NCBI RefSeq assembly: GCF_004804355.1
Contig: NZ_SRWZ01000001.1
Span: forward strand, 62,001-126,000
Source: Cognatitamlana onchidii
GTDB taxonomy: Bacteria; Bacteroidota; Bacteroidia; Flavobacteriales; Flavobacteriaceae
Direction of reading: 5' to 3'
DNA: 64,000 bases
Below are positions 1-64,000 of the stretch, piece after piece. The position numbers were made by a program, and so were the translations under genes. Every line of letters begins with the position of its first letter. The first letter of the stretch is position 1. A model generated the notes under the pieces. That model ran no database searches. It saw only the letters and a program-made list of their open reading frames with translations, and was not told the DNA's origin.

Positions 1-368
1 ACTATTTTATTCGGAAAACTTTCCATTAAATAAAGTACCTTGGTAATGGACTCATGGCTAAGTCCCATTCTCAAACCAAAATTATATAACTTAACAACGC
101 CTTTTGAATTATTGTTATCTCCATACTCTTGTTCTATATTCATTAATAATACAAGCCTATGGAACTGCACGATTCGTTCGCTATGTGATTTTAAATGTGT
201 GTAGCTAATAGGGTTTTCAAGAAGATATTCAAAATCTTCACGAGAAATGTCTAGCTGTTTAGCCACACCTAATAAAAAATTATACTCAATTCGTTTAATG
301 TCTTTATCATACTTGGCAAAGGCTATCATTTCTGATAAAAGACTTAATTTTTCTACTCTATTAATCAT
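1..368 (-). CDS. TerB-like small protein, 3' end outside window
   Basis: An open frame runs from ATG at 368 leftward out of the window, giving about 122 visible codons. The product begins MINRVEKLSLLSEMIAFAKY and is helical and charged. It resembles the short TerB-like proteins of Flavobacteriaceae that are often mislabelled excinuclease ABC subunit B. No catalytic motif is visible and the function is unknown. The opposite-strand frame over 247-579 has low-complexity composition and looks like a shadow. The C-terminus is missing, so length and family cannot be confirmed. Confidence 0.6.
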   Translation of the reverse strand, partial: MINRVEKLSLLSEMIAFAKYDKDIKRIEYNFLLGVAKQLDISREDFEYLLENPISYTHLKSHSERIVQFHRLVLLMNIEQEYGDNNNSKGVVKLYNFGLRMGLSHESITKVLYLMESFPNKI

Positions 369-681
369 TTCAAGGGGATTAATCAATTACATTATAAAGG
401 TAAGGACAAGAGTTTCATTGTTGTCGTGGATATATTGTAACTTATCGAAAAGTGACTCGTACTTAATCGAAAAAAATATTTATTTCGTCAACACCCGAAA
501 TAATTTTAACCAAATAAATTGCATTTTATCAAATCCAAAAGCTGTACGTAATCAAAACAAAAGACATACAATTAATTGATTTACAAATATTTATAAGTGA
601 ATTTTATTGATTTAAACAAGCATTAAAAGGTTTTAAAAATTTAAGCTATGACTAAAACTTTAAAAACATCAATAAAGCCCG
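369..681. other. Divergent intergenic region
   Basis: This region separates the divergent TerB-like gene and the DUF1456 gene. It is AT-rich with no convincing ORF. Leftward promoter signals should lie here; TACCTTTA on the minus strand is one mismatch from TAnnTTTG but has no clear -33 box. I see no RNA gene or repeat. Confidence 0.4.
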
Positions 682-689
682 TACCTTTG
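682..689 (+). promoter_or_regulatory. TAnnTTTG -7 box for the DUF1456 gene
   Basis: TACCTTTG matches the Bacteroidota -7 consensus and lies about 50 bases before the ATG at 738. No TTTG is visible at the -33 position, so only half the promoter is supported. Confidence 0.45.
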
Positions 690-737
690 TGAGAAATCGA
701 TAAAATACATACCTATATCAGTACAAATATTTTATAT

Positions 738-1004
738 ATGACAAATAATGATATTTTAAAAAAATTACGGGTGGCCTTAAAGCTTAGAGACGATGATATT
801 GTAAAGATTCTCTCGTTAGTAGATTTTAGAATCTCTAAAAGTGAACTAGGAGCCTTTTTTAGAAGAGAAGACCATCCAAAATATATGGAATGTGGGGATC
901 AAATTCTACGAAACTTTTTAAATGGTTTAGTAATTCATTTAAGAGGACCCATGCCAAAAAAGAATGCAACTGCGAACACATCACAAAAAAAGAGCAACAC
1001 ATAG
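738..1004 (+). CDS. DUF1456 (YehS-like) protein, single domain
   Basis: An 88-residue protein. Residues 2-69 match one DUF1456 repeat: the NNDILKKLR start, a middle containing RREDH, and the ECGDQILRNFLNGL signature. E. coli YehS carries two such repeats in about 156 residues; this protein has one, most like the second YehS repeat, followed by a short polar tail. The biochemical role of the family is unknown. The gene is monocistronic, and its stop codon falls inside the hairpin at 991-1013. Confidence 0.8.
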   Translation: MTNNDILKKLRVALKLRDDDIVKILSLVDFRISKSELGAFFRREDHPKYMECGDQILRNFLNGLVIHLRGPMPKKNATANTSQKKSNT

Positions 1005-1013
1005 TGTTGCTCT
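991..1013. terminator. Bidirectional intrinsic terminator
   Basis: A perfect 10-bp stem (agagcaacac / gtgttgctct) with a 3-base loop has A residues on the left and T residues on the right, so it can terminate both the DUF1456 gene and the convergent sucC. It overlaps the DUF1456 stop codon. Confidence 0.85.
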
Positions 1014-1039
1014 TTTTAGTCTATAAAATCTATTTCCTC

Positions 1040-2230
1040 TTAAGATAATACCTGCTGTACTTTATCTGCAGCTTCCTGAAATTCCGTAGCGCTTAATACG
1101 GCCAAACCAGAATTATCTATCAGTTCTTTTGCTATGTCTGCATTCGTACCTTGTAAGCGAACAATAATTGGAACATTTATGTTCCCCATGTTTTTGTAAG
1201 CATCAATAACACCTTGGGCAACGCGATCGCAACGCACGATTCCTCCAAAAATATTAATTAAAATAGCTTTAACTGCCGGATCTTTTAAAATGATTTTGAA
1301 GGCAGCCTCAACACGAGCAGCATCCGCCGTTCCTCCAACATCTAAGAAATTTGCAGGTTCGCCACCCGCTTGTTTGATTAAATCCATAGTAGCCATAGCT
1401 AGACCTGCTCCATTAACCATACATCCTACATTACCATCTAAATCAACATAATTCAACCCTAATTCACCGGCTTCAACTTCAATAGCACTTTCCTCACGCA
1501 CATCACGCAGATCCACATAATTTTTGTGTCTATATAAAGCATTGTCATCAATAGTTACCTTGGCATCAACTGCCATAATTTTATCATCGCTGGTTTTTAA
1601 TACTGGATTAATCTCAAATAACGACGAATCTGACTTCACATAAGCCGTATATAAAGCGGTAACAAACTTTGTCATTTCTTTAAAAGCTAAACCAGAGAGT
1701 CCCAAATTAAAAGCTACTCTTCTTGCTTGAAAAGGCATGAGGCCTACCGCTGGATCAACTTCCTCCGTAAATATTAAATGCGGTGTCTCTTCTGCAACGG
1801 TTTCGATATCCATACCTCCTTCGGTAGAATACATAATCATATTACGTCCAGTGCCTCTATTCAATAAAACAGACATATAAAACTCACTTGTTTCACTTTC
1901 TCCTGGGTAATAAACATCTTCCGCTACAAGAACTTGATGTACACGCTTACCCGTAGCCGATGTTTGTGGAGTTACCAAATCCATTCCTATAATCTGTCCT
2001 GCAAGCTCTTCAACTTCTTTTAAATTTTTAGCTAATTTAACACCGCCACCTTTTCCTCGGCCACCTGCATGTACCTGAGCCTTTATAACGTGCCAACTGG
2101 TACCAGTTTCACTTGTTAGTTGTTTTGCAGCCGACACAGCTTCCTGAGCATTTTGTGCAACAATACCTCTCTGGATACGCACTCCAAAACTGCTTAATAT
2201 TTCTTTACCTTGATATTCGTGTAAATTCAT
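1040..2230 (-). CDS. sucC: Succinate-CoA ligase (ADP-forming), beta subunit
   Basis: This subunit joins succinyl-CoA hydrolysis to nucleotide phosphorylation in the TCA cycle, together with SucD. The 396-residue product starts MNLHEYQGKEIL, the classic SucC N-terminus, with an ATP-grasp region following and the C-terminal ligase domain containing GGIVRCDRVAQGV near residue 330. Nine upstream in-frame codons were rejected because the ATG at 2230 gives the family start. No sucD lies alongside, which is common in Bacteroidota. The gene ends facing the bidirectional terminator at 991-1013. Confidence 0.95.
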   Translation of the reverse strand: MNLHEYQGKEILSSFGVRIQRGIVAQNAQEAVSAAKQLTSETGTSWHVIKAQVHAGGRGKGGGVKLAKNLKEVEELAGQIIGMDLVTPQTSATGKRVHQVLVAEDVYYPGESETSEFYMSVLLNRGTGRNMIMYSTEGGMDIETVAEETPHLIFTEEVDPAVGLMPFQARRVAFNLGLSGLAFKEMTKFVTALYTAYVKSDSSLFEINPVLKTSDDKIMAVDAKVTIDDNALYRHKNYVDLRDVREESAIEVEAGELGLNYVDLDGNVGCMVNGAGLAMATMDLIKQAGGEPANFLDVGGTADAARVEAAFKIILKDPAVKAILINIFGGIVRCDRVAQGVIDAYKNMGNINVPIIVRLQGTNADIAKELIDNSGLAVLSATEFQEAADKVQQVLS

Positions 2231-2381
2231 AATACGATAAAATAATTTAAGAAGCACAAATGTAAATAATAGGCTTAACTTACCCTAATATTTAATTATG
2301 AAAACTTTCTATAATCACACATTCTAACAATTGTTAAATATTTAACATTTTGTTTATTTTGTATAATTTTTTAGCGTTTGC

Positions 2382-2411
2382 TTTGTAATTTTCGATAAAA
2401 AAATATCTTTG
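2382..2411 (+). promoter_or_regulatory. Consensus Bacteroidota promoter of lysA, with flanking inverted repeat
   Basis: TTTG (2382-2385) and TATCTTTG (2404-2411) are separated by 18 bases, close to the -33/-7 consensus. An inverted repeat AATTTTCG (2387-2394) / CGAAAATT (2413-2420) brackets the -7 box and may be an operator. The expected transcript start near 2418 decides the lysA start codon. Confidence 0.75.
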
Positions 2412-2428
2412 ACGAAAATTTGAAAATT

Positions 2429-3664
2429 ATGTTAGAAAATCAATTGCTTAAAATAGCACAAGATTTTGGGAGTCCAGTTTATGTGTACGATGCAGAAAAA
2501 ATTGAATCGCAATACAAACGATTAACAGATGCATTTAAAGGCGTTAAAAAATTAAAATTGAACTATGCTGTTAAAGCATTATCTAACATATCGATATTAA
2601 AACTATTTAAATCGCTTGGTTCTGGCATTGATACGGTTTCTATTCAGGAAGTGCAACTCGGCTTAGCTGCTGGTTTTTCTCCTGACCAGATTATATTTAC
2701 GCCCAATGGTGTTTCTCTAGACGAAATTGAGGAAGCCGCACAGTTAGGTGTAAAAATAAATATTGATAATTTATCTATTCTCGAGCAATTTGGCGCAAAA
2801 CACCCAAAAGTACCAGTCTGTATTCGTATTAACCCACATGTTATGGCAGGTGGCAATGCCAATATTTCGGTTGGGCATATTGATTCAAAATTTGGAATTT
2901 CTATTCATCAAATACCTCATGTATTGCGTATTGTTGAAAATACTAAAATGACCATTAATGGCATACATATGCATACAGGTAGCGATATTCTTGATATTGA
3001 GGTTTTCTTATACGCGAGTGAAATTTTATTTGAAACTGCAAAACAATTTAAAAACCTTGATTTTATTGATTTTGGTTCTGGTTTTAAAGTGCCTTACAAG
3101 GCTGGTGATATTGAAACAAATATAGAAGAACTTGGAAAAAAACTATCTGTAAGATTCAATCAATTTTGTAATGAATATGGTAAAGACCTAACGCTTGCCT
3201 TCGAACCTGGTAAGTTTTTAGTGAGTGAATCTGGTAACTTTTTAGTAAAAGTAAATGCTGTTAAGCAAACTACCTCAACAGTATTTGCACAAGTTGATTC
3301 TGGTTTTAATCATCTTATACGCCCCATGTTATATGGCTCGCATCATGATATTGTGAACATTTCTAACCCAGACGGAAAAGAACGCTTCTATACAGTTGTA
3401 GGTTATATTTGTGAAACGGATACCTTTGGAAATAACAGGCGTATAAATGAAATTAATGAAGGTAATATTTTATGCTTTAAAAATGCAGGTGCTTACTGTT
3501 TCTCAATGGCCAGTAATTATAATTCTAGATACCGACCAGCCGAAGTTTTATGGTATAAAAACAAAGCGCATGTTATTAGAAAAGCAGAAACTCTAGATGA
3601 TATTTTAAGAAACCAAATTGAGATAGATTTTTCAAAGAAGAAAGCAAAACCAACAACTGTTTAA
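2429..3664 (+). CDS. lysA: Diaminopimelate decarboxylase
   Basis: A PLP enzyme that converts meso-diaminopimelate to lysine. The 411-residue protein has the group IV decarboxylase layout: NYAVKAL with the PLP lysine near residue 49, HMHTGSD, EPGKF, and the C-terminal CETDTFGNN motif supplied to the partner active site. I start at ATG 2429 rather than the in-frame TTG at 2420, because the consensus promoter places the transcript start at about 2418. It is monocistronic, with its own promoter and terminator. A carboxynorspermidine decarboxylase is the nearest alternative but fits the motifs less well. Confidence 0.9.
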   Translation: MLENQLLKIAQDFGSPVYVYDAEKIESQYKRLTDAFKGVKKLKLNYAVKALSNISILKLFKSLGSGIDTVSIQEVQLGLAAGFSPDQIIFTPNGVSLDEIEEAAQLGVKINIDNLSILEQFGAKHPKVPVCIRINPHVMAGGNANISVGHIDSKFGISIHQIPHVLRIVENTKMTINGIHMHTGSDILDIEVFLYASEILFETAKQFKNLDFIDFGSGFKVPYKAGDIETNIEELGKKLSVRFNQFCNEYGKDLTLAFEPGKFLVSESGNFLVKVNAVKQTTSTVFAQVDSGFNHLIRPMLYGSHHDIVNISNPDGKERFYTVVGYICETDTFGNNRRINEINEGNILCFKNAGAYCFSMASNYNSRYRPAEVLWYKNKAHVIRKAETLDDILRNQIEIDFSKKKAKPTTV

Positions 3665-3700
3665 ATAAAAAGCGCTTCTTAAATGAAGCGCTTTTTATTT
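3663..3700. terminator. Bidirectional intrinsic terminator
   Basis: A perfect 16-bp stem (3663-3678 / 3685-3700) with a 6-base loop, A-rich on one side and T-rich on the other, sits between convergent lysA and the T9SS cargo gene. Confidence 0.9.
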
Positions 3701-3713
3701 AGCTGTACAAGAT

Positions 3714-4721
3714 TTATTTCTTTATAAATGTTTTAGACAAAACACCCTGATCTGTTCTTAAAGCGATATGATACCATCCAGATTTTAACTGGTTTACTTG
3801 AATGGTATGAGTTGCTGGTCTTTTCAATACTAACCTCCCTTGTATATCATATATTAAAACTTCATGGACCTTAAGGCTCTCATTTAAATAAAAAGATAAT
3901 TCATTGCCCACTGGGTTCATTTTTAAACGAAATCCTGCAAGAGTTTGGCTATCAAAAGAATCTGTACTTAAAGGAGACATAATCAAGCTTTCCATTATTG
4001 TAAACGACTGATTGCCTATAATCCCACTTGTTACCTCAACATTTGTAGTTCTAAAAACCAAATCCCCTGAACTATTATCATAATAATGATAGGAGGTTTG
4101 AGTAAGGTCTCCAACTTTTATCCCAACAAACAACTCTACCTGTTGAATTAATTCAAGTCTTGTTACTGTTCCAGAATAGGCCCCTCCACCCACATCATTC
4201 ATAGATAAAGCTCCATAGGCATCGACTGTTGTTGTCATAGTTCCTGTAAAGGTTCCTGAAACTCCACTATAAGCAAAATTTCCTGAAATACTATTCCCGT
4301 TATTACTAGTATTGTAAGCATAAGGAAATGTTCCTACAAAGCCCAAGTCACTATATTGAAGCGTTAAATCCATCTGCTCTAATCCTGTAACATCAACAAC
4401 ATTTGCAGCCTCCAAAGCGTACAATTTGATTTCTTCTGTACTCGTATCTGTGGTTGTTAAAAGTATATTAGTAAAAGGAAAAGCTATGGCTTCTGGGTCG
4501 CTAGGGCTAATATCTTTATAGGCATCGGTTGATGTAGTCCCAGAAGCTATTAAATTATTAAAAACCCAGTTAACGTTTTCTCCTTTAGCACTTTGATCTA
4601 GAGTCGTACTTGTAGTAACTACAGCGTATTGCGTAGATGGCAAACTAAAAAATTGGTTAATGCTTTGACCTGATAAGCATATTGGCATTAAAAATAAAAG
4701 GTGGAGTAATTTTGTTTTCAT
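3714..4721 (-). CDS. Secreted protein with T9SS type A sorting domain
   Basis: 335 residues. An N-terminal signal peptide (MKTKLLHLLFLMPICLSGQS) is followed by a Thr/Ser/Gly-rich beta-type region without a recognisable enzyme motif. The last 70 residues form a Por/T9SS sorting domain: MNPVGNEL, LIYDIQGRLV, then GWYHIAL and a lysine-rich end. It is expected to cross the outer membrane through the type IX system. The start is ATG 4721, because the longer frame would begin with TTG. Its own promoter (4755-4762) suggests a single-gene unit. Substrate unknown. Confidence 0.8.
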   Translation of the reverse strand: MKTKLLHLLFLMPICLSGQSINQFFSLPSTQYAVVTTSTTLDQSAKGENVNWVFNNLIASGTTSTDAYKDISPSDPEAIAFPFTNILLTTTDTSTEEIKLYALEAANVVDVTGLEQMDLTLQYSDLGFVGTFPYAYNTSNNGNSISGNFAYSGVSGTFTGTMTTTVDAYGALSMNDVGGGAYSGTVTRLELIQQVELFVGIKVGDLTQTSYHYYDNSSGDLVFRTTNVEVTSGIIGNQSFTIMESLIMSPLSTDSFDSQTLAGFRLKMNPVGNELSFYLNESLKVHEVLIYDIQGRLVLKRPATHTIQVNQLKSGWYHIALRTDQGVLSKTFIKK

Positions 4722-4754
4722 AAGCAATTAATTTATAACATGTTAGTTAGCAAA

Positions 4755-4762
4755 CAAAGTTA
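4755..4762 (-). promoter_or_regulatory. TAnnTTTG -7 box for the T9SS cargo gene
   Basis: Read on the minus strand this is TAACTTTG, a perfect -7 box 33 bases before ATG 4721. A small inverted repeat (ATATAAA / TTTATAT) lies just upstream. No -33 TTTG is evident. Confidence 0.5.
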
Positions 4763-5037
4763 TATAAAACGAAAAACTTTATATCAGGTATATGCATCCA
4801 TACATCGAATTCAGTCGCTAAAAGCATTTAAACACATGATTACCAATAAAATACCAATACATTTTTATTGATTGCTGTCTGTTCTAATTAAAAAATGACT
4901 ATATTTAACATATAAGTATACTCACTTCTCTCTCTCAAATAGCAACCTGCGATTGATTGCCCTGAATGGATTCCAATGAGGTTAACCTGTTAATATGGTT
5001 TGTTACAAAACTTAATATTAATTTAAAACCAACTAAA
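4763..5037. other. Divergent intergenic region
   Basis: AT-rich, with no convincing ORF. The only plus-strand promoter candidate for the following gene is TATATTTA (one mismatch from TAnnTTTG) roughly 130 bases before ATG 5038. The in-frame extension of the next gene back to 4966 lacks a signal-peptide start and is treated as noncoding. Confidence 0.4.
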
Positions 5038-5763
5038 ATGAAAAAACTAGTATTTCTTTTTCTCTGCTTGCCCCTATTTGCTATTTCGCAAAACGAATCG
5101 TTCTTGCTAACCCTCTCCGAGGTTACTGTTAAACCTGGCCACGATGCCCAATTTATGGAGGCCTTAAAATCCTATAAAACATGCTATTTGAAAAACGAGG
5201 GCGAGGACAAATGGAATACCTGGAAACGCCTTCAAGGCGAGGGCAATGTATACACATTTACTGGTAGAATGGTCAACTGGGCCGAAATGGACGAAGAGGA
5301 CGACCCAGCTGGAAAGGCCTGTCAAAAGGTAGTCCTCGATGAAATAATGCCCCATGTAAAAAGTTTTCATTTTAATATAGCCCGTTTTATGCCAGACGTG
5401 AGCAGAACAGAGCCATTTTCTGGGGACACTGGTCTAGTTTGGGTATATAATGCTAAAACAAAAAACAGCAAGGCTTTTAAAGAATGTGTAAAGGAGGTAG
5501 CTACAGCCTTAAAAGATGCTGAAGGTGATGGAAGAGGTTACTGGTATTCCGTTATCGGCGGTGCACCTAATGTAGCGGATTATTTTATCAGTATTCCATT
5601 CAAGAATTTTGCAGAAATGGATGTAGACCGTGATGGTGTTTGGAAAGTTTACGAAAACGCCAATGGCAAAGAAAAGACTGATGCGCTAAGGGAAAAGTTC
5701 AGAAAGGCGGTATCCAAAGACTGGTCTTTCATCTATACGCTTAAAAAAGAACTATCTAATTAG
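5038..5763 (+). CDS. Exported protein with two ABM-like repeats
   Basis: 241 residues with a signal peptide (MKKLVFLFLCLPLFAISQ). The mature part appears to be two similar halves of about 105 residues, each with a W-rich strand, then N(W/F)AEMD followed by acidic residues. This recalls dimeric alpha/beta-barrel (antibiotic monooxygenase-like) folds, but no catalytic residues can be assigned. I do not recognise a named family. The start is set at the ATG that opens the signal peptide. It is the first gene of the plus-strand run ending at 14209, separated from the rest by the hairpin at 5776-5817. Confidence 0.65.
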   Translation: MKKLVFLFLCLPLFAISQNESFLLTLSEVTVKPGHDAQFMEALKSYKTCYLKNEGEDKWNTWKRLQGEGNVYTFTGRMVNWAEMDEEDDPAGKACQKVVLDEIMPHVKSFHFNIARFMPDVSRTEPFSGDTGLVWVYNAKTKNSKAFKECVKEVATALKDAEGDGRGYWYSVIGGAPNVADYFISIPFKNFAEMDVDRDGVWKVYENANGKEKTDALREKFRKAVSKDWSFIYTLKKELSN

Positions 5764-5775
5764 ATTTGAAGATTG

Positions 5776-5817
5776 TATGCATAAAATCCCGTCAAGTTTG
5801 ATGGCATTTTATGCATA
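5776..5817 (+). terminator. Long intercistronic hairpin, partial terminator or processing site
   Basis: A perfect 12-bp outer stem (5776-5787 / 5806-5817) continues after one mismatch into about 7 further pairs (including a G-U). No compact T-tract follows, only a pyrimidine-rich stretch, so it may stabilise or attenuate the transcript without ending it. Confidence 0.5.
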
Positions 5818-5860
5818 ACTATTTCTTTTCAAAAAAATTCCAACCACTAATCCATTAATT

Positions 5861-6742
5861 ATGAAAACTTACTCTAAACTCTTGTTTTGCCTGTTGCTTT
5901 TTTGGGCCATGTCTTGTGAAGACGCACAAGTAAAAAAGAACATTACCACCTACACCAACGTTTGGGACGGCATTATCAATGATGGCAATCTTGATTTGAT
6001 CAACGACACCCATTTCGACACCAAGATAACTATGGTTTCCAGTCCCAAAAACGTAGTTGGTATTGAAGATTTTAAAGCCTACTATTCCAATTTTATCACT
6101 GGTTTTTCTGAAAGGGAATTTACGATTGAAGACATTTTTGGTGATGGTGATCAGCTCGTAAAAAATTGGCGGTTTAAAGGAAATCATACCGGGGAGTTTT
6201 TTGGTATGCCGGCCTCAGGGAAAATAGTAGATTTAACAGGTGTGACCATTGCAAAAATGAAGGACGGTAAAATTATTCAGGAACAGGATTTTATGGACAA
6301 TATGGTGTTTATGAGCCAAATGGGCATTGATCCTTTTTTAAATCCAAATAATGTCAACTTGCTTAGGCAATTGTATAACGATTTTGCCAATGGAAATATT
6401 GAAGCTGTTGGTGCCGTTATGGATGAAAACCTGGTTTGGAACGAAGCCGAAAATTTCCCTTTAGCCGATGGCAACCCCTATAAAGGCTTTAAGGCCGTTT
6501 TAGATGGTGTATTCTCAAGAATTATGTCAGAATGGGAATACTGGAATCTTACGGATTTGGAGTTTCACGAAATGACCAACAATAAAGTTTTGGTTGAAGG
6601 CAGGTATGACGCCAAATACAAAAAGAATGGTGCCAAATTGAATTTGCAAATGGCCCATCTCTGGACACTTAAAGATGGTAAAATTATTTCTTTTCAGCAA
6701 TATGCAGATACTAAAGGGATTGCTGATGTTATGTCTAAATAA
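5861..6742 (+). CDS. Lipoprotein with two SnoaL/NTF2-like domains
   Basis: 293 residues. The N-terminus is a lipoprotein signal with lipobox WAMSC, so the protein is probably anchored facing the periplasm or surface. Two NTF2-like cone domains follow, about residues 28-150 and 160-290, each ending with a strand of the type KDGKII. SnoaL-like folds serve as small-molecule cyclases, isomerases or binding scaffolds; no catalytic pair can be assigned. It is followed 14 bases later by the first SGNH-like gene, so co-transcription is likely. Confidence 0.7.
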   Translation: MKTYSKLLFCLLLFWAMSCEDAQVKKNITTYTNVWDGIINDGNLDLINDTHFDTKITMVSSPKNVVGIEDFKAYYSNFITGFSEREFTIEDIFGDGDQLVKNWRFKGNHTGEFFGMPASGKIVDLTGVTIAKMKDGKIIQEQDFMDNMVFMSQMGIDPFLNPNNVNLLRQLYNDFANGNIEAVGAVMDENLVWNEAENFPLADGNPYKGFKAVLDGVFSRIMSEWEYWNLTDLEFHEMTNNKVLVEGRYDAKYKKNGAKLNLQMAHLWTLKDGKIISFQQYADTKGIADVMSK

Positions 6743-6756
6743 TATTTCGCTCCAAA

Positions 6757-7806
6757 ATGAAGTTAAAAATAACGCTCATTCTCGCATTGGTTCTTACCAC
6801 TATCAGTGTAACCATTTGGGAAGGCTATTGGCGCACTCAAACAGATTATTACATTGCCTTTTTAGAAGACGATAGAAACTTATGGTCTCAAGAAAGAGCA
6901 AAGGTTGAGACCGCAACTTCAAAAGATATTATTCTATTAGGCGCCTCCAGAACGGGTTATAACTTTAACACCCATGTTTGGGAAGAAATTCAAGATATAA
7001 AACCAATTAACTTAACCGCTAACGGTAAACCTCCAGGCCCATTTTTAGAGGACATTGTGAACAACACTTCCTTTAATGGCACCATCATATTTGGTGTAAC
7101 ACCAATTGCAGTTTTTGTTTTTAATGGAGGAAGACGGTGGCGGGTTGCCGAAAAATGGATTGACCATTATTACAACAGAACTTATGCGCAACGTTTGGGC
7201 TTTGAGCTATCCAAACCCTTAAAAAGGAATCTGGTAACACTCAGTGCATCAGAACTTACAGCATATAACGATTTAGATTTAAAATCTCTTATAAATAGAA
7301 TTTCAATAGATGATGGCAGAATCAAGACCCATAATTCCAATTTAGTAAAAATTGGATACAATGATGAAGATAGAAATTTAATCATGTTTCCACGATTAAC
7401 AAACAACCCTATTTATCAAAAAGAAATAACGGATCATTGGAATAATGTCCTCACTAATGCCTTTCCTGAATATTCTGAAAAAATCGAAAAAGTGGTTTCA
7501 AAGTCCATAAATAATTTGGAAAATTTAGTCCAGACTTTTAAAAACAGAGGGGGTAAAATAATATTTATCCGACATAAAGCAGAAGAAGATTGGAACAAAC
7601 ATACAAAGCGCTCCATGCCTCGGGATAAAGTCTGGGACAGATTCATTGAGACCGTTGATTGTCCTAGTTATCATTTCGAGGACTATGATTTCATGTCTAA
7701 ACACCACTTACCAGACTGGTCACACATGAATGCTGAAGATGCAAAAACATATACTAGAGATATGGTGAATCAATTAATAAAAGATGGGCATTTAACTAAA
7801 CACTAA
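6757..7806 (+). CDS. SGNH/AlgJ-like membrane-anchored protein, copy 1
   Basis: 349 residues. An N-terminal hydrophobic segment (about 4-22) probably anchors it in the inner membrane with the body outside. LLGASR at 60-65 fits SGNH block I with Ser64, and DWSH at 320-323 fits the catalytic DxxH. Such proteins partner MBOAT acyltransferases in glycan O-acylation. It is a clear paralogue of the next gene (shared RAKVETAT, DIVNNT, NRTYAQRL-type and YHFEDYD stretches). Overall similarity to named SGNH families is weak, so the enzymatic call is an inference from motifs and neighbours. Confidence 0.6.
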   Translation: MKLKITLILALVLTTISVTIWEGYWRTQTDYYIAFLEDDRNLWSQERAKVETATSKDIILLGASRTGYNFNTHVWEEIQDIKPINLTANGKPPGPFLEDIVNNTSFNGTIIFGVTPIAVFVFNGGRRWRVAEKWIDHYYNRTYAQRLGFELSKPLKRNLVTLSASELTAYNDLDLKSLINRISIDDGRIKTHNSNLVKIGYNDEDRNLIMFPRLTNNPIYQKEITDHWNNVLTNAFPEYSEKIEKVVSKSINNLENLVQTFKNRGGKIIFIRHKAEEDWNKHTKRSMPRDKVWDRFIETVDCPSYHFEDYDFMSKHHLPDWSHMNAEDAKTYTRDMVNQLIKDGHLTKH

Positions 7807-7825
7807 CAACCAAAACCAAACAAAA

Positions 7826-8863
7826 ATGAAACTCAAAAAATCACTAGTCTTAGCCATTTCAATAACACTTATTGCCACAGTTGCATGGGAACTCTACTGG
7901 AGGTCTCAAGGGTTCCACCCTACCCTAAATGATGAAAAAGCCCTTTGGGCCATGACTAGGGCTAAAGTTGAAACAGCTACAAAAAATGACGTCATCATTT
8001 TAGGCTCATCAAGAGCATATTTCGATATTCAAGTAGATCAATGGCAAAAATCAACGGGAAAAGCCCCCCTTCAGCTAGCATCAACAGGCTCCTCTCCCCT
8101 TCCAATCTTTAATGACATAGTAAATAATACTAATTTTAACGGAACCGTCATAGTGGGAGTAACTCCAGGCTTGCTATTCTCTACAACCTATCCCAAAGCT
8201 TTTCCTTGGGAACGCCCACAATCCAAAGTAGACTTTTATCAGGATAGAACCTATGCCCAACGACTCAATTTTTTGCTATCAGTTCCCTTGCAAAACAATT
8301 TAGTATTGATGTCTGCCGATGAAGAAGAATGGGATGACGATATTGACTTAAAATCTTTGTTAAAGCGTGTAAACTTAGGGAAACGTGATACCATACCGCC
8401 TCCACCCCCATTCTATAATTTTGGAGATGTATCAATTCCTAGAAATATTAGTATGATGCCTCGAACGGTAACAGATACCGTCTTTGCTAAATCAATTATA
8501 GACGTTTGGCACTTTTTTGGAAAAGGTGCTCCTCCTCCTGAAAAAGATGCCACCACAGCATTCTTTATGAAAGATGTAGAAAAATTTAAAGCCAAAGGAG
8601 GGAATCTTATCTTGATTCGCCCACCTTCTAGCGGAGGCGTGAGAATGGGAGAAAAAATGGGACTACCCAGAGAACGATTTTGGGATTCACTAGTAAATGT
8701 AGCCAATGTTAAAAGCTATCATTTTGAAGACTATGATCAATTCAAAGATCTAACCTGTCCCGAAGAATCACATCTTTCTCTTGCAGACGCCAATTTTTAT
8801 ACTGAAGAGTTAGTGAAAATTTTGAAAGAAGACAATGCATTAACCAACCAAAAACCTAACTAA
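7826..8863 (+). CDS. SGNH/AlgJ-like membrane-anchored protein, copy 2
   Basis: 345 residues, a tandem paralogue of the preceding gene with the same N-terminal anchor and ILGSSR (Ser62 as likely nucleophile). Where copy 1 has DWSH, this copy has EESH (313-316), so the catalytic Asp position carries Glu. It also has a proline run near residue 195 absent from copy 1. The gene stops 2 bases before the MBOAT start, indicating tight translational linkage. It is probably the closer partner of the MBOAT protein. Confidence 0.6.
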   Translation: MKLKKSLVLAISITLIATVAWELYWRSQGFHPTLNDEKALWAMTRAKVETATKNDVIILGSSRAYFDIQVDQWQKSTGKAPLQLASTGSSPLPIFNDIVNNTNFNGTVIVGVTPGLLFSTTYPKAFPWERPQSKVDFYQDRTYAQRLNFLLSVPLQNNLVLMSADEEEWDDDIDLKSLLKRVNLGKRDTIPPPPPFYNFGDVSIPRNISMMPRTVTDTVFAKSIIDVWHFFGKGAPPPEKDATTAFFMKDVEKFKAKGGNLILIRPPSSGGVRMGEKMGLPRERFWDSLVNVANVKSYHFEDYDQFKDLTCPEESHLSLADANFYTEELVKILKEDNALTNQKPN

Positions 8864-8865
8864 TC

Positions 8866-10281
8866 ATGCTATTTAATTCACTAAGTTTTATACTGTTTTT
8901 AATCATCGTTCTTGCCCTATACTATGCTAAAATCCTGAACTGGACCAATAAAAAACGTATGCTTCTGCTTTCTAGTTATGTGTTCTATGGTATGTGGAAT
9001 CCGCCTTTGGTCATTTTGCTTTGGATATCAACCATGGTAGACTGGACAGCAGGTAAACGTTTGGCTGTTGAAGAAAACCAAAAGAAACGTAAAATGTGGT
9101 TGCTACTCAGTATGCTCGTAAACTTGGGGTTTTTGGGTTTCTTCAAATACGGCGATTTTCTACTTGAGAATTTTGTAACCATAGTTAATAGTATCGGTAT
9201 AGATTTTAAAGCCAAACCCATGGATATCATTCTTCCCATGGGTATTTCCTTCTACACCTTCCAGACCATGTCTTATACAATAGATATGTACAAAAGAAAG
9301 ACCGAACGTGCCAGAACGTTTTTGGATTTCGCTTTGTATGTTACCTTCTTCCCACAATTAGTGGCTGGACCTATTGTTAGAGCTAAAGAATTAATTACAC
9401 AGTTTTATGAGCCTAAAAAAGCGACTGCGAATCAATTCATCTGGGGATTATTTTTATTGACCATTGGATTGTTTCAAAAAGTAGTGATGGCAGACACCTT
9501 GTTAGCAGGAACATCAGACAAAGTATTCGGTTCTAGCAAACTCTTGCACGGAGTTGACGCTTGGGTTGGTACCATTGCATTTTCTGGACAAATATTTTTT
9601 GATTTTGCCGGATATTCCACCTGTGCCATCGGAATTGCCTTAATGTTAGGTATTATTCTACCAGATAACTTTAAATACCCCTATGCATCCCTTGGTTTTT
9701 CAGATTTATGGAGACGCTGGCACATTTCGTTATCTAACTGGTTACGCGATTATTTGTACATTCCATTAGGTGGAAATCGCCATGGTATAACTAGAATGTA
9801 TGCCGCTTTAATGATTACTATGTTGCTTGGCGGTTTATGGCATGGCGCCGCCTGGACTTTTATGGTTTGGGGCGGTTTACACGGAACTTATTTAATATTA
9901 GAACGATTACAAAGACGTTACTTACCCTTTGAGATCACTAAATGGAACGGTATGTTTCTAGCCTTTGTAACCTTTAGTTGTGTGAATATTACATGGGTAT
10001 TCTTTAGAGCCAGAACCTTTGAAAAAGCATGGGACATGATAAAATCCATGTTCTATATGCAAATTGCAGGAGAAAAAATATTGGATACCTTTACAATTGT
10101 AAAAATATGTACGGTAATTGGAATCATGTTTTTGTGCCATTGGTATATGAGGAATACCTCCATGAAAGAGGTATCGCTTAAAACATCACCTTATGTTTTG
10201 GGTATAGTCTGGGCTATTATGACATTTCTATTAATCATAGCTCAAGGGAGCGGCGAACAGTTTATTTATTTTCAATTCTAA
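8866..10281 (+). CDS. MBOAT family O-acyltransferase (AlgI/DltB-like)
   Basis: 471 residues, polytopic. AlgI-type signatures are present: FFPQLVAGPI (161-170), LWRRWHISLSNWLRDYLYIPLG from residue 281, and LGGLWHGAAWTF with the conserved membrane histidine at 326. These enzymes pass an acyl group across the membrane to a periplasmic SGNH-like partner that modifies a glycan or cell-wall polymer. The two SGNH-like genes immediately upstream fit that arrangement. There are no polymer synthase genes nearby, so the acceptor cannot be named. Confidence 0.88.
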   Translation: MLFNSLSFILFLIIVLALYYAKILNWTNKKRMLLLSSYVFYGMWNPPLVILLWISTMVDWTAGKRLAVEENQKKRKMWLLLSMLVNLGFLGFFKYGDFLLENFVTIVNSIGIDFKAKPMDIILPMGISFYTFQTMSYTIDMYKRKTERARTFLDFALYVTFFPQLVAGPIVRAKELITQFYEPKKATANQFIWGLFLLTIGLFQKVVMADTLLAGTSDKVFGSSKLLHGVDAWVGTIAFSGQIFFDFAGYSTCAIGIALMLGIILPDNFKYPYASLGFSDLWRRWHISLSNWLRDYLYIPLGGNRHGITRMYAALMITMLLGGLWHGAAWTFMVWGGLHGTYLILERLQRRYLPFEITKWNGMFLAFVTFSCVNITWVFFRARTFEKAWDMIKSMFYMQIAGEKILDTFTIVKICTVIGIMFLCHWYMRNTSMKEVSLKTSPYVLGIVWAIMTFLLIIAQGSGEQFIYFQF

Positions 10282-10302
10282 ACCGAAATAACCTTCCAAC
10301 TT

Positions 10303-11586
10303 ATGAAAAAACAAATCCTTGTAATTGCTATAATACTTTCATTATCAAACGTATATAGTCAGACTAAAATTTTAAAAGCAAAAGCTTATTTGAATGTAGA
10401 AAGTGGCAAACTGATAAGTCCCGCTTTTTTAGTTGTTGAGAATAATATTATAGCAGCTATAAACCCCAGACGCTTACCTGACGAAGCAGAAATTATTGAT
10501 TTAGAAGACAAAATTCTGTTACCTGGACTTCTCGATATGCACGTACATTTGGACTTAGATTTTGTGAAAAACTACCAATTTTTACCAGTTACCGAAAATG
10601 GTAGTAAAGCGACTTTACGAGCTGCTAAGAATGCCAAGAAAACATTATTAGCAGGGTTCACAACTGTTAGAAATATTGGTCAAACTAACCCTACGAAAGA
10701 ACTTATAGGTGTCTCATTAGCAGAGGCTTCCGAAGCAAATTGGATTCCATCACCAAGAATTATTCCTTGTGGACATATGATAGGTATAACAGGTGGTCAT
10801 GCCGATATTGCCATGATGGGTAATTATGCAGAAGGTGTTTTTGATTTAGGCTTTGAAAATGGCATGATTAATGGAAAAGATGAGGCACTAAAGGCGGTAC
10901 GTTATCAAATAAAATATGGCGCTAAAGCCATCAAAATTATGGCTACAGCGGGAGTTTTATCATTAGAAGAATCTGTTGGAGCACAACAAATGACTGATGA
11001 TGAAATGAAAAGTGTTATTGGTGAAGCGCACAGGCACAACTTAACTGTCGGTGCTCATGCACACGGAACAGAAGGAATAATTGCAGCCATAAAAGCCGGT
11101 GCAAACTCCATTGAACACGGCTCATTACTTAATCAGGAGTCTATAGCTCTCATGAAAGAACATGGAACCTACTTGGTGCCAACCACGGGATTGGTTGATG
11201 AAATCATAAAAAATTATGATAAAATGGACAATCGCTTAGTTAAAAAAGCCAATTACATCTTACCTAAAGCCAAAGAAAGCTTAAGATTAGCCATAGAATC
11301 GGGTGTTAAAATAGCCCTTGGAACCGATGCTCCTTTAATTCCTCATGGCCAAAACATAAAAGAGCTTTATGCTATGATGGATCGGGGAATGACTGCAAAA
11401 CAAGCTATTCAATCGGCCACCATAAATGCCGCGGAATTATTAAATTTACAGGATCGCGGCAAAATTAAAACAGGGTATCTAGCTGATATAATAGCCGTAG
11501 ATAATAATCCATTAGAAAACATACAAACTCTTTCTACGATTAAGTTTGTAATGAAAGATGGTCAAGTATTTAAATTAGAAAAATAA
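10303..11586 (+). CDS. Exported metal-dependent amidohydrolase, copy 1
   Basis: 427 residues with a signal peptide ending near YSQ. The amidohydrolase barrel has HVH (His80, His82), the AKAIKIMATAG strand with the bridging lysine, later HAHG and IEHGS histidines, and GTDAPL with the catalytic Asp. This is the imidazolonepropionase/Xaa-Pro dipeptidase-like group, which in Bacteroidota is often secreted and acts on N-acyl amino acids or dipeptides. It follows the MBOAT gene by 21 bases. Exact substrate unknown. Confidence 0.85.
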   Translation: MKKQILVIAIILSLSNVYSQTKILKAKAYLNVESGKLISPAFLVVENNIIAAINPRRLPDEAEIIDLEDKILLPGLLDMHVHLDLDFVKNYQFLPVTENGSKATLRAAKNAKKTLLAGFTTVRNIGQTNPTKELIGVSLAEASEANWIPSPRIIPCGHMIGITGGHADIAMMGNYAEGVFDLGFENGMINGKDEALKAVRYQIKYGAKAIKIMATAGVLSLEESVGAQQMTDDEMKSVIGEAHRHNLTVGAHAHGTEGIIAAIKAGANSIEHGSLLNQESIALMKEHGTYLVPTTGLVDEIIKNYDKMDNRLVKKANYILPKAKESLRLAIESGVKIALGTDAPLIPHGQNIKELYAMMDRGMTAKQAIQSATINAAELLNLQDRGKIKTGYLADIIAVDNNPLENIQTLSTIKFVMKDGQVFKLEK

Positions 11587-11592
11587 TTATAC

Positions 11593-12777
11593 ATGACAGC
11601 CATAAAGTCTAAAAGAATTGAATCCATTGACATTTTAAGAGGCCTTGTTATGATTATCATGGCTCTGGATCATACGAGAGATTACTTTCATTACGGTGCT
11701 TTTTTTTCAGATCCTACAGATTTAGAAACTACGACACCATTTTTATTTTTCACGAGATTTATAACACACTATTGCGCTCCTGTTTTCGTGTTTTTAGCAG
11801 GCACTTCAGCTTTTTTATATGGAAGGAATAAAACGAAACCAGAACTTTTTAAGTTTTTATTTACTCGAGGTTTATGGTTAATTGTTCTTGAGGTTGTTGT
11901 AAATAACTTTTTCTGGTGGTTTGATATTTCTTATAGCTTTATTGTACTTCAAGTTATATGGGCGATTGGTATTAGTATGATTGCGTTGTCTTTACTTCAA
12001 TTTCTTCAAAGAAAAGTGCTTCTTGTTGTTGGTTTCGTTATTTTGTTTGGTCATAACATATTAGATTCAATTGTATTAAAAGGGGACAGTCTCGCAGCAA
12101 TACTATGGTATATCTTACATCAGGGCGGACAGCTTGCTACAGGTCCTAATTCGGTGATTGGTGCTTACTATCCTGTCTTGCCATGGATTGGTATTATTAT
12201 TTTGGGGTTTTGCCTAGGAACATTATATGACAAAAGTTTTAAATCTAGAACACGACAAAAATGGCTGATTATTCTTGGCTTTGGAGCTGTTATATTATTT
12301 TTTATAGTACGAGGACTTAATGTTTATGGAGACTTATCGCCTTGGTCATATCAAAGCACCACAACCAAAACCATAATGTCATTCTTTAAGGTAACAAAAT
12401 ATCCGCCATCCTTAGCTTACTCCCTTATTACATTAGGCCCTGCCCTGTTGTTTCTTTTTGCTATAGAGAACATTAAAAACAAGATTACCGATTTTCTTTT
12501 AGTATTTGGCAGAGTGCCACTATTTTACTATTTCCTTCATATCCTAGTTATTCATCTTCTTGCTGTACTTGGCCTTATTATGCTTAACGGTAATTGGAGA
12601 GATATGATACTTACAGCAAACACTTTTAAAAATGCGACACTTATAAACTACGGATATTCTATTGCGATTGTATACATGGTATGGTGCTTTGTTATTGCAC
12701 TCTTGTATTACCCCTGCAAACGTTATATGCTTTACAAAGCTAACAACAAAAATAAATGGTGGTTAAGCTACCTATAA
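11593..12777 (+). CDS. DUF1624 membrane protein (HGSNAT-like acyltransferase fold)
   Basis: 394 residues with about ten membrane segments. The start SIDILRGLVMIIMALDHTRDYFH is typical of DUF1624, relatives of heparan-alpha-glucosaminide N-acetyltransferase; the HTRD histidine is the conserved polar position. The family is suspected to move acyl groups across membranes. It lies 6 bases after one amidohydrolase and 13 before the other, so all three are probably co-translated. Activity is inferred only. Confidence 0.75.
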   Translation: MTAIKSKRIESIDILRGLVMIIMALDHTRDYFHYGAFFSDPTDLETTTPFLFFTRFITHYCAPVFVFLAGTSAFLYGRNKTKPELFKFLFTRGLWLIVLEVVVNNFFWWFDISYSFIVLQVIWAIGISMIALSLLQFLQRKVLLVVGFVILFGHNILDSIVLKGDSLAAILWYILHQGGQLATGPNSVIGAYYPVLPWIGIIILGFCLGTLYDKSFKSRTRQKWLIILGFGAVILFFIVRGLNVYGDLSPWSYQSTTTKTIMSFFKVTKYPPSLAYSLITLGPALLFLFAIENIKNKITDFLLVFGRVPLFYYFLHILVIHLLAVLGLIMLNGNWRDMILTANTFKNATLINYGYSIAIVYMVWCFVIALLYYPCKRYMLYKANNKNKWWLSYL

Positions 12778-12790
12778 AATTTAGAAAACA

Positions 12791-14209
12791 ATGAAATACA
12801 TGCTTCAATTAGCTTTAATGATTTTGATGTTTAATCATGTTTTAGCACAAAAATTCACACCACAAGTCCAAAAATTCATTGCCATTGATACTTCCATAGT
12901 AGCTATCACAAATACAACACTTATAGACGGTACTGGTGCTCCTATTAAACACAACCAAACTATCATTCTCAAAGACAAACTAATTCTAGAAGTTGGAAAC
13001 TCAGAGCAGATAGAAATACCTGAGATGGCCTTAATTATTGATGGTACCAACAAAACTGTAATTCCAGGACTAGTTATGATGCATGAGCATTTGTTTTATA
13101 CCAAATTTTTTGAAGATTGGTTTAGCATAGGACAAATGAGTTTCACTTTCCCTAGGTTATATCTTGCAGGTGGGGTCACCACCATGCGAACCGCAGGCAG
13201 TATACAGCCCCAATCTGATTTAAACGTAAAAAAGTGGATTAAAGAGGGCAAAATGACCGGACCTAAAATGGATGTAACCAGTCCATTTATTGAACGCGCA
13301 GGATCCCCTATAGCCGAACTTGGTTTTATAGAAAATACGAGTGAGGTTTCAGAAATTGTAAACTTTTGGGCTAAGCGAGGTGTGACATCTTTTAAGTTAT
13401 ATAATCGAATAACGCAAGAAGATATGGTTGTATGTATAGAGGAAGCTCACAAAAGAAATTTAAAAGTGACTGGACATCTGTGTTCCGTTACTTACGAAGA
13501 AGCGTCGAACTTAGGTATTGACAATTTAGAACATGGGTTTATGGCTTCCACCGATTTTATGGCTAACAAGGTTGTAAATCAGTGTGATCCGTTTGAAGCC
13601 AGACAATCCTTGAATGATGAACCTATTGACAGTCCAAGAGTGAATAAACTCATTGACTTACTAATACAAAATGGCACTACTATTACCACAACACCTAATG
13701 TATTTGAACCTTGGACGAATCGAGAATTAATCCCCGGTGGCGGCGAGTTGGCTGTTGCTCCAGATGTTCTTCAAGATGTTAAGAATATTTATGACAGACT
13801 ATCTGGTAAAGATTCCTTGCATCTAGTTCGTTTCAATAAAAATTTAATTTGGCTAAAACGATTTTATGATCAGGGAGGGAAACTCATGGCTGGAACAGAT
13901 CCTACCGGAGCAGGAAGGACTGTAGCTGGTTACGCCAACCGACGTACTATTGAAATTTTGGTTGAAGCAGGGTTTCCGCTTCAGGATGTTATAAAAATAT
14001 GTACTCTTAATGGGGCTATTTATTTGGAACAGGATGAACAGATTGGCACCGTTGAAAAAGGAAAAATTGCCGATCTTATTTTAATTAGTGGTAACCTTGA
14101 AGACCATATTAAAAACATAAGAAATATGGAGCTAGTCTTTAAGGAAGGTATTGGTTTCAATTCAAAACTCATGTTTGAATCTGTAAAAGGGAAAGTAGGA
14201 CTAAATTGA
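12791..14209 (+). CDS. Exported metal-dependent amidohydrolase, copy 2
   Basis: 472 residues with a signal peptide ending near VLAQ. Metal motif HEH (98, 100), a SFKLYN strand with the bridging lysine, GHL and EHGF histidines, and AGTDPTGAG near the C-terminal side of the barrel. Same superfamily as the gene at 10303 but divergent, so probably a different substrate. It is the last gene of the run; its TGA ends directly against the stop of the convergent DinB-like gene. Confidence 0.85.
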   Translation: MKYMLQLALMILMFNHVLAQKFTPQVQKFIAIDTSIVAITNTTLIDGTGAPIKHNQTIILKDKLILEVGNSEQIEIPEMALIIDGTNKTVIPGLVMMHEHLFYTKFFEDWFSIGQMSFTFPRLYLAGGVTTMRTAGSIQPQSDLNVKKWIKEGKMTGPKMDVTSPFIERAGSPIAELGFIENTSEVSEIVNFWAKRGVTSFKLYNRITQEDMVVCIEEAHKRNLKVTGHLCSVTYEEASNLGIDNLEHGFMASTDFMANKVVNQCDPFEARQSLNDEPIDSPRVNKLIDLLIQNGTTITTTPNVFEPWTNRELIPGGGELAVAPDVLQDVKNIYDRLSGKDSLHLVRFNKNLIWLKRFYDQGGKLMAGTDPTGAGRTVAGYANRRTIEILVEAGFPLQDVIKICTLNGAIYLEQDEQIGTVEKGKIADLILISGNLEDHIKNIRNMELVFKEGIGFNSKLMFESVKGKVGLN

Positions 14210-14761
14210 TCATTCTCTAAGTTTCCCAGCAAATACAGAAACCTTAGAATTAAAAGGGTTACCAGAAGCTCTTCTTAGCATTACAACTTGCCCGCAATGC
14301 CATAAAGCATCGGCTATTGGGCCATTTATTATATTCCAAAATGGTACTTCCGTTTCGGAAAGCTGCAAAGGGTAATCTAAATCTCTTAAAGCGTCTGCAA
14401 CGGTTTTAAAATTCATTAAGGTGCGTTTACGCGTTTCATCAAAATTCAACGTCGCATTGTTTTCATCTTTACTATCTAAAACACTATTTCTTATAAACTT
14501 AGACAACCCATAAATATGGTCTATCGTTTCTCCATTGGTTCTTCCAGAATCGCTCACCTTATAATCTAAATCTTTTGCTGATAAACCTTCTGTAGCCCAA
14601 TAATATCTAAAACCTAAGCCATCAACCATTCTAGCAGCCACAGTTCCTGCTGAAAAAGATTCAGGATATTCCGGGATTTCATAATAAGGCAAATCTTCTT
14701 TGACTTGTCCATAACAAATAGCTGAATATCCTAGTAAAAAAGCAATGATTACATATTTCAT
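14210..14761 (-). CDS. Exported DinB-like four-helix protein
   Basis: 183 residues with a signal peptide (cleavage near CYGQ). Helical mature region with TIDHIYGL and ALWHCGQV motifs, matching the metal-binding histidines of the DinB/YfiT superfamily; the third histidine is not obvious. Most DinB-like proteins are cytoplasmic thiol-dependent enzymes, so an exported member is unusual. It converges on the amidohydrolase with no gap and no terminator between them. Confidence 0.7.
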   Translation of the reverse strand: MKYVIIAFLLGYSAICYGQVKEDLPYYEIPEYPESFSAGTVAARMVDGLGFRYYWATEGLSAKDLDYKVSDSGRTNGETIDHIYGLSKFIRNSVLDSKDENNATLNFDETRKRTLMNFKTVADALRDLDYPLQLSETEVPFWNIINGPIADALWHCGQVVMLRRASGNPFNSKVSVFAGKLRE

Positions 14762-14797
14762 TTTTTATACAATTTGGTGTTTCCTGTTTTTCAAGTT

Positions 14798-15124
14798 CTA
14801 TTTTGGTTCTAAAGACATAACATAGTCATAGCTTTCATTTAGGTATTTCGCAACTGTATCTAAATCTTCCAACATATGGTCTGGAATGAGAACATACCCC
14901 TTCATTACAGCTCCGTACGATTTGTATATAGAAGATTGAAACTCTTTAATGTATTTTTCTTGAACGGCTTTGGGAAAGCGAATACCTATTTCTCCATCCT
15001 TGTTCAAAAGAGCAAACATATATCCGTTGGCAGAAGTATAAATCATAGATTTTCCTTTTCTGTCAAACCTTGGGCATTTATCGACCAAAGCATCAAATAC
15101 TTTTAACCTTTCGTTCCAATCCAT
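14798..15124 (-). CDS. TfoX N-terminal domain-like protein
   Basis: 108 residues. The middle and end (GYMFALLNKDGEIGIRF, then MKGYVLIPDHML and YDYVMSLEPK) resemble the stand-alone TfoX/Sxy N-terminal domain. TfoX regulates competence in some proteobacteria, but isolated domains in Bacteroidota have no known role. The start is ATG 15124; the longer frame begins with TTG at 15142. It sits between the DinB-like and M28 peptidase genes, all on the minus strand. Confidence 0.65.
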   Translation of the reverse strand: MDWNERLKVFDALVDKCPRFDRKGKSMIYTSANGYMFALLNKDGEIGIRFPKAVQEKYIKEFQSSIYKSYGAVMKGYVLIPDHMLEDLDTVAKYLNESYDYVMSLEPK

Positions 15125-15146
15125 ACCATCTAAAAAATTCAACTAG

Positions 15147-16526
15147 TTATAAACCATATTTATCGAATAAATACACTAGGGCTGTCATGGCGGCAGCTCC
15201 TAGTTCGAGCTCTCGTTTATTAACCGCATCAAATGTATCGTTACTAGCATGGTGGTAATCAAAATAACGTTGACTATCTGGACGTAAACCTGCCAAGACA
15301 TTAGTTTCGGTCTTTAAAGGACCAACATCTGCACCACTACTACCTTGTTCAAAATAATGAATTAGGTAGGGCTTAAACAACGTATGCCACTTCCCTATTT
15401 TACTAAATGCTGAATCGCTACAATCAAAGCTAAAGCCACGTGGTGTAAATCCGCCGGCATCACTTTCTAAAGCAAAAATATGGCGTTCTCCTTTTCGCTT
15501 CGCATCTTCCGCATATTTTTTAGCACCTCGTAACCCATTTTCCTCATTCATAAATAGCACCACCCATATAGTTCTTTTAGGTTTAATCCCTGATGCTTTT
15601 AGCAGCCTTAAAACGTCCATAGATTGTACAACTCCTGCGCCATCATCGTGAGCTCCATCCCCTAAGTCCCAAGAGTCTAAGTGGCCTCCTACTACAATAA
15701 ATTCATTAGGGTATTCACTACCTTTAATTTCTCCAATAACATTATAGGACTGCACGTCCTTTAATTGTTTACAACTCTGCTTGAAGAAAAACTTAATATT
15801 ACTGTCCAATTTAAGCATTGTACTTAAAAGTTCAGCGTCGTTAGTACTAATGGCGGCAGATGGAATACGATCTTTAATAGAAAGGTTATTATAGGTCATA
15901 CTTCCCGTGTGTGGCAGATCATCCAAACGCAAATTCATGGAACGTACAATAACACCCACAGCGCCATATTTTGCAGCCTCTACGGCTCCATTATATCTCT
16001 GATTAACGCAACCTTTATAGGCCTCGCTTGTATGTATTAAACTTGCTTGCATCGGCCTGTTGTAAAAAACAATGTTGCCTTCAATCTTATCCTTACCAAG
16101 GGAATCAAGTTCTTTAAAAGTTTTAACTTCTATTACCTGGGACTTAATCCCTAAAGCAGGTGTTGCTATTGAACCACCTAGGGCACAAATATTAACCGTT
16201 GTGGTTTTTCCTGGAGAAGATTCTATGTATGCATACTCTTTAGATCCCCTAACCCATCTTGGTACCATAACTGGCTGTAACCATACCTTATCTAATTCTA
16301 GTTTTTCTAATTCTGCCTTGGTATAAATTACCGCTTTTTCTGCCCCTAAAGATCCCGATAACCTGCTACCTATTTGATTAGATAAATGATTTAACCAATC
16401 GTAGCTTTTCCCATTAGTTAAGGATTGTGTATAAATTTCTTTAAATACTTGCTCGTCGGTCTGAGCCTGAAAACTCAGCCCAAATAACCCAATGCATAAA
16501 AGAATCAAAAACTTTATTTGTTTCAT
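15147..16526 (-). CDS. M28 family exported zinc aminopeptidase/carboxypeptidase Q-like
   Basis: 459 residues with a signal peptide (MKQIKFLILLCIGLFGLSFQ). The M28 metal site is complete: H282/D284 in GGHLDSWD, D294-D295 in HDDGAG, and the general base pair E328-E329 in MNEENG. A PA-type insert lies at about residues 115-260. Probably periplasmic or secreted, releasing amino acids from dipeptides. The start was moved 17 codons in to the ATG that opens the signal peptide. It may belong with the amidohydrolases across the convergent junction. Confidence 0.88.
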   Translation of the reverse strand: MKQIKFLILLCIGLFGLSFQAQTDEQVFKEIYTQSLTNGKSYDWLNHLSNQIGSRLSGSLGAEKAVIYTKAELEKLELDKVWLQPVMVPRWVRGSKEYAYIESSPGKTTTVNICALGGSIATPALGIKSQVIEVKTFKELDSLGKDKIEGNIVFYNRPMQASLIHTSEAYKGCVNQRYNGAVEAAKYGAVGVIVRSMNLRLDDLPHTGSMTYNNLSIKDRIPSAAISTNDAELLSTMLKLDSNIKFFFKQSCKQLKDVQSYNVIGEIKGSEYPNEFIVVGGHLDSWDLGDGAHDDGAGVVQSMDVLRLLKASGIKPKRTIWVVLFMNEENGLRGAKKYAEDAKRKGERHIFALESDAGGFTPRGFSFDCSDSAFSKIGKWHTLFKPYLIHYFEQGSSGADVGPLKTETNVLAGLRPDSQRYFDYHHASNDTFDAVNKRELELGAAAMTALVYLFDKYGL

Positions 16527-16683
16527 TCGCTTTTTTGATTTAAATATAGAACTTCTCACTAATATAAGAATGAACATTCATGCATAAACTTAAGTTAAAA
16601 AATGTTTAACCAGCGTAATGATTGTTAGTTGTTTAAGCCCCTCAAAAAGCGCGTCTTTTAGATGTGTGTATATTATTCAAAAT

Positions 16684-17535
16684 TCATTCATTATTCAACT
16701 GCGTCTTATATGATTCTAAATGCGCCATAACTTCTGGGGCTAATTCAGGTTCTTTTATATCCGAATATGTTTTTAGGGTATCATAGATAATTTTAGCAAC
16801 TATATATCGCGCGCTAGGTTTATCGTCTGCTGGTATGGCGTACCATGGAGCATAGGGTTTTGAGGTTCTATTTAGTGCATCTTCATAACAAACCTGATAC
16901 TCATCCCAAAGCATTCTTTCTTTTAAATCACTAGGCGAAAATTTCCAATTTTTTTCTTGCTTATTCAAACGTCTTAGGAGTCTACTTTTTTGTTCATCTT
17001 TAGAAAGATTTAAAAAGAACTTAAAAATAAGTGTGCCATTTTCTGCAATATGTTTTTCAAAATTATTGATTTGTTCAAAACGCTTATCCCAAAAGGCTTC
17101 ATCAATATCATTTAAACCTTGAACTGAAGGTATATTTTCTCCTAAAATATATTCTGGGTGCACGCGGGTAACCAATACATTTTCATAATGGGTTCTATTA
17201 AATACTCCGAATTTACCTCTTGCTGGAAGTGCAATATAATGCCTCCATAAATAGTCATGCTTTTTTTCTAAGTCTGTAGGAACTTTAAAGCTATGGACGA
17301 CAACCCCTCTGGCGTTAAAGTCTTTGAACACCTCCCTAATTAAGCTGTCTTTACCGGCTGTATCCATACCTTGTAAACAAATAAGAACAGCATATTTACC
17401 ATGTGCATATAAGGTATCTTGAAGTTTTCCTAATTCTTTTCGAATGTGCTTTAGTTCTGTTTTAGCATCTTCAATGACAACCTTTGTTTTTAAATCTTTT
17501 AACGAAATTTTGGATGTTACTTTGTAGTCTTTCAT
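16684..17535 (-). CDS. Polyphosphate kinase 2 family protein
   Basis: 283 residues. Walker A GMDTAGKDS (56-64), then the PPK2 signatures LWRHYIALPARGKFGVFNRTHYENVLV and FFLNLSKDEQKSRLLRR (each given here only as a landmark within about residues 95-190). PPK2 enzymes use polyphosphate to phosphorylate nucleotides, AMP or ADP depending on class. Length and motifs fit the single-domain group. It is a single gene, divergent from the flavodoxin-like gene. Confidence 0.9.
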   Translation of the reverse strand: MKDYKVTSKISLKDLKTKVVIEDAKTELKHIRKELGKLQDTLYAHGKYAVLICLQGMDTAGKDSLIREVFKDFNARGVVVHSFKVPTDLEKKHDYLWRHYIALPARGKFGVFNRTHYENVLVTRVHPEYILGENIPSVQGLNDIDEAFWDKRFEQINNFEKHIAENGTLIFKFFLNLSKDEQKSRLLRRLNKQEKNWKFSPSDLKERMLWDEYQVCYEDALNRTSKPYAPWYAIPADDKPSARYIVAKIIYDTLKTYSDIKEPELAPEVMAHLESYKTQLNNE

Positions 17536-17664
17536 AGAAATGGATTAATGAAGATTAAATATATAAAATGCTATTGATTTTATCATAATTGATATTGATT
17601 GTTTCTATTTTAAATAGCTTTTATCCTGAACAAAAAAGTGTTATTTTGAGTATGATTATTTATT

Positions 17665-18183
17665 ATGAGTAAAACTGTTATTATTCAAGCCAGTTCAAGA
17701 AGCAATGGAGACACAGGAAGTATTGTAAAGCACATACAGTCTTATACAAACTATGATATCATTGACTTAAAAACAAAGGACATTGGACACTACGATTATA
17801 ATTATCAAAATCAACATGACGATTTTCCTGGCCTAATGGCGTTTATTATTAGCCATTATGATACAATCATTTTTGCTACACCTGTTTATTGGTATAGTAT
17901 GAGTGGTATTTTAAAAGTATTCTTTGATAGGATTTCCGACCTTTTAAGAATTGACAAAGATCTAGGACGAAAGCTGCGCGGTAAAAATATGGCTATGATA
18001 AGTATAAGTAATCATGACGATATTATGCCTGGGTTCTCAATGCCGTTTAAAGAATCTGCTAAATATTTAGGCATGCATTATCTCGGCGATATTCATGCCT
18101 CTATAGAAAATAATGAAATTAGCGACCAAGTAAAATTGCGATTATTAAATTTTATAAAAGGTCTAAATACTAAGTGTCAGTGA
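17665..18183 (+). CDS. NAD(P)H-dependent FMN reductase / flavodoxin-like oxidoreductase
   Basis: 172 residues. N-terminal SSRSNGDT phosphate-binding loop and PVYWYSMSGILKVFFDR, the usual flavin-ring loop of the NADPH-dependent FMN reductase superfamily. Cytoplasmic and single-domain. The physiological acceptor is unknown. It ends 5 bases before a bidirectional terminator shared with the convergent response regulator. Confidence 0.8.
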   Translation: MSKTVIIQASSRSNGDTGSIVKHIQSYTNYDIIDLKTKDIGHYDYNYQNQHDDFPGLMAFIISHYDTIIFATPVYWYSMSGILKVFFDRISDLLRIDKDLGRKLRGKNMAMISISNHDDIMPGFSMPFKESAKYLGMHYLGDIHASIENNEISDQVKLRLLNFIKGLNTKCQ

Positions 18184-18187
18184 TTAA

Positions 18188-18228
18188 AAAAAGAAAGTCT
18201 AATAAAACTACTATTAGACTTTCTTTTT
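18188..18228. terminator. Bidirectional intrinsic terminator
   Basis: A 17-bp perfect stem (18188-18204 / 18212-18228) with a 7-base loop, A-rich and T-rich flanks, between convergent genes. Confidence 0.9.
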
Positions 18229-18229
18229 A

Positions 18230-19396
18230 TTATTTACTAGCAAAAAGCTTAACATCTTGTTCGCTTACCTCGGCGCCTCCCAAAATAATTAGACGTTCTA
18301 TAACATTTCTTAACTCTCTTATGTTTCCAGTCCAATCGTATTCTTGAAGCAGTTGTACAGCTTTCTCTGAAAATTCCTTTTTGGCTGTGCCTTGCTCACT
18401 AGCAATTTTATTTGAAAAATGGTTTACTAATAACGGAATATCGTCTCTTCTGTCGTTTAAAGCAGGTACCTTAACCAAAATAACAGCTAGCCTATGGTAT
18501 AAATCTTCTCTAAACTTGCCATCGGCAATTTCCTTTTTTAAGTTTTTATTGGTAGCAGCAATAACCCTTACATCTACTTTAATGTCTTTATCACTTCCTA
18601 CACGCTGAATTTTATTTTCCTGCAATGCTCGTAGCACTTTCGCTTGGGCAGACAAACTCATATCGCCAATCTCATCGAGAAAAATAGTCCCCCCATTGGC
18701 TGCTTCAAATTTTCCTGCTCGGTCCTTATTGGCGCTTGTAAAGGCCCCTTTAACATGACCAAATAATTCACTTTCTATAAGTTCTGATGGAATGGCAGCA
18801 CAGTTAACTTCAATAAGGTTTCCTTTAGATCTGGCACTTTTTTCATGCAACCAATGGGCCACAAGTTCCTTTCCCGTTCCATTGGGTCCAGTAATCAATA
18901 CCCTTGCGTCTGTTGGGGCCACCTTATCAATAATATCTTTGATTTGCGTAATCGCAGCACTCTCGCCAATCATCTCGTATTTTTTGCTAACCTTCTTCTT
19001 AAGAATTTTGTTTTCTACAACCAACTCTTTTCTGTCTAAAGCATTTCTAACCGTATTTAAAAGGCGGTTTAAATCTGGTGGTTTTGAGATGTAGTCAAAA
19101 GCTCCCAAACGCATTGTGTTTACGGCTGTATCTAAATCTCCATGACCAGAAATCATAACCATTGGAGTTTCTGGTTTAATTTTTTTAACAGCTTCCAACA
19201 CTTCTACACCATCCATTTTTGGCATTTTAATATCGCAAAGCACTAAGTCAAAATCATCATTTTTTATTTTTTCTATTCCAATCAATCCATCTTCGGCCTC
19301 ATCAACTTTGTAGGAGTCATTTTCTTCCGATAGAATTTTTACCAGCACCCTTCTTATGGCCGCTTCATCTTCAATTACTAAAATTTTTGACATCAT
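18230..19396 (-). CDS. Response regulator with sigma-54 AAA+ domain, no DNA-binding domain
   Basis: 388 residues. Receiver domain 1-120 with phospho-acceptor Asp55. AAA+ domain about 140-380: Walker A GPNGTGKE (170-177), sigma-54 contact loop GAFTSA (217-222, where the classical loop is GAFTGA), Walker B FLDEIGD, and the R-finger segment. The chain ends about 10 residues after the AAA+ domain, so the Fis-type helix-turn-helix is missing; this shortened form is common in Bacteroidota. Its ATG overlaps the TAA of the outer-membrane protein gene (TAATG). No sensor kinase is nearby. Confidence 0.9.
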   Translation of the reverse strand: MMSKILVIEDEAAIRRVLVKILSEENDSYKVDEAEDGLIGIEKIKNDDFDLVLCDIKMPKMDGVEVLEAVKKIKPETPMVMISGHGDLDTAVNTMRLGAFDYISKPPDLNRLLNTVRNALDRKELVVENKILKKKVSKKYEMIGESAAITQIKDIIDKVAPTDARVLITGPNGTGKELVAHWLHEKSARSKGNLIEVNCAAIPSELIESELFGHVKGAFTSANKDRAGKFEAANGGTIFLDEIGDMSLSAQAKVLRALQENKIQRVGSDKDIKVDVRVIAATNKNLKKEIADGKFREDLYHRLAVILVKVPALNDRRDDIPLLVNHFSNKIASEQGTAKKEFSEKAVQLLQEYDWTGNIRELRNVIERLIILGGAEVSEQDVKLFASK

Positions 19397-20280
19397 TATA
19401 ATTTAAATTTAAGTCCTGTTCTTAAATAAAACGCATTAACATCGTTCAATTTATAAACTTCATCTCTATTTTTATTTCTTAATACATTATTGAGCCTAAA
19501 GGTATAACCAGTGTACATATAAGCTACTAAGTGTTTAGTAAAGCAATATTCGTACCCAAATCCTCCTACCACTACAGATAATGAAATATACTCAATATTT
19601 TGATCTTGTAAATTTGGTGGATCTTGTACATGAGCCATGTACCCATCAAGGCCCACGAAAGCTTGTAAATTGCTTTGTTCGTTAAACGTATATTTAATAT
19701 TAGCCTTGGGTATTCCGGCATTGTAACTCCAGTGATTATTAATCTCCCTATAATAGCTGATAAAAGGTAATGGAAATGGAATCCCTGTGGTAGCGTTATA
19801 AGTAAGTCCTAAAACTAAACGATAAGGATGTTCTAAACTCCTATCGTTTTTTCTATTATTAATAAAAAATATTCCTCCGTTAATAAAATAATCATCGGGT
19901 GATAAACTTTGAGTCAATGTTGATGCTATTCGTGGGTTAAACTGAATTCCGGCACGCCATTTCTCATTCCATTTAAAGGTATAGCCTAAGTTTAAATCAA
20001 GAACATGAATTCTGTCAATTTTAGATGTATCAAAAGGATAATTATCTTTTAAACTAAGTACAATACTGTTATACTCAACTCCGGTAATAAGATAAGTAGC
20101 CTCTTTTATTTTAATGGGGTAGTTAAGAATCCCTCTAAACCTTGAATAACGATCTTCTGATTTACTTTTGGGAATAAAAGAGTATTCAATTCTTGCCAAG
20201 TCTGTTACCTGACCCTGAACAAAGTGACTCCCAAAACTCAAAAATAACACGATGGATAGCCTGAATTTTTGATAAATCAT
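19396..20280 (-). CDS. DUF6268-like outer-membrane beta-barrel protein
   Basis: 294 residues with a signal peptide ending near VQGQ. Alternating aromatic/hydrophobic strands run throughout and the chain ends LKFKL with a C-terminal hydrophobic-aromatic pattern, typical of outer-membrane barrels. The composition fits DUF6268. Transport or structural role unknown. It overlaps the response regulator by one base and follows the MscS gene by 28 bases, so it is internal to the five-gene operon. Confidence 0.75.
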   Translation of the reverse strand: MIYQKFRLSIVLFLSFGSHFVQGQVTDLARIEYSFIPKSKSEDRYSRFRGILNYPIKIKEATYLITGVEYNSIVLSLKDNYPFDTSKIDRIHVLDLNLGYTFKWNEKWRAGIQFNPRIASTLTQSLSPDDYFINGGIFFINNRKNDRSLEHPYRLVLGLTYNATTGIPFPLPFISYYREINNHWSYNAGIPKANIKYTFNEQSNLQAFVGLDGYMAHVQDPPNLQDQNIEYISLSVVVGGFGYEYCFTKHLVAYMYTGYTFRLNNVLRNKNRDEVYKLNDVNAFYLRTGLKFKL

Positions 20281-20308
20281 ATTGCACTACCCTTTAGATT
20301 TTTTAAAA

Positions 20309-21241
20309 CTATTCTTTACTTTGAATGATATGCACATCTCTTTGAGGGAATGGAATACTAATATGGTTCTCTCTAAATAGTCTATCAATTTCAAAACGCA
20401 AATCACTTTTAGGAAATTGGGACGCAAAACTATCATTAATAGTGAATACGAGTTTAAAATTAAGTGCGCTATCTCCAAAGTCTGTAAATAGTACGACAGG
20501 CTCTGGTGAAGTCAATATGGCATCATGTGTAGAAGCTGCCTGAATTAATAGTTTTCTAACCAACTGAACGTCGCTGCCATAAGCAACACCAACTGTTACC
20601 GACGCCCTTGTAGTCGTTCCATTTTGCGTCCAATTGAACAGCATGTTTTCTAAATAAAAATGATTGGGAATTACTAATACCTTATTATCAATGGTTACGG
20701 CTCTTGTCGTTCTTAATTTAATTTCAACTACTCTACCCACCTTTCCGTCTATTTCAATAATATCTCCTACATGTACAGATTGATCGACCAAAATAAATAT
20801 CCCAGAAATAATATCCTGAAACAAGGTTTGCAATGCCAAACCAATACCAATTAACAAGGCCGCGGATGCAGCAAATACCGCTGTTACATTAACGCCCGCA
20901 GAATCAAGAACTATTAACAGGACGATGAGATAAACTATCCATCTTGCAAAAGAAAAGACGGTATTAAACTTCACCTTATCTTCACCCGGCATTTTTCTAG
21001 TTACTAAGCGCTTGGCCCAACGTAATATATAGGTTGTTGCAAACAGCACCAATGCTACTAAAAGCACGGTTTTTACTTTAAGTACAATATCATGGGCGTC
21101 TTCACCAATGCCATAGTTAAAATCAATGATTTTAAACTCTAAAAACTCTACAAACCTTTCCCATAACGTGCTCTCGGTAATAGCATCGCCTACTTTATCA
21201 ATACCTGCCTCAATCTTGTCCGACGTCTTTTGTTTTTGCAT
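20309..21241 (-). CDS. Mechanosensitive ion channel, MscS family
   Basis: 310 residues. Three membrane helices (about 50-150), with the pore helix rich in Gly/Ala (FAASAALLIGIGLALQ) followed by LFQDIISGIFILVDQ and the beta domain GDIIEIDGKVGRV. C-terminal alpha/beta domain follows. Probably an inner-membrane channel opened by membrane tension. One base separates it from the permease gene upstream, so the operon link is tight. Confidence 0.92.
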   Translation of the reverse strand: MQKQKTSDKIEAGIDKVGDAITESTLWERFVEFLEFKIIDFNYGIGEDAHDIVLKVKTVLLVALVLFATTYILRWAKRLVTRKMPGEDKVKFNTVFSFARWIVYLIVLLIVLDSAGVNVTAVFAASAALLIGIGLALQTLFQDIISGIFILVDQSVHVGDIIEIDGKVGRVVEIKLRTTRAVTIDNKVLVIPNHFYLENMLFNWTQNGTTTRASVTVGVAYGSDVQLVRKLLIQAASTHDAILTSPEPVVLFTDFGDSALNFKLVFTINDSFASQFPKSDLRFEIDRLFRENHISIPFPQRDVHIIQSKE

Positions 21242-21242
21242 T

Positions 21243-22556
21243 TTAATACTTAATCCATTTTATTAATTCTTTATAACTCGGTTTTTTACCATACATTAGT
21301 ATACCTACTCGATATATTTTCGCTGCAACCCAAACAGTAAGCATAAAAGTACCAATTAAAACTAATAACGATACCAATTGCTGCCATAAAGGTACTCCAA
21401 ATGGAATTCTCATAAGCATGACCACTGGGGAAGTGAATGGAATAAAGGAAAAGACAGTAGACACCATGCCATGAGGATCTTCAATAACAGTAAAAACACC
21501 AATATAAACAGCTAAGATAAGCGGGATGATAATGGGTAGCATAAACTGTTGCGTATCGGTCTCGTTGTCTACTGCTGCCCCAATAGCTGCATAGAAAGAA
21601 CTATACAAGAGATACCCCCCAATAAAAAAGAATACAAATGCCACGACTAAATTTACTAAAGGCAAATTGTAAAATGCAGTTAACATATTTTGCGCCTCTA
21701 TAACCAATTCTGGAGATTCCATAGCTTGTTGTACGATTTGTTGCTGTGGTGTCTTCATTTGACTTGGTTCGATACCAAAAAACAAGGACACCAAAGTCAT
21801 TAATATACCACCAAAAATAATCCAGATAGTAAACTGCGTTATTCCCGCCAATGAGGTTCCTATAATTTTCCCTAACATGAGCTGAATGGGTTTAACTGAA
21901 GAAATTATGACCTCAATAATTCTACTCGTTTTTTCTTCAATAACGCTTCGCATTATCATATTGCCATAAATTATTATGAACATAAATAACAAATACCCTG
22001 CTGCACCTCCAAAAATAAGCTTAACAACGCTATCTACTTTTGATGTTTTTTTACCTTCAAAACTCTCTTGAGCAATATCTACCCGAACCCTTGAAGTTTT
22101 TATTTTATTTAAATCAACCCCGTTCTTCTCTAAATTTAAATTGGTTAATTTCTTTTCTAGTTTATTTTCAATATTGGTAATAAAACTTAGAGATGGCGCC
22201 TCCTCTGAAAAAAACGTAATTCTACTTGAGCTAAACGCCGTATCTTGTAATTTACCGATATGCAGTAATCCACTACCTCGTGTTTCTCTTACTAATGTCT
22301 TGGCTTCACTAAGCGACATATTCTCAAGGACATGATAAGTAGTATGCTCGGAATTTATAAAGACATCCTTAACTAAACTAGACTCATCTAAAACTGTTAT
22401 GACTCTAATTTTATCACTATTCATCTGAGATAAATAAGCAACAACCGCAACAAGCCCAATAAAAATGAGAGGACTAAGAAACGTCATAATAATAAACGCC
22501 TTATTCCTTATTTTGGTAAGATATTCTCTCTTTATTATTAATGGTAAATGGTTCAT
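21243..22556 (-). CDS. ABC-2 type transporter permease (NatB-like)
   Basis: 437 residues. One N-terminal membrane helix, a large extracytoplasmic domain of about 130 residues, then five or six helices (from about residue 180), the NatB/YhaP topology. Starts at ATG 22556, since twelve upstream codons lack an ATG and overlap the ATPase gene. Its ATG comes one base after the ATPase stop. Substrate unknown; Na+ or antibiotic export is usual in relatives. Confidence 0.88.
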   Translation of the reverse strand: MNHLPLIIKREYLTKIRNKAFIIMTFLSPLIFIGLVAVVAYLSQMNSDKIRVITVLDESSLVKDVFINSEHTTYHVLENMSLSEAKTLVRETRGSGLLHIGKLQDTAFSSSRITFFSEEAPSLSFITNIENKLEKKLTNLNLEKNGVDLNKIKTSRVRVDIAQESFEGKKTSKVDSVVKLIFGGAAGYLLFMFIIIYGNMIMRSVIEEKTSRIIEVIISSVKPIQLMLGKIIGTSLAGITQFTIWIIFGGILMTLVSLFFGIEPSQMKTPQQQIVQQAMESPELVIEAQNMLTAFYNLPLVNLVVAFVFFFIGGYLLYSSFYAAIGAAVDNETDTQQFMLPIIIPLILAVYIGVFTVIEDPHGMVSTVFSFIPFTSPVVMLMRIPFGVPLWQQLVSLLVLIGTFMLTVWVAAKIYRVGILMYGKKPSYKELIKWIKY

Positions 22557-22557
22557 A

Positions 22558-23484
22558 CTAGCTTTTCTTGACGTTCTGAATAAAAATATCATTCACACTT
22601 GGAATTAATTCCATGAAATGAGTTAGCTCTCCTTTTGATGTTAAATAATTAAGAAGCGCATTTGGAGATTCTTTATCTCCTAGTTTAATATTAAGCTTTA
22701 ATTCGTTATCCAAGGTTTTAAAATAAGCATCGGAAACTATAAATTTCTCGGATAAAAGCTGCTTCAGCTCGTGGTTATCTTTAGTCCTTATACCGACTTC
22801 AAAGGTATTTATTTTATATTGACGTTTTATATCTACAAGCTTTCCATCAAGTATTTTATTTGACTTATGTAATAACGCAATATCATCACAAAGCTCTTCA
22901 ACCGATTCCATACGATGCGTTGAAAATATGATGGTAGCACCCTGGTCTCGAAGTCTTAATATTTCGTCCTTTATTAGGTTCGCATTTATAGGGTCAAACC
23001 CCGAAAAAGGTTCATCAAAAATGAGCAGTTTAGGCTGATGCAAAACAGTTACCACAAACTGAATTTTTTGCGCCATTCCCTTTGATAACTCTTGAATTCT
23101 TTTATTCCACCAATCTCCAATTTCCAGGCGCTCAAACCAATATTTTAAGCGTTTTTTTGCTTCAAATTTCGATAAGCCTTTTAGCTGTGCCAGATATAAA
23201 GCCTGCTCACCTACTTTCATAGATTTGTACAAGCCTCGTTCCTCAGGAAGATAACCAATATCTTGAATATGCCTAGGGCTTAGCAAATCACCATCAAGAT
23301 ACACGCTACCACTATCTGGCATTGTTATTTGATTTATGATTCTAATTAAGGTTGTTTTCCCGGCCCCATTTGGTCCTAGCAAGCCAAAAATACCACCATG
23401 GGGGACTGCTATTGAAACATTATTTAGGGCTTTATAGCTTCCAAAACTTTTTGAAACTTCATTAACCTCTAGTAAATTATTCAT
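22558..23484 (-). CDS. ABC transporter ATP-binding protein (NatA-like)
   Basis: 308 residues. Walker A GPNGAGKT (37-44), Q-loop region, signature LSKGMAQK, Walker B LLIFDEPFSGFDP and a switch histidine in STHRMESVEEL. The C-terminal 80 residues form the extension found in NatA/DrrA-type subunits. It is the first gene of the operon continuing through permease, MscS, outer-membrane protein and response regulator. The upstream leader contains a terminator-like hairpin (23586-23611), so expression may be attenuated. Confidence 0.92.
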   Translation of the reverse strand: MNNLLEVNEVSKSFGSYKALNNVSIAVPHGGIFGLLGPNGAGKTTLIRIINQITMPDSGSVYLDGDLLSPRHIQDIGYLPEERGLYKSMKVGEQALYLAQLKGLSKFEAKKRLKYWFERLEIGDWWNKRIQELSKGMAQKIQFVVTVLHQPKLLIFDEPFSGFDPINANLIKDEILRLRDQGATIIFSTHRMESVEELCDDIALLHKSNKILDGKLVDIKRQYKINTFEVGIRTKDNHELKQLLSEKFIVSDAYFKTLDNELKLNIKLGDKESPNALLNYLTSKGELTHFMELIPSVNDIFIQNVKKS

Positions 23485-23585
23485 GGTAATAAATTAAAGA
23501 TAACCAATATCAGTTCACATATATAGTATGAGGACTTATGAACTTGTTACACATATTTAACCTAAAATTCTTCTTAAAAACAAAA

Positions 23586-23660
23586 CCCACCCTTAAAAAA
23601 TTAAGGATGGGAAAAAAATTGCTATGAAAAAGAAAAATTATCACTAAAAGAATTAGTGAT
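23586..23660 (-). ncRNA. Candidate small RNA or attenuated leader, minus strand
   Basis: Downstream of a TATATTTG box (23664-23671) the minus strand has a perfect 8-bp hairpin (23640-23660), then an 11-bp terminator stem (23586-23611, one G-U pair only in minus-strand RNA) followed by TTTTGTTTTT. A transcript starting near 23658 would be about 75 bases. It could be a free sRNA or the terminated leader of the ABC operon starting at 23484. No ORF fits inside it. Confidence 0.45.
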
Positions 23661-23663
23661 GTT

Positions 23664-23671
23664 CAAATATA
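23664..23671 (-). promoter_or_regulatory. TAnnTTTG -7 box for the candidate sRNA or leader
   Basis: Minus-strand TATATTTG. A TTTG (23694-23697 on the plus map) lies 22 bases upstream, slightly long for the -33 to -7 spacing but acceptable. A 7-bp hairpin at 23687-23705 overlaps that -33 position. Confidence 0.45.
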
Positions 23672-23732
23672 GTTTTTTTTTCTAAACTAATAGCAAAACT
23701 ATTAGATATCTTTATTATTAAATTCAAAAAAA

Positions 23733-23753
23733 AATCCGCTGTGAAAGCGGATT
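23733..23753 (-). terminator. Terminator of grpE-dnaJ
   Basis: A perfect 8-bp stem (aatccgct / agcggatt) with a 5-base loop; on the minus strand it is followed by an uninterrupted T run. It lies 23 bases beyond the dnaJ stop. Confidence 0.85.
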
Positions 23754-23775
23754 CTTCATTTTTTTCGTCTCTTAA

Positions 23776-24897
23776 TTACGAAAACATGTCTTTTACCTTC
23801 TCAAAAAATGATTTATCCGAGCTTTCTGGTTTTGGAGAAAAATGGTCATCATCTTTCATAGCTTCAAAAAACTCCTTCTGCTGTTTACTTAAAGTTTTCG
23901 GTGTCCAAACATTTACGTGTACCAGTAAATCACCTTTTCCGTAACCATTGATACTGGGGATTCCTTTACCTCTTAAACGTAAAATCTTGCCTGACTGCAC
24001 GCCCGCTTCAACCTTAATGCGAACCTTACCTGTTACTGTACTTATTTCCTTTGAAGTTCCTAAAACAGCCTCAGGAAAACTTACATACAAATCGTAATGT
24101 AAATTATCGCCTTCGCGTTGCAACTTATCATGGTCGGCTTCTTCAATCACAACAATTAAATCTCCAGAAATGCCATTACCAGGAGCCTCATTTCCTTTAC
24201 CAGACACCTTAAGTTGCATACCATCTACCACACCAGCCGGTATTTTAATAGAAACCGTTTCTTCTGCTACTTTTAAACCTTGAGCATCTGCATCGCTAGG
24301 CTTTTTATCAATAGTTTGACCAGCCCCGCCACAGACGTTACAAGGTGCAGAGGTTTGCATTCTACCTAAAATAGTATTGGCAATTCTGGTTACTTGCCCA
24401 CTACCATTACAAGTAGAACATGTTCTATAAGTAGTTCCAGGTGCTTGAATTTTTCGCTTTACCTTAACCTTTTTCTCAACACCGTTCGCTACTTCTTCTA
24501 AAGTTAATTTAACACGAATACGCAAGTTACTTCCTTTAGTTCTTCGCTGGCCACCGCCACCACCAAAACCTGAGAAACCACCGCCAAAGCCCCCACCGCC
24601 AAAAATATCTCCAAACTGGCTAAATATGTCGTCCATATTCATGCCACCGCCACCAAAGCCACCGCCACCATTTTCAAAGGCTTGATGACCAAATTGATCA
24701 TAACGGGCTTTTTTGTTGTCGTCACTCAATACTTCGTAAGCTTCTGCTGCTTCTTTAAATTTAGCTTCAGCTTCCTTATCATCTGGGTTCTTATCTGGGT
24801 GAAATTCTATGGCTTTTTTTCTGTAAGCCTTTTTAATCTCTGAAGCACTAGCTCCTTTACTAACTCCCAATACTTCGTAATAATCTCTTTTAGCCAT
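23776..24897 (-). CDS. dnaJ: Chaperone DnaJ with a half zinc-finger region
   Basis: 373 residues. J domain with HPD at 33-35; Gly/Phe-rich linker about 76-117; then two CxxCxGxG motifs (160-167 and 186-193), where E. coli DnaJ has four. The intervening pair is replaced by a short loop, so the protein can probably bind one zinc, not two. The C-terminal substrate-binding domains follow normally. Reduced zinc regions are, as far as I recall, usual in Flavobacteriaceae. Follows grpE by 8 bases. Confidence 0.94.
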
Positions 24898-24905
24898 AAT
24901 ATAAA

Positions 24906-25442
24906 TTATTGTCCGATAACAACTTTAGGGAACCTAATTATTTTTTCGCCTAAAACATATCCCTTCTCAACCACATCAATTATTTTTCCCTTTAAGTCGT
25001 CACTTGGAGCAGGTATTTGAGTAATGGCTTCATGTTTATCAGCATCAAAATCGCCCCCTTTTTCAACTTCCATGGCTTTTAGGCCTTCTTTTTCCAAGGT
25101 ACTTACTAATTTTTGATAGATTAGTAACACGCCTTTTCGTAATTCTTCGGCTTCTTTATCATCTTCAATATGGCTTAATGCGCGTTCAAAATCATCTAGA
25201 ATAGGCAGTAATGTTTTCATCACGCCTTCGCTAGCTGTAGCAAATAGCTCAATTCTTTCTTTCGATGTTCTTCTTTTATAGTTTTCAAATTCTGCAAATA
25301 ACCGCAAAAACTTGTCTTTTTCTTGCTTTACTTCTTCTTGAAGTTTCTCCTCTGCGGTCTGCTCTTCAACCTCAAGAGTTTCATTTTGAACCTCTTCAAC
25401 TTGCTCTTTTTCTATAGTACTTTGTTTATCCTTTTTACTCAT
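24906..25442 (-). CDS. grpE: Nucleotide exchange factor GrpE
   Basis: 178 residues. An acidic, Glu-rich N-terminal segment and long coiled coil (about 15-75) precede the beta domain with the [18 protein letters not shown] end. It exchanges ADP on DnaK. I start at ATG 25442 (MSKKDKQS) because the longer frame runs through the promoter region and has no ATG of family type. First gene of grpE-dnaJ; dnaK is not in the window. Confidence 0.93.
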
Positions 25443-25477
25443 TGTAAATACAATTTTTGCAATCTTATAATCAGTTG

Positions 25478-25493
25478 GCAAAAGTACTGCCAA
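25478..25493 (-). promoter_or_regulatory. Sigma-54-type -24/-12 promoter of grpE-dnaJ
   Basis: On the minus strand TTGGCA, 4 bases, then TTTTGC gives GG-N10-GC, the invariant spacing of sigma-54 promoters, with an expected start about 24 bases before the grpE ATG. The same bases also contain TACTTTTG, which fits TAnnTTTG, and a 6-bp inverted repeat (TTGGCA / TGCCAA). A direct repeat of TGTCA (plus map 25505-25509 and 25513-25517) lies just upstream. Confidence 0.55.
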
Positions 25494-25611
25494 TATTGTA
25501 AAAATGTCATAATGTCACACTTTTTTTTATACCATTATTTTGTTTAATAAATATTTTATTTTGTAAAACAAAATAGTTATTTTAGGCGTTGAACTTAAAA
25601 TTTAATTCATA

Positions 25612-26274
25612 ATGACAAAAAACATTGCAACACTTTTGTTTACTTGTTTCATCACGCTCGGCCTATCTGGCTGTAAAAACAACGCAAAAGAGGCCACAAC
25701 TAACGAGGCAGAAATTATAGAAACGACAAAAAAAGAGATCAAAGCAGACGTGTATAATGCCAATACCGCAGCTTCAATAATAGAATGGAAAGGATCTAAG
25801 CCTACAGGTTCACATCACGGAACCATATCTATTAAAAATGGTGCCTTAGAGATTAATGACGACCGAATCGTAGGGGGTGCTTTTAACATAGACATGCATT
25901 CAATTATTGTAAAAGACATACCTGTTGAAGATGAAAAAAATGGAAAGCTTTTAGGCCATCTTAAGAGTCCTGACTTTTTTAATGTTAATGAGCATCCTTC
26001 TGCAACTTTCATTATTACAGGAAGCCAAGTAATGGAAGGAAAAACCATGTTATCTGGGAACTTGAAAATTAAAGAAATTGAAAATAATATCACCTTTCCT
26101 GCCGTTGTTAATGTTTCGGATAATGAAACAACACTCACAAGTGATTCGTTTTCTATTGACAGATCTAAATGGGATATAAAATACGGTTCAAAATCATTTT
26201 TTGATAATCTAGGCGACAAGTTTATCAATAATGATATTGAACTTAAAATAGCGGTTATTGCAACAAAGCCCTAA
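25612..26274 (+). CDS. YceI family lipoprotein
   Basis: 220 residues. Signal with lipobox LSGC, a 25-residue linker, then the YceI beta-barrel (about 47-218): IIEWKGSKPTGSHHG, MHSI, HLKSPDFFNVNEHPSATF and a closing DRSKWDIKYGS strand. YceI proteins bind isoprenoid or amphiphilic lipids. Divergent from grpE and monocistronic, ending at a strong terminator. Ligand unknown. Confidence 0.88.
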   Translation: MTKNIATLLFTCFITLGLSGCKNNAKEATTNEAEIIETTKKEIKADVYNANTAASIIEWKGSKPTGSHHGTISIKNGALEINDDRIVGGAFNIDMHSIIVKDIPVEDEKNGKLLGHLKSPDFFNVNEHPSATFIITGSQVMEGKTMLSGNLKIKEIENNITFPAVVNVSDNETTLTSDSFSIDRSKWDIKYGSKSFFDNLGDKFINNDIELKIAVIATKP

Positions 26275-26296
26275 AATATAAAAGATACTTACCTCC

Positions 26297-26324
26297 AAAC
26301 CACTTTGCATGAGCAAAGTGGTTT
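26297..26324 (+). terminator. Intrinsic terminator of the YceI gene
   Basis: A perfect 12-bp stem (26297-26308 / 26313-26324), 4-base loop, then T residues. Confidence 0.9.
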
Positions 26325-26423
26325 TTTAGCACTAATAAGAATACAAATATTTAAAAAAAGTAATACTTTCGTTTTTAGCTTAAACAAAACATATTTATAA
26401 ACAGACGTGAGAACCACTTTATA

Positions 26424-26981
26424 ATGACCAATCAAAACCTTTTGATAACATTTATAGCCATTCTAGCTGGTTTAGGGCTTACAGACTTAATTCATAGTTT
26501 TCATAGATTATTGCGCAAACGAAAAGTTATAACCTGGCACTGGATTCCTATTGCTCACACTTTTATGGCATTTCAAGCCATGATTATTATCTGGTATAAT
26601 ATACAACCTGAATTAAATTCCCCCTTAATTGAAACTAGCTTAGGTTTCTTCTTTTGGCTTATTCCAATTATTATAATTCTATTAGTTATGCTAGCAGTTT
26701 TACCAGACCAAGAGCCAGAAGATGGTTTTAACCTTTTAGAATGGTACTTTGGCCAAAGGCAATACTATTTTACGCTCCTTACTCTTTTTTCAATATCGTA
26801 CACGTTCAATCGTTTTTTAATGTTTGAACATAAATCTGCTTGGTTTTTGCCACTTGTATTATCTATTGTTTACATTATTTTAGCCCTTGTAAAAAACTAT
26901 TGGGTACATGTTATTCTAACTTTAGGGCTGCTTTCCTTTTTTATGCTAAATTTCTTTCTTCAAAACATTGGTTATGTTTAG
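26424..26981 (+). CDS. Hypothetical membrane protein, five helices
   Basis: 185 residues with about five hydrophobic helices (near 7-22, 42-58, 70-92, 112-130 and 140-180). Conserved-looking polar patches are LIHSFHRLLRKRK after helix 1 and FGQRQYYF before helix 4. I do not recognise the family and no catalytic motif is visible. It stands alone between the YceI terminator and the convergent epimerase gene. Confidence 0.6.
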   Translation: MTNQNLLITFIAILAGLGLTDLIHSFHRLLRKRKVITWHWIPIAHTFMAFQAMIIIWYNIQPELNSPLIETSLGFFFWLIPIIIILLVMLAVLPDQEPEDGFNLLEWYFGQRQYYFTLLTLFSISYTFNRFLMFEHKSAWFLPLVLSIVYIILALVKNYWVHVILTLGLLSFFMLNFFLQNIGYV

Positions 26982-27129
26982 TTGTATAAAAATGAATCCT
27001 TAACCATAAATAAAACAATAAAGACCAATTTTAAACTACCCTCCGAACCATTAAACAAAGACCAAACGCTCTTAAGAATAAAACAAATATTAGAAAGCTA
27101 GCCCAAGTCTAGTTATTTACAACTTAAAT

Positions 27130-28044
27130 TTAAAGGTCTTCTCTCTGTAAATTTTGTAATGCGAGAGCCAAATGATGATATTCAAAATTAAACCCCTTAT
27201 TTTCAATTTTTTTCGAGCTAACTCTTTGGCTTTCAAATAAAATAATGTGCATAGCGCCAAGAATAGATTTCATAAAAAACTTAGGAATGTTGGGCATAAA
27301 AAAAGGCTTATTTAAAACTTGAGAAACCGTTTTTACTAATTCCTGATTAGAAACGGGATTTGGAGCAACCCCATTAAAAACACCTGTAATCTTCTCCCTT
27401 ATCAGGTACAAAAACATATCTGCTAAATCTTTAATATGAATCCATGATTGCCACTGTTTACCACTCCCAAAAGCAGCCCCTAACCCAAACTTTACTGGTC
27501 TAGAAATTTCATGCAGTGCACCTCCTTTATTAGACAGGACCAAACCGATCCTAATTTTAGAAACCATAATTCCTAACTTTGAAAACTCATCAACTTCATT
27601 TTCCCATGTCTTTACGACTTCACCTAAAAAAGTAGTACTTGGCTCTTTCCATGATTCCTCATAGTAATTAGTGTAAGAATCTGGATAAAAACCAATAGCA
27701 CTAGCCGACACAATTTGTTTTATTGAATGAGATTCCCCTTTTAAAGCGTTAACAAGCAATCTGGTTGATTGTACCCTACTGTTAATAATTTTAGCTTTGT
27801 AATTAGGCGTCCATCTTTTTGAAACCGATGCTCCAGCCAAGTGAATAATAGCATCAACATTCTGGAAACAATTAGAATCTAATTCTGCAATATTCGGGTT
27901 CCAATAAAAACCTGTATACTTATCATGCCGTTCTATTTTGGATTTACTTGTTGTTAAATAACTAACTGCAATATCTTTCTTATGACAGAGTCTCACAATT
28001 TCCTTACCCACTAGTCCCGTAGCCCCAGTAATTAAAACTCTCAT
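27130..28044 (-). CDS. TIGR01777 family NAD-dependent epimerase (YfcH-like)
   Basis: 304 residues. N-terminal Rossmann loop GATGLVGKEI, then HLAGASVSKRWTPNYKAKI, the TIGR01777 signature, a SAIGFYPDS active-site segment, and the C-terminal DUF1731-type end. Short-chain dehydrogenase fold; E. coli YfcH and plant SulA-like proteins belong here, with no established reaction. Upstream of it on the minus strand, 86 bases away, is mnmD. Confidence 0.88.
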   Translation of the reverse strand: MRVLITGATGLVGKEIVRLCHKKDIAVSYLTTSKSKIERHDKYTGFYWNPNIAELDSNCFQNVDAIIHLAGASVSKRWTPNYKAKIINSRVQSTRLLVNALKGESHSIKQIVSASAIGFYPDSYTNYYEESWKEPSTTFLGEVVKTWENEVDEFSKLGIMVSKIRIGLVLSNKGGALHEISRPVKFGLGAAFGSGKQWQSWIHIKDLADMFLYLIREKITGVFNGVAPNPVSNQELVKTVSQVLNKPFFMPNIPKFFMKSILGAMHIILFESQRVSSKKIENKGFNFEYHHLALALQNLQREDL

Positions 28045-28130
28045 TTACTTTTTTCTTTAAATTTACAAAAACAAAAGAGGGCTTTCTAAGGTTTTATATT
28101 AGGTTTAACAAAAAACAACCTCGTCAGGTG

Positions 28131-28817
28131 TCATCTTTTTAAAGCCCTAAGCATTTCTCTTTTTCCTGGAGGTCCAGGTAAACGTTCAACAATAAAACCA
28201 ACACTTTGCATCGCTCTACGCACACTTCCTTTTGCCGAGTAGGTTACCAAAACTCCATTTACTCTTAGGGCATTATACATCAACTCAAAAATTGCTTCAG
28301 TCCATAAACTAGGTTGAACCCTAGCTCCGAAAGCATCAAAATAAATAAGATGATACTTACCTGTGTCGTTTATTTCATTGAAAAACTTCTTTTGCTTTGT
28401 TAAGAAAAACTTTTTACCTAGTGGGTGCTTCATTCCCCATGAGCAGTCGTGCATACTTTCAAATACATTGATATGGTCTTCTGCTTCAAGCTGATTCACA
28501 TAATTTAGTTTAGAAATCTCACGCTTGGGAACAGGATAGGCTTCAACCCCAACATAATCTATGTTGCATACAAGGTTTTCTGATTGCAAAAATGTAATAA
28601 AAGCATTTAAACCCGTACCAAAACCAATTTCAAGAATTGATATCTCATGGCTCCTTCTCAACATGGCATTTTCGGCACTCACATAATCCAAGCCGTATTT
28701 AATAAACACATGAAAAGCCTCTTGAATAGCTCCATGCTTAGAATGGTATTGCTCATTCCATTCTGGGATATGAATCGTTGTAGACCCATCGGAAGTGATA
28801 ATAATCTCTCGTTTCAA
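28131..28817 (-). CDS. mnmD: tRNA 5-methylaminomethyl-2-thiouridine methyltransferase
   Basis: 228 residues, the MnmC methyltransferase domain without the FAD domain, hence MnmD. SAM loop EIGFGTGLNA (about 62-71), YFDAFGARVQPSLWT, and the late GSVRRAMQSVGF and PGPPGKREML motifs of the family. It finishes the wobble-uridine modification of tRNA. The start is TTG at 28817: homologues begin with KREII and there is no in-frame ATG before the upstream stop. Confidence 0.88.
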   Translation of the reverse strand: MKREIIITSDGSTTIHIPEWNEQYHSKHGAIQEAFHVFIKYGLDYVSAENAMLRRSHEISILEIGFGTGLNAFITFLQSENLVCNIDYVGVEAYPVPKREISKLNYVNQLEAEDHINVFESMHDCSWGMKHPLGKKFFLTKQKKFFNEINDTGKYHLIYFDAFGARVQPSLWTEAIFELMYNALRVNGVLVTYSAKGSVRRAMQSVGFIVERLPGPPGKREMLRALKR

Positions 28818-28914
28818 AATGCGATGACCTTGATAGATATGAAGTTTAAATTCTTCCTTAAAGAAGAATACGTGATTTGTTGTAAATATAGCATTTTTTA
28901 AAATCCATTTTACT

Positions 28915-28922
28915 TAAATTTG
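28915..28922 (+). promoter_or_regulatory. TAnnTTTG -7 box for ilvE
   Basis: TAAATTTG lies 21 bases before the ATG at 28943. No -33 TTTG is visible at the right distance. Confidence 0.5.
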
Positions 28923-28942
28923 TACAATAAAATTACGAGACT

Positions 28943-30010
28943 ATGAGTGCTATAATCAAGGATATCGAGATTATAAAGGCAAAAACTACAAAAATCAATG
29001 ATGTAGATTTTGACAATTTAAAATTTGGACATGTGTTCTCGGATCACATGTTAGAATGCGATTTTAAAGATGGCGAATGGCAAGCACCAAAAGTGGTCCC
29101 TTATCAAGCGATTACTTTGGATCCCTCATCTAAGATTTTCCATTACGGACAGTCTGTATTTGAAGGTATGAAAGCCTATAAAGACGCCCATGATAAAGTC
29201 TGGTTATTTCGTCCTTTAGAAAATTTTAAACGACTTAATATTTCATCTAAACGCTTAGCTATTCCAGAACTTCCGGAAGACTATTTTATGGAAGGTTTGA
29301 AAGCATTACTTGAAATTGACAAAGATTGGATTCCTACAAATGATGGAAGCTCTCTATACATTAGACCTTTTGTTTTTGCCTCAGGAAATGGATTTCATGC
29401 CTCTCCTGCCGACGAATATAAGTTCATTATATGTACCGCACCCTCTGGAGCTTATTTTGCAGGAGAAGTAAGAGTACTTATCGAAGAAAAATATTCAAGA
29501 TCGGCTAACGGAGGTGTTGGATTCGCTAAAGCCGGAGGTAATTATGCAGGGCAATTTTACCCGACACAATTAGCTATAGAAAAAGGATATCAGCAAGTTA
29601 TTTGGACAGACGATAATACACATGAGTATATTGAAGAGGCTGGTGCCATGAATATTTTTGTTAGAATTAATGACACCTTAATTACAGGACCAACCAGCGA
29701 TAGAATTCTTGATGGTATTACCAGAAAAAGTATTATTGAACTTGCTAAGTCTGAAGGTATAAACGTAGAGGTAAGAAAATTAAAGGTTAGCGAGGTTGTT
29801 GAAGCAGCAAAAAATGGTTCATTAAAAGAAATGTTTGGAGCTGGTACTGCCGCAGTTATATCTCCTATTTCTGGTTTTGGATACCAAGATAAAGATTACG
29901 ACTTACCTAAATTGGAAGACACCTACGGACAATTTTTGAAAAAACGAATTACCGATATACAAACAAATAAAACGACCGATCCCTTTGGTTGGAGGTTTGA
30001 AGTCAAATAA
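28943..30010 (+). CDS. ilvE: Branched-chain amino acid aminotransferase
   Basis: 355 residues, the longer (BCAT-2, eukaryote-like) form of fold-type IV PLP enzymes. FHYGQSVFEGMKAY near the start, RPFVFASG, the catalytic lysine in FAKAGGNYA, and EEAGAMNIFV. Last step of leucine, isoleucine and valine synthesis. Divergent from mnmD, with its own promoter box and terminator; no other ilv genes are in the window. Confidence 0.92.
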   Translation: MSAIIKDIEIIKAKTTKINDVDFDNLKFGHVFSDHMLECDFKDGEWQAPKVVPYQAITLDPSSKIFHYGQSVFEGMKAYKDAHDKVWLFRPLENFKRLNISSKRLAIPELPEDYFMEGLKALLEIDKDWIPTNDGSSLYIRPFVFASGNGFHASPADEYKFIICTAPSGAYFAGEVRVLIEEKYSRSANGGVGFAKAGGNYAGQFYPTQLAIEKGYQQVIWTDDNTHEYIEEAGAMNIFVRINDTLITGPTSDRILDGITRKSIIELAKSEGINVEVRKLKVSEVVEAAKNGSLKEMFGAGTAAVISPISGFGYQDKDYDLPKLEDTYGQFLKKRITDIQTNKTTDPFGWRFEVK

Positions 30011-30039
30011 AAAAAAGGAGCCGAATAGCTCCTTTTTTT
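30010..30039. terminator. Bidirectional intrinsic terminator
   Basis: 12-bp stem (30010-30021 / 30028-30039) with 6-base loop, A- and T-rich flanks, between ilvE and the convergent MazG-like gene. Confidence 0.88.
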
Positions 30040-30050
30040 ATGTTCATTTC

Positions 30051-30437
30051 TTAATTCTCTAGTATCTTTTGAATGTTGGGTTTAAAATAATTTGGCCCTT
30101 TTAACACCTTCCCATCTTCCCTGTAAATAGGTTGTCCATCTTCGCCAAGCTTACTCATATTACTTTGCTGAATTTCTTCAAACACTTCTTCTATTTTATG
30201 TTGTAAACCATGTTCAATAATGGTTCCGCATAAAATATATAGCAAGTCACCCAAAGCATCTGCTACTTCTACCAAATCATCGTTATTGGCCGCCTCAAGA
30301 TATTCTTCATTCTCTTCTCGCATTAGTTTGTATCGCAATAAATTCTTAGCCATCCCTAAATCGGCTTTTGGATTTTCTCTATGCCCAATTTTAAATGCCG
30401 TATGAAACGCTTTTACTGCTTCAATCTTATTCTTCAT
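30051..30437 (-). CDS. MazG-like nucleoside triphosphate pyrophosphohydrolase
   Basis: 128 residues from ATG 30437; a second ATG at 30452 would add five residues and cannot be excluded. All-alpha NTP pyrophosphatase fold with REENEEYLEA and EVADALGDLLYI, the EExxE and ExxD magnesium ligands. The tail (GEDGQPIYREDGKVLKGPNYF) is shared with Cof-type phage and bacterial relatives. Likely removes non-canonical nucleotides or acts in nucleotide pool control. Confidence 0.82.
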   Translation of the reverse strand: MKNKIEAVKAFHTAFKIGHRENPKADLGMAKNLLRYKLMREENEEYLEAANNDDLVEVADALGDLLYILCGTIIEHGLQHKIEEVFEEIQQSNMSKLGEDGQPIYREDGKVLKGPNYFKPNIQKILEN

Positions 30438-30452
30438 AATGTAGTATTTCAT

Positions 30453-30460
30453 TAAATTTG
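30453..30460 (+). promoter_or_regulatory. TAnnTTTG -7 box for the 61-residue membrane protein
   Basis: TAAATTTG immediately beside the start of the divergent MazG-like gene and 15 bases before ATG 30476. Confidence 0.5.
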
Positions 30461-30475
30461 CATAAAAATAACCAT

Positions 30476-30661
30476 ATGTTCAGTAAAGGTCAAATCATTT
30501 TCGGCGTTTTATTTTTTATTGTTTTTGCCATTATTATAGGCTTCATGTACAGAAAAGATTTAAAACTGCATAAACAGTTTTATAAGGGAAGTATATGGAT
30601 GCTTATTGCTTTTATAACTTTTATTTTATGTATTTCGGCTATTAAGTTTTTGTTCAACTAA
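30476..30661 (+). CDS. Small two-helix membrane protein
   Basis: 61 residues: helix about 6-23, a basic loop with YRKDLKLHKQFYKGS, helix about 40-58. This layout is familiar from unnamed short membrane proteins of flavobacteria. Start is ATG 30476; the longer frame opens with TTG inside the promoter box. No function can be assigned. Confidence 0.7.
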   Translation: MFSKGQIIFGVLFFIVFAIIIGFMYRKDLKLHKQFYKGSIWMLIAFITFILCISAIKFLFN

Positions 30662-30719
30662 GCTTTATTACTCTTTATTAATAGTAACGAAAACAATCTT
30701 CTATTTTTTTTATTTTTCT

Positions 30720-30755
30720 CCCAAGACCGTACATAGCGAGCCTACTTGTTCTGGG
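30720..30755. other. Imperfect hairpin of higher GC
   Basis: Arms CCCAAGAC (30720-30727) and GTTCTGGG (30748-30755) pair with one mismatch and one G-U, with an inner TAG / CTA pair. It sits in otherwise very AT-rich intergenic DNA. No T-tract follows on the plus strand. Confidence 0.3.
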
Positions 30756-30780
30756 ACTTGCGGCCATTCCATAAAACGAA

Positions 30781-30812
30781 TTTGCATTTTATCGATAAAA
30801 AATATACTTTTG
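30781..30812 (+). promoter_or_regulatory. Consensus promoter with inverted repeat over the -7 box
   Basis: TTTG (30781-30784), 20 bases, TACTTTTG (30805-30812): a full Bacteroidota promoter. An inverted repeat ATCGATAAAA / TTTTGTCGAT (30791-30800 / 30808-30817, one mismatch) covers the -7 box and may be an operator. Serves the small ORF at 30835. Confidence 0.7.
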
Positions 30813-30834
30813 TCGATGAATTATTTTTTTTACC

Positions 30835-30945
30835 ATGAAGCATTACCGTCTCTCCCTCATTATTTTGGTAATGCTGTTGTTAGTAGAAAGTATGATCCCT
30901 TCTTTGTTAATTGATGGATTTAAAAAGAAGAAATCGCCTAACTAA
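30835..30945 (+). CDS. 36-residue single-helix membrane microprotein
   Basis: Begins MKHYRLSLIILVMLLLVESM, so one membrane helix (about 6-25), then a basic tail GFKKKKSPN. It lies 22 bases after a full-consensus promoter, which is better support than the sequence itself. The lipoprotein gene at 31005 follows and could be in the same transcript. Function unknown. Confidence 0.55.
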   Translation: MKHYRLSLIILVMLLLVESMIPSLLIDGFKKKKSPN

Positions 30946-31004
30946 TAATGATGGTGTCTAAAATGTTCTCCCAAATAGCTATTAATCGACTAAACCTAAT
31001 TTTT

Positions 31005-32084
31005 ATGAAATTCTTTAAACTTTTAGCAATTACTATCGTTTTTTCTATCCTTTCTTACTCATGCAGCAGTGATGATTCTTCAAACAATAATGAAGGTATT
31101 GATTTGGCAAATGAACAAAATAAGCAAGAAGCGCTTAGTATTCCTATCTCTAATCTAGAATCGGGCATTATTATAGATGGTGCCTCCACAAACTTAGGAA
31201 GCCCTCCTACTCCCAACAGTAATTTAAACTTAAATGTTGCAAGCAATCAATTACCAGCAATTCAAAACGTAGGGTTTAATTTAAGATTTTCAACCACAGA
31301 AACCCAAGTAGCCGGAGCCTACTTGCAAATTACTGATACAGAAAATAAAGCAACATCAAGTTATTTTGATATACCTATGTCTAGCTTTGAACAAGCAAGA
31401 CGCTCTAGAATTAAAAAAACACAGAAAAGCCCGTTTTCAAAAAACGATTTTACTGTTGAAGAAGGAGCCTACCAAATAAATATTGACTTTAATGATGCTT
31501 TTCCTCCCGGAAAGTTTTGTGGTGTTCTTTGCATTTATGATAACGAGAACAATATAAGTCAACCCATTACAATATGCGTGGAAGTTGAAGCTTGGGGAGG
31601 AAACAATGCGCTTGTAGGAACTTGGATAGAATCAGGGATTTCTGAAGAGGATGACACAACCCAAGTAATATGCAATAATAACTCACAAATTAATGTACCA
31701 TACGATCAAATAATAAGAGAGGAAATCATTGCTACTTTTTCTGCAGATGGTGGCTTTGAGGTATTCAATGACGAGGAATACAAAATACTTGATTATACTT
31801 CCACGGCCGAAACGTGTTCTGCTTCATATTCAAGCGACATCATTCAGGACAAATATAGAGAAACAGGTAAATGGGCCTTTAACGAAACAGAGAATACCTT
31901 ATCTATAGTAGCTTTTTCATATACTGATCTTATAAATCCTGGAGAGAGCGAAACTATTCCTGAAGGCGAATTGCTGCTCCAAAGTGCTAAAGTTCAAATT
32001 AATGGAGACACATTAACCTTAACAGAAACCTATACTCAAGATGGAGAGGATTATATTGAAATTATCACCCTAAAAAGAAAATAG
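31005..32084 (+). CDS. Lipoprotein with C-terminal lipocalin-like domain
   Basis: 359 residues. Lipoprotein signal with lipobox LSYSC followed by SSDDSSNNNEG, typical of Bacteroidota lipoproteins. Residues about 30-210 form a first beta-rich part without motif; from about 215 the chain reads ALVGTWIE and later strands with LTLTETY, like lipocalin-like domains. The frame from 30948 was shortened to the ATG that starts the signal. Probably outer-membrane anchored; ligand unknown. Confidence 0.65.
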   Translation: MKFFKLLAITIVFSILSYSCSSDDSSNNNEGIDLANEQNKQEALSIPISNLESGIIIDGASTNLGSPPTPNSNLNLNVASNQLPAIQNVGFNLRFSTTETQVAGAYLQITDTENKATSSYFDIPMSSFEQARRSRIKKTQKSPFSKNDFTVEEGAYQINIDFNDAFPPGKFCGVLCIYDNENNISQPITICVEVEAWGGNNALVGTWIESGISEEDDTTQVICNNNSQINVPYDQIIREEIIATFSADGGFEVFNDEEYKILDYTSTAETCSASYSSDIIQDKYRETGKWAFNETENTLSIVAFSYTDLINPGESETIPEGELLLQSAKVQINGDTLTLTETYTQDGEDYIEIITLKRK

Positions 32085-32092
32085 AACGAAAT

Positions 32093-32144
32093 ATGGATAT
32101 TGGTAAAAACATCTCTAAAGACAAACTTTTTTACCAAGATCCAT
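32093..32144 (+). terminator. Long stem-loop terminator
   Basis: 17-base arms (32093-32109 / 32128-32144) with a single mismatch, 18-base loop, followed by a T-rich stretch. It follows the lipoprotein stop by 8 bases. Confidence 0.75.
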
Positions 32145-32276
32145 TTTGCCTTTATTTTTCACCCCTTCTTGACTAGGAAAATGCTGAATAAAACTGTTAT
32201 ATAAACAAATATATATTTTTAACGCAACCTTTTTTAAGGTATTGCGTCTTAACTATAACAACAAAAGAAACTAAAC

Positions 32277-32363
32277 ATGAAACTATTACTAATTGTAAGC
32301 GTGCTTATTATAGTAAATTTATTGCTACTAACTTTTAGCGTAAACAAAAAAACAGAGCCCTGA
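32277..32363 (+). CDS. 28-residue single-helix membrane microprotein
   Basis: Reads MKLLLIVSVLIIVNLLLLTF then SVNKKTEP: one membrane helix with a short basic tail. A hairpin (32222-32231 / 32236-32247, bulged) stands 30 bases upstream, and the ORF ends inside the terminator at 32346-32385. That placement, between an upstream structure and a terminator, argues that it is transcribed alone. Function unknown. Confidence 0.45.
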   Translation: MKLLLIVSVLIIVNLLLLTFSVNKKTEP

Positions 32364-32385
32364 TTAAGCAAAGCCCTGTTTTTTT
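32346..32385. terminator. Bidirectional terminator with large loop
   Basis: 10-bp stem (aaaaaaacag / ctgttttttt) with a 20-base loop; overlaps the end of the microprotein gene and faces the convergent M49 peptidase gene. Confidence 0.65.
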
Positions 32386-32404
32386 ATTATAAGTTATTCC
32401 TTAT

Positions 32405-34444
32405 TTAGTTTACCTCTGGCAAAAAATTATAGTTCTTGCTATAGTCTAACATTTGATTACTAAAGGTTTCTGGCTGATTGATTTTAATAGCGGTTATCTC
32501 GCCTTCATCATTTTTTTCTGCGACTAAAACTGGATTCACAAACCCTGAATACGGCGGTGAATTAAACTGCTTGTTTCTTTCTAAGACCTCTGCGTGAATA
32601 TCTTGGTCTACTTTAACACCGTAATTTTCTACTAACTCCTGTACGGCCTCATAATCGCCCTCAGATTTAATACGCTGTGTTTCCCTTAGAAGTTCACCAA
32701 ATAATTCACGAAGCTTAGAATAATCGTTAATGTTAAAGTAAGTCTTACCATTTCTAGTTACTTTTTCTATCACATTATCTGTTTGTCCTTTGTCAAAAAC
32801 CCATGCCGAAATCCATTGTCTATTGCGCATATGGGCCTCTTCAACATCATCTCCAAGGTTCAGTCTAATCAATTGCGTCATTAAACCATTACGAATATAA
32901 CCGTCGTAAGCTGCCTTGCCAACAGACTCCCAATTGTCAACCAAGCCTAGTTCCTGTAATTTCGTATCATATAAATAATAAAGCGCCACTAAATCGGCTC
33001 TACCTTCTTCTAAGGTAGATGCATAATTTTTTAAAGTCTCTTTTGTCTCTCCTACGCCCGGATTTAATTGCCCTGATGCATGACCAATAACCTCATGTAA
33101 TGCTGTATGCAATTTGTCTGCTAATTGACCATAAGCTTCTTCCAACTCTAACTCTTCGCTGTCATGAACAAACTCTTTTAGTCTACCAGATGCCCCAGAA
33201 TTATTGTAAGCTTGAACGATATTTCCTAATGAAACCGATTTGCTACCAACAGCCGCCCGTATCCAGTTGGCATTAGGCAAATTTACACCAATAGGCGTGC
33301 TGGGCGAGGCATCTCCTGCTTCTCCTGCCACATTAACAACTTTGTAAGTAACCCCAACTACATTTTTCTTTTTATGCGCATCCATTAAAGTAGAATTATC
33401 TTCAAACCACTGCGCATTATCAGAGAGCACCTTCATTTTTTTAGACATATCAAAATCATTAATCTGCACAATACTTTCGTAAGAACCTCTATAACCTAAA
33501 GGATCATTATATACTTCAATAAAACTATTGATGTAATCAATATTTCCTTTGGTGGCACCCGTCCAAGCAACATTATAATCGTCCCAAGTTTGTAAATCAC
33601 CTGTTTTATAATAGTCTATTAAAAGCCCCAAAGCATCTCCTTGCTCTTCATTTTCGGCTACGCCTTGAGCTAATTCTAACCAACCTATAATCTTGTCAAT
33701 AGCAGAACCGTAAAATCCGCCTGACTTATATACACGTTCTTTTAAAACCCCATCCTCCTTGACAAGTTGAGAGTTTAAACCGAACGACAAAGGCTTTTCA
33801 GGATTAGGAGATTGTTTTGCCTTGTAAAATGAAATAACATCTTCATTGGTTACATCTGGTCCATAAAAATTAACTGCTGAGTTGCCAACATTATCAATGC
33901 CTTTAGACTGATCTACCTTCTTTGAATCTTTCTCATTAAAAATCACATCAAACGCTTCTCCTTCTAAAACAGTATTAGTTTGAGTTAATAAACTGGACAA
34001 ATAATTAGCTGTAAAGTCCGGTTTTATTTTATCATTTGAGTAGTGATGATGAATACCATTGCTAAACCAAACACGTTTTAAATATGTTTCAAAAGCTTTC
34101 CACTCCTCAGAAGTTTTATCCCCTTGGTAATTAGAATAAATGTTTTCAAGCGCTTTTCTAATAGTAAGATTATGCCTGTAATTTTGATCCCACATAATGT
34201 CTCTACCAGATAAACCTGCCTGAGTTAAGTAATACACAAGCTTTTGCTCTTTTAACGTTAATTTGTCCCAACCTGGAATTTGATACCTAAGCACCTTTAT
34301 ATCAGCAAATTGCTCAACATTATAATTAAACGCCACCTCCTCTTCTTGAGTAATAGTATCTTTTTTGATAGTTTTCTTAGCGTCGGTGCAAGACCAAAGT
34401 AAAGCACCAACTAGTAGTAAATTAAAAATAAATTTTAGTCGCAT
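32405..34444 (-). CDS. M49 family zinc metallopeptidase (dipeptidyl peptidase III-like), lipoprotein
   Basis: 679 residues. Signal with lipobox LLWSC, then the M49 fold. The six-residue zinc motif HEVIGH in LHEVIGHASGQL, followed by EEGRADL with the third ligand Glu, identifies the family. It would remove dipeptides from peptide N-termini in the periplasm or at the cell surface. Bacteroidota members are often misnamed dihydrofolate reductase in databases. Monocistronic. Confidence 0.9.
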   Translation of the reverse strand: MRLKFIFNLLLVGALLWSCTDAKKTIKKDTITQEEEVAFNYNVEQFADIKVLRYQIPGWDKLTLKEQKLVYYLTQAGLSGRDIMWDQNYRHNLTIRKALENIYSNYQGDKTSEEWKAFETYLKRVWFSNGIHHHYSNDKIKPDFTANYLSSLLTQTNTVLEGEAFDVIFNEKDSKKVDQSKGIDNVGNSAVNFYGPDVTNEDVISFYKAKQSPNPEKPLSFGLNSQLVKEDGVLKERVYKSGGFYGSAIDKIIGWLELAQGVAENEEQGDALGLLIDYYKTGDLQTWDDYNVAWTGATKGNIDYINSFIEVYNDPLGYRGSYESIVQINDFDMSKKMKVLSDNAQWFEDNSTLMDAHKKKNVVGVTYKVVNVAGEAGDASPSTPIGVNLPNANWIRAAVGSKSVSLGNIVQAYNNSGASGRLKEFVHDSEELELEEAYGQLADKLHTALHEVIGHASGQLNPGVGETKETLKNYASTLEEGRADLVALYYLYDTKLQELGLVDNWESVGKAAYDGYIRNGLMTQLIRLNLGDDVEEAHMRNRQWISAWVFDKGQTDNVIEKVTRNGKTYFNINDYSKLRELFGELLRETQRIKSEGDYEAVQELVENYGVKVDQDIHAEVLERNKQFNSPPYSGFVNPVLVAEKNDEGEITAIKINQPETFSNQMLDYSKNYNFLPEVN

Positions 34445-34550
34445 TTTATTTAAAATATGATTTAGTTACTTATAATATTCAAGCCAAAAAGATAAAATCA
34501 ATTGTATTTTGTAGCCAAAATTAGATATTTAACTACTAAATAATCGCCAT

Positions 34551-34562
34551 TTTGCATGCAAA
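34551..34562. promoter_or_regulatory. Perfect 12-bp palindrome, possible operator
   Basis: TTTGCATGCAAA in the divergent region between the M49 peptidase and SRPBCC/GyrI genes, about 35 bases upstream of the -7 box at 34598. Confidence 0.3.
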
Positions 34563-34597
34563 TGTAATAATTTAATAACAATAAAGTTTTAAAAACC

Positions 34598-34605
34598 TAT
34601 ATTTG
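34598..34605 (+). promoter_or_regulatory. TAnnTTTG -7 box for the SRPBCC/GyrI gene
   Basis: TATATTTG. It places the transcript start near 34612, after the ATG at 34608, so the ATG at 34632 is the better start codon. Confidence 0.55.
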
Positions 34606-34631
34606 ATATGTTAATATTCAATACATATCCA

Positions 34632-35654
34632 ATGAAAGCCTTTAAGTATATTGTTTTTTTATTATTGATCATTATTATTGGTTTAGCTATTTACATTGCC
34701 GTTCAACCCAATGAATTTGATTTTTCAAGAAGTAGAGTTATAAAAGCACCAAAGTCTATGCTTTTCAGTAAGGTAAATAACTATAAAAATTGGCCTAGCT
34801 TTTCTCCTTGGATTGAAAAAGAGCCTTCAGCGACATTAACCTATGGAGAAACAACATCTGGTGTTGGTGGCAACTATTCTTGGAATGGTGAGATTTTAGG
34901 CGAAGGACGCATGACAACGCAGGCTGTAGAAGACAATATATCTATTTCTCAAAACATTCAATTTATAAAACCTTTTGAGTCTGAATCTGATATTAGCTGG
35001 ACCTTTGAAGATACAAATGAAGGCACTAAAGTAACCTGGGCCATGAACGGCAAGCAAGACTTTATGACCAAAATGTACACTACTTTTGCTGGATCTATTG
35101 AAGAGAATACCGCTCCAGATTTTGATAGAGGTCTTTTTAAACTAGATAGTATAGTTCAGGCAGATATGAAAGTATACAGTATTGCAATAAACGGTGGTAC
35201 CGAACATAGTGGCGGGTTTTATATTTACAACGCGACCTCTTGTAAAATATCTGATCTTGCCTCGAAAATGCAGGAAATGCTTCCAAAAGTTGGCAACTAT
35301 GCCTTTAGTAACAATTTAAAAACCGCAGGAGCCCCTTTTGTTAATTATCATAAATGGGACGAAGCTAACAATGCTGTTATGTTTTCTTGCTGTGTGCCAA
35401 CAGTAGAAAAAGTAATTTCGTCTGAACCAGACATTTTAACAGGACAATTAAAACCTTTTAAAGCAATAAAAACTACATTGAAAGGTGATTATAATAACTT
35501 AAAAGAAGCTTGGGATTCAACAATGAAGTATATTCCTGAGAACGGTTTTGAAATTGATGAAGATGGACCGATGCTTGAAACTTATCTTACTGACCCCATG
35601 AGTACTCCAAACCCTGCAAATTGGATTACCGAAATCTACATTGCTATTAAATAG
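34632..35654 (+). CDS. Membrane-anchored SRPBCC plus GyrI-like protein
   Basis: 340 residues. N-terminal membrane helix (MKAFKYIVFLLLIIIIGLAI region), SRPBCC domain about 30-160 with FSRSRVIKAPKS and WPSFSPWIE, then a GyrI/AraC effector-binding-like domain about 180-338. Such fusions are probably small-molecule binders; the ligand is unknown. crcB starts 4 bases after the stop, so they are likely co-transcribed. Confidence 0.75.
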   Translation: MKAFKYIVFLLLIIIIGLAIYIAVQPNEFDFSRSRVIKAPKSMLFSKVNNYKNWPSFSPWIEKEPSATLTYGETTSGVGGNYSWNGEILGEGRMTTQAVEDNISISQNIQFIKPFESESDISWTFEDTNEGTKVTWAMNGKQDFMTKMYTTFAGSIEENTAPDFDRGLFKLDSIVQADMKVYSIAINGGTEHSGGFYIYNATSCKISDLASKMQEMLPKVGNYAFSNNLKTAGAPFVNYHKWDEANNAVMFSCCVPTVEKVISSEPDILTGQLKPFKAIKTTLKGDYNNLKEAWDSTMKYIPENGFEIDEDGPMLETYLTDPMSTPNPANWITEIYIAIK

Positions 35655-35658
35655 TTTT

Positions 35659-36024
35659 ATGAAACAACTTATACTGGTTTTTGCGGGTGGAGGACTAGGG
35701 AGCGTGCTGCGCTATATTATTGGAAAAGTTCTCAATAATGCTGAAACAGGTATTCCCTATGGAACGTTTTTAGCAAACATTTTAGGAAGCCTGTTTATTG
35801 GACTTATATTAGGATTTGCAGCTAAAAATGAAGCGCTCACTCAAAACCACACCTTACTTTTAGCTACCGGGTTTTGCGGTGGTTTCACTACCTTTTCAAC
35901 CTTTGCTTATGAAAACCATGTGTTTTTAAGATCTGGCGACTTTTTAAGTTTCGCCGTTTATACTATTGCCAGTTTTATTGTAGGTTTTTTAGCTGTTTTT
36001 TTAGGAATGTATTTGGTTAAATAA
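35659..36024 (+). CDS. crcB: Fluoride ion channel CrcB/Fluc
   Basis: 121 residues, four membrane helices. Diagnostic motifs GGGLGSVLRY near residue 10 and GFCGGFTTFSTF near residue 73 (the polar track and Na+ site). Exports fluoride. No fluoride riboswitch is visible upstream; the gene instead follows the SRPBCC gene. Start is ATG 35659; the longer frame overlaps the previous stop codon. Confidence 0.93.
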   Translation: MKQLILVFAGGGLGSVLRYIIGKVLNNAETGIPYGTFLANILGSLFIGLILGFAAKNEALTQNHTLLLATGFCGGFTTFSTFAYENHVFLRSGDFLSFAVYTIASFIVGFLAVFLGMYLVK

Positions 36025-36037
36025 AATTAATCGACCA

Positions 36038-36781
36038 ATGATAAAATTTTTTCGAAAAATTAGGCAAAAGCTACTCGCTCAAAGTAAATTTAAAAGCTAT
36101 TTATTTTACGCAATTGGCGAGATCGTTCTTGTGGTTATTGGAATATTAATTGCTCTACAAATTAATAATTGGAATGAACACAATAAACTAGAAACAAAAA
36201 AACAAGAATACTTCTTTCAACTACTAGAAGACTTAAAAAAGGATAAAGAATTTTGTCATATAACAATTGAGAGGTTTAAAGAAAATAGAAGAGCATACAA
36301 AGATTACGTTCAGGAGTTTTACACCACTAAACTATCACCTGAAATGGTTTACAGCAAACTTTTAGCTTTAAGCAGACCATCTACTAATATAGTTTTCAAC
36401 CAAAGTACTATAGAAACACTTCAAAATAGTGGAGAAATTGCACTTATTCCTTCTAACTTAAGAAATAGATTAATAGATTTAAGACGCTCTCAAAATCGGA
36501 TTGTAAATAATTCAAGATTCAATAATAACGGAAAAAATAATATTTTACAGAAAACGTCTTTACTGATTGGAAATTTTGAGCTTGAAGGTAGAATTGAAAA
36601 GCAGCAAGAATTAAAATCATTTTTCAATTTAGATCATAATCGAAAAGAAATAATTTTGGGAATAGAAGCGATGCATGCCTGGAAAAGTTTTTCGGAAAAA
36701 ACCACTCTAACACAGTTAGAAGATTTGCTAAAGCAAATAGCCATTATTGAAGACCTAATAAATGAGAGCATAAAAAATTAG
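36038..36781 (+). CDS. DUF6090 family membrane protein
   Basis: 247 residues. The N-terminus (KFKSYLFYAIGEIVLVVIG then ILIALQINNWNE) is the hallmark of DUF6090, a large family in Flavobacteriia. One helix (about 25-43) and a long helical, charged body outside. Role unknown. It follows crcB by 13 bases, and may be in the same transcript. Confidence 0.85.
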   Translation: MIKFFRKIRQKLLAQSKFKSYLFYAIGEIVLVVIGILIALQINNWNEHNKLETKKQEYFFQLLEDLKKDKEFCHITIERFKENRRAYKDYVQEFYTTKLSPEMVYSKLLALSRPSTNIVFNQSTIETLQNSGEIALIPSNLRNRLIDLRRSQNRIVNNSRFNNNGKNNILQKTSLLIGNFELEGRIEKQQELKSFFNLDHNRKEIILGIEAMHAWKSFSEKTTLTQLEDLLKQIAIIEDLINESIKN

Positions 36782-36861
36782 CGAAACCAAAACTGCATTA
36801 TAAACCTATTAAAGTAAATTAGGGGCTAAAACAGTGATTTAAATGAAATAAATAGGAAAAA

Positions 36862-37482
36862 TTAGTGCTTCTTAAAAGCCTTTACCCCCGCCTCAATTCT
36901 TAATTTCAGATAATTTTCTCTTGGCACTATAGGACACGAGTACTTATCATTATAGGCGCAATATGGGTTGTAGGCTGAATTAAAATCTATTAACATGGTG
37001 TTTCCCTTTGGAATTCTGGCATCAATATAACGTCCACCGCCATAGCTATCCAGACCATTAGTTTCGTCTAAAAAAGGCAGAAACAAATAATCTTCGTAAC
37101 CTTCTTCATGCATTAAATTCTGATTTTGGTAAATGTTAAGCCGAAACTCCTGCTCCTTTAAGCGAAATGTTAACTCTCCATATTTTAAATACAGGGGTAA
37201 CCTATCTGTAGTTGTCTTCATTTCAAACGGTTGCTCCTCGGGTGTTCTTTTAAAATGTGCCTTTACAATATAGGTTGAATCAAACCTAAAAAAATCAAGT
37301 CCTTCAAAATGCTTCCTATCCTGCTTTTTAAGCGGTGAGGTGGTCACATCTTTATATTCAGCATTTATTTTACGTTGAAATTCTGTCTCGCCTCTTACAG
37401 GTCTTTTCTCTTGAGCGCAAGACATTAAAACCCCTAATATAATTATAGGAAGAATATAGGTTTTCTTTAGCATAAGCTTCAT
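36862..37482 (-). CDS. DUF1684 lipoprotein
   Basis: 206 residues. Lipoprotein signal with lipobox VLMSC, then DUF1684: FEGLDFFRFDSTY at the start and the invariant end DFNSAYNPYCAYN, YSCPIVPREN and IEAGVK. Enzymatic role unproved. Its ATG overlaps the TAA of the preceding lipoprotein gene (TAATG), giving translational coupling. A second ATG three codons in is also possible. Confidence 0.85.
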   Translation of the reverse strand: MKLMLKKTYILPIIILGVLMSCAQEKRPVRGETEFQRKINAEYKDVTTSPLKKQDRKHFEGLDFFRFDSTYIVKAHFKRTPEEQPFEMKTTTDRLPLYLKYGELTFRLKEQEFRLNIYQNQNLMHEEGYEDYLFLPFLDETNGLDSYGGGRYIDARIPKGNTMLIDFNSAYNPYCAYNDKYSCPIVPRENYLKLRIEAGVKAFKKH

Positions 37483-37988
37483 TAATTAAGATTCGAATTA
37501 TAAGATTTGAGGAGTGCATCACCTAAATTCTCCATGTCCCCTTCCTGAGATAAACTCCTTATTTTATTGCCATTAAAATCACCTTTTAAATATAATGCCG
37601 AAGTTACCTCTTTATCACTTTTAAAAATTAGAATATCAGATACCACCGTTCCTTTCTCTATAATTGAAATAATTTGAGTATGCTCTAAAGTATGCTTTCT
37701 AAAAACATCTGTATATCGGCGGTTAGTAACCCTATTCATTTCTTCTATTAAATCGGCTCGTTTTGATTCATTTGTCTCTTCAAATTTGATATACTTAAAA
37801 TCTGAAATATTTCCTATGGCCTTATCTATTTCGGGAGATACCGTTCCTATTAAAGTTTTTACAATTCTTGGAACCTGAAATGATGTCGTTCCAAGATCTG
37901 ATTTGTGATTATTATAAAAACTATTAAAACTTGGTCCGCACGACACCACCGTTAAAAAAAGGATAAAAACATATAAAATTCTCTTCAT
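37482..37988 (-). CDS. DUF4252-like lipoprotein
   Basis: 168 residues. Signal with lipobox VVSC, then a 140-residue alpha/beta domain resembling DUF4252 (ISDFKYIKFEE early, and VVSDILIFKSD late). Start is ATG 37988; the longer frame opens with TTG. First gene of a two-gene lipoprotein unit. It diverges from the MFS leader region, with about 80 bases between start and leader ATG. Confidence 0.65.
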   Translation of the reverse strand: MKRILYVFILFLTVVSCGPSFNSFYNNHKSDLGTTSFQVPRIVKTLIGTVSPEIDKAIGNISDFKYIKFEETNESKRADLIEEMNRVTNRRYTDVFRKHTLEHTQIISIIEKGTVVSDILIFKSDKEVTSALYLKGDFNGNKIRSLSQEGDMENLGDALLKSYNSNLN

Positions 37989-38036
37989 TATCAAATAAAT
38001 ATCTACTTCAAAAATACAACTTCAAAATATTTTGAC

Positions 38037-38044
38037 TAGCTTTG
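38037..38044 (+). promoter_or_regulatory. TAnnTTTG -7 box for the leader and MFS operon
   Basis: TAGCTTTG, perfect -7 box, 22 bases before the leader ATG at 38066; expected start near 38051. No TTTG at -33. Confidence 0.5.
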
Positions 38045-38065
38045 AACTTTCAAAAAGAAACAAAA

Positions 38066-38146
38066 ATGCGTCATAACGTCACAATTTATAAAAAACAATC
38101 GACCTCTTTAATGAGAAAGAGTCGGACTTGTCTTGTATTGTGTTGA
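38066..38146 (+). CDS. Putative 26-residue leader peptide
   Basis: An open frame starting MRHNVTIYKK and ending RKSRTCLVLC before TGA. A second ATG at 38111 gives an 11-residue version (MRKSRTCLVLC). It starts just after a -7 box, ends 27 bases before a terminator hairpin, and its SRTC codons are the very bases that can pair with the terminator's 5' arm. Two Cys codons occur in the last seven positions. A coding role is inferred from this geometry; there is no recognised family. Confidence 0.5.
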   Translation: MRHNVTIYKKQSTSLMRKSRTCLVLC

Positions 38147-38202
38147 TGTGAACTATTATATTACAATATCTTAAAGTCCGACCTAACCGTCGGACTTTTT
38201 TG
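38101..38202 (+). promoter_or_regulatory. Putative transcription attenuator ahead of the MFS operon
   Basis: Three mutually exclusive pairings are visible. P1: GAC-c-TCTTT (38101-38109) with AAAGAGTC (38116-38123). Antiterminator: GTCGGACTT (38121-38129) with AAGTCCGAC (38174-38182). Terminator: AAAGTCCGAC (38173-38182) with GTCGGACTTT (38189-38198), 6-base loop, then TTT TG TTTTT. Segments 38121-38129 and 38189-38197 are identical 9-mers. A ribosome on the leader ORF could decide which forms. The terminator alone is near certain; the switch is inferred. Confidence 0.6.
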
Positions 38203-38270
38203 TTTTTATCAGCACCTTGTTTTTTTAACTAAATCCCTTTTATGAGCAAAATCTTTTATTAAACAAACCA

Positions 38271-39494
38271 ATGAAAACGCTATTTAACAACTATCTTAAC
38301 ACCTTTAAAGGCCTCTCCAAAGAGGTATGGTGGCTTTCTCTAATTACATTAATTAATAGAGCAGGTACCATGGTCATTCCCTTTCTGTCCTTATATCTAA
38401 ATAAAAGTTTAAACTTTTCATTTAATGATATAGGCTGGGTAATGAGCGCCTTTGGTTTAGGGTCGGTTTTTGGTTCTTGGCTAGGCGGAAAACTAACGGA
38501 CATTATTGGCTATTATAAAGTCATGGTTTCTAGTTTATTGATAACAGGTGTACTTTTTATTACGCTTCAATTTTTATCGACATTCGAAACTTTCTGTATT
38601 GGTATTTTTCTTGTTATGCTGGTTGCAGACAGTTTTCGTCCTGCCATGTTTGTTGCTTTAAGTGCCTATAGTAGACCAGAAAATAAGACAAGATCTGTTA
38701 CATTAATAAGACTTGCCATAAATCTTGGGTTTTCAGCTGGTCCTGCTATTGGTGGTTTTATTATTACCATGTTAGGCTATGGCGGTTTGTTTTGGATTGA
38801 TGGTATTACTTGTATTGCTGCAACTATGGTTTTAATAAAGGTTTTAAACCCTAAAAAAACGAAAACTCTAGATGATGTAACCGTTAATCATCCTAAATCG
38901 GCCTATACAGACAAGGCTTTTTTAATATTTTTAGTTGCTATGGTGATATTCGGTATTGTATTTTTACAATACTTTTCGACTATGCCCTTATACTACAAAC
39001 ACGTTCATATGTTAAGTGAATTGAATATTGGTATTCTTATGGGTATGAATGGCTTTATAATCTTTGTTTTTGAAATGCCTTTAATTAAATGGTTAGAAAA
39101 CACAAATTTTACGAAAACGGGATTGATGCTTTTTGGTGGCATACTAACAGGACTAAGTTTTATCATTTTAAATATCACATCTTGGTCGGGTGTTTTAGTA
39201 ATAGGTATGCTTCTCATGACTTTTGGAGAAATGATTGCGTTCCCTTTTTCTAATGCTTTTGCCATGGATAGAGCAAAAAAAGGAAATCAAGGTGAATATA
39301 TGGCTTTGTACTCCATCGCGTTCTCTATGGCCCATATTTTTGGACACAATGCAGGAATGCGAATGGTGGACTCTATTGGTTTTAATAACACTTGGTATAT
39401 AATTACCCTACTTGCTGGACTTTGCGTATTTTTACTCTTCATTTTGAGTACGTATTTAAACTCAAAAAAGAAATTAAAAATTGCAAAGCTTTGA
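38271..39494 (+). CDS. MFS transporter
   Basis: 407 residues, about twelve membrane helices. The loop between helices 2 and 3 has GSWLGGKLTDIIG, a close match to the MFS A-motif GxLaDrxGrk. It looks like the drug-efflux branch, but the substrate cannot be read from sequence. It is preceded by the leader attenuator and its TGA overlaps the TTG start of the YpdA gene, so expression is probably linked to both. Confidence 0.88.
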   Translation: MKTLFNNYLNTFKGLSKEVWWLSLITLINRAGTMVIPFLSLYLNKSLNFSFNDIGWVMSAFGLGSVFGSWLGGKLTDIIGYYKVMVSSLLITGVLFITLQFLSTFETFCIGIFLVMLVADSFRPAMFVALSAYSRPENKTRSVTLIRLAINLGFSAGPAIGGFIITMLGYGGLFWIDGITCIAATMVLIKVLNPKKTKTLDDVTVNHPKSAYTDKAFLIFLVAMVIFGIVFLQYFSTMPLYYKHVHMLSELNIGILMGMNGFIIFVFEMPLIKWLENTNFTKTGLMLFGGILTGLSFIILNITSWSGVLVIGMLLMTFGEMIAFPFSNAFAMDRAKKGNQGEYMALYSIAFSMAHIFGHNAGMRMVDSIGFNNTWYIITLLAGLCVFLLFILSTYLNSKKKLKIAKL

Positions 39495-40459
39495 GTAAAG
39501 AATTAGATATTGTTATTGTAGGTGGTGGACCTATTGGCATTGCTTGCGCCTTAGAGTGTAAAAAAAGAAACTGGACATACGTGGTAATTGAAAAAGGAGC
39601 GCTAACCAACTCCTTATTCAACTACCCAAAAAACATGACCTTTTTCTCAACATCCGAAAAGCTTGAGATTGATGACATTCCTTTTATTAGTAATAACCCT
39701 AAACCAAACCGCGATGAAGCCTTAGAGTATTACAGGAGAGTTACAACAACAAACAACCTAAATATTCATTTGTATGAAGAGGTTACATCTATAAACAAGG
39801 AAAAATCCAAGTTTACTACCATTACAAGTAAAACTTCTTACCACTCAAAAAAGGTTATAATTTCTACAGGGTTTTATGACATACCAAAACTATTAGATGT
39901 TCCTGGAGAATCATTAGACAAAGTAAGCCATTATTATAAGGAAGCGCACCCATATACCTTACAAGATGTTATTGTGGTAGGAGCCAGTAATTCCGCGGTC
40001 GATGCAGCCTTAGAAATTTACAGAAAAGGCGGAAGGGTAACTATGGTAATAAGAGGCGAAGAAATTGGAGATCGCGTAAAATATTGGGTGAGACCAGACA
40101 TTATTAACCGCATTGAAGAAGGCAGTATAACAGCTTATTATAACGCTAATATAGTGTCTATTTCAGATCATGAGGCGACCATACGAACTCCGAACGGAGA
40201 AATTACGATTCCTAATGATTATGTTATTGCTTTAACCGGATATCTCCCGAACTTTAAGCTCTTGACAGATAACCATATTGAGCTTTCTAAAGATGATAAA
40301 ATGATTCCGAAATACCATTCAGAAACCATGGAATCTAATGTAAAAGGCTTGTATTTAGCAGGTGTTATTTGTGGAGGTAAGGAAACTCATAAATGGTTTA
40401 TAGAAAATTCGCGAATGCATGCTAAAAAAATAGCATTACATATAGAAAAGTCTTTATGA
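39491..40459 (+). CDS. YpdA family bacillithiol disulfide reductase
   Basis: 322 residues from TTG 39491, which overlaps the MFS stop (TTGA). FAD loop IVGGGPIGIACALE right at the start and NADPH loop VVGASNSAVDAALE near residue 165; no CxxC redox pair, as in YpdA. The longer frame back to 39392 lies within the MFS gene and has no FAD-type start. YpdA reduces bacillithiol disulfide with NADPH, so this points to a bacillithiol-using organism. Confidence 0.85.
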   Translation: MSKELDIVIVGGGPIGIACALECKKRNWTYVVIEKGALTNSLFNYPKNMTFFSTSEKLEIDDIPFISNNPKPNRDEALEYYRRVTTTNNLNIHLYEEVTSINKEKSKFTTITSKTSYHSKKVIISTGFYDIPKLLDVPGESLDKVSHYYKEAHPYTLQDVIVVGASNSAVDAALEIYRKGGRVTMVIRGEEIGDRVKYWVRPDIINRIEEGSITAYYNANIVSISDHEATIRTPNGEITIPNDYVIALTGYLPNFKLLTDNHIELSKDDKMIPKYHSETMESNVKGLYLAGVICGGKETHKWFIENSRMHAKKIALHIEKSL

Positions 40460-40460
40460 T

Positions 40461-40844
40461 ATGAATTTAAACCAAATTACTGTCCCTTCTTTAAACATTG
40501 AAAAGGCTACAGAATTTTACAAAAAATTAGGCCTACTATTAATTGTAGATGCACTGCCTAGATACGTTCGGTTTAAATGCCCAGATGGAGATAGTACGTT
40601 CTCGATTCATAAGGTAGATGATTTACAGAGTAATAATAATCTGCAAATCTACTTTGAAGACGATCAACTAGATCAAAAAGTAAAGGCGCTTCAAAAGAAA
40701 GGAATTCAGTTTACAGAATTACCTAATGATAAGCCATACTTATGGCGGGAGGCAAGATTAAAAGATCCCGATGGAAACCATTTAGTTTTATACCATGCCG
40801 GTGAGAATAGAAAGAACCCGCCTTGGCGCATTAAACAATCATGA
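40461..40844 (+). CDS. VOC family (glyoxalase/bleomycin-resistance-like) protein
   Basis: 127 residues, one base after the YpdA stop. Two beta-alpha-beta-beta-beta modules: TVPSLNIEKATEFYKKLGL at the start and ARLKDPDGNHLVLYHAGENR at the end, with the closing Glu-type metal position less clear. The metal ligands are not certain, so glyoxalase, thiol-transferase or binding protein are all possible. Co-transcription with MFS and YpdA suggests a role in detoxification. Confidence 0.82.
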   Translation: MNLNQITVPSLNIEKATEFYKKLGLLLIVDALPRYVRFKCPDGDSTFSIHKVDDLQSNNNLQIYFEDDQLDQKVKALQKKGIQFTELPNDKPYLWREARLKDPDGNHLVLYHAGENRKNPPWRIKQS

Positions 40845-41061
40845 AAAAATGAAAGATTATTTGCAACTCTAAATATTAGAAAACACTCTTTTTAGTGTGC
40901 AAAACACGTTAGGTCATAGCGAATCCTATAAGTTTACAGCGGCGTTTTACTTTTACAAATATGATTACTAAAATATATCTAGAAAACACTTACTGATGGA
41001 TTTGGCTATAAATTGTTATCTACATATATCCACTTTTTTATTTATACAACCAAACTAAAAT

Positions 41062-41505
41062 TTACTTCATTGGAATCACTTCTTTTTGTTTAACAACGCG
41101 AGACAACACTATTTGTGTTTTTGATTCACCATAAGAAATGAGTTGATCTATAAAGGTTTCCAAATGCTTTTGATTTTTTAAAACCACTTCCATAACAATG
41201 TTTTCATCGCCTGTTATTCGGTAACAATTTATAACCTCATCAAATGTTTTTACTTTTTCAAGAAAAGGCTTTAGCTTGCCCATAAAAGCTCTTAATGTAA
41301 TAATAGCTTTTAATTGGTAGCCTATTTCAAACGGCGATACAATGGTTTTGTAGCCTTCAATAATACCTAAATCCTCCATTTTTTTTATGCGCTCAGAAAC
41401 TGCCGGCGAACTTATACCTACTTGCCTACCAATTTCGGCATTTGAACTTCGTGCATTCTGTTGAAGACACTTTAAAATCTTGGCATTAATGGCATCGACT
41501 GTCAT
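41062..41505 (-). CDS. Lrp/AsnC family transcriptional regulator
   Basis: 147 residues. N-terminal winged helix with NAEIGRQVGISSPAVSERI (recognition helix) and the C-terminal RAM ligand domain (about 65-145) ending in KQKEVIPMK. Responds to amino acids in relatives. Divergent from the gene at 41630, with the perfect inverted repeat at 41556-41578 between them, which is probably its binding site. The downstream hairpin near 40884-40899 is only a weak terminator. Confidence 0.88.
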   Translation of the reverse strand: MTVDAINAKILKCLQQNARSSNAEIGRQVGISSPAVSERIKKMEDLGIIEGYKTIVSPFEIGYQLKAIITLRAFMGKLKPFLEKVKTFDEVINCYRITGDENIVMEVVLKNQKHLETFIDQLISYGESKTQIVLSRVVKQKEVIPMK

Positions 41506-41555
41506 TTTAAATAAATTTAACTATTATTAATTAATATTTAAATCAAAAATACAAT

Positions 41556-41578
41556 TTTACTTTCATAATTAAAGTAAA
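41556..41578. promoter_or_regulatory. Inverted repeat, probable Lrp/AsnC operator
   Basis: TTTACTTT (41556-41563), 7-base spacer, AAAGTAAA (41571-41578): perfect 8-bp arms centred between the regulator gene and the divergent gene, 17 bases upstream of the latter's -7 box. Confidence 0.55.
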
Positions 41579-41595
41579 GTTTCGTGAGTTGTTCC

Positions 41596-41603
41596 TAATT
41601 TTG
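41596..41603 (+). promoter_or_regulatory. TAnnTTTG -7 box for the gene at 41630
   Basis: TAATTTTG, 26 bases before ATG 41630; lies directly downstream of the inverted repeat, so a bound regulator would sit over the -33 region. Confidence 0.5.
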
Positions 41604-41629
41604 AGGAAATTGCTTAAAGAAATTAAAAG

Positions 41630-42025
41630 ATGGCTACTAATACCCCACTAAATCTATCGGAATTACCGATTTACCAAAAAGCCTTGGAGATTTTTGCGTT
41701 ATCTCAAAATATTTCTGTGTATTTGAATCATGATTTATCAAGCCTAAAACCTGATGGTTCAGAAGATAACAATATCTATTTTTCAGGTGATATTGTTCAA
41801 CAATCCGTTTCTTTAGTTCCAGAAATTGTAAATGCTGAATTAGAAAGGCATTCAGAAAGAAAACATAAACATATTGCCTCACTAAAAAAATTAACCAATC
41901 GACTTTATAAGAATTCTTATAGGCTAGAACGATCTAATAGCAATGGTAAAGATTTTTTACCAATTTTAAGAAGTGAGTTAAAAAAGTTTAAAAAGCTTCA
42001 GAATACTTGGATGTTGACGTTATAA
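41630..42025 (+). CDS. Hypothetical helical protein beside the Lrp regulator
   Basis: 131 residues, almost entirely helical and charged; begins with ELPIYQKALEIFALSQ and has a basic C-terminal half rich in Lys/Arg. The pattern recalls the four-helix-bundle family of the 23S intervening-sequence protein, but the match is weak and I assign no function. Divergent from Lrp/AsnC and probably its target. Ends 5 bases from the convergent lipoprotein gene. Confidence 0.6.
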   Translation: MATNTPLNLSELPIYQKALEIFALSQNISVYLNHDLSSLKPDGSEDNNIYFSGDIVQQSVSLVPEIVNAELERHSERKHKHIASLKKLTNRLYKNSYRLERSNSNGKDFLPILRSELKKFKKLQNTWMLTL

Positions 42026-42030
42026 TATTC

Positions 42031-42462
42031 TTATAGCTTTTCATACTTCTCACCACAAGCTTCTATACAAGTGTACCATAGTATTAACCCGCCATCTAAA
42101 GGGAAATCAAAGTAAATATTTCTTGAGCCAAACTCACAAGTATCTGGTTTTATAATACCATCATGATTCGCGTCATTCGAGCTATCACTCACAAGCTCAA
42201 ATGTACCAGTTTGCTCTGAGTTAGTATTCGTTGTCATATAACACATACTTCCATTAACTTTTACCTCACCATCACTAAAAAACTCGAGAACCTTATCACT
42301 TTTAACGGCACTAAACACGCCGCTACCATCACCTGGATCGGTTAATTGTGCCGTAAGCCTCCATCGACCTATTAATTCTCCATTTTTATCTGTTGATAGA
42401 TTGTTACCTGAAGAACAATTAACCAGTATAAAAGATAAGAAAACGATAATAATACGGTTCAT
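42031..42462 (-). CDS. Small lipoprotein, lipocalin-like
   Basis: 143 residues. Signal with lipobox LVNC, SSGNNLSTDK linker, then LIGRWRLTAQLTDPGDGSG, the start of lipocalin-like lipoproteins of Bacteroidota, and four cysteines in the beta-rich body. ATG 42462 chosen; ATG 42468 would add two residues. No functional motif. Confidence 0.65.
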   Translation of the reverse strand: MNRIIIVFLSFILVNCSSGNNLSTDKNGELIGRWRLTAQLTDPGDGSGVFSAVKSDKVLEFFSDGEVKVNGSMCYMTTNTNSEQTGTFELVSDSSNDANHDGIIKPDTCEFGSRNIYFDFPLDGGLILWYTCIEACGEKYEKL

Positions 42463-42592
42463 AGTCATGCAAAATTTGTATGCCAATAAGATACTTTATT
42501 CTGAGAATGGTTGCGCCAGATATGGACGAAAAACAAAAAAAACCCAAGTAAAGTTAATCTTGAGGTTCGTTTGCTATTAAGTTCTCCAAAGG

Positions 42593-42733
42593 TTAGTATA
42601 TATTCATTCTTTGTTTAAAGTTTATGGCACTGCCTTCCGATAAATAATACTTCTCAGACTTTACGGTGTAAACCAACCATTCCAAAAAATTATTGGACTG
42701 TCGTTTAAATTTGTATTTTAATGTAGCTTTCAT
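42593..42733 (-). CDS. Hypothetical 46-residue protein
   Basis: ATG 42733 to TAA. Begins MKATLKYKFKRQSNNFLEWL and ends NFKQRMNIY; basic, with aromatic residues and balanced composition. The rest of the 450-base intergenic stretch 42463-42914 shows nothing I can name. No promoter box is evident and no family is recognised, so it may be spurious or a remnant. Confidence 0.35.
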   Translation of the reverse strand: MKATLKYKFKRQSNNFLEWLVYTVKSEKYYLSEGSAINFKQRMNIY

Positions 42734-42914
42734 AGGTATAATGTTTTTTGGGTTAAACAATACTTAGTTATTAGCTTGATTAACATCAATTTACACCTAT
42801 TAATCTCATTTCATAAAAAACAACCTATTTATTGGATTAATTACTTATATCCACCTTTAAGATGAAAAAAAAAGCAAAAAACACGGGTCAAAACACCGCT
42901 ATTACACAATTCTT

Positions 42915-45900
42915 TTACATATTTCGCCTGTATTGCCCGCCAACTTCAAATAACGCCTCTGTAATTTGCCCTAAAGAGCATACCTTACAAACCTCCATGA
43001 GCGCTTCAAATATATTCTCATTGTTAATAGCCTTAGTTTGAAGTTCTTTTAACAAACCCTCTGTATTATGAGTTTTATGTAAGTTTTGTAAAGTTTTAAT
43101 CTGAAATTCTTTTTCGGTCTCTGTGGCTCTAATAACCTCCGAAGGAAGCACCGTTGGGGATCCTTTGCTACTCAAAAACGTATTCACCCCAACAATAGGG
43201 TATTCACCATTATGTTTTAAAGTTTCATAATATAAACTCTCCTCCTGAATCTTACTTCGTTGATACATGGTTTCCATGGCTCCTAAAACGCCTCCTCTAT
43301 CGGTTATTCTATCAAACTCTAGTAAAACCGCTTCTTCAACTAAATCTGTTAGTTCCTCAATAATAAAAGAACCTTGAATAGGATTTTCATTTTTAGTTAG
43401 CCCTAGCTCTTTATTTATTATAAGTTGAATAGCCATGGCTCGTCGAACAGATTCTTCGGTAGGGGTAGTAATAGCCTCATCGTAAGCATTGGTATGTAAA
43501 GAGTTACAATTATCATAAATAGCATAAAGCGCTTGCAACGTGGTTCGAATATCATTAAAGTCAATTTCTTGAGCATGTAAACTACGTCCTGAAGTTTGAA
43601 TATGATATTTTAACATTTGAGCTCGTGCATTAGCTCCATACTTATGTTTCATTGCTTTGGACCATATTCTTCTTGCTACACGACCTATTACTGCATACTC
43701 AGGATCAACCCCATTTGAAAAAAAGAAGGATAGATTAGGACCAAATTTATTAATGTCCATGCCTCTACTTAAATAATATTCTACATAAGTAAACCCATTA
43801 GATAAAGTCAATGCCAATTGGGTAATAGGATTTGCGCCAGCTTCTGCAATATGATATCCAGAAATAGAGACAGAATAAAAGTTTCTAATGTTATTGTCTA
43901 TAAAATAGGACTGTACATCTCCCATTAATCTAAGCGCAAATTCGGTTGAGAAAATACATGTATTCTGTGCCTGATCTTCTTTTAGAATATCAGCTTGAAC
44001 TGTACCTCTAACCTGAGCTATGGTCTTAATTTTTATATCCTGATAAACAGCCTCCGGCAAAACCTGATCTCCAGTAACACCAAGAAGCATTAACCCTAAA
44101 CCATCATTCCCCTTAGGTAAATCCCCATGATACCTAGGCCTATCCTTACCTTTATAAACGGACTTTATTTTACCCTCAACAACATCTTCTAACCCATTTT
44201 CTTTAATATAGATTTCACACTGCTGATCTATAGCCGCATTCATAAAAAACCCAAGAAGCATGGGTGCTGGCCCATTAATAGTCATACTCACAGAAGTTAA
44301 AGGATGTGCCAAATTAAACCCAGAATACAGCTTTTTAGCATCATCCAAACAACATATGGAAACACCTGCATTTCCTATTTTACCGTAAATATCAGGTCTA
44401 TAATCTGGATCATTTCCATAAAGTGTTACACTATCAAAAGCTGTTGACAATCGCTTAGCTGGCACTCCTTTACTCACATAATGAAACCGTTTATTGGTGC
44501 GCTCTGGGCCACCCTCGCCTGCAAACATTCTAGCAGGATCCTCTCCTGTTCTTTTAAAAGGGTATAATCCAGAAGTAAAAGGAAACTCTCCCGGAACATT
44601 TTCCTGTAAGCACCATTGCAACACATCTCCCCAAGCTTGATATTTTGGAAGAGCCACCTTAGGAATTAAGGTATGAGAGAGCGACTTCGAATGTGTTTCA
44701 ACTTTAATTTCTTTCCCTCTAACCTGAAAAGTATAGATTGGATTTTTATAAATACTTACTTTCTCCTGCCAACCCAAAATAATTTCCCAATTGTAGGGGT
44801 TTAAATCTAATTTAGCTTTGTCGAACTCAGCAATTAACAAGTTTACAAAATCAAGACTATCGTTTGAAGCCTTGTTAGTAATAGCTTCAGCTTCCAAACC
44901 ATGCTTTGTTAAAAACAAATTTTTATCTTCATTATTCGACGTGCCAATTACGGCACAAATGGTTGTATAAATACCAAAAAGCTTTTGAGCAATTTCAACT
45001 TGCTTTTTGGTATCATTATCATAGGCCCTGTTATTTTCTGCTATTTCGGAAAGGTAACGCGTTCTCGATGGGGGAATGACATGAATCTTTTCGGACATTT
45101 CTTTTGAAATAACATAACCAGATGTTAAGTCTCCCATTCCTTTGGCATCAAGCGTATCCATTACTGCTTTGTACAAAGCATTCATACCTGGATCATTAAA
45201 CTGGGAGGCAATGGTACCAAATACTGGTAATGCTTCTTGAGGGGTATCCCATAACTGATTATTACGCATATACTGTTTCTTCACATCGCGCAAGGCATCT
45301 AAAGCCCCTCTTTTATCAAACTTATTTATGGCCACCAAGTCTGCAAAATCCAACATATCTATTTTTTCTAACTGGGTTGCAGCTCCAAACTCTGGTGTCA
45401 TAACATACAGTGACACATCGGAGTGTTCAATAATCTCAGTATCAGATTGGCCGATACCTGATGTTTCAAGAATAATCAAATCATATTCAGCTGCCTTTAA
45501 TACCTCAACAGCTTCATTTACATGTTTAGACAGGGCTAAATTAGATTGTCGTGTAGCCAAACTCCGCATGTAAACTCTGCCTGTGTTAATGGCATTCATT
45601 CTAATTCTATCGCCTAATAGGGCGCCACCTGTTTTTCTTTTTGATGGATCTACCGAAATAACACCAACAGTTTTATCTGTAAAATCAGATAAAAACCTTC
45701 TTATCAACTCATCTACTAAACTAGATTTTCCTGCACCACCTGTTCCTGTAATTCCTAATACAGGTGTTTTAGAAGTCTTGTTATTTTCATGAATCTTGCT
45801 CATTATACTTTGAGCTACTTCTGGAAAATTCTCTGCAGAAGAAATTACTCTGGCGATATCGCCTACCGATTTTTGTTTTAAAGTTTCAATTTTAACATCA

Positions 45901-46352
45901 AGCTCAGCTCCAATGGCAAAATCAGATTGCTTCACCAAATCATTAATCATACCTTGAAGCCCCATTTCCCTTCCATCATCTGGAGAATAAATTCTAGTTA
46001 TACCATAAGCCATTAACGCCTCAATTTCAGAAGGTAAAATAACGCCACCGCCGCCTCCAAATATTTTTATATGAGATGCGCCTTTTTCTTTTAGCAAATC
46101 GTACATATACTTAAAATATTCGTTATGCCCGCCCTGGTACGACGTTAAACAAATCGCATTAACATCTTCTTGAATAGCCGTATTAACAACTTCTTCAACA
46201 CTCCTATCATGCCCTAAATGAATAACCTCTACGCCAGTCGCTTGAATAATGCGTCTCATAATATTTATGGAGGCATCATGACCGTCAAAAAGTGAGGCTG
46301 CAGTTACTATACGCACTTTATGTTTTGGCTTATAGGGTTTCGATTGTATCAT
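42915..46352 (-). CDS. icmF: Fused isobutyryl-CoA mutase (methylmalonyl-CoA mutase family)
   Basis: 1145 residues. Cobalamin-binding domain about 10-145 with DGHDASI (ligand His25) and the GGGGVI loop; MeaB-type G-protein chaperone about 195-415, P-loop GTGGAGKS (203-210); then the mutase barrel. The substrate loop reads GLYPFKR where methylmalonyl-CoA mutases have a YPTMYA-type loop, which favours isobutyryl/butyryl-CoA. Needs adenosylcobalamin. Databases may call it methylmalonyl-CoA mutase. Single gene, divergent from purU. Confidence 0.9.
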
Positions 46353-46467
46353 TCGTAAAGATTATTGGAATTTCGCAATGCAATTTAAGAAATATTCAAA
46401 AAATTCCAGCATTTGCATATGATTATCTAAAACTAAAACAAACCTGCGCTCTTAGTTATTTTTAAGC

Positions 46468-46475
46468 TAATTTTG
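46468..46475 (+). promoter_or_regulatory. TAnnTTTG -7 box for purU
   Basis: TAATTTTG, 21 bases before the ATG at 46497. Confidence 0.5.
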
Positions 46476-46496
46476 AGCGGTTAAATTTAGGCACAT

Positions 46497-47351
46497 ATGA
46501 ATAAAATCACCATCCTTATACATTGTAAAGACAGATCTAATATCATTGCATCTATTACCAACTTTATTGCAAATAAGGGGGGAAATATTGTATATATAGA
46601 TCAATATGTAGATAGAGAGCAAAATATTTTTTTCATGAGGTTAGAAAGCGAATTCGAATCTGATGAATTTTCTACCGAGGTGTTCAAAGCTGATTTCAAG
46701 ATAGATTTAGCCACAACATTCCAAATGAAATGGCGAATATATTCTTCTGAAAAAAAACCCAAAATGGCCTTATTCATTTCAAAATATGATCATTGTCTTT
46801 ATGATTTATTAGGAAGGTACAATTCTGGCGAATTAAATTTAGAGATTCCATTTATTATCAGTAATCATAAAGATTTAAAAGGGATTGCCGACAGTTTTGA
46901 TATTCCATTTTATCACATCCCTGTTACAAAAAATACTAAACAAGAAGCAGAAGACAAGCAGCTGAAACTATTAAAAGAGCATCGAATAGATTTTATAGTT
47001 TTAGCAAGATATATGCAAATTGTATCGGGCAAGTTAATAAGCGAGTATCCCAACAAAATTATTAATATTCACCATTCTTTTTTACCTGCCTTTGTGGGCG
47101 CTAAACCCTACCATTCGGCTTACAAACGTGGAGTTAAAATTATTGGAGCAACAAGCCATTATGTAACAGAAGAGCTAGATGCGGGTCCTATTATTGAACA
47201 AGATGTTACAAGAGTATCTCACGCCCATGAAATAACAGATTTAATTGCCAAAGGACGAGACTTAGAAAAAGTTGTTCTTGCTAATGCCGTTAAATTGCAC
47301 GCCGACAGAAAAGTGATGGTTTATAACAATAAAACAGTAATTTTCACCTAA
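46497..47351 (+). CDS. purU: Formyltetrahydrofolate deformylase
   Basis: 284 residues. N-terminal ACT domain (about 4-80) and C-terminal formyl transferase fold: MALFISKYDHCLYDLL, then NIHHSFLPAFVGAKPYH with the catalytic His, and GATSHYVTEELDAGPIIEQD with the catalytic Asp. Releases formate from 10-formyl-THF, balancing one-carbon units and feeding PurT-type purine synthesis. Confidence 0.93.
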   Translation: MNKITILIHCKDRSNIIASITNFIANKGGNIVYIDQYVDREQNIFFMRLESEFESDEFSTEVFKADFKIDLATTFQMKWRIYSSEKKPKMALFISKYDHCLYDLLGRYNSGELNLEIPFIISNHKDLKGIADSFDIPFYHIPVTKNTKQEAEDKQLKLLKEHRIDFIVLARYMQIVSGKLISEYPNKIINIHHSFLPAFVGAKPYHSAYKRGVKIIGATSHYVTEELDAGPIIEQDVTRVSHAHEITDLIAKGRDLEKVVLANAVKLHADRKVMVYNNKTVIFT

Positions 47352-47394
47352 ACTTATACTCAAACTTTACCAATATTATCTCAAACCCTAATCT

Positions 47395-48102
47395 ATGTTA
47401 AAAAAACTTATTGCTTTAGCTGTTGTATTTAATATATTATCCTGTGCAGAACTACACCAAGTAGTTAATCAATTACCCCAAGATACTGGAGTAATTGGAA
47501 ATGATCAAATTGCTTCAGCGTTGCGCCAAGCCTTAGATTTAGGTATTGAAAAACAAGTCACTAAACTGACGCAAAAAGATGGATTCTATAAAAATAATTT
47601 AGTAAAAATCACGCTACCTGATGAATTGCTAAAAGTTGACAAAACCCTTAGGGACATTGGCTTGGGAAATCTTGCAGATGAAGGACTTAAGGTATTAAAC
47701 AGAGCTGCTGAAGACGCCGTTAAAGAAGCCACTCCCATTTTTATTAATGCCGTAAAAGAAATCGGCTTTACGGATGCCAGGAATATCCTGATGGGAGCTG
47801 ATAATGCAGCTACTCAATACTTAACCACAAAAACTCAGAGTGAATTATATAATAAGTTTAGTCCTGTAATTAAATCTTCGTTTAACAATGTAGGAGCCGA
47901 TAAAATATGGACTAACTTAATAAGCAAATACAACAGTATACCCTTTACCAATAAGGTAAATCCAGATCTTACAGATTATGTTACCCAAGAAGCTCTTAAT
48001 GGTGTTTATACTATGATTGCCGTTGAAGAAAAAGAAATACGTACCAGAATATCTTCCAGAACAACTACTTTATTACAAGAAGTATTTGCGCTTCAAGATT
48101 AG
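47395..48102 (+). CDS. DUF4197 lipoprotein
   Basis: 235 residues. Signal with lipobox NILSC, then an all-helical DUF4197 body: ALRQALDLGIEKQV, DGFYKNNLVKITLPDEL, and an ATQYL(T)KT-type segment. Probably periplasmic, function unknown. It follows purU by 43 bases. Confidence 0.85.
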   Translation: MLKKLIALAVVFNILSCAELHQVVNQLPQDTGVIGNDQIASALRQALDLGIEKQVTKLTQKDGFYKNNLVKITLPDELLKVDKTLRDIGLGNLADEGLKVLNRAAEDAVKEATPIFINAVKEIGFTDARNILMGADNAATQYLTTKTQSELYNKFSPVIKSSFNNVGADKIWTNLISKYNSIPFTNKVNPDLTDYVTQEALNGVYTMIAVEEKEIRTRISSRTTTLLQEVFALQD

Positions 48103-48181
48103 AACATCTCCGAAAGCATGATTTCATTTTTGATATTCAAATAAAAATACTATATTTAAGTTCTTGAATATCAATCAACAA

Positions 48182-48379
48182 ATGAACAGAATTGATTCCA
48201 TAAAGATTCATCAGGACGAACTCAGCAAAAGATATAAATCCCTTATTGAGCAAGCTTATAATTTTCGACAAACCGATTCTGCTTTGAGTGATATTTCTGA
48301 GTATAAAGCCATCAAGCTCCTTAATAAGCTAAACAGATTGAAATACCTTTATAGAGAACAGCAAAAACAGGCTGGTTAA
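48182..48379 (+). CDS. Small helical protein, tandem copy 1
   Basis: 65 residues from ATG 48182 (the longer frame opens with TTG). Core YKSLIEQAYNFRQTDSALSD with an AIKLLNKLNRLKYL end is repeated in the next gene. Charged coiled-coil character, no membrane segment. It resembles the short Lacal_2735-type proteins of flavobacteria, though this is a recollection, not a match I can prove. Confidence 0.6.
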   Translation: MNRIDSIKIHQDELSKRYKSLIEQAYNFRQTDSALSDISEYKAIKLLNKLNRLKYLYREQQKQAG

Positions 48380-48463
48380 ATTTTTATCATTTATTTAACT
48401 TTTACAGTGCATCTAAACACTTTAGGTGTTCGTAATTATTATATAATTAATAATATAGAGATT

Positions 48464-48634
48464 ATGAACACGCAGTTAAAAATTCAATTAGATAAACTAA
48501 AAAGCAAGTACAAACAACTTATTGAGTTGGCCTATAATTTAAGACAAGCGGATGCATCTTTAAGCGACTCATTAGAATATCAAGCTATTTTATTACACAA
48601 TAAAATAAACCGTTTAAAATATCTCAACAGGTAG
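48464..48634 (+). CDS. Small helical protein, tandem copy 2
   Basis: 56 residues from ATG 48464. YKQLIELAYNLRQADASLSD and the HNKINRLKYL end mirror copy 1, so the two are a tandem duplication 84 bases apart. No catalytic motif. Confidence 0.6.
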   Translation: MNTQLKIQLDKLKSKYKQLIELAYNLRQADASLSDSLEYQAILLHNKINRLKYLNR

Positions 48635-48731
48635 TTATCTAGTCAAACTAACAATAGTAATGTTTTTTTAACCATTTAATTACATCTAAACGAGACGTTT
48701 ACACGTACTTTATATAAACAAACAGAACGTT

Positions 48732-48878
48732 ATGAATACACATTTTTGCAGAGTTGGAAGAATTAAGCCCAACCTAAGTAAACTTCTTAGTTTAAAAGAC
48801 ATTGAAAAAAGAATTGCCAATTTTGTAGAGGATACTACAAAGATTGATTATTCTGAAGACTTAAACGGAGCGCTTTAA
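48732..48878 (+). CDS. Hypothetical 48-residue protein overlapping a convergent gene
   Basis: ATG 48732 to TAA. Begins MNTHFCRVGRIKPNLSKLL and is acidic at the end. Unrelated to the two helical copies before it. Its last 44 bases overlap the end of the BtuF-like gene on the other strand. Composition is plausible but no promoter box is convincing. Confidence 0.35.
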   Translation: MNTHFCRVGRIKPNLSKLLSLKDIEKRIANFVEDTTKIDYSEDLNGAL

Positions 48879-49647
48879 AATATTGAAACGCCTTTGCAAG
48901 TCTTGAACCATACCAAGAAAACATTTCTCCATCCACAAGTATAATTGGGGTATTGGGCAGGAATGCTTGCACTTCTTTTATATGCTCGCTTTTAAATGGG
49001 TAGGGTTCTGATGACAATAAAACTAAATCAAATTGTCTATTTTTACTTTCAATTTTAAGATCAATTTCTGGATAACGTGTTTTATCTAAAAAAACATTTT
49101 CCAACTTATTTAGCTGCAATAAATAATTAACAAACGTATTATTTGCCGAAACCATCCAGGGGTTTTTCCAAATAAAATAAGCTGTTTTAAGTGCAGGTTT
49201 ATTAGCTATAAATTTATTAAAATCCTGAAACTCCCTCTCAATTAGTAGTATTAGTTTTTCAGCTGTGTGTTGCCTTTCAAATATATCTCCATACTGAGTA
49301 ATTAGTTCCTTACTGTCTTCAATATCATATATATTTGAAACATGAACATCACAAAACAATGCACAGGCTTCAACCATTTCTTTGGTATTTTCCTCTTTAT
49401 TACAAAGAATGATATCTGGCTTGAGGGCCTTAATTTTATCAAGATGAACTTGCTTAGTACCTCCAACTACAACAGCCCTATTTCTAATATCAAGAGGATG
49501 TATGCAAAACTTTGTAACTCCAACTATTAAAGAAGTTAAACCTAGATCGCATAATAACTCAGTTTGGCTTGGCACCAAAGAAATAATGCGTTTTGGTATT
49601 GCACGAAGCATTAAAACTCTACCTAATTGGTCTTTGAGTGATTTCAT
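48835..49647 (-). CDS. BtuF-like helical-backbone metal-receptor protein, no signal peptide
   Basis: 270 residues. RIISLVPSQTELLCDLGL at about 19-36, PDIILCNKEEN, then a long backbone helix and a C-terminal lobe with LLSSEPYPF and GEMFSWYGSR, all of the BtuF/FhuD class III binding-protein fold. No signal peptide or lipobox is present, so it may be cytoplasmic, unlike transport receptors. Cobalamin binding is a guess from IcmF and NrdJ nearby. Confidence 0.78.
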   Translation of the reverse strand: MKSLKDQLGRVLMLRAIPKRIISLVPSQTELLCDLGLTSLIVGVTKFCIHPLDIRNRAVVVGGTKQVHLDKIKALKPDIILCNKEENTKEMVEACALFCDVHVSNIYDIEDSKELITQYGDIFERQHTAEKLILLIEREFQDFNKFIANKPALKTAYFIWKNPWMVSANNTFVNYLLQLNKLENVFLDKTRYPEIDLKIESKNRQFDLVLLSSEPYPFKSEHIKEVQAFLPNTPIILVDGEMFSWYGSRLAKAFQYFKALRLSLQNNQSL

Positions 49648-49673
49648 GAAGTAATCTCCCGGTACAGATTATT

Positions 49674-50492
49674 CTAAGCGTTCAAAATAACACTCATTTC
49701 CTGTTGAAGCTCTAAAGCCTTTGCTTTGGCTGCTTCAGCATAGTCTAATCCCTTAGACGCATAAATTATACCTCTAGAAGAGTTGATTAACAACCCAACA
49801 GATTCCTTGGTCATACCATAATTGCAAACCTCTTGCAAATTCCCTCCTTGAGCTCCAACTCCAGGAACCAATAAAAAGTTTTCTGGAATTATCTTTCTTA
49901 TATCTGCCAAATACTCTGCCTTGGTAGCCCCAACAACATACATCAAATTTTTAGAATTCCTCCATGTTTTTGAAACCTCTAGCACCTTTTTATAAAGTTC
50001 TTGTCCGTTTATAGTTTGGGTTTGAAAATCAAAAGCGCCTTGGTTTGAAGTAAGGGCTAACATAATAGTATGCTTATTTTCAAAAGCCAAAAATGGTTCT
50101 ACAGAATCTTTTCCCATGTAAGGTGCTACGGTTACGGAATCGAAAGCTAAATCCTCAAAAAAAGCCTGAGCATACATGGTGCTTGTATTACCAATATCTC
50201 CTCGCTTAGCATCAGCAATCGTGAAAATTTCTGGGTGCTCTTGGTTTAAATAATTAATAGTTTTTTCTAAAGCCTTCCACCCTTTTAGTCCGTAAGCTTC
50301 GTAAAATGCGGTATTTGGTTTGTAGGCCACACATAAATGATGCGTCGCATCAATAATGGCTTTATTAAATGCAAATATGGGATCCTCTTCTTTTAAAAGG
50401 TGCTCAGGAATTTTGTTTAAATCAACATCTAACCCTATGCAGAGAAAAGATTTCTTTTTCTGAATTTCTTGAATAAGCTGGTTTGTGGTCAC
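49674..50492 (-). CDS. pyrF: Orotidine 5'-phosphate decarboxylase (PyrF group 2)
   Basis: 272 residues. [13 protein letters not shown], the catalytic [12 protein letters not shown], and the C-terminal PGVGAQGG phosphate loop. Last step of UMP synthesis. The start codon is GTG at 50492, giving [11 protein letters not shown] as in relatives. prfA stops 10 bases upstream. Confidence 0.93.
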
Positions 50493-50502
50493 TTAATTTA
50501 TT

Positions 50503-51579
50503 TTAAATCTCATCGTTACTAGCCTTTAACTTTTCAGTATTTTCAGCTAATTGCAATTCATCAATAATCTTTTGAATATCACCGTTTACTATATTCTGCA
50601 AATCATAGAGCGTTAAGCCAATTCTATGGTCTGTAACGCGGCCTTGTGGATAATTATAAGTTCTAATCTTTGCACTTCTATCTCCAGACGACACCATGCT
50701 TCCGCGCTTTGCCGCATCTTCTTCTTGTTTTTTAGCTAGCTCTAAATCATATAAGCGAGAACGTAATACTTTAAATGCCTTCTCTTTATTTTTATGCTGA
50801 GACTTTTGATCTTGACATTGTGCTACCAAGCCTGTTGGTATATGCGTTAAACGAACCGCAGAATAGGTTGTATTTACAGATTGCCCTCCAGGACCTGAAG
50901 AACAGAAAAAATCAATACGAACGTCTTTAGGATTAATCTCAACATCAAATTCTTCAGCTTCAGGAAATACCATTACTGTGGCTGCACTAGTATGTACCCT
51001 TCCTTGAGTTTCTGTTTGAGGTACACGCTGTACACGATGTACACCAGCTTCAAACTTAAGCGTTCCATATACATCTTCGCCAGACACTTCAAATTGAATT
51101 TCTTTAAATCCTCCGTTGGTGCCTTCGCTAAAATCGACCGTATCTACACGCCATCCTTTACCTTCACAATACTTCGTGTACATTCTAAACAAATCACCTG
51201 CGAAGATACTGGCCTCATCACCTCCTGTTCCTGCCCGCAATTCCACTACGGCATTTTTGGCATCCTCCGGATCTTTAGGAATTAACAATACCTTAATTTC
51301 TTCTTCTAACTTAGGAATCCCCTCTTTAGCTTCATCATACTGCATTTTTGCCATATCAACCATTTCCGCATCGCTACCATCTGCAATAATTTCTTCCGCT
51401 TCATTTAAATTATTGGTAAGCTCGATGTATTGCTCGCGCTTATCCATAAGAATTCGTAAATCTTTATACTCTCTATTGAGCTCAACATATCGCTTTTGAT
51501 CAGAAATAATATCTGGCTGAATAATTAAATCACTAACCTCATCAAAGCGTTGTTTTACTATCTGTAACTTCTCTAACAT
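50503..51579 (-). CDS. prfA: Peptide chain release factor 1
   Basis: 358 residues. GGQ loop [17 protein letters not shown] (catalytic Gln) and the HIPTG and [10 protein letters not shown] segments expected of class I release factors. Specific for UAA/UAG. Together with pyrF forms a probable two-gene unit on the minus strand. Confidence 0.95.
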
Positions 51580-51675
51580 CTACCTTTTTTAATTGGGAAT
51601 CAAAAATACGATAATTTATGAATTTTCAATGATTGACGACTATCCCATTTAAGTCATTATCAAAATAATTTATAA

Positions 51676-51707
51676 AAAAAAGGAGGTTTAAAACAACCTC
51701 CTTTTTT
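51676..51707. terminator. Intrinsic terminator of nrdJ
   Basis: 13-bp stem (51676-51688 / 51695-51707) with a 6-base loop, A- and T-rich flanks, between nrdJ and the prfA start. Confidence 0.88.
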
Positions 51708-51725
51708 AACATGGTCAATGCTGGC

Positions 51726-54281
51726 TTAGCCACATTTTGAAGAACCACAATCTTTACAGGTTAAGCATCCTTCTTGGTAAATTAAATTTTTAGACTTACA
51801 ATTATCACATGCTTGTCCTTTAGCCTTTGTTCCATCTGCCACATAACGTTTTAAAGCACGCCCCACACCATTTTTCCATGTATTAATAGAAGCACTATCT
51901 AGTTGTAAACTGTTAATTAAATCGACAATCTTATCAATTGGCATACCATGGCGTAACGTACTTGATATGAGCTTAGCATAATTCCAAAACTCTGGATTAA
52001 ATTTATGAGATAAGCCTTCAATTGTGGTCTTATAACCTCGTGTGTTTTTGTACTGAAAATCGTATCTTGAAGTACCATCTTCGTTTCGATTTTTTATGAT
52101 TAACCCTCTATTTACCCATCTTGGAATAAGAATACCATCTTCATCGTCAGCAAGACCTGTGAACACTTCATATGGTTTTTCATCAATAAGACCAATAAAA
52201 GCAATCCACTTTTCTTTACTGTTTTGAAAACGCACCACATCGGCCTCTAAAATTTGTGGGCGTTTAATTGGAAATGCCGTAAGCTTATCATCGCTGTTTT
52301 CTTCTTTTTTATCATCATTAGAAATTAGTACACCAGATCGTGAGCCGTCTCTATAAACCGTTACTCCTTTACACCCAACTTCCCATGCTTTAAGGTACAA
52401 TTCACCTACCAAATCTTCAGTAACATTATTAGGCAGGTTTATGGTTACACTTATAGAATGATCTACCCATTTTTGAATGGCGCCTTGCATACTCACTTTA
52501 CTTAACCAATCTACATCATTCGAGGTGGCCTTATAATAAGGTGAGCGCTCAATAAGCCCATCAATCTCTTCCTGCGTATAGTTTTTATTCGTATCAATTC
52601 CATTTACTTGCATCCACTGCTTGAACCTATGATGAAAAACCACATATTCTTCCCAAGAATCGCCAACTTCGTCAACAAAATCGACCCGAACGTTCTTATC
52701 ATTTGGATTCACTTTTCTTCTACGTTTATATACAGGCATAAAAACAGGCTCAATTCCTGATGTTGTTTGAGTCATTAAACTCGTTGTTCCTGTGGGTGCA
52801 ATGGTCAATAAGGCAATGTTTCTTCTTCCATACTCAAGCATTTCATAATACAATTTGCTATCGGCTTCTTTTAATCGCAGAATGAACGGATTTTCCTTTT
52901 CCCGCTCAGCATCAAAAATGGAAAAAGCACCACGTTCTTTGGCTAAATGTACAGATGCACGATATGCTTCAAGAGCGATTGTTTTATGAACCTGTAAAGA
53001 AAAGGCGTTACCTTCAGGACTGCCATATTGAATTCCAAGAGCTGCTAACATATCACCTTCAGCCGTAATACCAACCCCTGTTCTTCGTCCCTCTTGAGCC
53101 TTTTTTCTAATGTTTAACCATAAACTACGTTCAACACTTTTAACCTCATCTAGCTCTGGATCGGCTTCAATCTTTTTTAAGATATTGTCAATTTTATTGA
53201 GCTCTAAATCAATAATATCATCCATGACTCTTTGAGCTATAGCCACATGCTCTTTGAATAAATCGAAATTAAAATGTGCTTTCTTGGTAAATGGATCCTC
53301 CACATAAGAAAATAGGTTGATTGCAAGCAATCTACATGAATCATACGGACAGAGTGGAATTTCGCCACATGGGTTAGTAGATACCGTTTTATAACCTAAA
53401 TCGGAATAACAATCAGGAACTGATTCATTAATAATCGTATCCCAGAATAAAATACCTGGCTCAGCCGATTTCCATGCATTATGCACAATTTTTTTCCACA
53501 ATGCGTTCGCATCTATTTCTTTCGTAACCTTTGGGTTCGAACTAAACACTGGATATTTTTGCACATAATTATCTCCATTTTTAACAGCTTTCATAAACGT
53601 ATCGTCAATTCTAACCGAAACATTTGCTCCTGTAACCTTCCCTTGTTCTAATTTAGCATTAATAAAGTCTTCAGAATCGGGGTGATTAATAGAAACCGAT
53701 AACATTAAGGCCCCTCGTCTACCATCTTGGGCTACTTCTCTTGTAGAATTTGAATAGCGTTCCATAAATGGCACAATACCGGTAGATGTTAACGCCGAAT
53801 TCTTAACAGCCGAACCTTTAGGACGTATATGCGACAAATCATGACCAACACCTCCACGCCTTTTCATAAGTTGCACCTGCTCCTGATCAATTTTCATAAT
53901 ACCTCCGTAAGAATCAGAATCTCCGTTGTTACCGATAACAAAACAGTTTGAAAGCGACGCTATCTGAAATGGATTGCCAATACCCGCCATTGGGCTTCCC
54001 TGAGGTACAATATATTTAAAGTCTTTTATCAAACTATATATATCCTCTTCGGAAAGTGGGTTTGAATATTTTGCCTCTACACCTGCTAATTCTTTAGCAA
54101 TTCTTTTATGCATATCATCTGGAGTCAACTCATAAAGGTTTCCATCTGAATCTTTAAGGGCATATTTATTGAGCCACACCGTAGCCGCCAAATCATCATT
54201 ATTAAAATATTTTAAAGACGCTTCAAAGGCTTCTTCTTGTGAATAGGTTTTAGTTGGAGTTTCAGTTAGTTTCACTTTCAT
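51726..54281 (-). CDS. nrdJ: Adenosylcobalamin-dependent ribonucleotide reductase
   Basis: 851 residues, class II RNR. NPCGEIPLCPYDSC with active-site Cys and Glu, ITAEGDMLAALG-type allosteric region, GTTSLMTQTTSGIEP, and a C-terminal zinc ribbon (CDNC, CLTC, CGSSKCG) that replaces the usual reducing tail. Makes dNTP precursors without oxygen or iron. The cofactor must come from import or synthesis elsewhere; no B12 riboswitch is seen in the upstream 180 bases. Confidence 0.93.
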   Translation of the reverse strand: MKVKLTETPTKTYSQEEAFEASLKYFNNDDLAATVWLNKYALKDSDGNLYELTPDDMHKRIAKELAGVEAKYSNPLSEEDIYSLIKDFKYIVPQGSPMAGIGNPFQIASLSNCFVIGNNGDSDSYGGIMKIDQEQVQLMKRRGGVGHDLSHIRPKGSAVKNSALTSTGIVPFMERYSNSTREVAQDGRRGALMLSVSINHPDSEDFINAKLEQGKVTGANVSVRIDDTFMKAVKNGDNYVQKYPVFSSNPKVTKEIDANALWKKIVHNAWKSAEPGILFWDTIINESVPDCYSDLGYKTVSTNPCGEIPLCPYDSCRLLAINLFSYVEDPFTKKAHFNFDLFKEHVAIAQRVMDDIIDLELNKIDNILKKIEADPELDEVKSVERSLWLNIRKKAQEGRRTGVGITAEGDMLAALGIQYGSPEGNAFSLQVHKTIALEAYRASVHLAKERGAFSIFDAEREKENPFILRLKEADSKLYYEMLEYGRRNIALLTIAPTGTTSLMTQTTSGIEPVFMPVYKRRRKVNPNDKNVRVDFVDEVGDSWEEYVVFHHRFKQWMQVNGIDTNKNYTQEEIDGLIERSPYYKATSNDVDWLSKVSMQGAIQKWVDHSISVTINLPNNVTEDLVGELYLKAWEVGCKGVTVYRDGSRSGVLISNDDKKEENSDDKLTAFPIKRPQILEADVVRFQNSKEKWIAFIGLIDEKPYEVFTGLADDEDGILIPRWVNRGLIIKNRNEDGTSRYDFQYKNTRGYKTTIEGLSHKFNPEFWNYAKLISSTLRHGMPIDKIVDLINSLQLDSASINTWKNGVGRALKRYVADGTKAKGQACDNCKSKNLIYQEGCLTCKDCGSSKCG

Positions 54282-54463
54282 TGATTAATTGAGGTTAAAA
54301 AGAATGATTAATTAAAACATAAATAAAGCCTAAATGTACAACTTAAAACATGACAAAAATCATAAAGTTTACAAGCGAAAACACCTAATAATTTAATTAT
54401 CAGTAACTTAATTTTTTATTAACAATAAAAAGTTAACAAATAATACAAAGAAATTATAGGCAA

Positions 54464-55423
54464 TTAAAAATCGAAAGCAACGCCAATACCAAGAAATTGC
54501 TTCCATTGCACTTTAGCACCAGCCTCTTCAAACTCTCCTTCAATATCAGACGGCACTTTGGTTTTAACGTCATCATCATACCTTAAATAAGACCCTAAAG
54601 TAGCACGAATAAAGCTGTTGACTTTGAAATCAAAATCTAAACGCCAGTCGACATCAATATTCCCAAATCTGTTTAAATAGTCTGAGTACAAACTCAAAAA
54701 ATGTTTCGCAGTTATGTTCTTTGCCAACGTAAGCTCATAATTATTTGTAAGCAGAATTCCAAACTCCTTTCTAAACTGTTCGCCCGGGGTTATGAGATTA
54801 CCGTCATCATCAAAAACAGCTGGCCTTACACCAAAAGCACCAGAATTGGCCAATTCCTGGTCTAATACAAACGTGCCTTTTAACGTTAATGGTGAAAAGT
54901 AAAAGGATAATTCTTCAATATTCCGCCCATACTCAATCCCGCCTCCAAAAAAGACGTAACCAGGTGCCATAAACCTTGAAATAGGTTCTTCTGTATTGGG
55001 ATAATTAAAACCGTTAGTTAATTGAGTTCTAAAATTAAATCGAGCCATATAATACCAATTGGATTTATCATCGGCATGATACCCTAAATTGGAATTTACC
55101 TCAAACAAATCATCAGTCTTTCTTGCCTCTCTCTCATCTTGGGCATTTATACCATAACGCAAGTGCGCATTATTTTCCCAAATGAAAAACTTGTCTTTAT
55201 AATTAAGTTTTGTTTTTAAGTCTAGTAGTCCTGAAATTGAATTGGTACCCCCAGCATTCCAGTTTACAAAAACAGCCTCATTAATATCGATAGCTGCTTT
55301 GTTTTCCAAAGTCCACTGAGGTCCTTGATACTTACTTTTGTCTTCTTTAATAAACAACCAATCGGGCTGCGCATAAGAAGTTAAACAAAGAAAAATAAAA
55401 AGAAGTAAAACATAGTTTCTCAT
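54464..55423 (-). CDS. DUF3078 family exported protein
   Basis: 319 residues with a signal peptide (cleavage near SYAQ). DUF3078 hallmarks NEAVFVNWNAGGTNSISGLL and WENNAHLRYGIN, followed by regular amphipathic strands and a C-terminal VAFDF end, so a probable outer-membrane barrel. Function unknown. Between purM and nrdJ on the minus strand. Confidence 0.85.
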   Translation of the reverse strand: MRNYVLLLFIFLCLTSYAQPDWLFIKEDKSKYQGPQWTLENKAAIDINEAVFVNWNAGGTNSISGLLDLKTKLNYKDKFFIWENNAHLRYGINAQDEREARKTDDLFEVNSNLGYHADDKSNWYYMARFNFRTQLTNGFNYPNTEEPISRFMAPGYVFFGGGIEYGRNIEELSFYFSPLTLKGTFVLDQELANSGAFGVRPAVFDDDGNLITPGEQFRKEFGILLTNNYELTLAKNITAKHFLSLYSDYLNRFGNIDVDWRLDFDFKVNSFIRATLGSYLRYDDDVKTKVPSDIEGEFEEAGAKVQWKQFLGIGVAFDF

Positions 55424-55496
55424 GGTTAGCTGCGATTAAACTCACAAGTCTCCTTTTCATCAAAAAGCGTTCCATTTGAACAAAAAGTAATGTAAA

Positions 55497-56675
55497 TTAA
55501 TACTGAAACTCACCAAACTCAGATTTTATTGTAAGCTTCTTGTTCTTAGATGCCTCTACCCTACCAATAATTTGAGCATTAACATTGAAAGATTTCGAAA
55601 TATTAATAATATCTTCAGCTATTTCAGGAGACACATAGAGCTCCATTCGGTGTCCACAATTAAACACTTGATACATTTCTTTCCAGTCGGTTTTAGATTG
55701 CTCCTGAATCAATTTAAACAAGGACGGGACTGGAAACATATTATCTTTTATGATATGAAACTGATCAACAAAATGTAAAATTTTAGTTTGAGCACCTCCA
55801 GAACAGTGAACCATACCATGAATAGAATTACTTGTATATTCTGATAAAACCTTTTTAATAATAGGCGCATAGGTTCGTGTTGGCGATAGCACTAGTTTAC
55901 CAGCATCAAGAGGTGAATCTTCTATGGTGTCGGTTAATTTAACATTACCAGAGTAAACAAGTTCTTCAGGAACTGAAGCATCAAAGCTTTCTGGGTATTT
56001 TTCAGCTAAATACTTACTAAAAACATCGTGTCTGGCAGAAGTTAAACCATTACTACCCATACCTCCATTATATTCTTTTTCATAACTAGCCTGACCAAAG
56101 CTTTCTAATCCAATAATAACATCTCCAACTTGTATATTGGCGTTATCAATAACGTCTTTACGCTTCATTCTGGCCGTTACCGTAGAATCAACAATAATGG
56201 TTCTTACCAAATCTCCAACATCGGCTGTTTCTCCTCCTGTTGAATGAATAGTAACGCCAAAAGACTTTAAGTCTTCCAACAACTCTTCTGTACCATTAAT
56301 TATAGCTGAAAGGACTTCTCCTGGAATTAAACTTTTATTCCTTCCAATGGTTGAAGAAAGCATAATATTATCTGTTGCTCCTACACATAGTAAATCATCA
56401 ATATTCATTATTAATGCATCTTGTGCAATACCTTTCCAAACAGAAACATCACCTGTTTCCTTCCAATACATATAAGCCAAAGAAGACTTGGTTCCTGCAC
56501 CATCGGCATGCATAATTAAACAGTAGTCCTCGTCATTTGTTAAATAATCTGGGACTATTTTACAAAATGCCTTCGGAAACAAGCCTTTATCAATATTCTT
56601 AATCGCATTGTGTACATCTTCTTTAGACGCAGAAACGCCGCGCTGCGCATACCGTTTAGAAACTTCTTGACTCAT
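55497..56675 (-). CDS. purM: Phosphoribosylformylglycinamidine cyclo-ligase
   Basis: 392 residues, the longer Bacteroidota form of AIR synthase. SKRYAQRGVSASKEDV start, MHADGAGTKSSLAY phosphate loop and HCSGGAQTKILHF near residue 290. Fifth step of purine synthesis. Follows glnN by 123 bases on the same strand. Confidence 0.92.
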   Translation of the reverse strand: MSQEVSKRYAQRGVSASKEDVHNAIKNIDKGLFPKAFCKIVPDYLTNDEDYCLIMHADGAGTKSSLAYMYWKETGDVSVWKGIAQDALIMNIDDLLCVGATDNIMLSSTIGRNKSLIPGEVLSAIINGTEELLEDLKSFGVTIHSTGGETADVGDLVRTIIVDSTVTARMKRKDVIDNANIQVGDVIIGLESFGQASYEKEYNGGMGSNGLTSARHDVFSKYLAEKYPESFDASVPEELVYSGNVKLTDTIEDSPLDAGKLVLSPTRTYAPIIKKVLSEYTSNSIHGMVHCSGGAQTKILHFVDQFHIIKDNMFPVPSLFKLIQEQSKTDWKEMYQVFNCGHRMELYVSPEIAEDIINISKSFNVNAQIIGRVEASKNKKLTIKSEFGEFQY

Positions 56676-56798
56676 AATATTATTTTGTGCTGCAAAGGTA
56701 ATTTTTTAAAGCAATAATCCAGAGTTTTTAAACGAGTTTTACCAACAGGTTTTTAACTCTAAAAAAGATCATTTCAACGCATTTAACTATTAAAAAAA

Positions 56799-58985
56799 CT
56801 ATCTTGTAAATAACAATTCTCGATATTTAGTTAATGGCCAAAGTTCGTCATCAACCAATAACTCTAGCTTATCACAGTGATACCTAATATCCTCAAATAA
56901 AGTTTTTACATTTTTACAATAGGCTTCCGCTTTCGCTTCAATATTTTCCATAGTATTTGCCTTTTTTCGCTCCTCAATCATCTTCGTAACATTCTGGTTA
57001 ATTCCTTCAATATGATTAGAGATTTCTTCTATTAAACTCACCTGCTCTTTAGCCACTCCATGATACTTTTCCTCGAATATCTCTTTTAAACCTCTAACAT
57101 TCTCAATCAAAATATTTTGATATTTAACCGCCGTTGGCACAATATGATTTCGCGCTATATCCCCTAGTACCCTACTCTCAATTTGAATATGTTTAATATA
57201 GGCTTCAATCTCAATTTCATAACGGGCTTTAGTTTCAATAGCACTCATCACCTCCATTTCTTCAAACAGACTAATACTTGCTTTTGATATTCTTGCCTTT
57301 AAAGCTTCAGGCGTTGTTTTGTTATTACTTAAACCTCTTTTTTTAGCTTCAATCTCCCAAGCCTCGCTGTAACCATTACCTTCAAAGAGTATGTTTTTTG
57401 TTGATTTAATATACTCTCTAAGCACATTAAAAACGGCTTCATCTTTCTTTAGGTCTTTTTTATTGATTAAGGCATCTACTTCCTTCTTAAAATCTTTGAG
57501 CTGTTTAGCAACAATGGTATTTAACACTGTCATGGGGTTACCACAATTTGCCGTAGACCCAACTGCTCTAAACTCAAATTTATTACCAGTAAATGCAAAA
57601 GGAGATGTTCTATTTCTATCTGTATTATCTAATAATACATCTGGAATTTTACCAACCACATTGAGTTTTAATTCTGTTTTTTCTTTTGGAGACAGCTTTC
57701 CTTTAGTAACACCTTCAAGTTCTTCTAAAACCTTAGTCAATTGCTCACCAATAAATACAGAAATTATTGCTGGTGGAGCCTCATTAGCACCCAATCTATG
57801 ATCATTACTAGCTGAAGCTATCGCTGCTCTTAATAAACCTTCATGCTCATGAACTGCCTTAATTGTGTTTACAAAAAATGTTAAAAATTGTAAGTTACTC
57901 ATTGGGGTCTTGCCTGGGGCCAATAAATTTACTCCAGTATCTGTAGACAAGGACCAGTTATTATGTTTTCCAGAACCATTAACCCCTGCAAATGGTTTTT
58001 CATGCAACAATACTTTAAAATTATGCCGGGAAGCAACACGCCCCATTACATCCATGACCAACGCATTATGATCGACCGCTAAATTGGCTTCTTCGTAAAT
58101 TGGCGCTAGCTCAAATTGATTAGGAGCTACTTCATTATGCCTCGTTTTTACCGGGATACCCAGCAGCATGCATTCGGTTTCCAGCTCTTTCATAAAATTA
58201 AGTGCTCTATTAGGAATAGATCCGAAATAGTGATCATCTAATTGCTGCCCCTTTGCAGAAGAATGCCCTAGCAAGGTTCTTCCTGTAAGGGTAATATCTG
58301 GCCTGCTTGAAGCCAACATTTTATCCACGAGAAAATACTCTTGCTCCCAGCCTAATGAAGAAGATACTTTTTTTACATTTTTATCAAAATACCGACATAC
58401 TGCGGTCGCGGCATCATCGACCGCATGTAGCGCTCGCAATAAAGGTGTTTTGTAATCTAAAGCTTCACCTGTATAAGCCACAAATATAGTAGGTATACAT
58501 AAAGTCGTTCCATAAATAAAGGCGGGAGACGTAGGGTCCCATGCGGTATAACCCCTGGCTTCAAAAGTATTCCTGATTCCTCCACTTGGAAAACTAGAGG
58601 CGTCAGGTTCCTGCTGAACCAACTGAGTGCCACCAAATTTTTCAATGGACATCCCATCTCCTAAAGTCTCAAAAAAAGCATCATGCTTTTCTGCTGTAGA
58701 CCCTGTAAGCGGCTGAAACCAATGCGTATAATGCGTAACACCTTTCGACAAGGCCCAGTCCTTCATAGATGAAGCAACCTGATCTGCAATGCTTCTATCT
58801 ATTTTTTTTCCGTACTGAATTGCATTTCTAACCCCAACAAAGGCATCTTTAGTAAGATACTGGCGCATGGTGTTTTCATTAAACACATTCTTCCCATATA
58901 AATTAGATCTGCGTTCGACCTCCTCTACCACTAATGGTTTGTATGCTAAAGATTCTTTTATGGCATGAAATCTAAGTGTTGACAT
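56799..58985 (-). CDS. glnN: Glutamine synthetase type III
   Basis: 728 residues, size of GSIII. SAFVFNENTMRQYL-like start region, WEQEYFLVD, KPFAGVNGSGKHNNWS and EFRAVGS in the catalytic part. Makes glutamine from ammonia and glutamate; common in Bacteroidota. Divergent from a GSII gene, with shared control region 58986-59249. Confidence 0.95.
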   Translation of the reverse strand: MSTLRFHAIKESLAYKPLVVEEVERRSNLYGKNVFNENTMRQYLTKDAFVGVRNAIQYGKKIDRSIADQVASSMKDWALSKGVTHYTHWFQPLTGSTAEKHDAFFETLGDGMSIEKFGGTQLVQQEPDASSFPSGGIRNTFEARGYTAWDPTSPAFIYGTTLCIPTIFVAYTGEALDYKTPLLRALHAVDDAATAVCRYFDKNVKKVSSSLGWEQEYFLVDKMLASSRPDITLTGRTLLGHSSAKGQQLDDHYFGSIPNRALNFMKELETECMLLGIPVKTRHNEVAPNQFELAPIYEEANLAVDHNALVMDVMGRVASRHNFKVLLHEKPFAGVNGSGKHNNWSLSTDTGVNLLAPGKTPMSNLQFLTFFVNTIKAVHEHEGLLRAAIASASNDHRLGANEAPPAIISVFIGEQLTKVLEELEGVTKGKLSPKEKTELKLNVVGKIPDVLLDNTDRNRTSPFAFTGNKFEFRAVGSTANCGNPMTVLNTIVAKQLKDFKKEVDALINKKDLKKDEAVFNVLREYIKSTKNILFEGNGYSEAWEIEAKKRGLSNNKTTPEALKARISKASISLFEEMEVMSAIETKARYEIEIEAYIKHIQIESRVLGDIARNHIVPTAVKYQNILIENVRGLKEIFEEKYHGVAKEQVSLIEEISNHIEGINQNVTKMIEERKKANTMENIEAKAEAYCKNVKTLFEDIRYHCDKLELLVDDELWPLTKYRELLFTR

Positions 58986-59017
58986 TCCCTAAAACGTTTT
59001 GATTTTGAATTATTAAG

Positions 59018-59025
59018 CAAAAATA
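59018..59025 (-). promoter_or_regulatory. TAnnTTTG -7 box for glnN
   Basis: Minus-strand TATTTTTG, 33 bases before ATG 58985. Confidence 0.45.
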
Positions 59026-59127
59026 AACAGGAAAATAAATTAAACCTTACAACCTTAAAATTCTTGTTAACATTTTTTCAGTATTTATATAAAATAATCG
59101 TCTTTTTTTAAAATAAACCTTAAATTA

Positions 59128-59176
59128 ATAGGGGATAAATAAAAATAAGTTACTGTTTCGCTAAAACACCCCCTAT
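59128..59176. repeat. Spaced inverted repeat between two glutamine synthetase genes
   Basis: ATAGGGG (59128-59134) and CCCCTAT (59170-59176), 35 bases apart, in the divergent control region of glnN and glnA. GC-rich arms stand out from the AT-rich surroundings. Confidence 0.4.
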
Positions 59177-59202
59177 AAATGTAAAGTAAAAACATAAAAA
59201 TC

Positions 59203-59210
59203 TATATTTG
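59203..59210 (+). promoter_or_regulatory. TAnnTTTG -7 box for glnA (GSII)
   Basis: TATATTTG, 40 bases before ATG 59250. Confidence 0.5.
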
Positions 59211-59249
59211 TGATATTATTTTCAATATTTCAATAATTATATATTTATT

Positions 59250-60272
59250 ATGGCAAAAATTAAATTAGAATACCTTTGGTTAGACGGGTATTATCCTACT
59301 CAAAACTTGAGAAGTAAAACTAAGGTTGAGGAACATGAAAACTTTCAAGGAACATTAGAAGAATTAGGAAACTGGTCTTTTGATGGATCTTCTACAAAAC
59401 AAGCTGAAGGTGGATCTTCTGACTGTTTATTAGTTCCTGTTGCAATTTACCCAGATCCAGACAGAATTAATGGATACTTAGTTATGACTGAAGTTATGAA
59501 CGCTGATGGAACGCCTCATGTTTCTAATGGTAGAGCGACTATTGATGATGAAGATGATGATTTCTGGTTTGGTTTTGAACAAGAGTATTTCATTATGGAT
59601 ACTAAAACTGAATTACCTTTAGGATTTCCAGTAGGTGGTTATCCTGCTCCTCAAGGTATGTATTACTGTTCTGTTGGTGGAAAAAACACGCACGGTAGAG
59701 ATTTAGTGGAGGAACATGCTGATTTGTGTATTGAAGCTGGATTGAACTTTGAAGGTATTAACCAAGAAGTTGCTTGCGGACAATGGGAATTCCAATTATT
59801 TGCTAAAGGCGCTAAAAAAGCAGGTGATGAAATTTGGATTGCACGTTATTTACTAGACCGTTTAACTGAAAAGTATGGTTACTATATTGAATACCACCCA
59901 AAACCATTAGGTAAAGATATGGATTGGAATGGTTCTGGAATGCACGCAAACTTCTCTAACACTACTTTAAGAACATGTGGAGACAAAGACGTTTATGCTG
60001 CTATTTGTGAATCTTTCCGTGATGTAGTTGATGAGCATATAGCTGTTTATGGTGAATTTAACGACCAACGTTTAACTGGTGATCATGAAACTGCTGCTAT
60101 TACAGATTTCTCTTGGGGAGTTTCAGATAGAGGAGCTTCAATTCGTATTCCTCTTATTGCTGTTGAGAAAGGATATAAAGGATGGTTAGAAGATAGAAGA
60201 CCTGCTTCTAACGGTGATCCATATAAAATTGCTGCTAGAATTATTAAAACTGTTAAATCTGCAAAGATCTAA
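59250..60272 (+). CDS. Glutamine synthetase type II (eukaryote-like)
   Basis: 340 residues. WSFDGSSTKQAEG and FGFEQEYFIMD near the start, then KPLGKDMDWNGSGMHANFS and ETAAITDFSWGVSDRGASIR, all GSII signatures, and shorter than GSI. GSII is common in Bacteroidota and in eukaryotes. A small, strongly translated-looking gene with own promoter and terminator. It shares a control region with glnN. Confidence 0.95.
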   Translation: MAKIKLEYLWLDGYYPTQNLRSKTKVEEHENFQGTLEELGNWSFDGSSTKQAEGGSSDCLLVPVAIYPDPDRINGYLVMTEVMNADGTPHVSNGRATIDDEDDDFWFGFEQEYFIMDTKTELPLGFPVGGYPAPQGMYYCSVGGKNTHGRDLVEEHADLCIEAGLNFEGINQEVACGQWEFQLFAKGAKKAGDEIWIARYLLDRLTEKYGYYIEYHPKPLGKDMDWNGSGMHANFSNTTLRTCGDKDVYAAICESFRDVVDEHIAVYGEFNDQRLTGDHETAAITDFSWGVSDRGASIRIPLIAVEKGYKGWLEDRRPASNGDPYKIAARIIKTVKSAKI

Positions 60273-60297
60273 TAATTTAAGCACACGTTTTGTTCAT

Positions 60298-60334
60298 AAT
60301 AAAAGGCTAGCATTAAAAACGCTAGCCTTTTATT
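60298..60334. terminator. Bidirectional intrinsic terminator
   Basis: A 14-bp perfect stem (60298-60311 / 60321-60334), 9-base loop, between GSII and the convergent antiporter. Confidence 0.9.
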
Positions 60335-60384
60335 TTTATAGGCATTTGGCTCTTATCGTAACCTTGCCCTAAATCAATAACCTG

Positions 60385-61329
60385 TTACTTTGAAATAAAA
60401 AGTAAAAACATAAAAACACCATAACCAAGTACCAAAATAAAACCTTTCCATCTACTTATTTCCATGCGTTTAGGCAATAATACAAGAGGAATTAAAACGG
60501 CAGCAAACCCTAACATCCAAATAATATCGTTAGACAATATTTCTTGTCCTGTTACTTTCATCGGCTTTACAAGCGCAGTAATACCCAACACAGAGGCTAT
60601 ATTAAAAATATTAGAACCGATTAAATTACCCAAAGATATAGCCTTCTCTTGCTTTGCAGCAGCAATTACAGACGCTGCCAACTCTGGTACACTAGTCCCT
60701 ATTGCTATTAAAGACACACCAATAACAGCTTCACTAACCCCAATGGCCACAGCAATATCTTTAGCTCCCTGAACAAGCCACTCACTGCCAAAATACAAGG
60801 CTAGCGCGCCAATAATTAACCATAAACCAATTTTAAAATTCGAAACTATTGCCAACGAATCATCAACCTCGTCGCCATGCTCCTCTTTTTTAACACGTCT
60901 TATCAGGTAAATTAAAAACACTATTAAACCCATAAAAACAGCCCCCCCCTCAAAAGAAGAAAAAAGAAAATCATTTTTTAAAAAATAGTAAAGCGCCAAA
61001 GAAAAGACCATCATAACAGGCCAATTCAGTTTATAAAAAGATTTGTCTACCTCAATGTTGCCAACCATGGCCGTAATACCTAAAACCAGACCAATATTAG
61101 CTATATTGGAACCAATTACATTATTAATGGCAATTTCTGGGGAACCTGATAATGCCGCCTGAAGACTCACTAATAGTTCTGGTGCAGACGTTGCGAACGA
61201 CACTACCGTCATTCCAATAATCATTTTGGAAATATTAAACTTAAAGGATAATGCTACTGAAGCCCTCACTAAATATTCTCCACCTATAACAAGCAATATA
61301 AAACCAATTATAACTAAAACAACACTCAT
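60385..61329 (-). CDS. Calcium/sodium antiporter (CaCA family, YrbG-like)
   Basis: 314 residues, ten membrane helices in two repeats. GMTVVSFATSAPELLVS and GVSLIAIGTSVPELAAS are the two alpha-repeat cation sites, each followed by GNVIGSNIANIG-type or NLIGSNIFNIAS. Exchanges Ca2+ for Na+. Single gene. Confidence 0.9.
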   Translation of the reverse strand: MSVVLVIIGFILLVIGGEYLVRASVALSFKFNISKMIIGMTVVSFATSAPELLVSLQAALSGSPEIAINNVIGSNIANIGLVLGITAMVGNIEVDKSFYKLNWPVMMVFSLALYYFLKNDFLFSSFEGGAVFMGLIVFLIYLIRRVKKEEHGDEVDDSLAIVSNFKIGLWLIIGALALYFGSEWLVQGAKDIAVAIGVSEAVIGVSLIAIGTSVPELAASVIAAAKQEKAISLGNLIGSNIFNIASVLGITALVKPMKVTGQEILSNDIIWMLGFAAVLIPLVLLPKRMEISRWKGFILVLGYGVFMFLLFISK

Positions 61330-61528
61330 AAATAATTTTTTGCGAAGATAGCTTTATGATTCTTAGATTTTCATTTTTGATTTATGTTTTTTCCTTGATT
61401 CTAAGATTATTCTTGAGTTTCGAGCCTATAAATTTCGACAATTTACCATAAAACCAGACAAAAAGCATTTTAAAGTGGCCAGATATCGAATAAGGAGAAT
61501 TAGCATATGTTTCCTACGTATCAAAAGA

Positions 61529-61536
61529 TATATTTG
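61529..61536 (+). promoter_or_regulatory. TAnnTTTG -7 box for the small lipoprotein
   Basis: TATATTTG, 29 bases before ATG 61566. Confidence 0.5.
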
Positions 61537-61565
61537 AAATACCAATCTATTAAACCTATTCAATT

Positions 61566-61937
61566 ATGAAAACCTTTTCATTTAAGTATTATTTGCTATT
61601 ATTTACTTTAATAGGATCCATCCTCTCCTGTGACAAAGACGAACCCCAAGTTATTGGAGTAGAAGTTAGTGGCACGAGTAGTCTTAACGGAACCTATATG
61701 ATTGACCAAAACTATACTAAAGGCACAAGGTTTATTAACAAAGAAAACGACACCGAACGCATTAAAACGTATACCTCTGAAGAAGGTGTAGATATGTGGG
61801 GACTAATGAGAAGAAATGTCCTTTACTATAAAATTGAGCGAGATGGATCTAATATCCCTCCAGAGTCACAATGGGAATGTGGTATTGGTGTTGATAAAGA
61901 CAAATTTAAATGCCTACCCATTTTTGGATCTCTTTAA
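61566..61937 (+). CDS. Small lipoprotein of unknown function
   Basis: 123 residues. Signal with lipobox ILSC and DKDEPQ linker, then a short beta-type domain with GTYMIDQNYTKG and two cysteines near the end. No family recognised. Own promoter and a weak terminator (61954-61978). Confidence 0.6.
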   Translation: MKTFSFKYYLLLFTLIGSILSCDKDEPQVIGVEVSGTSSLNGTYMIDQNYTKGTRFINKENDTERIKTYTSEEGVDMWGLMRRNVLYYKIERDGSNIPPESQWECGIGVDKDKFKCLPIFGSL

Positions 61938-61953
61938 TCCCTGAATATCTAAA

Positions 61954-61978
61954 AAAGCACTTCGATTTGAGGTGCTTT
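61954..61978 (+). terminator. Weak intrinsic terminator
   Basis: 10-bp stem including a G-U (61954-61963 / 61969-61978), 5-base loop, then ctttt. Confidence 0.6.
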
Positions 61979-62305
61979 CTTTTGCCAATATATTTTTTTA
62001 AAAAAAGATGAAATAAATCAAAAAACTAGTTTTCAAGGAAAAAAGTGCCTTGACATTGAAAAACAAACTCAAAATAGGCCTTGAATTATTACATTTTAAA
62101 ACTAAAAACAACAAATTACATACTAATTAAAAACACAAATAAAGAAAGTCACATTATTTTAAAAACCATTTTCATCTTTTTACTTACAAATAAGTATTCA
62201 ATTTTATAGATTTTAGGCAAAAGGTTTGGTACTCATTAGGTGCAATGTATATCTTCAAAAAACATAGATACAAAACACCTAATTATTAACCTTAAAACCT
62301 AAAAT
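61979..62305. other. AT-rich intergenic stretch
   Basis: No ORF with convincing composition and no stable long hairpin. The only promoter hint is TTTG (62225-62228) with TATCTTCA (62250-62257), two mismatches from TAnnTTTG, just before the tiny ORF at 62306. Confidence 0.4.
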
Positions 62306-62365
62306 ATGATAACACTTACTAAACTCATTATTGGTGTAATTCTTCTAATTATATCTCTTATCTAA
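62306..62365 (+). CDS. 19-residue membrane microprotein
   Basis: Begins MITLTKLIIGVILLIISLI and ends: one short hydrophobic helix. It is followed by hairpins at 62374-62411 and 62413-62432. Too short for sequence alone to decide; kept because it lies in an otherwise empty 600-base region before the SPFH promoter. Function unknown. Confidence 0.35.
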   Translation: MITLTKLIIGVILLIISLI

Positions 62366-62373
62366 CCTTTTCC

Positions 62374-62432
62374 AAAACGCAAAGCTTAGTCTAGAATAAG
62401 TTTTACGTTTTAAAAAACTTTACTAAGTTTTT
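62374..62432 (+). terminator. Double hairpin, probable terminator
   Basis: An imperfect stem AAAACG...CGTTTT (62374-62411) is followed by a perfect 8-bp stem AAAAACTT / AAGTTTTT (62413-62420 / 62425-62432) and a T-rich tail. Confidence 0.5.
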
Positions 62433-62493
62433 CTTTTAAGCACCTAACTGGCATCATTTTTTTAACAAGTCTAACTGAAACTATATCAGATAG

Positions 62494-62501
62494 TACCTTT
62501 G
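62494..62501 (+). promoter_or_regulatory. TAnnTTTG -7 box for the SPFH gene
   Basis: TACCTTTG, 43 bases before ATG 62544. Confidence 0.5.
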
Positions 62502-62543
62502 GTATGCCAACCATTAACATTTTAATCTTAAACATTATTCATT

Positions 62544-63885
62544 ATGCTCACAATTCTTGGAATTCTTTTAATAATCATTGGTCTATTATCATTAATCTTA
62601 AAACCTTTCACTAAACCGAATAAATTATTAGATTGGTTTACTAAAAAACGTAGCTTACAAATTGTACTCCTCGGGTTAGTTATGAGTGTGCTAACTGGCA
62701 TGTTCTTTTATGCAGATGCAGGAACCGCCTATGCCGTTCAATTTATTACTGGTGGCGACAAAATGATTACCACACAAGGTATAAAACTAAAATGGTGGGG
62801 GCGCATTATTCCGCTATCATACGAAATGTCAATAAAGGACATCATTACAAAATCTGGTGATGAACTACCCAAAAATGCACAAGGCATTTATAATAGAAAA
62901 GCTCAAAAATGGGAGTTTAGCGACGCCATTAAGGCAGAAATAAGCACCTCCGTTATTGTGGGAGTAAACATTAATGATAAAGATGTTTTTTTTTTATGGC
63001 AGATAGAAACCGAAGTGAATCTAAACTTATCTTTGGTAGAGTTTTACCCAATATAGATGCTGCCATTAAAAATACCTGTAAACTCATGGATGCTCAAGAT
63101 TACATTTCTGGTCAAGCTTCGGACTTTGATAGATATTTTAGAGACCAATTGGAAAATGGTATGTATCAAGTAGAACTCTATTACGAGTCTGAAAACAATT
63201 CAGAAATTGTTGGAGATACCACCACAGTAAGACAAATAAAAATTGGAAAATCTAGTAAGCAAAAAAAGTTTCGTATTAAAAGGGATGCTAATGGTGAAAT
63301 TATTCGAGACAACTCTAATACTTTAAAGCAATATGGGCTTAAAATTTACCAAGCTCAAGTTACAGGCATTGATTGGGAAGCTTACACTTTGATAAAAGAC
63401 TTGACCTTCAAAAAAATGAAGTCGCTCAAACTCAACTTGAAAAGCAACAGGCAGAGCGCGAATATTATAGAGCTAAGAAAGAAGTGGCGAAAGGAGAATC
63501 TGAAAAAGCCAAAGAACGAGCACGATTAGAAAAAATTCAAATTCAACAAACCATTGAAGCTGAAACCGAAGCCAAAGTAGCCGAATTTAACTTAATTAAG
63601 GAGAAAAAACAATTTGAAGTTGAACAGTTCAAAGCCAAAAGCAAAAAAATAGCTGCAGATGCCCAATACTACGAGAATGCCAAACTAGTTAGTGCTGGAC
63701 TAACTCCACAAGAGCAAGCAGAATGGAATTACAAAACAGCCGTTGGTGTAGCAGGACAACTAAAAGACTTAAATCTACCACAAACTTATATTCAGGGTAG
63801 CTCTGGAAACAAAAACGACAATTTGCTACAATCATTAATTGGAGCCGATTTAGCAAAAAAGATGATGGATAACAATAATAAATAA
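62544..63885 (+). pseudogene. SPFH/Band 7 family protein with two frame changes
   Basis: Three frames together make one Band 7 protein. Frame A (from 62544): two N-terminal membrane helices, then the start of the SPFH domain. Frame B carries on with MADRNRSESK and QDYISGQASDFDRYF to GIDWEA. Frame C has FDKRLDLQKNEVAQTQLEKQ, a long coiled coil, and the end. Each join needs one extra base: the first at a run of ten T (62986-62995), the second at about 63381-63389 with no long homopolymer. Adding two bases gives 1344, or 447 residues. It may be a pseudogene, an assembly error, or a slippage-expressed gene. Confidence 0.8.
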
Positions 63886-63890
63886 AACTA

Positions 63891-63924
63891 AAACAAGTCA
63901 GAACCTATAGGTTCTGACTTGTTT
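63891..63924. terminator. Strong bidirectional terminator
   Basis: 15-bp perfect stem (63891-63905 / 63910-63924), 4-base loop, T tract to the right, just after the SPFH stop. Confidence 0.9.
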
Positions 63925-63936
63925 TTCATGTACAAC

Positions 63937-64000
63937 TTAAAACCACGTGGGTTCATCTAATTTAATAATTTTCAATAAATTTGAACAAGGTTTATGCTTA
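63937..64000 (-). CDS. C-terminal end of a gene outside the window
   Basis: On the minus strand a frame enters at the right edge and stops at 63937, giving about 20 codons ending LDEPTWF. It lies directly beyond the bidirectional terminator, where a convergent gene is expected. Too short to identify. Confidence 0.45.
   Translation of the reverse strand, partial: KHKPCSNLLKIIKLDEPTWF

Follow-up and report, generated by a model that had tools for sequence, protein, structure and literature searches.

A conserved leader ORF with competing RNA structures upstream of an MFS transporter gene of Flavobacteriaceae, probably a ribosome-controlled attenuator

Introduction

In the genome of Cognatitamlana onchidii, an MFS transporter gene stands behind a short ORF and an intrinsic terminator, and this arrangement raises the question of whether a ribosome on the short ORF decides if the gene is transcribed, in which direction such control would work and what cue it would follow. 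An initial annotation of the window (the whole analysed stretch, 64,000 nucleotides of contig NZ_SRWZ01000001.1) had proposed such a switch ahead of an MFS-YpdA-VOC operon, with a drug or cysteine shortage as the possible cue. In the accessible part of the literature, mef/mel, ermK and vmlR are described as transcription attenuators and tetQ of Bacteroides as a translation attenuator (PMC5418344), and for Flavobacterium psychrophilum leader-peptide attenuation was inferred for amino-acid operons (PMC9723704). Our comparison of related loci indicates that a ribosome-controlled transcription attenuator probably governs the MFS efflux gene and, in this genome, also the YpdA and VOC genes. The kind of attenuator is known; this instance, its spread and the composition-like signature of its peptide were not met in literature searches of partial coverage, which also returned no described flavobacterial leader of this pump.

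Results

Layout of the locus

The features of the locus are collected in Table 1. Its TAnnTTTG box we take to be a putative -7 promoter box of the Bacteroidota type. The 26-codon ORF and the terminator (AAAGTCCGAC...GTCGGACTTT, 38173-38198) both lie where the initial annotation had placed them. The nine bases GTCGGACTT occur twice, within the ORF (38121-38129) and in the 3' arm of the terminator (38189-38197), and AAGTCCGAC (38174-38182) can pair with either copy. The copy in the ORF had been read as the Ser-Arg-Thr codons; it is present as described but lies one base out of codon phase, these codons occupying 38120-38128. A hairpin noted at 38101-38123 as overlapping the copy forms the tip of a longer predicted hairpin (hairpin A, 38080-38142), which spans most of the ORF. 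The 171-nt leader has a folding z of -3.83, equalled by one of 200 shuffles, and the 9-base copy in the window ORF is better than in all 200 codon shuffles of this ORF.

Table 1. Features of the leader and of the genes downstream, in window coordinates.
Feature	Position	Strand	Basis
Predicted -7 promoter box TAGCTTTG	38037..38044	+	Read in sequence; TAnnTTTG kept in relatives
Leader ORF, 26 aa and stop, MRHNVTIYKKQSTSLMRKSRTCLVLC	38066..38146	+	ATG at 38066, stop 38144-38146; conserved
Hairpin A, the ORF folded on itself with S2 sequestered	38080..38142	+	Predicted; arms coevolve
S2 GTCGGACTT, antiterminator 5' arm within the ORF, copy of terminator 3' arm	38121..38129	+	Pairs with 38174-38182
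TATTGT, lower antiterminator stem, 5' side, last ORF codons	38136..38141	+	Pairs with 38163-38168
ACAATA, lower antiterminator stem, 3' side	38163..38168	+	Pairs with 38136-38141
T5 AAAGTCCGAC, terminator 5' arm, common to terminator and antiterminator	38173..38182	+	Pairing in 80 leaders
T3, terminator 3' arm GTCGGACTT and T run	38189..38201	+	Sequence, and pairing in 80 leaders
MFS transporter, regulated gene	38271..39494	+	Pfam MFS_1, E 2.2e-48
YpdA-type bacillithiol disulfide reductase, second operon gene here	39461..40459	+	TIGR04018, 478.6 bits, cutoff 339.9
VOC (glyoxalase/bleomycin-resistance) protein, third gene	40461..40844	+	Pfam Glyoxalase, E 1.1e-8

Among proteins of known structure, the MFS protein matches seven PDB sequences at E 0.001, every one of them NorA (best E 3.5e-9), the YpdA-type protein matches the solved Bdr structure at E 6.6e-79, and the structure matches of the VOC protein are weak only. 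In the C. onchidii genome the MFS protein has a single match at E 0.001, and the covariance model of the leader described below has one strong match (E 6.8e-22), its next one (E 0.001) not being located upstream of an MFS gene. Rfam 15 gave no match in the window, the best candidate in the leader (E 0.13) scoring 22.9 bits where 47 is the gathering score; the leader is a conserved RNA element that this collection does not contain.

Conservation upstream of close MFS orthologs

A search of species genomes gave 80 loci with an MFS ortholog, the best 80 of 306, and these make up the close set. An ATG leader ORF ending shortly upstream of the terminator was found in 79 of these orthologous loci, the remaining locus (L081) having the same frame with a TTG start, and the intrinsic terminator was present in all 81 upstream regions, that of the window included. 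For its TTG start L081 was left out of the alignment, so that the 80 aligned leaders are those of the window and of L002-L080; their ORFs measure 24-28 codons, a length limit set by hand having decided the start codon in L008, L015, L037 and L052. The TAnnTTTG box precedes the ATG of 76 of the 80 close leaders (gap to the ATG 17-24 nt, median 20) and that of 34 of 45 diverged ones (gap 11-42 nt). The spacer after the leader stop occurs in all three lengths modulo 3 in the close set, and alternative frames are open across the ORF span in just 17 and 19 of 148 leaders (80 close, 45 diverged and 23 others, the latter two sets being defined below). The short ORF ahead of the gene is maintained as a coding frame and can be predicted to be translated.

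The genes that follow the leader in the 80 loci are less constant, with MFS and VOC in 33, MFS alone in 21, MFS-YpdA-VOC and MFS-YpdA in 12 each and MFS-VOC-YpdA in two, counts in which five loci are short downstream. YpdA hence follows the MFS gene in 26 and VOC in 47 of the 80 loci. Since the composition of the operon varies in this way, the leader belongs to the pump and not to YpdA. As a side observation, four leaders (L005, L007, L010 and L078) contain a second, overlapping ORF of 17-18 codons in another frame, which starts inside the leader and ends just past the leader stop; the Trp codon alone may account for it.

Competing structures in the close set

All 80 leaders form the nine terminator pairs, and 21 cells are double-changed, a number reached in none of 500 shuffles. 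For the antiterminator, 88.6% of cells are paired, compared with 22-47% when its arms are slid; S2 is paired to 38174-38182 in 92.8% of cells and the lower stem (38136-38141/38163-38168) in 82.4%, but the covariation of the antiterminator within this set does not exceed that of shuffles. Hairpin A is paired in 78.5% of cells (33.4-57.5% when slid), and its covariation score is higher than in all 500 shuffles, while the number of pairs changed on both sides is unexceptional (68 of 500). The leader ORFs also fold better than their own codon shuffles (z averaging -1.65 and lying below -1 in 52 of 80). An RNAalifold consensus of the close alignment recovered the terminator alone, and therefore hairpin A and the antiterminator were tested as named structures and by swapping of arms among leaders.

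Diverged leaders and coevolution of the arms

A covariance model was built of hairpin A and the terminator, the antiterminator being left out of it. The model matched 216 of 299 genomes of the family at E 0.01, many of the weak matches looking like chance. Among 60 matches that were fetched, 47 stand upstream of an MFS ortholog with 45-73% identity, and 45 of these leaders could be parsed to give the diverged set; L149 and L152 were excluded, with no good terminator or no long ORF parsed, and use of the most upstream ATG made the ORFs of L117, L126 and L154 over-long. In the 45 leaders both peptide and terminator are altered, one terminator being, for example, ACGTCCCGGC. The third set comes from 40 MFS orthologs without a listed model match, the model matches listed extending to E about 1e-4; these orthologs were chosen by eye among the orthologs listed. 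Their upstream regions, again judged by eye, gave 23 accepted leaders with a terminator (the copies in L177, L202 and L205 being weak), four with a terminator only and 13 with neither.

Arms of S2 and T5 fit their own partner better than partners swapped among leaders, by tests that correct only partly for relatedness. In the diverged set the own pairing scored 14.27 and the swapped pairing 12.13 (sd 0.37), and none of 5000 swaps was as good; the same held when one leader per distinct terminator was used (32 leaders, 0 of 5000) and for the 23 leaders without a listed match (0 of 20000). As a control, the 5' third of the ORF showed no signal against T5 in the diverged leaders (309 of 2000 swaps as good) or in the 23 (17551 of 20000). 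The close set gave a small edge (own 19.66, swapped 19.21; 52 of 5000). Taken singly, the copy beats codon shuffles at p < 0.05 in 63 of the 80 close leaders and in only eight of the 45 diverged ones. For the lower antiterminator stem, 23 of 5000 swaps were as good as the own partner in the close set and 4518 of 5000 in the diverged set, where this stem is unsupported. Swapped arms of hairpin A were as good in none of 5000 cases in the diverged set, in 72 of 5000 in the close set and in 107 of 20000 among the 23 leaders. The diverged value for hairpin A is biased because these 45 leaders were found with a model that contains it along with the terminator; the antiterminator test is free of this bias since the antiterminator is outside the model, as is the set of 23, which have no listed match.

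Comparison of the leaders shows that selection acts on the ORF and the terminator as well as on hairpin A and on the pairing of S2 with T5. The coevolution of S2 with T5 argues for an antiterminator that would exclude the terminator and overlaps the ORF, a signal that is weak in the close set alone. The leader ORF with its competing terminator and antiterminator, as first described, recurs and coevolves in relatives, which speaks more than anything else against a chance arrangement; we also looked for loss of the ORF or of the 9-base copy among them, and the feature survived this examination.

The leader peptide

In the first half of the peptide (codons 2-13) pN/pS is 0.59 in frame, compared with 1.26 and 0.86 in the other frames, whereas in the second part the in-frame value is 0.94 and the other frames give 0.52 and 1.04; selection thus acts on the peptide in the first half and mainly on the RNA in the second part. 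The absence of selection at the amino-acid level in the second part, together with the coevolution of the alternative structures, would suit a translation-independent RNA switch that is bound by a protein or a ligand and in which the ORF is incidental. We consider this very unlikely, as such a switch would not account for a frame kept in 148 leaders with the other frames closed in most of them, nor for the frame-specific pN/pS and composition of the first half, and no Rfam family matches the leader, a result that also bears on a T-box, a riboswitch or a protein-bound antiterminator.

The composition of codons 2-14 differs from that of the control frames, although these counts come from related leaders and are hence not independent. 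Ala, Asp, Glu, Gly, His, Leu, Met and Pro together make up 6%, 6% and 11% in the three groups of leaders, compared with 25-40% in the other two frames, this set of eight having been named after the data were seen and single members being low also in one or other control frame. In all three groups Thr is abundant at the same codons (13-16%, as against 4-8% in the other frames) and so is Gln; Lys, Ile, Tyr and Val are also common there, though not consistently above both control frames. Among G-initial codons, 160 of 193 encode Val. Thr is found in codons 2-14 of 141 of the 148 leaders, Lys in 139, Val in 137, Ile in 137 and Trp in only 49.

No residue is fixed in place across the groups, no run of one codon occurs in the aligned peptides, and no fixed arrest motif was found in the leader peptides. 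The classical macrolide motif R/K-X-R/K was considered as a stall site in the first half and rejected, being rarer in the first 14 residues than expected (two of 80 close leaders, 22.5 when shuffled; nine of the 68 others, 14.5 when shuffled). Anywhere in the peptide the motif occurs in 43 of the 80 and 32 of the 68, and the K-S-R of the window occupies codons 18-20, a position from which a ribosome would hide S2. It is conceivable, if rather doubtful, that the arrest signal is a composition instead of a motif, with codons 2-14 avoiding the eight residues and favouring Thr and Gln; the leader would then be a family-wide sensor of translation slowed by a class of ribosome inhibitor or by an environmental compound that this pump exports, through a nascent-chain property new to description.

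An attenuator that senses uncharged tRNA for cysteine, tryptophan or threonine would be consistent with the frequent Cys, Trp and Thr codons, Thr above all, and YpdA acts on a thiol made from cysteine. Such amino-acid attenuation is nevertheless unlikely, with no residue position fixed across groups and no single-codon run, with Cys at codon 26 in just six of 80 close leaders and Trp in the first half of a minority, and with a gene that resembles efflux pumps and not a biosynthetic enzyme. An operon attenuator of the trp/his type in particular was dismissed, as the run of codons for the regulated amino acid is not conserved across groups. Cysteine shortage, the nutritional cue originally suggested from two Cys codons and the bacillithiol enzyme, does not hold up: codon 26 is Trp in 35 and a stop in 30 of the 80 leaders, codon 22 is Cys in 32, and 14 of the 148 leaders have no Cys. 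A ribosome held at codon 22 or 26 would in any case cover the copy wholly or partly, and YpdA, as its occurrence above shows, is no constant partner of the leader.

Ribosome position and the proposed switch

We modelled the effect of ribosome position by placing a ribosome on one codon after another, hiding 31 bases for it, and by folding the RNA at the stage when the terminator 3' arm is still to be made. For the window, this masking model gave an antiterminator probability of 0.95-0.99 with the ribosome at codons 1-14 (0.99 at codons 9-14), 0.66 at codon 15, 0.30 at codon 16 and 0.01-0.29 beyond. The mean probability drops at codons 14-16 in the 80 close leaders and about one codon earlier in the 45 diverged ones, and in both sets it climbs back to 0.3-0.4 at the final codons; with the ribosome on the very last one it is below 0.3 in 36 of the 80 and 29 of the 45. 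A ribosome up to about codon 14 would allow the antiterminator, and one at codons 16-21 would block it. The initial annotation had held that the direction of control could not be deduced; because of the position of the S2 copy in the ORF it can be inferred, and the folding model predicts that a ribosome held early means ON and a ribosome passing on means OFF.

We infer that ribosomes translate the leader in vivo and that their position sets the outcome, as follows. RNA polymerase would start just downstream of the TAnnTTTG box and transcribe the 26-codon leader, on which a ribosome would begin translation. In normal translation the ribosome would pass codon 15 and cover S2 and the end of the ORF, leaving T5 free, so that the terminator would form and the operon would be OFF. 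A ribosome held within about the first 14 codons would instead cover the left arm of the ORF hairpin, which would release S2 to pair with T5 and TATTGT to pair with ACAATA; with S2 and T5 paired the terminator would be blocked and the gene of the NorA-like pump would be read.

At equilibrium, without a ribosome and with T3 not yet made, the antiterminator reaches a probability of 0.97 in the window, with a mean of 0.78 in the close and 0.47 in the diverged set, and a stall in codons 6-13 lifts it by over 0.2 in 14 of the 80 close leaders and in 24 of the 45 diverged ones. This ribosome-free state is the weak point of the proposed switch. Since the ribosome-free window is already at 0.97, a stall adds almost nothing there, and an untranslated default of OFF would require hairpin A to win kinetically. 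Either hairpin A, which is formed first, would keep the ribosome-free leader OFF kinetically, or absent initiation would also be an ON signal. The preference of the ribosome-free window for the antiterminator and the lack of a known inducer would agree with a constitutive attenuator, that is, a leaky terminator kept for low-level expression that senses nothing. This is quite unlikely in our opinion, as a constant leak needs neither a coevolving antiterminator nor a selected peptide.

Discussion

The cue and known systems

Returning to ribosome control, we lean towards a ribosome-targeting compound that is exported by the pump as the likeliest cue; this is a guess, made because it fits an efflux-type gene and the known precedents, and as a guess we also prefer it to slow translation in general. 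Shortage of one amino acid is an unlikely cue. In our best reading, which is drawn by analogy, the mechanism would work like the mef/mel, ermK and hflXr attenuators.

In the accessible part of the sources, mef/mel (msrD) of Streptococcus is likewise a leader-ORF transcription attenuator upstream of an MFS efflux gene (PMC5418344, PMC10314930). It belongs to another phylum and answers to macrolides, and the likeness drawn here is one of layout; unlike in mef/mel, the present leader ORF itself holds an arm of the antiterminator and is predicted to fold as a long hairpin. The excerpted description of rli80-hflXr of Listeria monocytogenes likewise has a small ORF within alternative terminator and antiterminator structures and a resistance gene downstream, but that ORF has 14 codons for amino acids and carries an RLR arrest motif, whereas R/K-X-R/K is present in the first 14 residues of 11 of our 148 leaders, with about 37 expected from shuffling (PMC6310831). 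In attenuators of the ermK type, so far as the consulted part of the source describes them, a ribosome stalled in the leader by a drug likewise favours the antiterminator; there, however, the gene confers macrolide resistance and the cue is known, while the cue here is a candidate only (PMC5418344).

The same partial source places tetQ, a drug-resistance attenuator of the same phylum, in Bacteroides, where it controls translation, whereas the present locus has an intrinsic terminator (PMC5418344). The toiL uORF of E. coli, as outlined in the available part of its description, senses several drugs and resembles our proposal in that ribosomes stall on it at more than one site, depending on the drug, and in that it forms a hairpin with RNA further downstream, but it acts on a toxin-antitoxin operon, through translation initiation and Rho-dependent termination (PMC12121999). 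Macrolide leaders with a +X+ motif (ermD/hflXr/tlrB type), among which the tlrB leader carries RYR in the accessible text (PMC6851288), have R/K-X-R/K at the stall site, and the present leaders mostly lack it in their first 14 residues. The structured 5' regions of F. psychrophilum come from the same family; in the part of that work available to us they are named for amino-acid operons and no MFS leader is named (PMC9723704).

If the proposed mechanism is true, many members of a large marine and soil family carry an inducible pump with a built-in sensor of translation, and its cue could reveal natural compounds that these bacteria face. The 148 leaders, with a peptide that drifts while the pairing is kept and the composition stays similar, would then permit a direct inquiry into nascent-chain stalling.

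Distribution of the element

By sequence comparison, the leader arrangement appears widespread in its bacterial family. An MFS ortholog at E 1e-95 is present in 172 of the 299 family genomes. Apart from the window's own, 28 of the 29 strongest model matches lie in loci with an MFS ortholog, and of 42 matches listed between E 1.3e-12 and 5.1e-6, 39 of the 40 fetched precede one. None of the 60 fetched matches convincingly places the leader before another kind of gene; 13 are not upstream of an MFS ortholog, and 12 of these have E-values of 7.6e-6 to 0.001. The thirteenth, L141 (G276:C5:16215-16350; E 1.9e-7), is followed by an ORF of 1156 aa that is not an MFS gene, and no ATG leader was parsed in it.

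The 29th of the strongest matches (L112:1501-1642, genome G124; E 3.3e-22) is an orphan leader with terminator, without the MFS-YpdA-VOC operon. Its neighbours are those of the window, two lipoprotein-like genes on one side and an AsnC/Lrp regulator on the other; it is an apparent deletion of the operon with the leader left behind. In L097 and L107 (matches 1501-1646 and 1501-1643; E 4.9e-25 and 5.7e-23), leaders closely resembling those of the close set precede MFS genes only 50-53% identical to that of the window, as if leader and MFS gene had different histories. In the otherwise typical leader L152 (G013:C15:644907-645043), the ORF stops at codon 17, upstream of the S2 region.

Two distant MFS homologs within the family (46-47% identity) have upstream regions without the leader. 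Across the class, 30 of 149 sampled genomes carry an MFS homolog at E 1e-60. Among 18 upstream regions of homologs outside the family (39-60% identity), the leader was not found in 17, and one (L217) has a plausible leader and terminator. On plasmids only distant MFS homologs occur (seven records, 24.5-49.1% identity), including homologs of 49% identity on plasmid records of Persicobacter (H1, CP012860.1) and Aureibacter (H2, NZ_AP025308.1).
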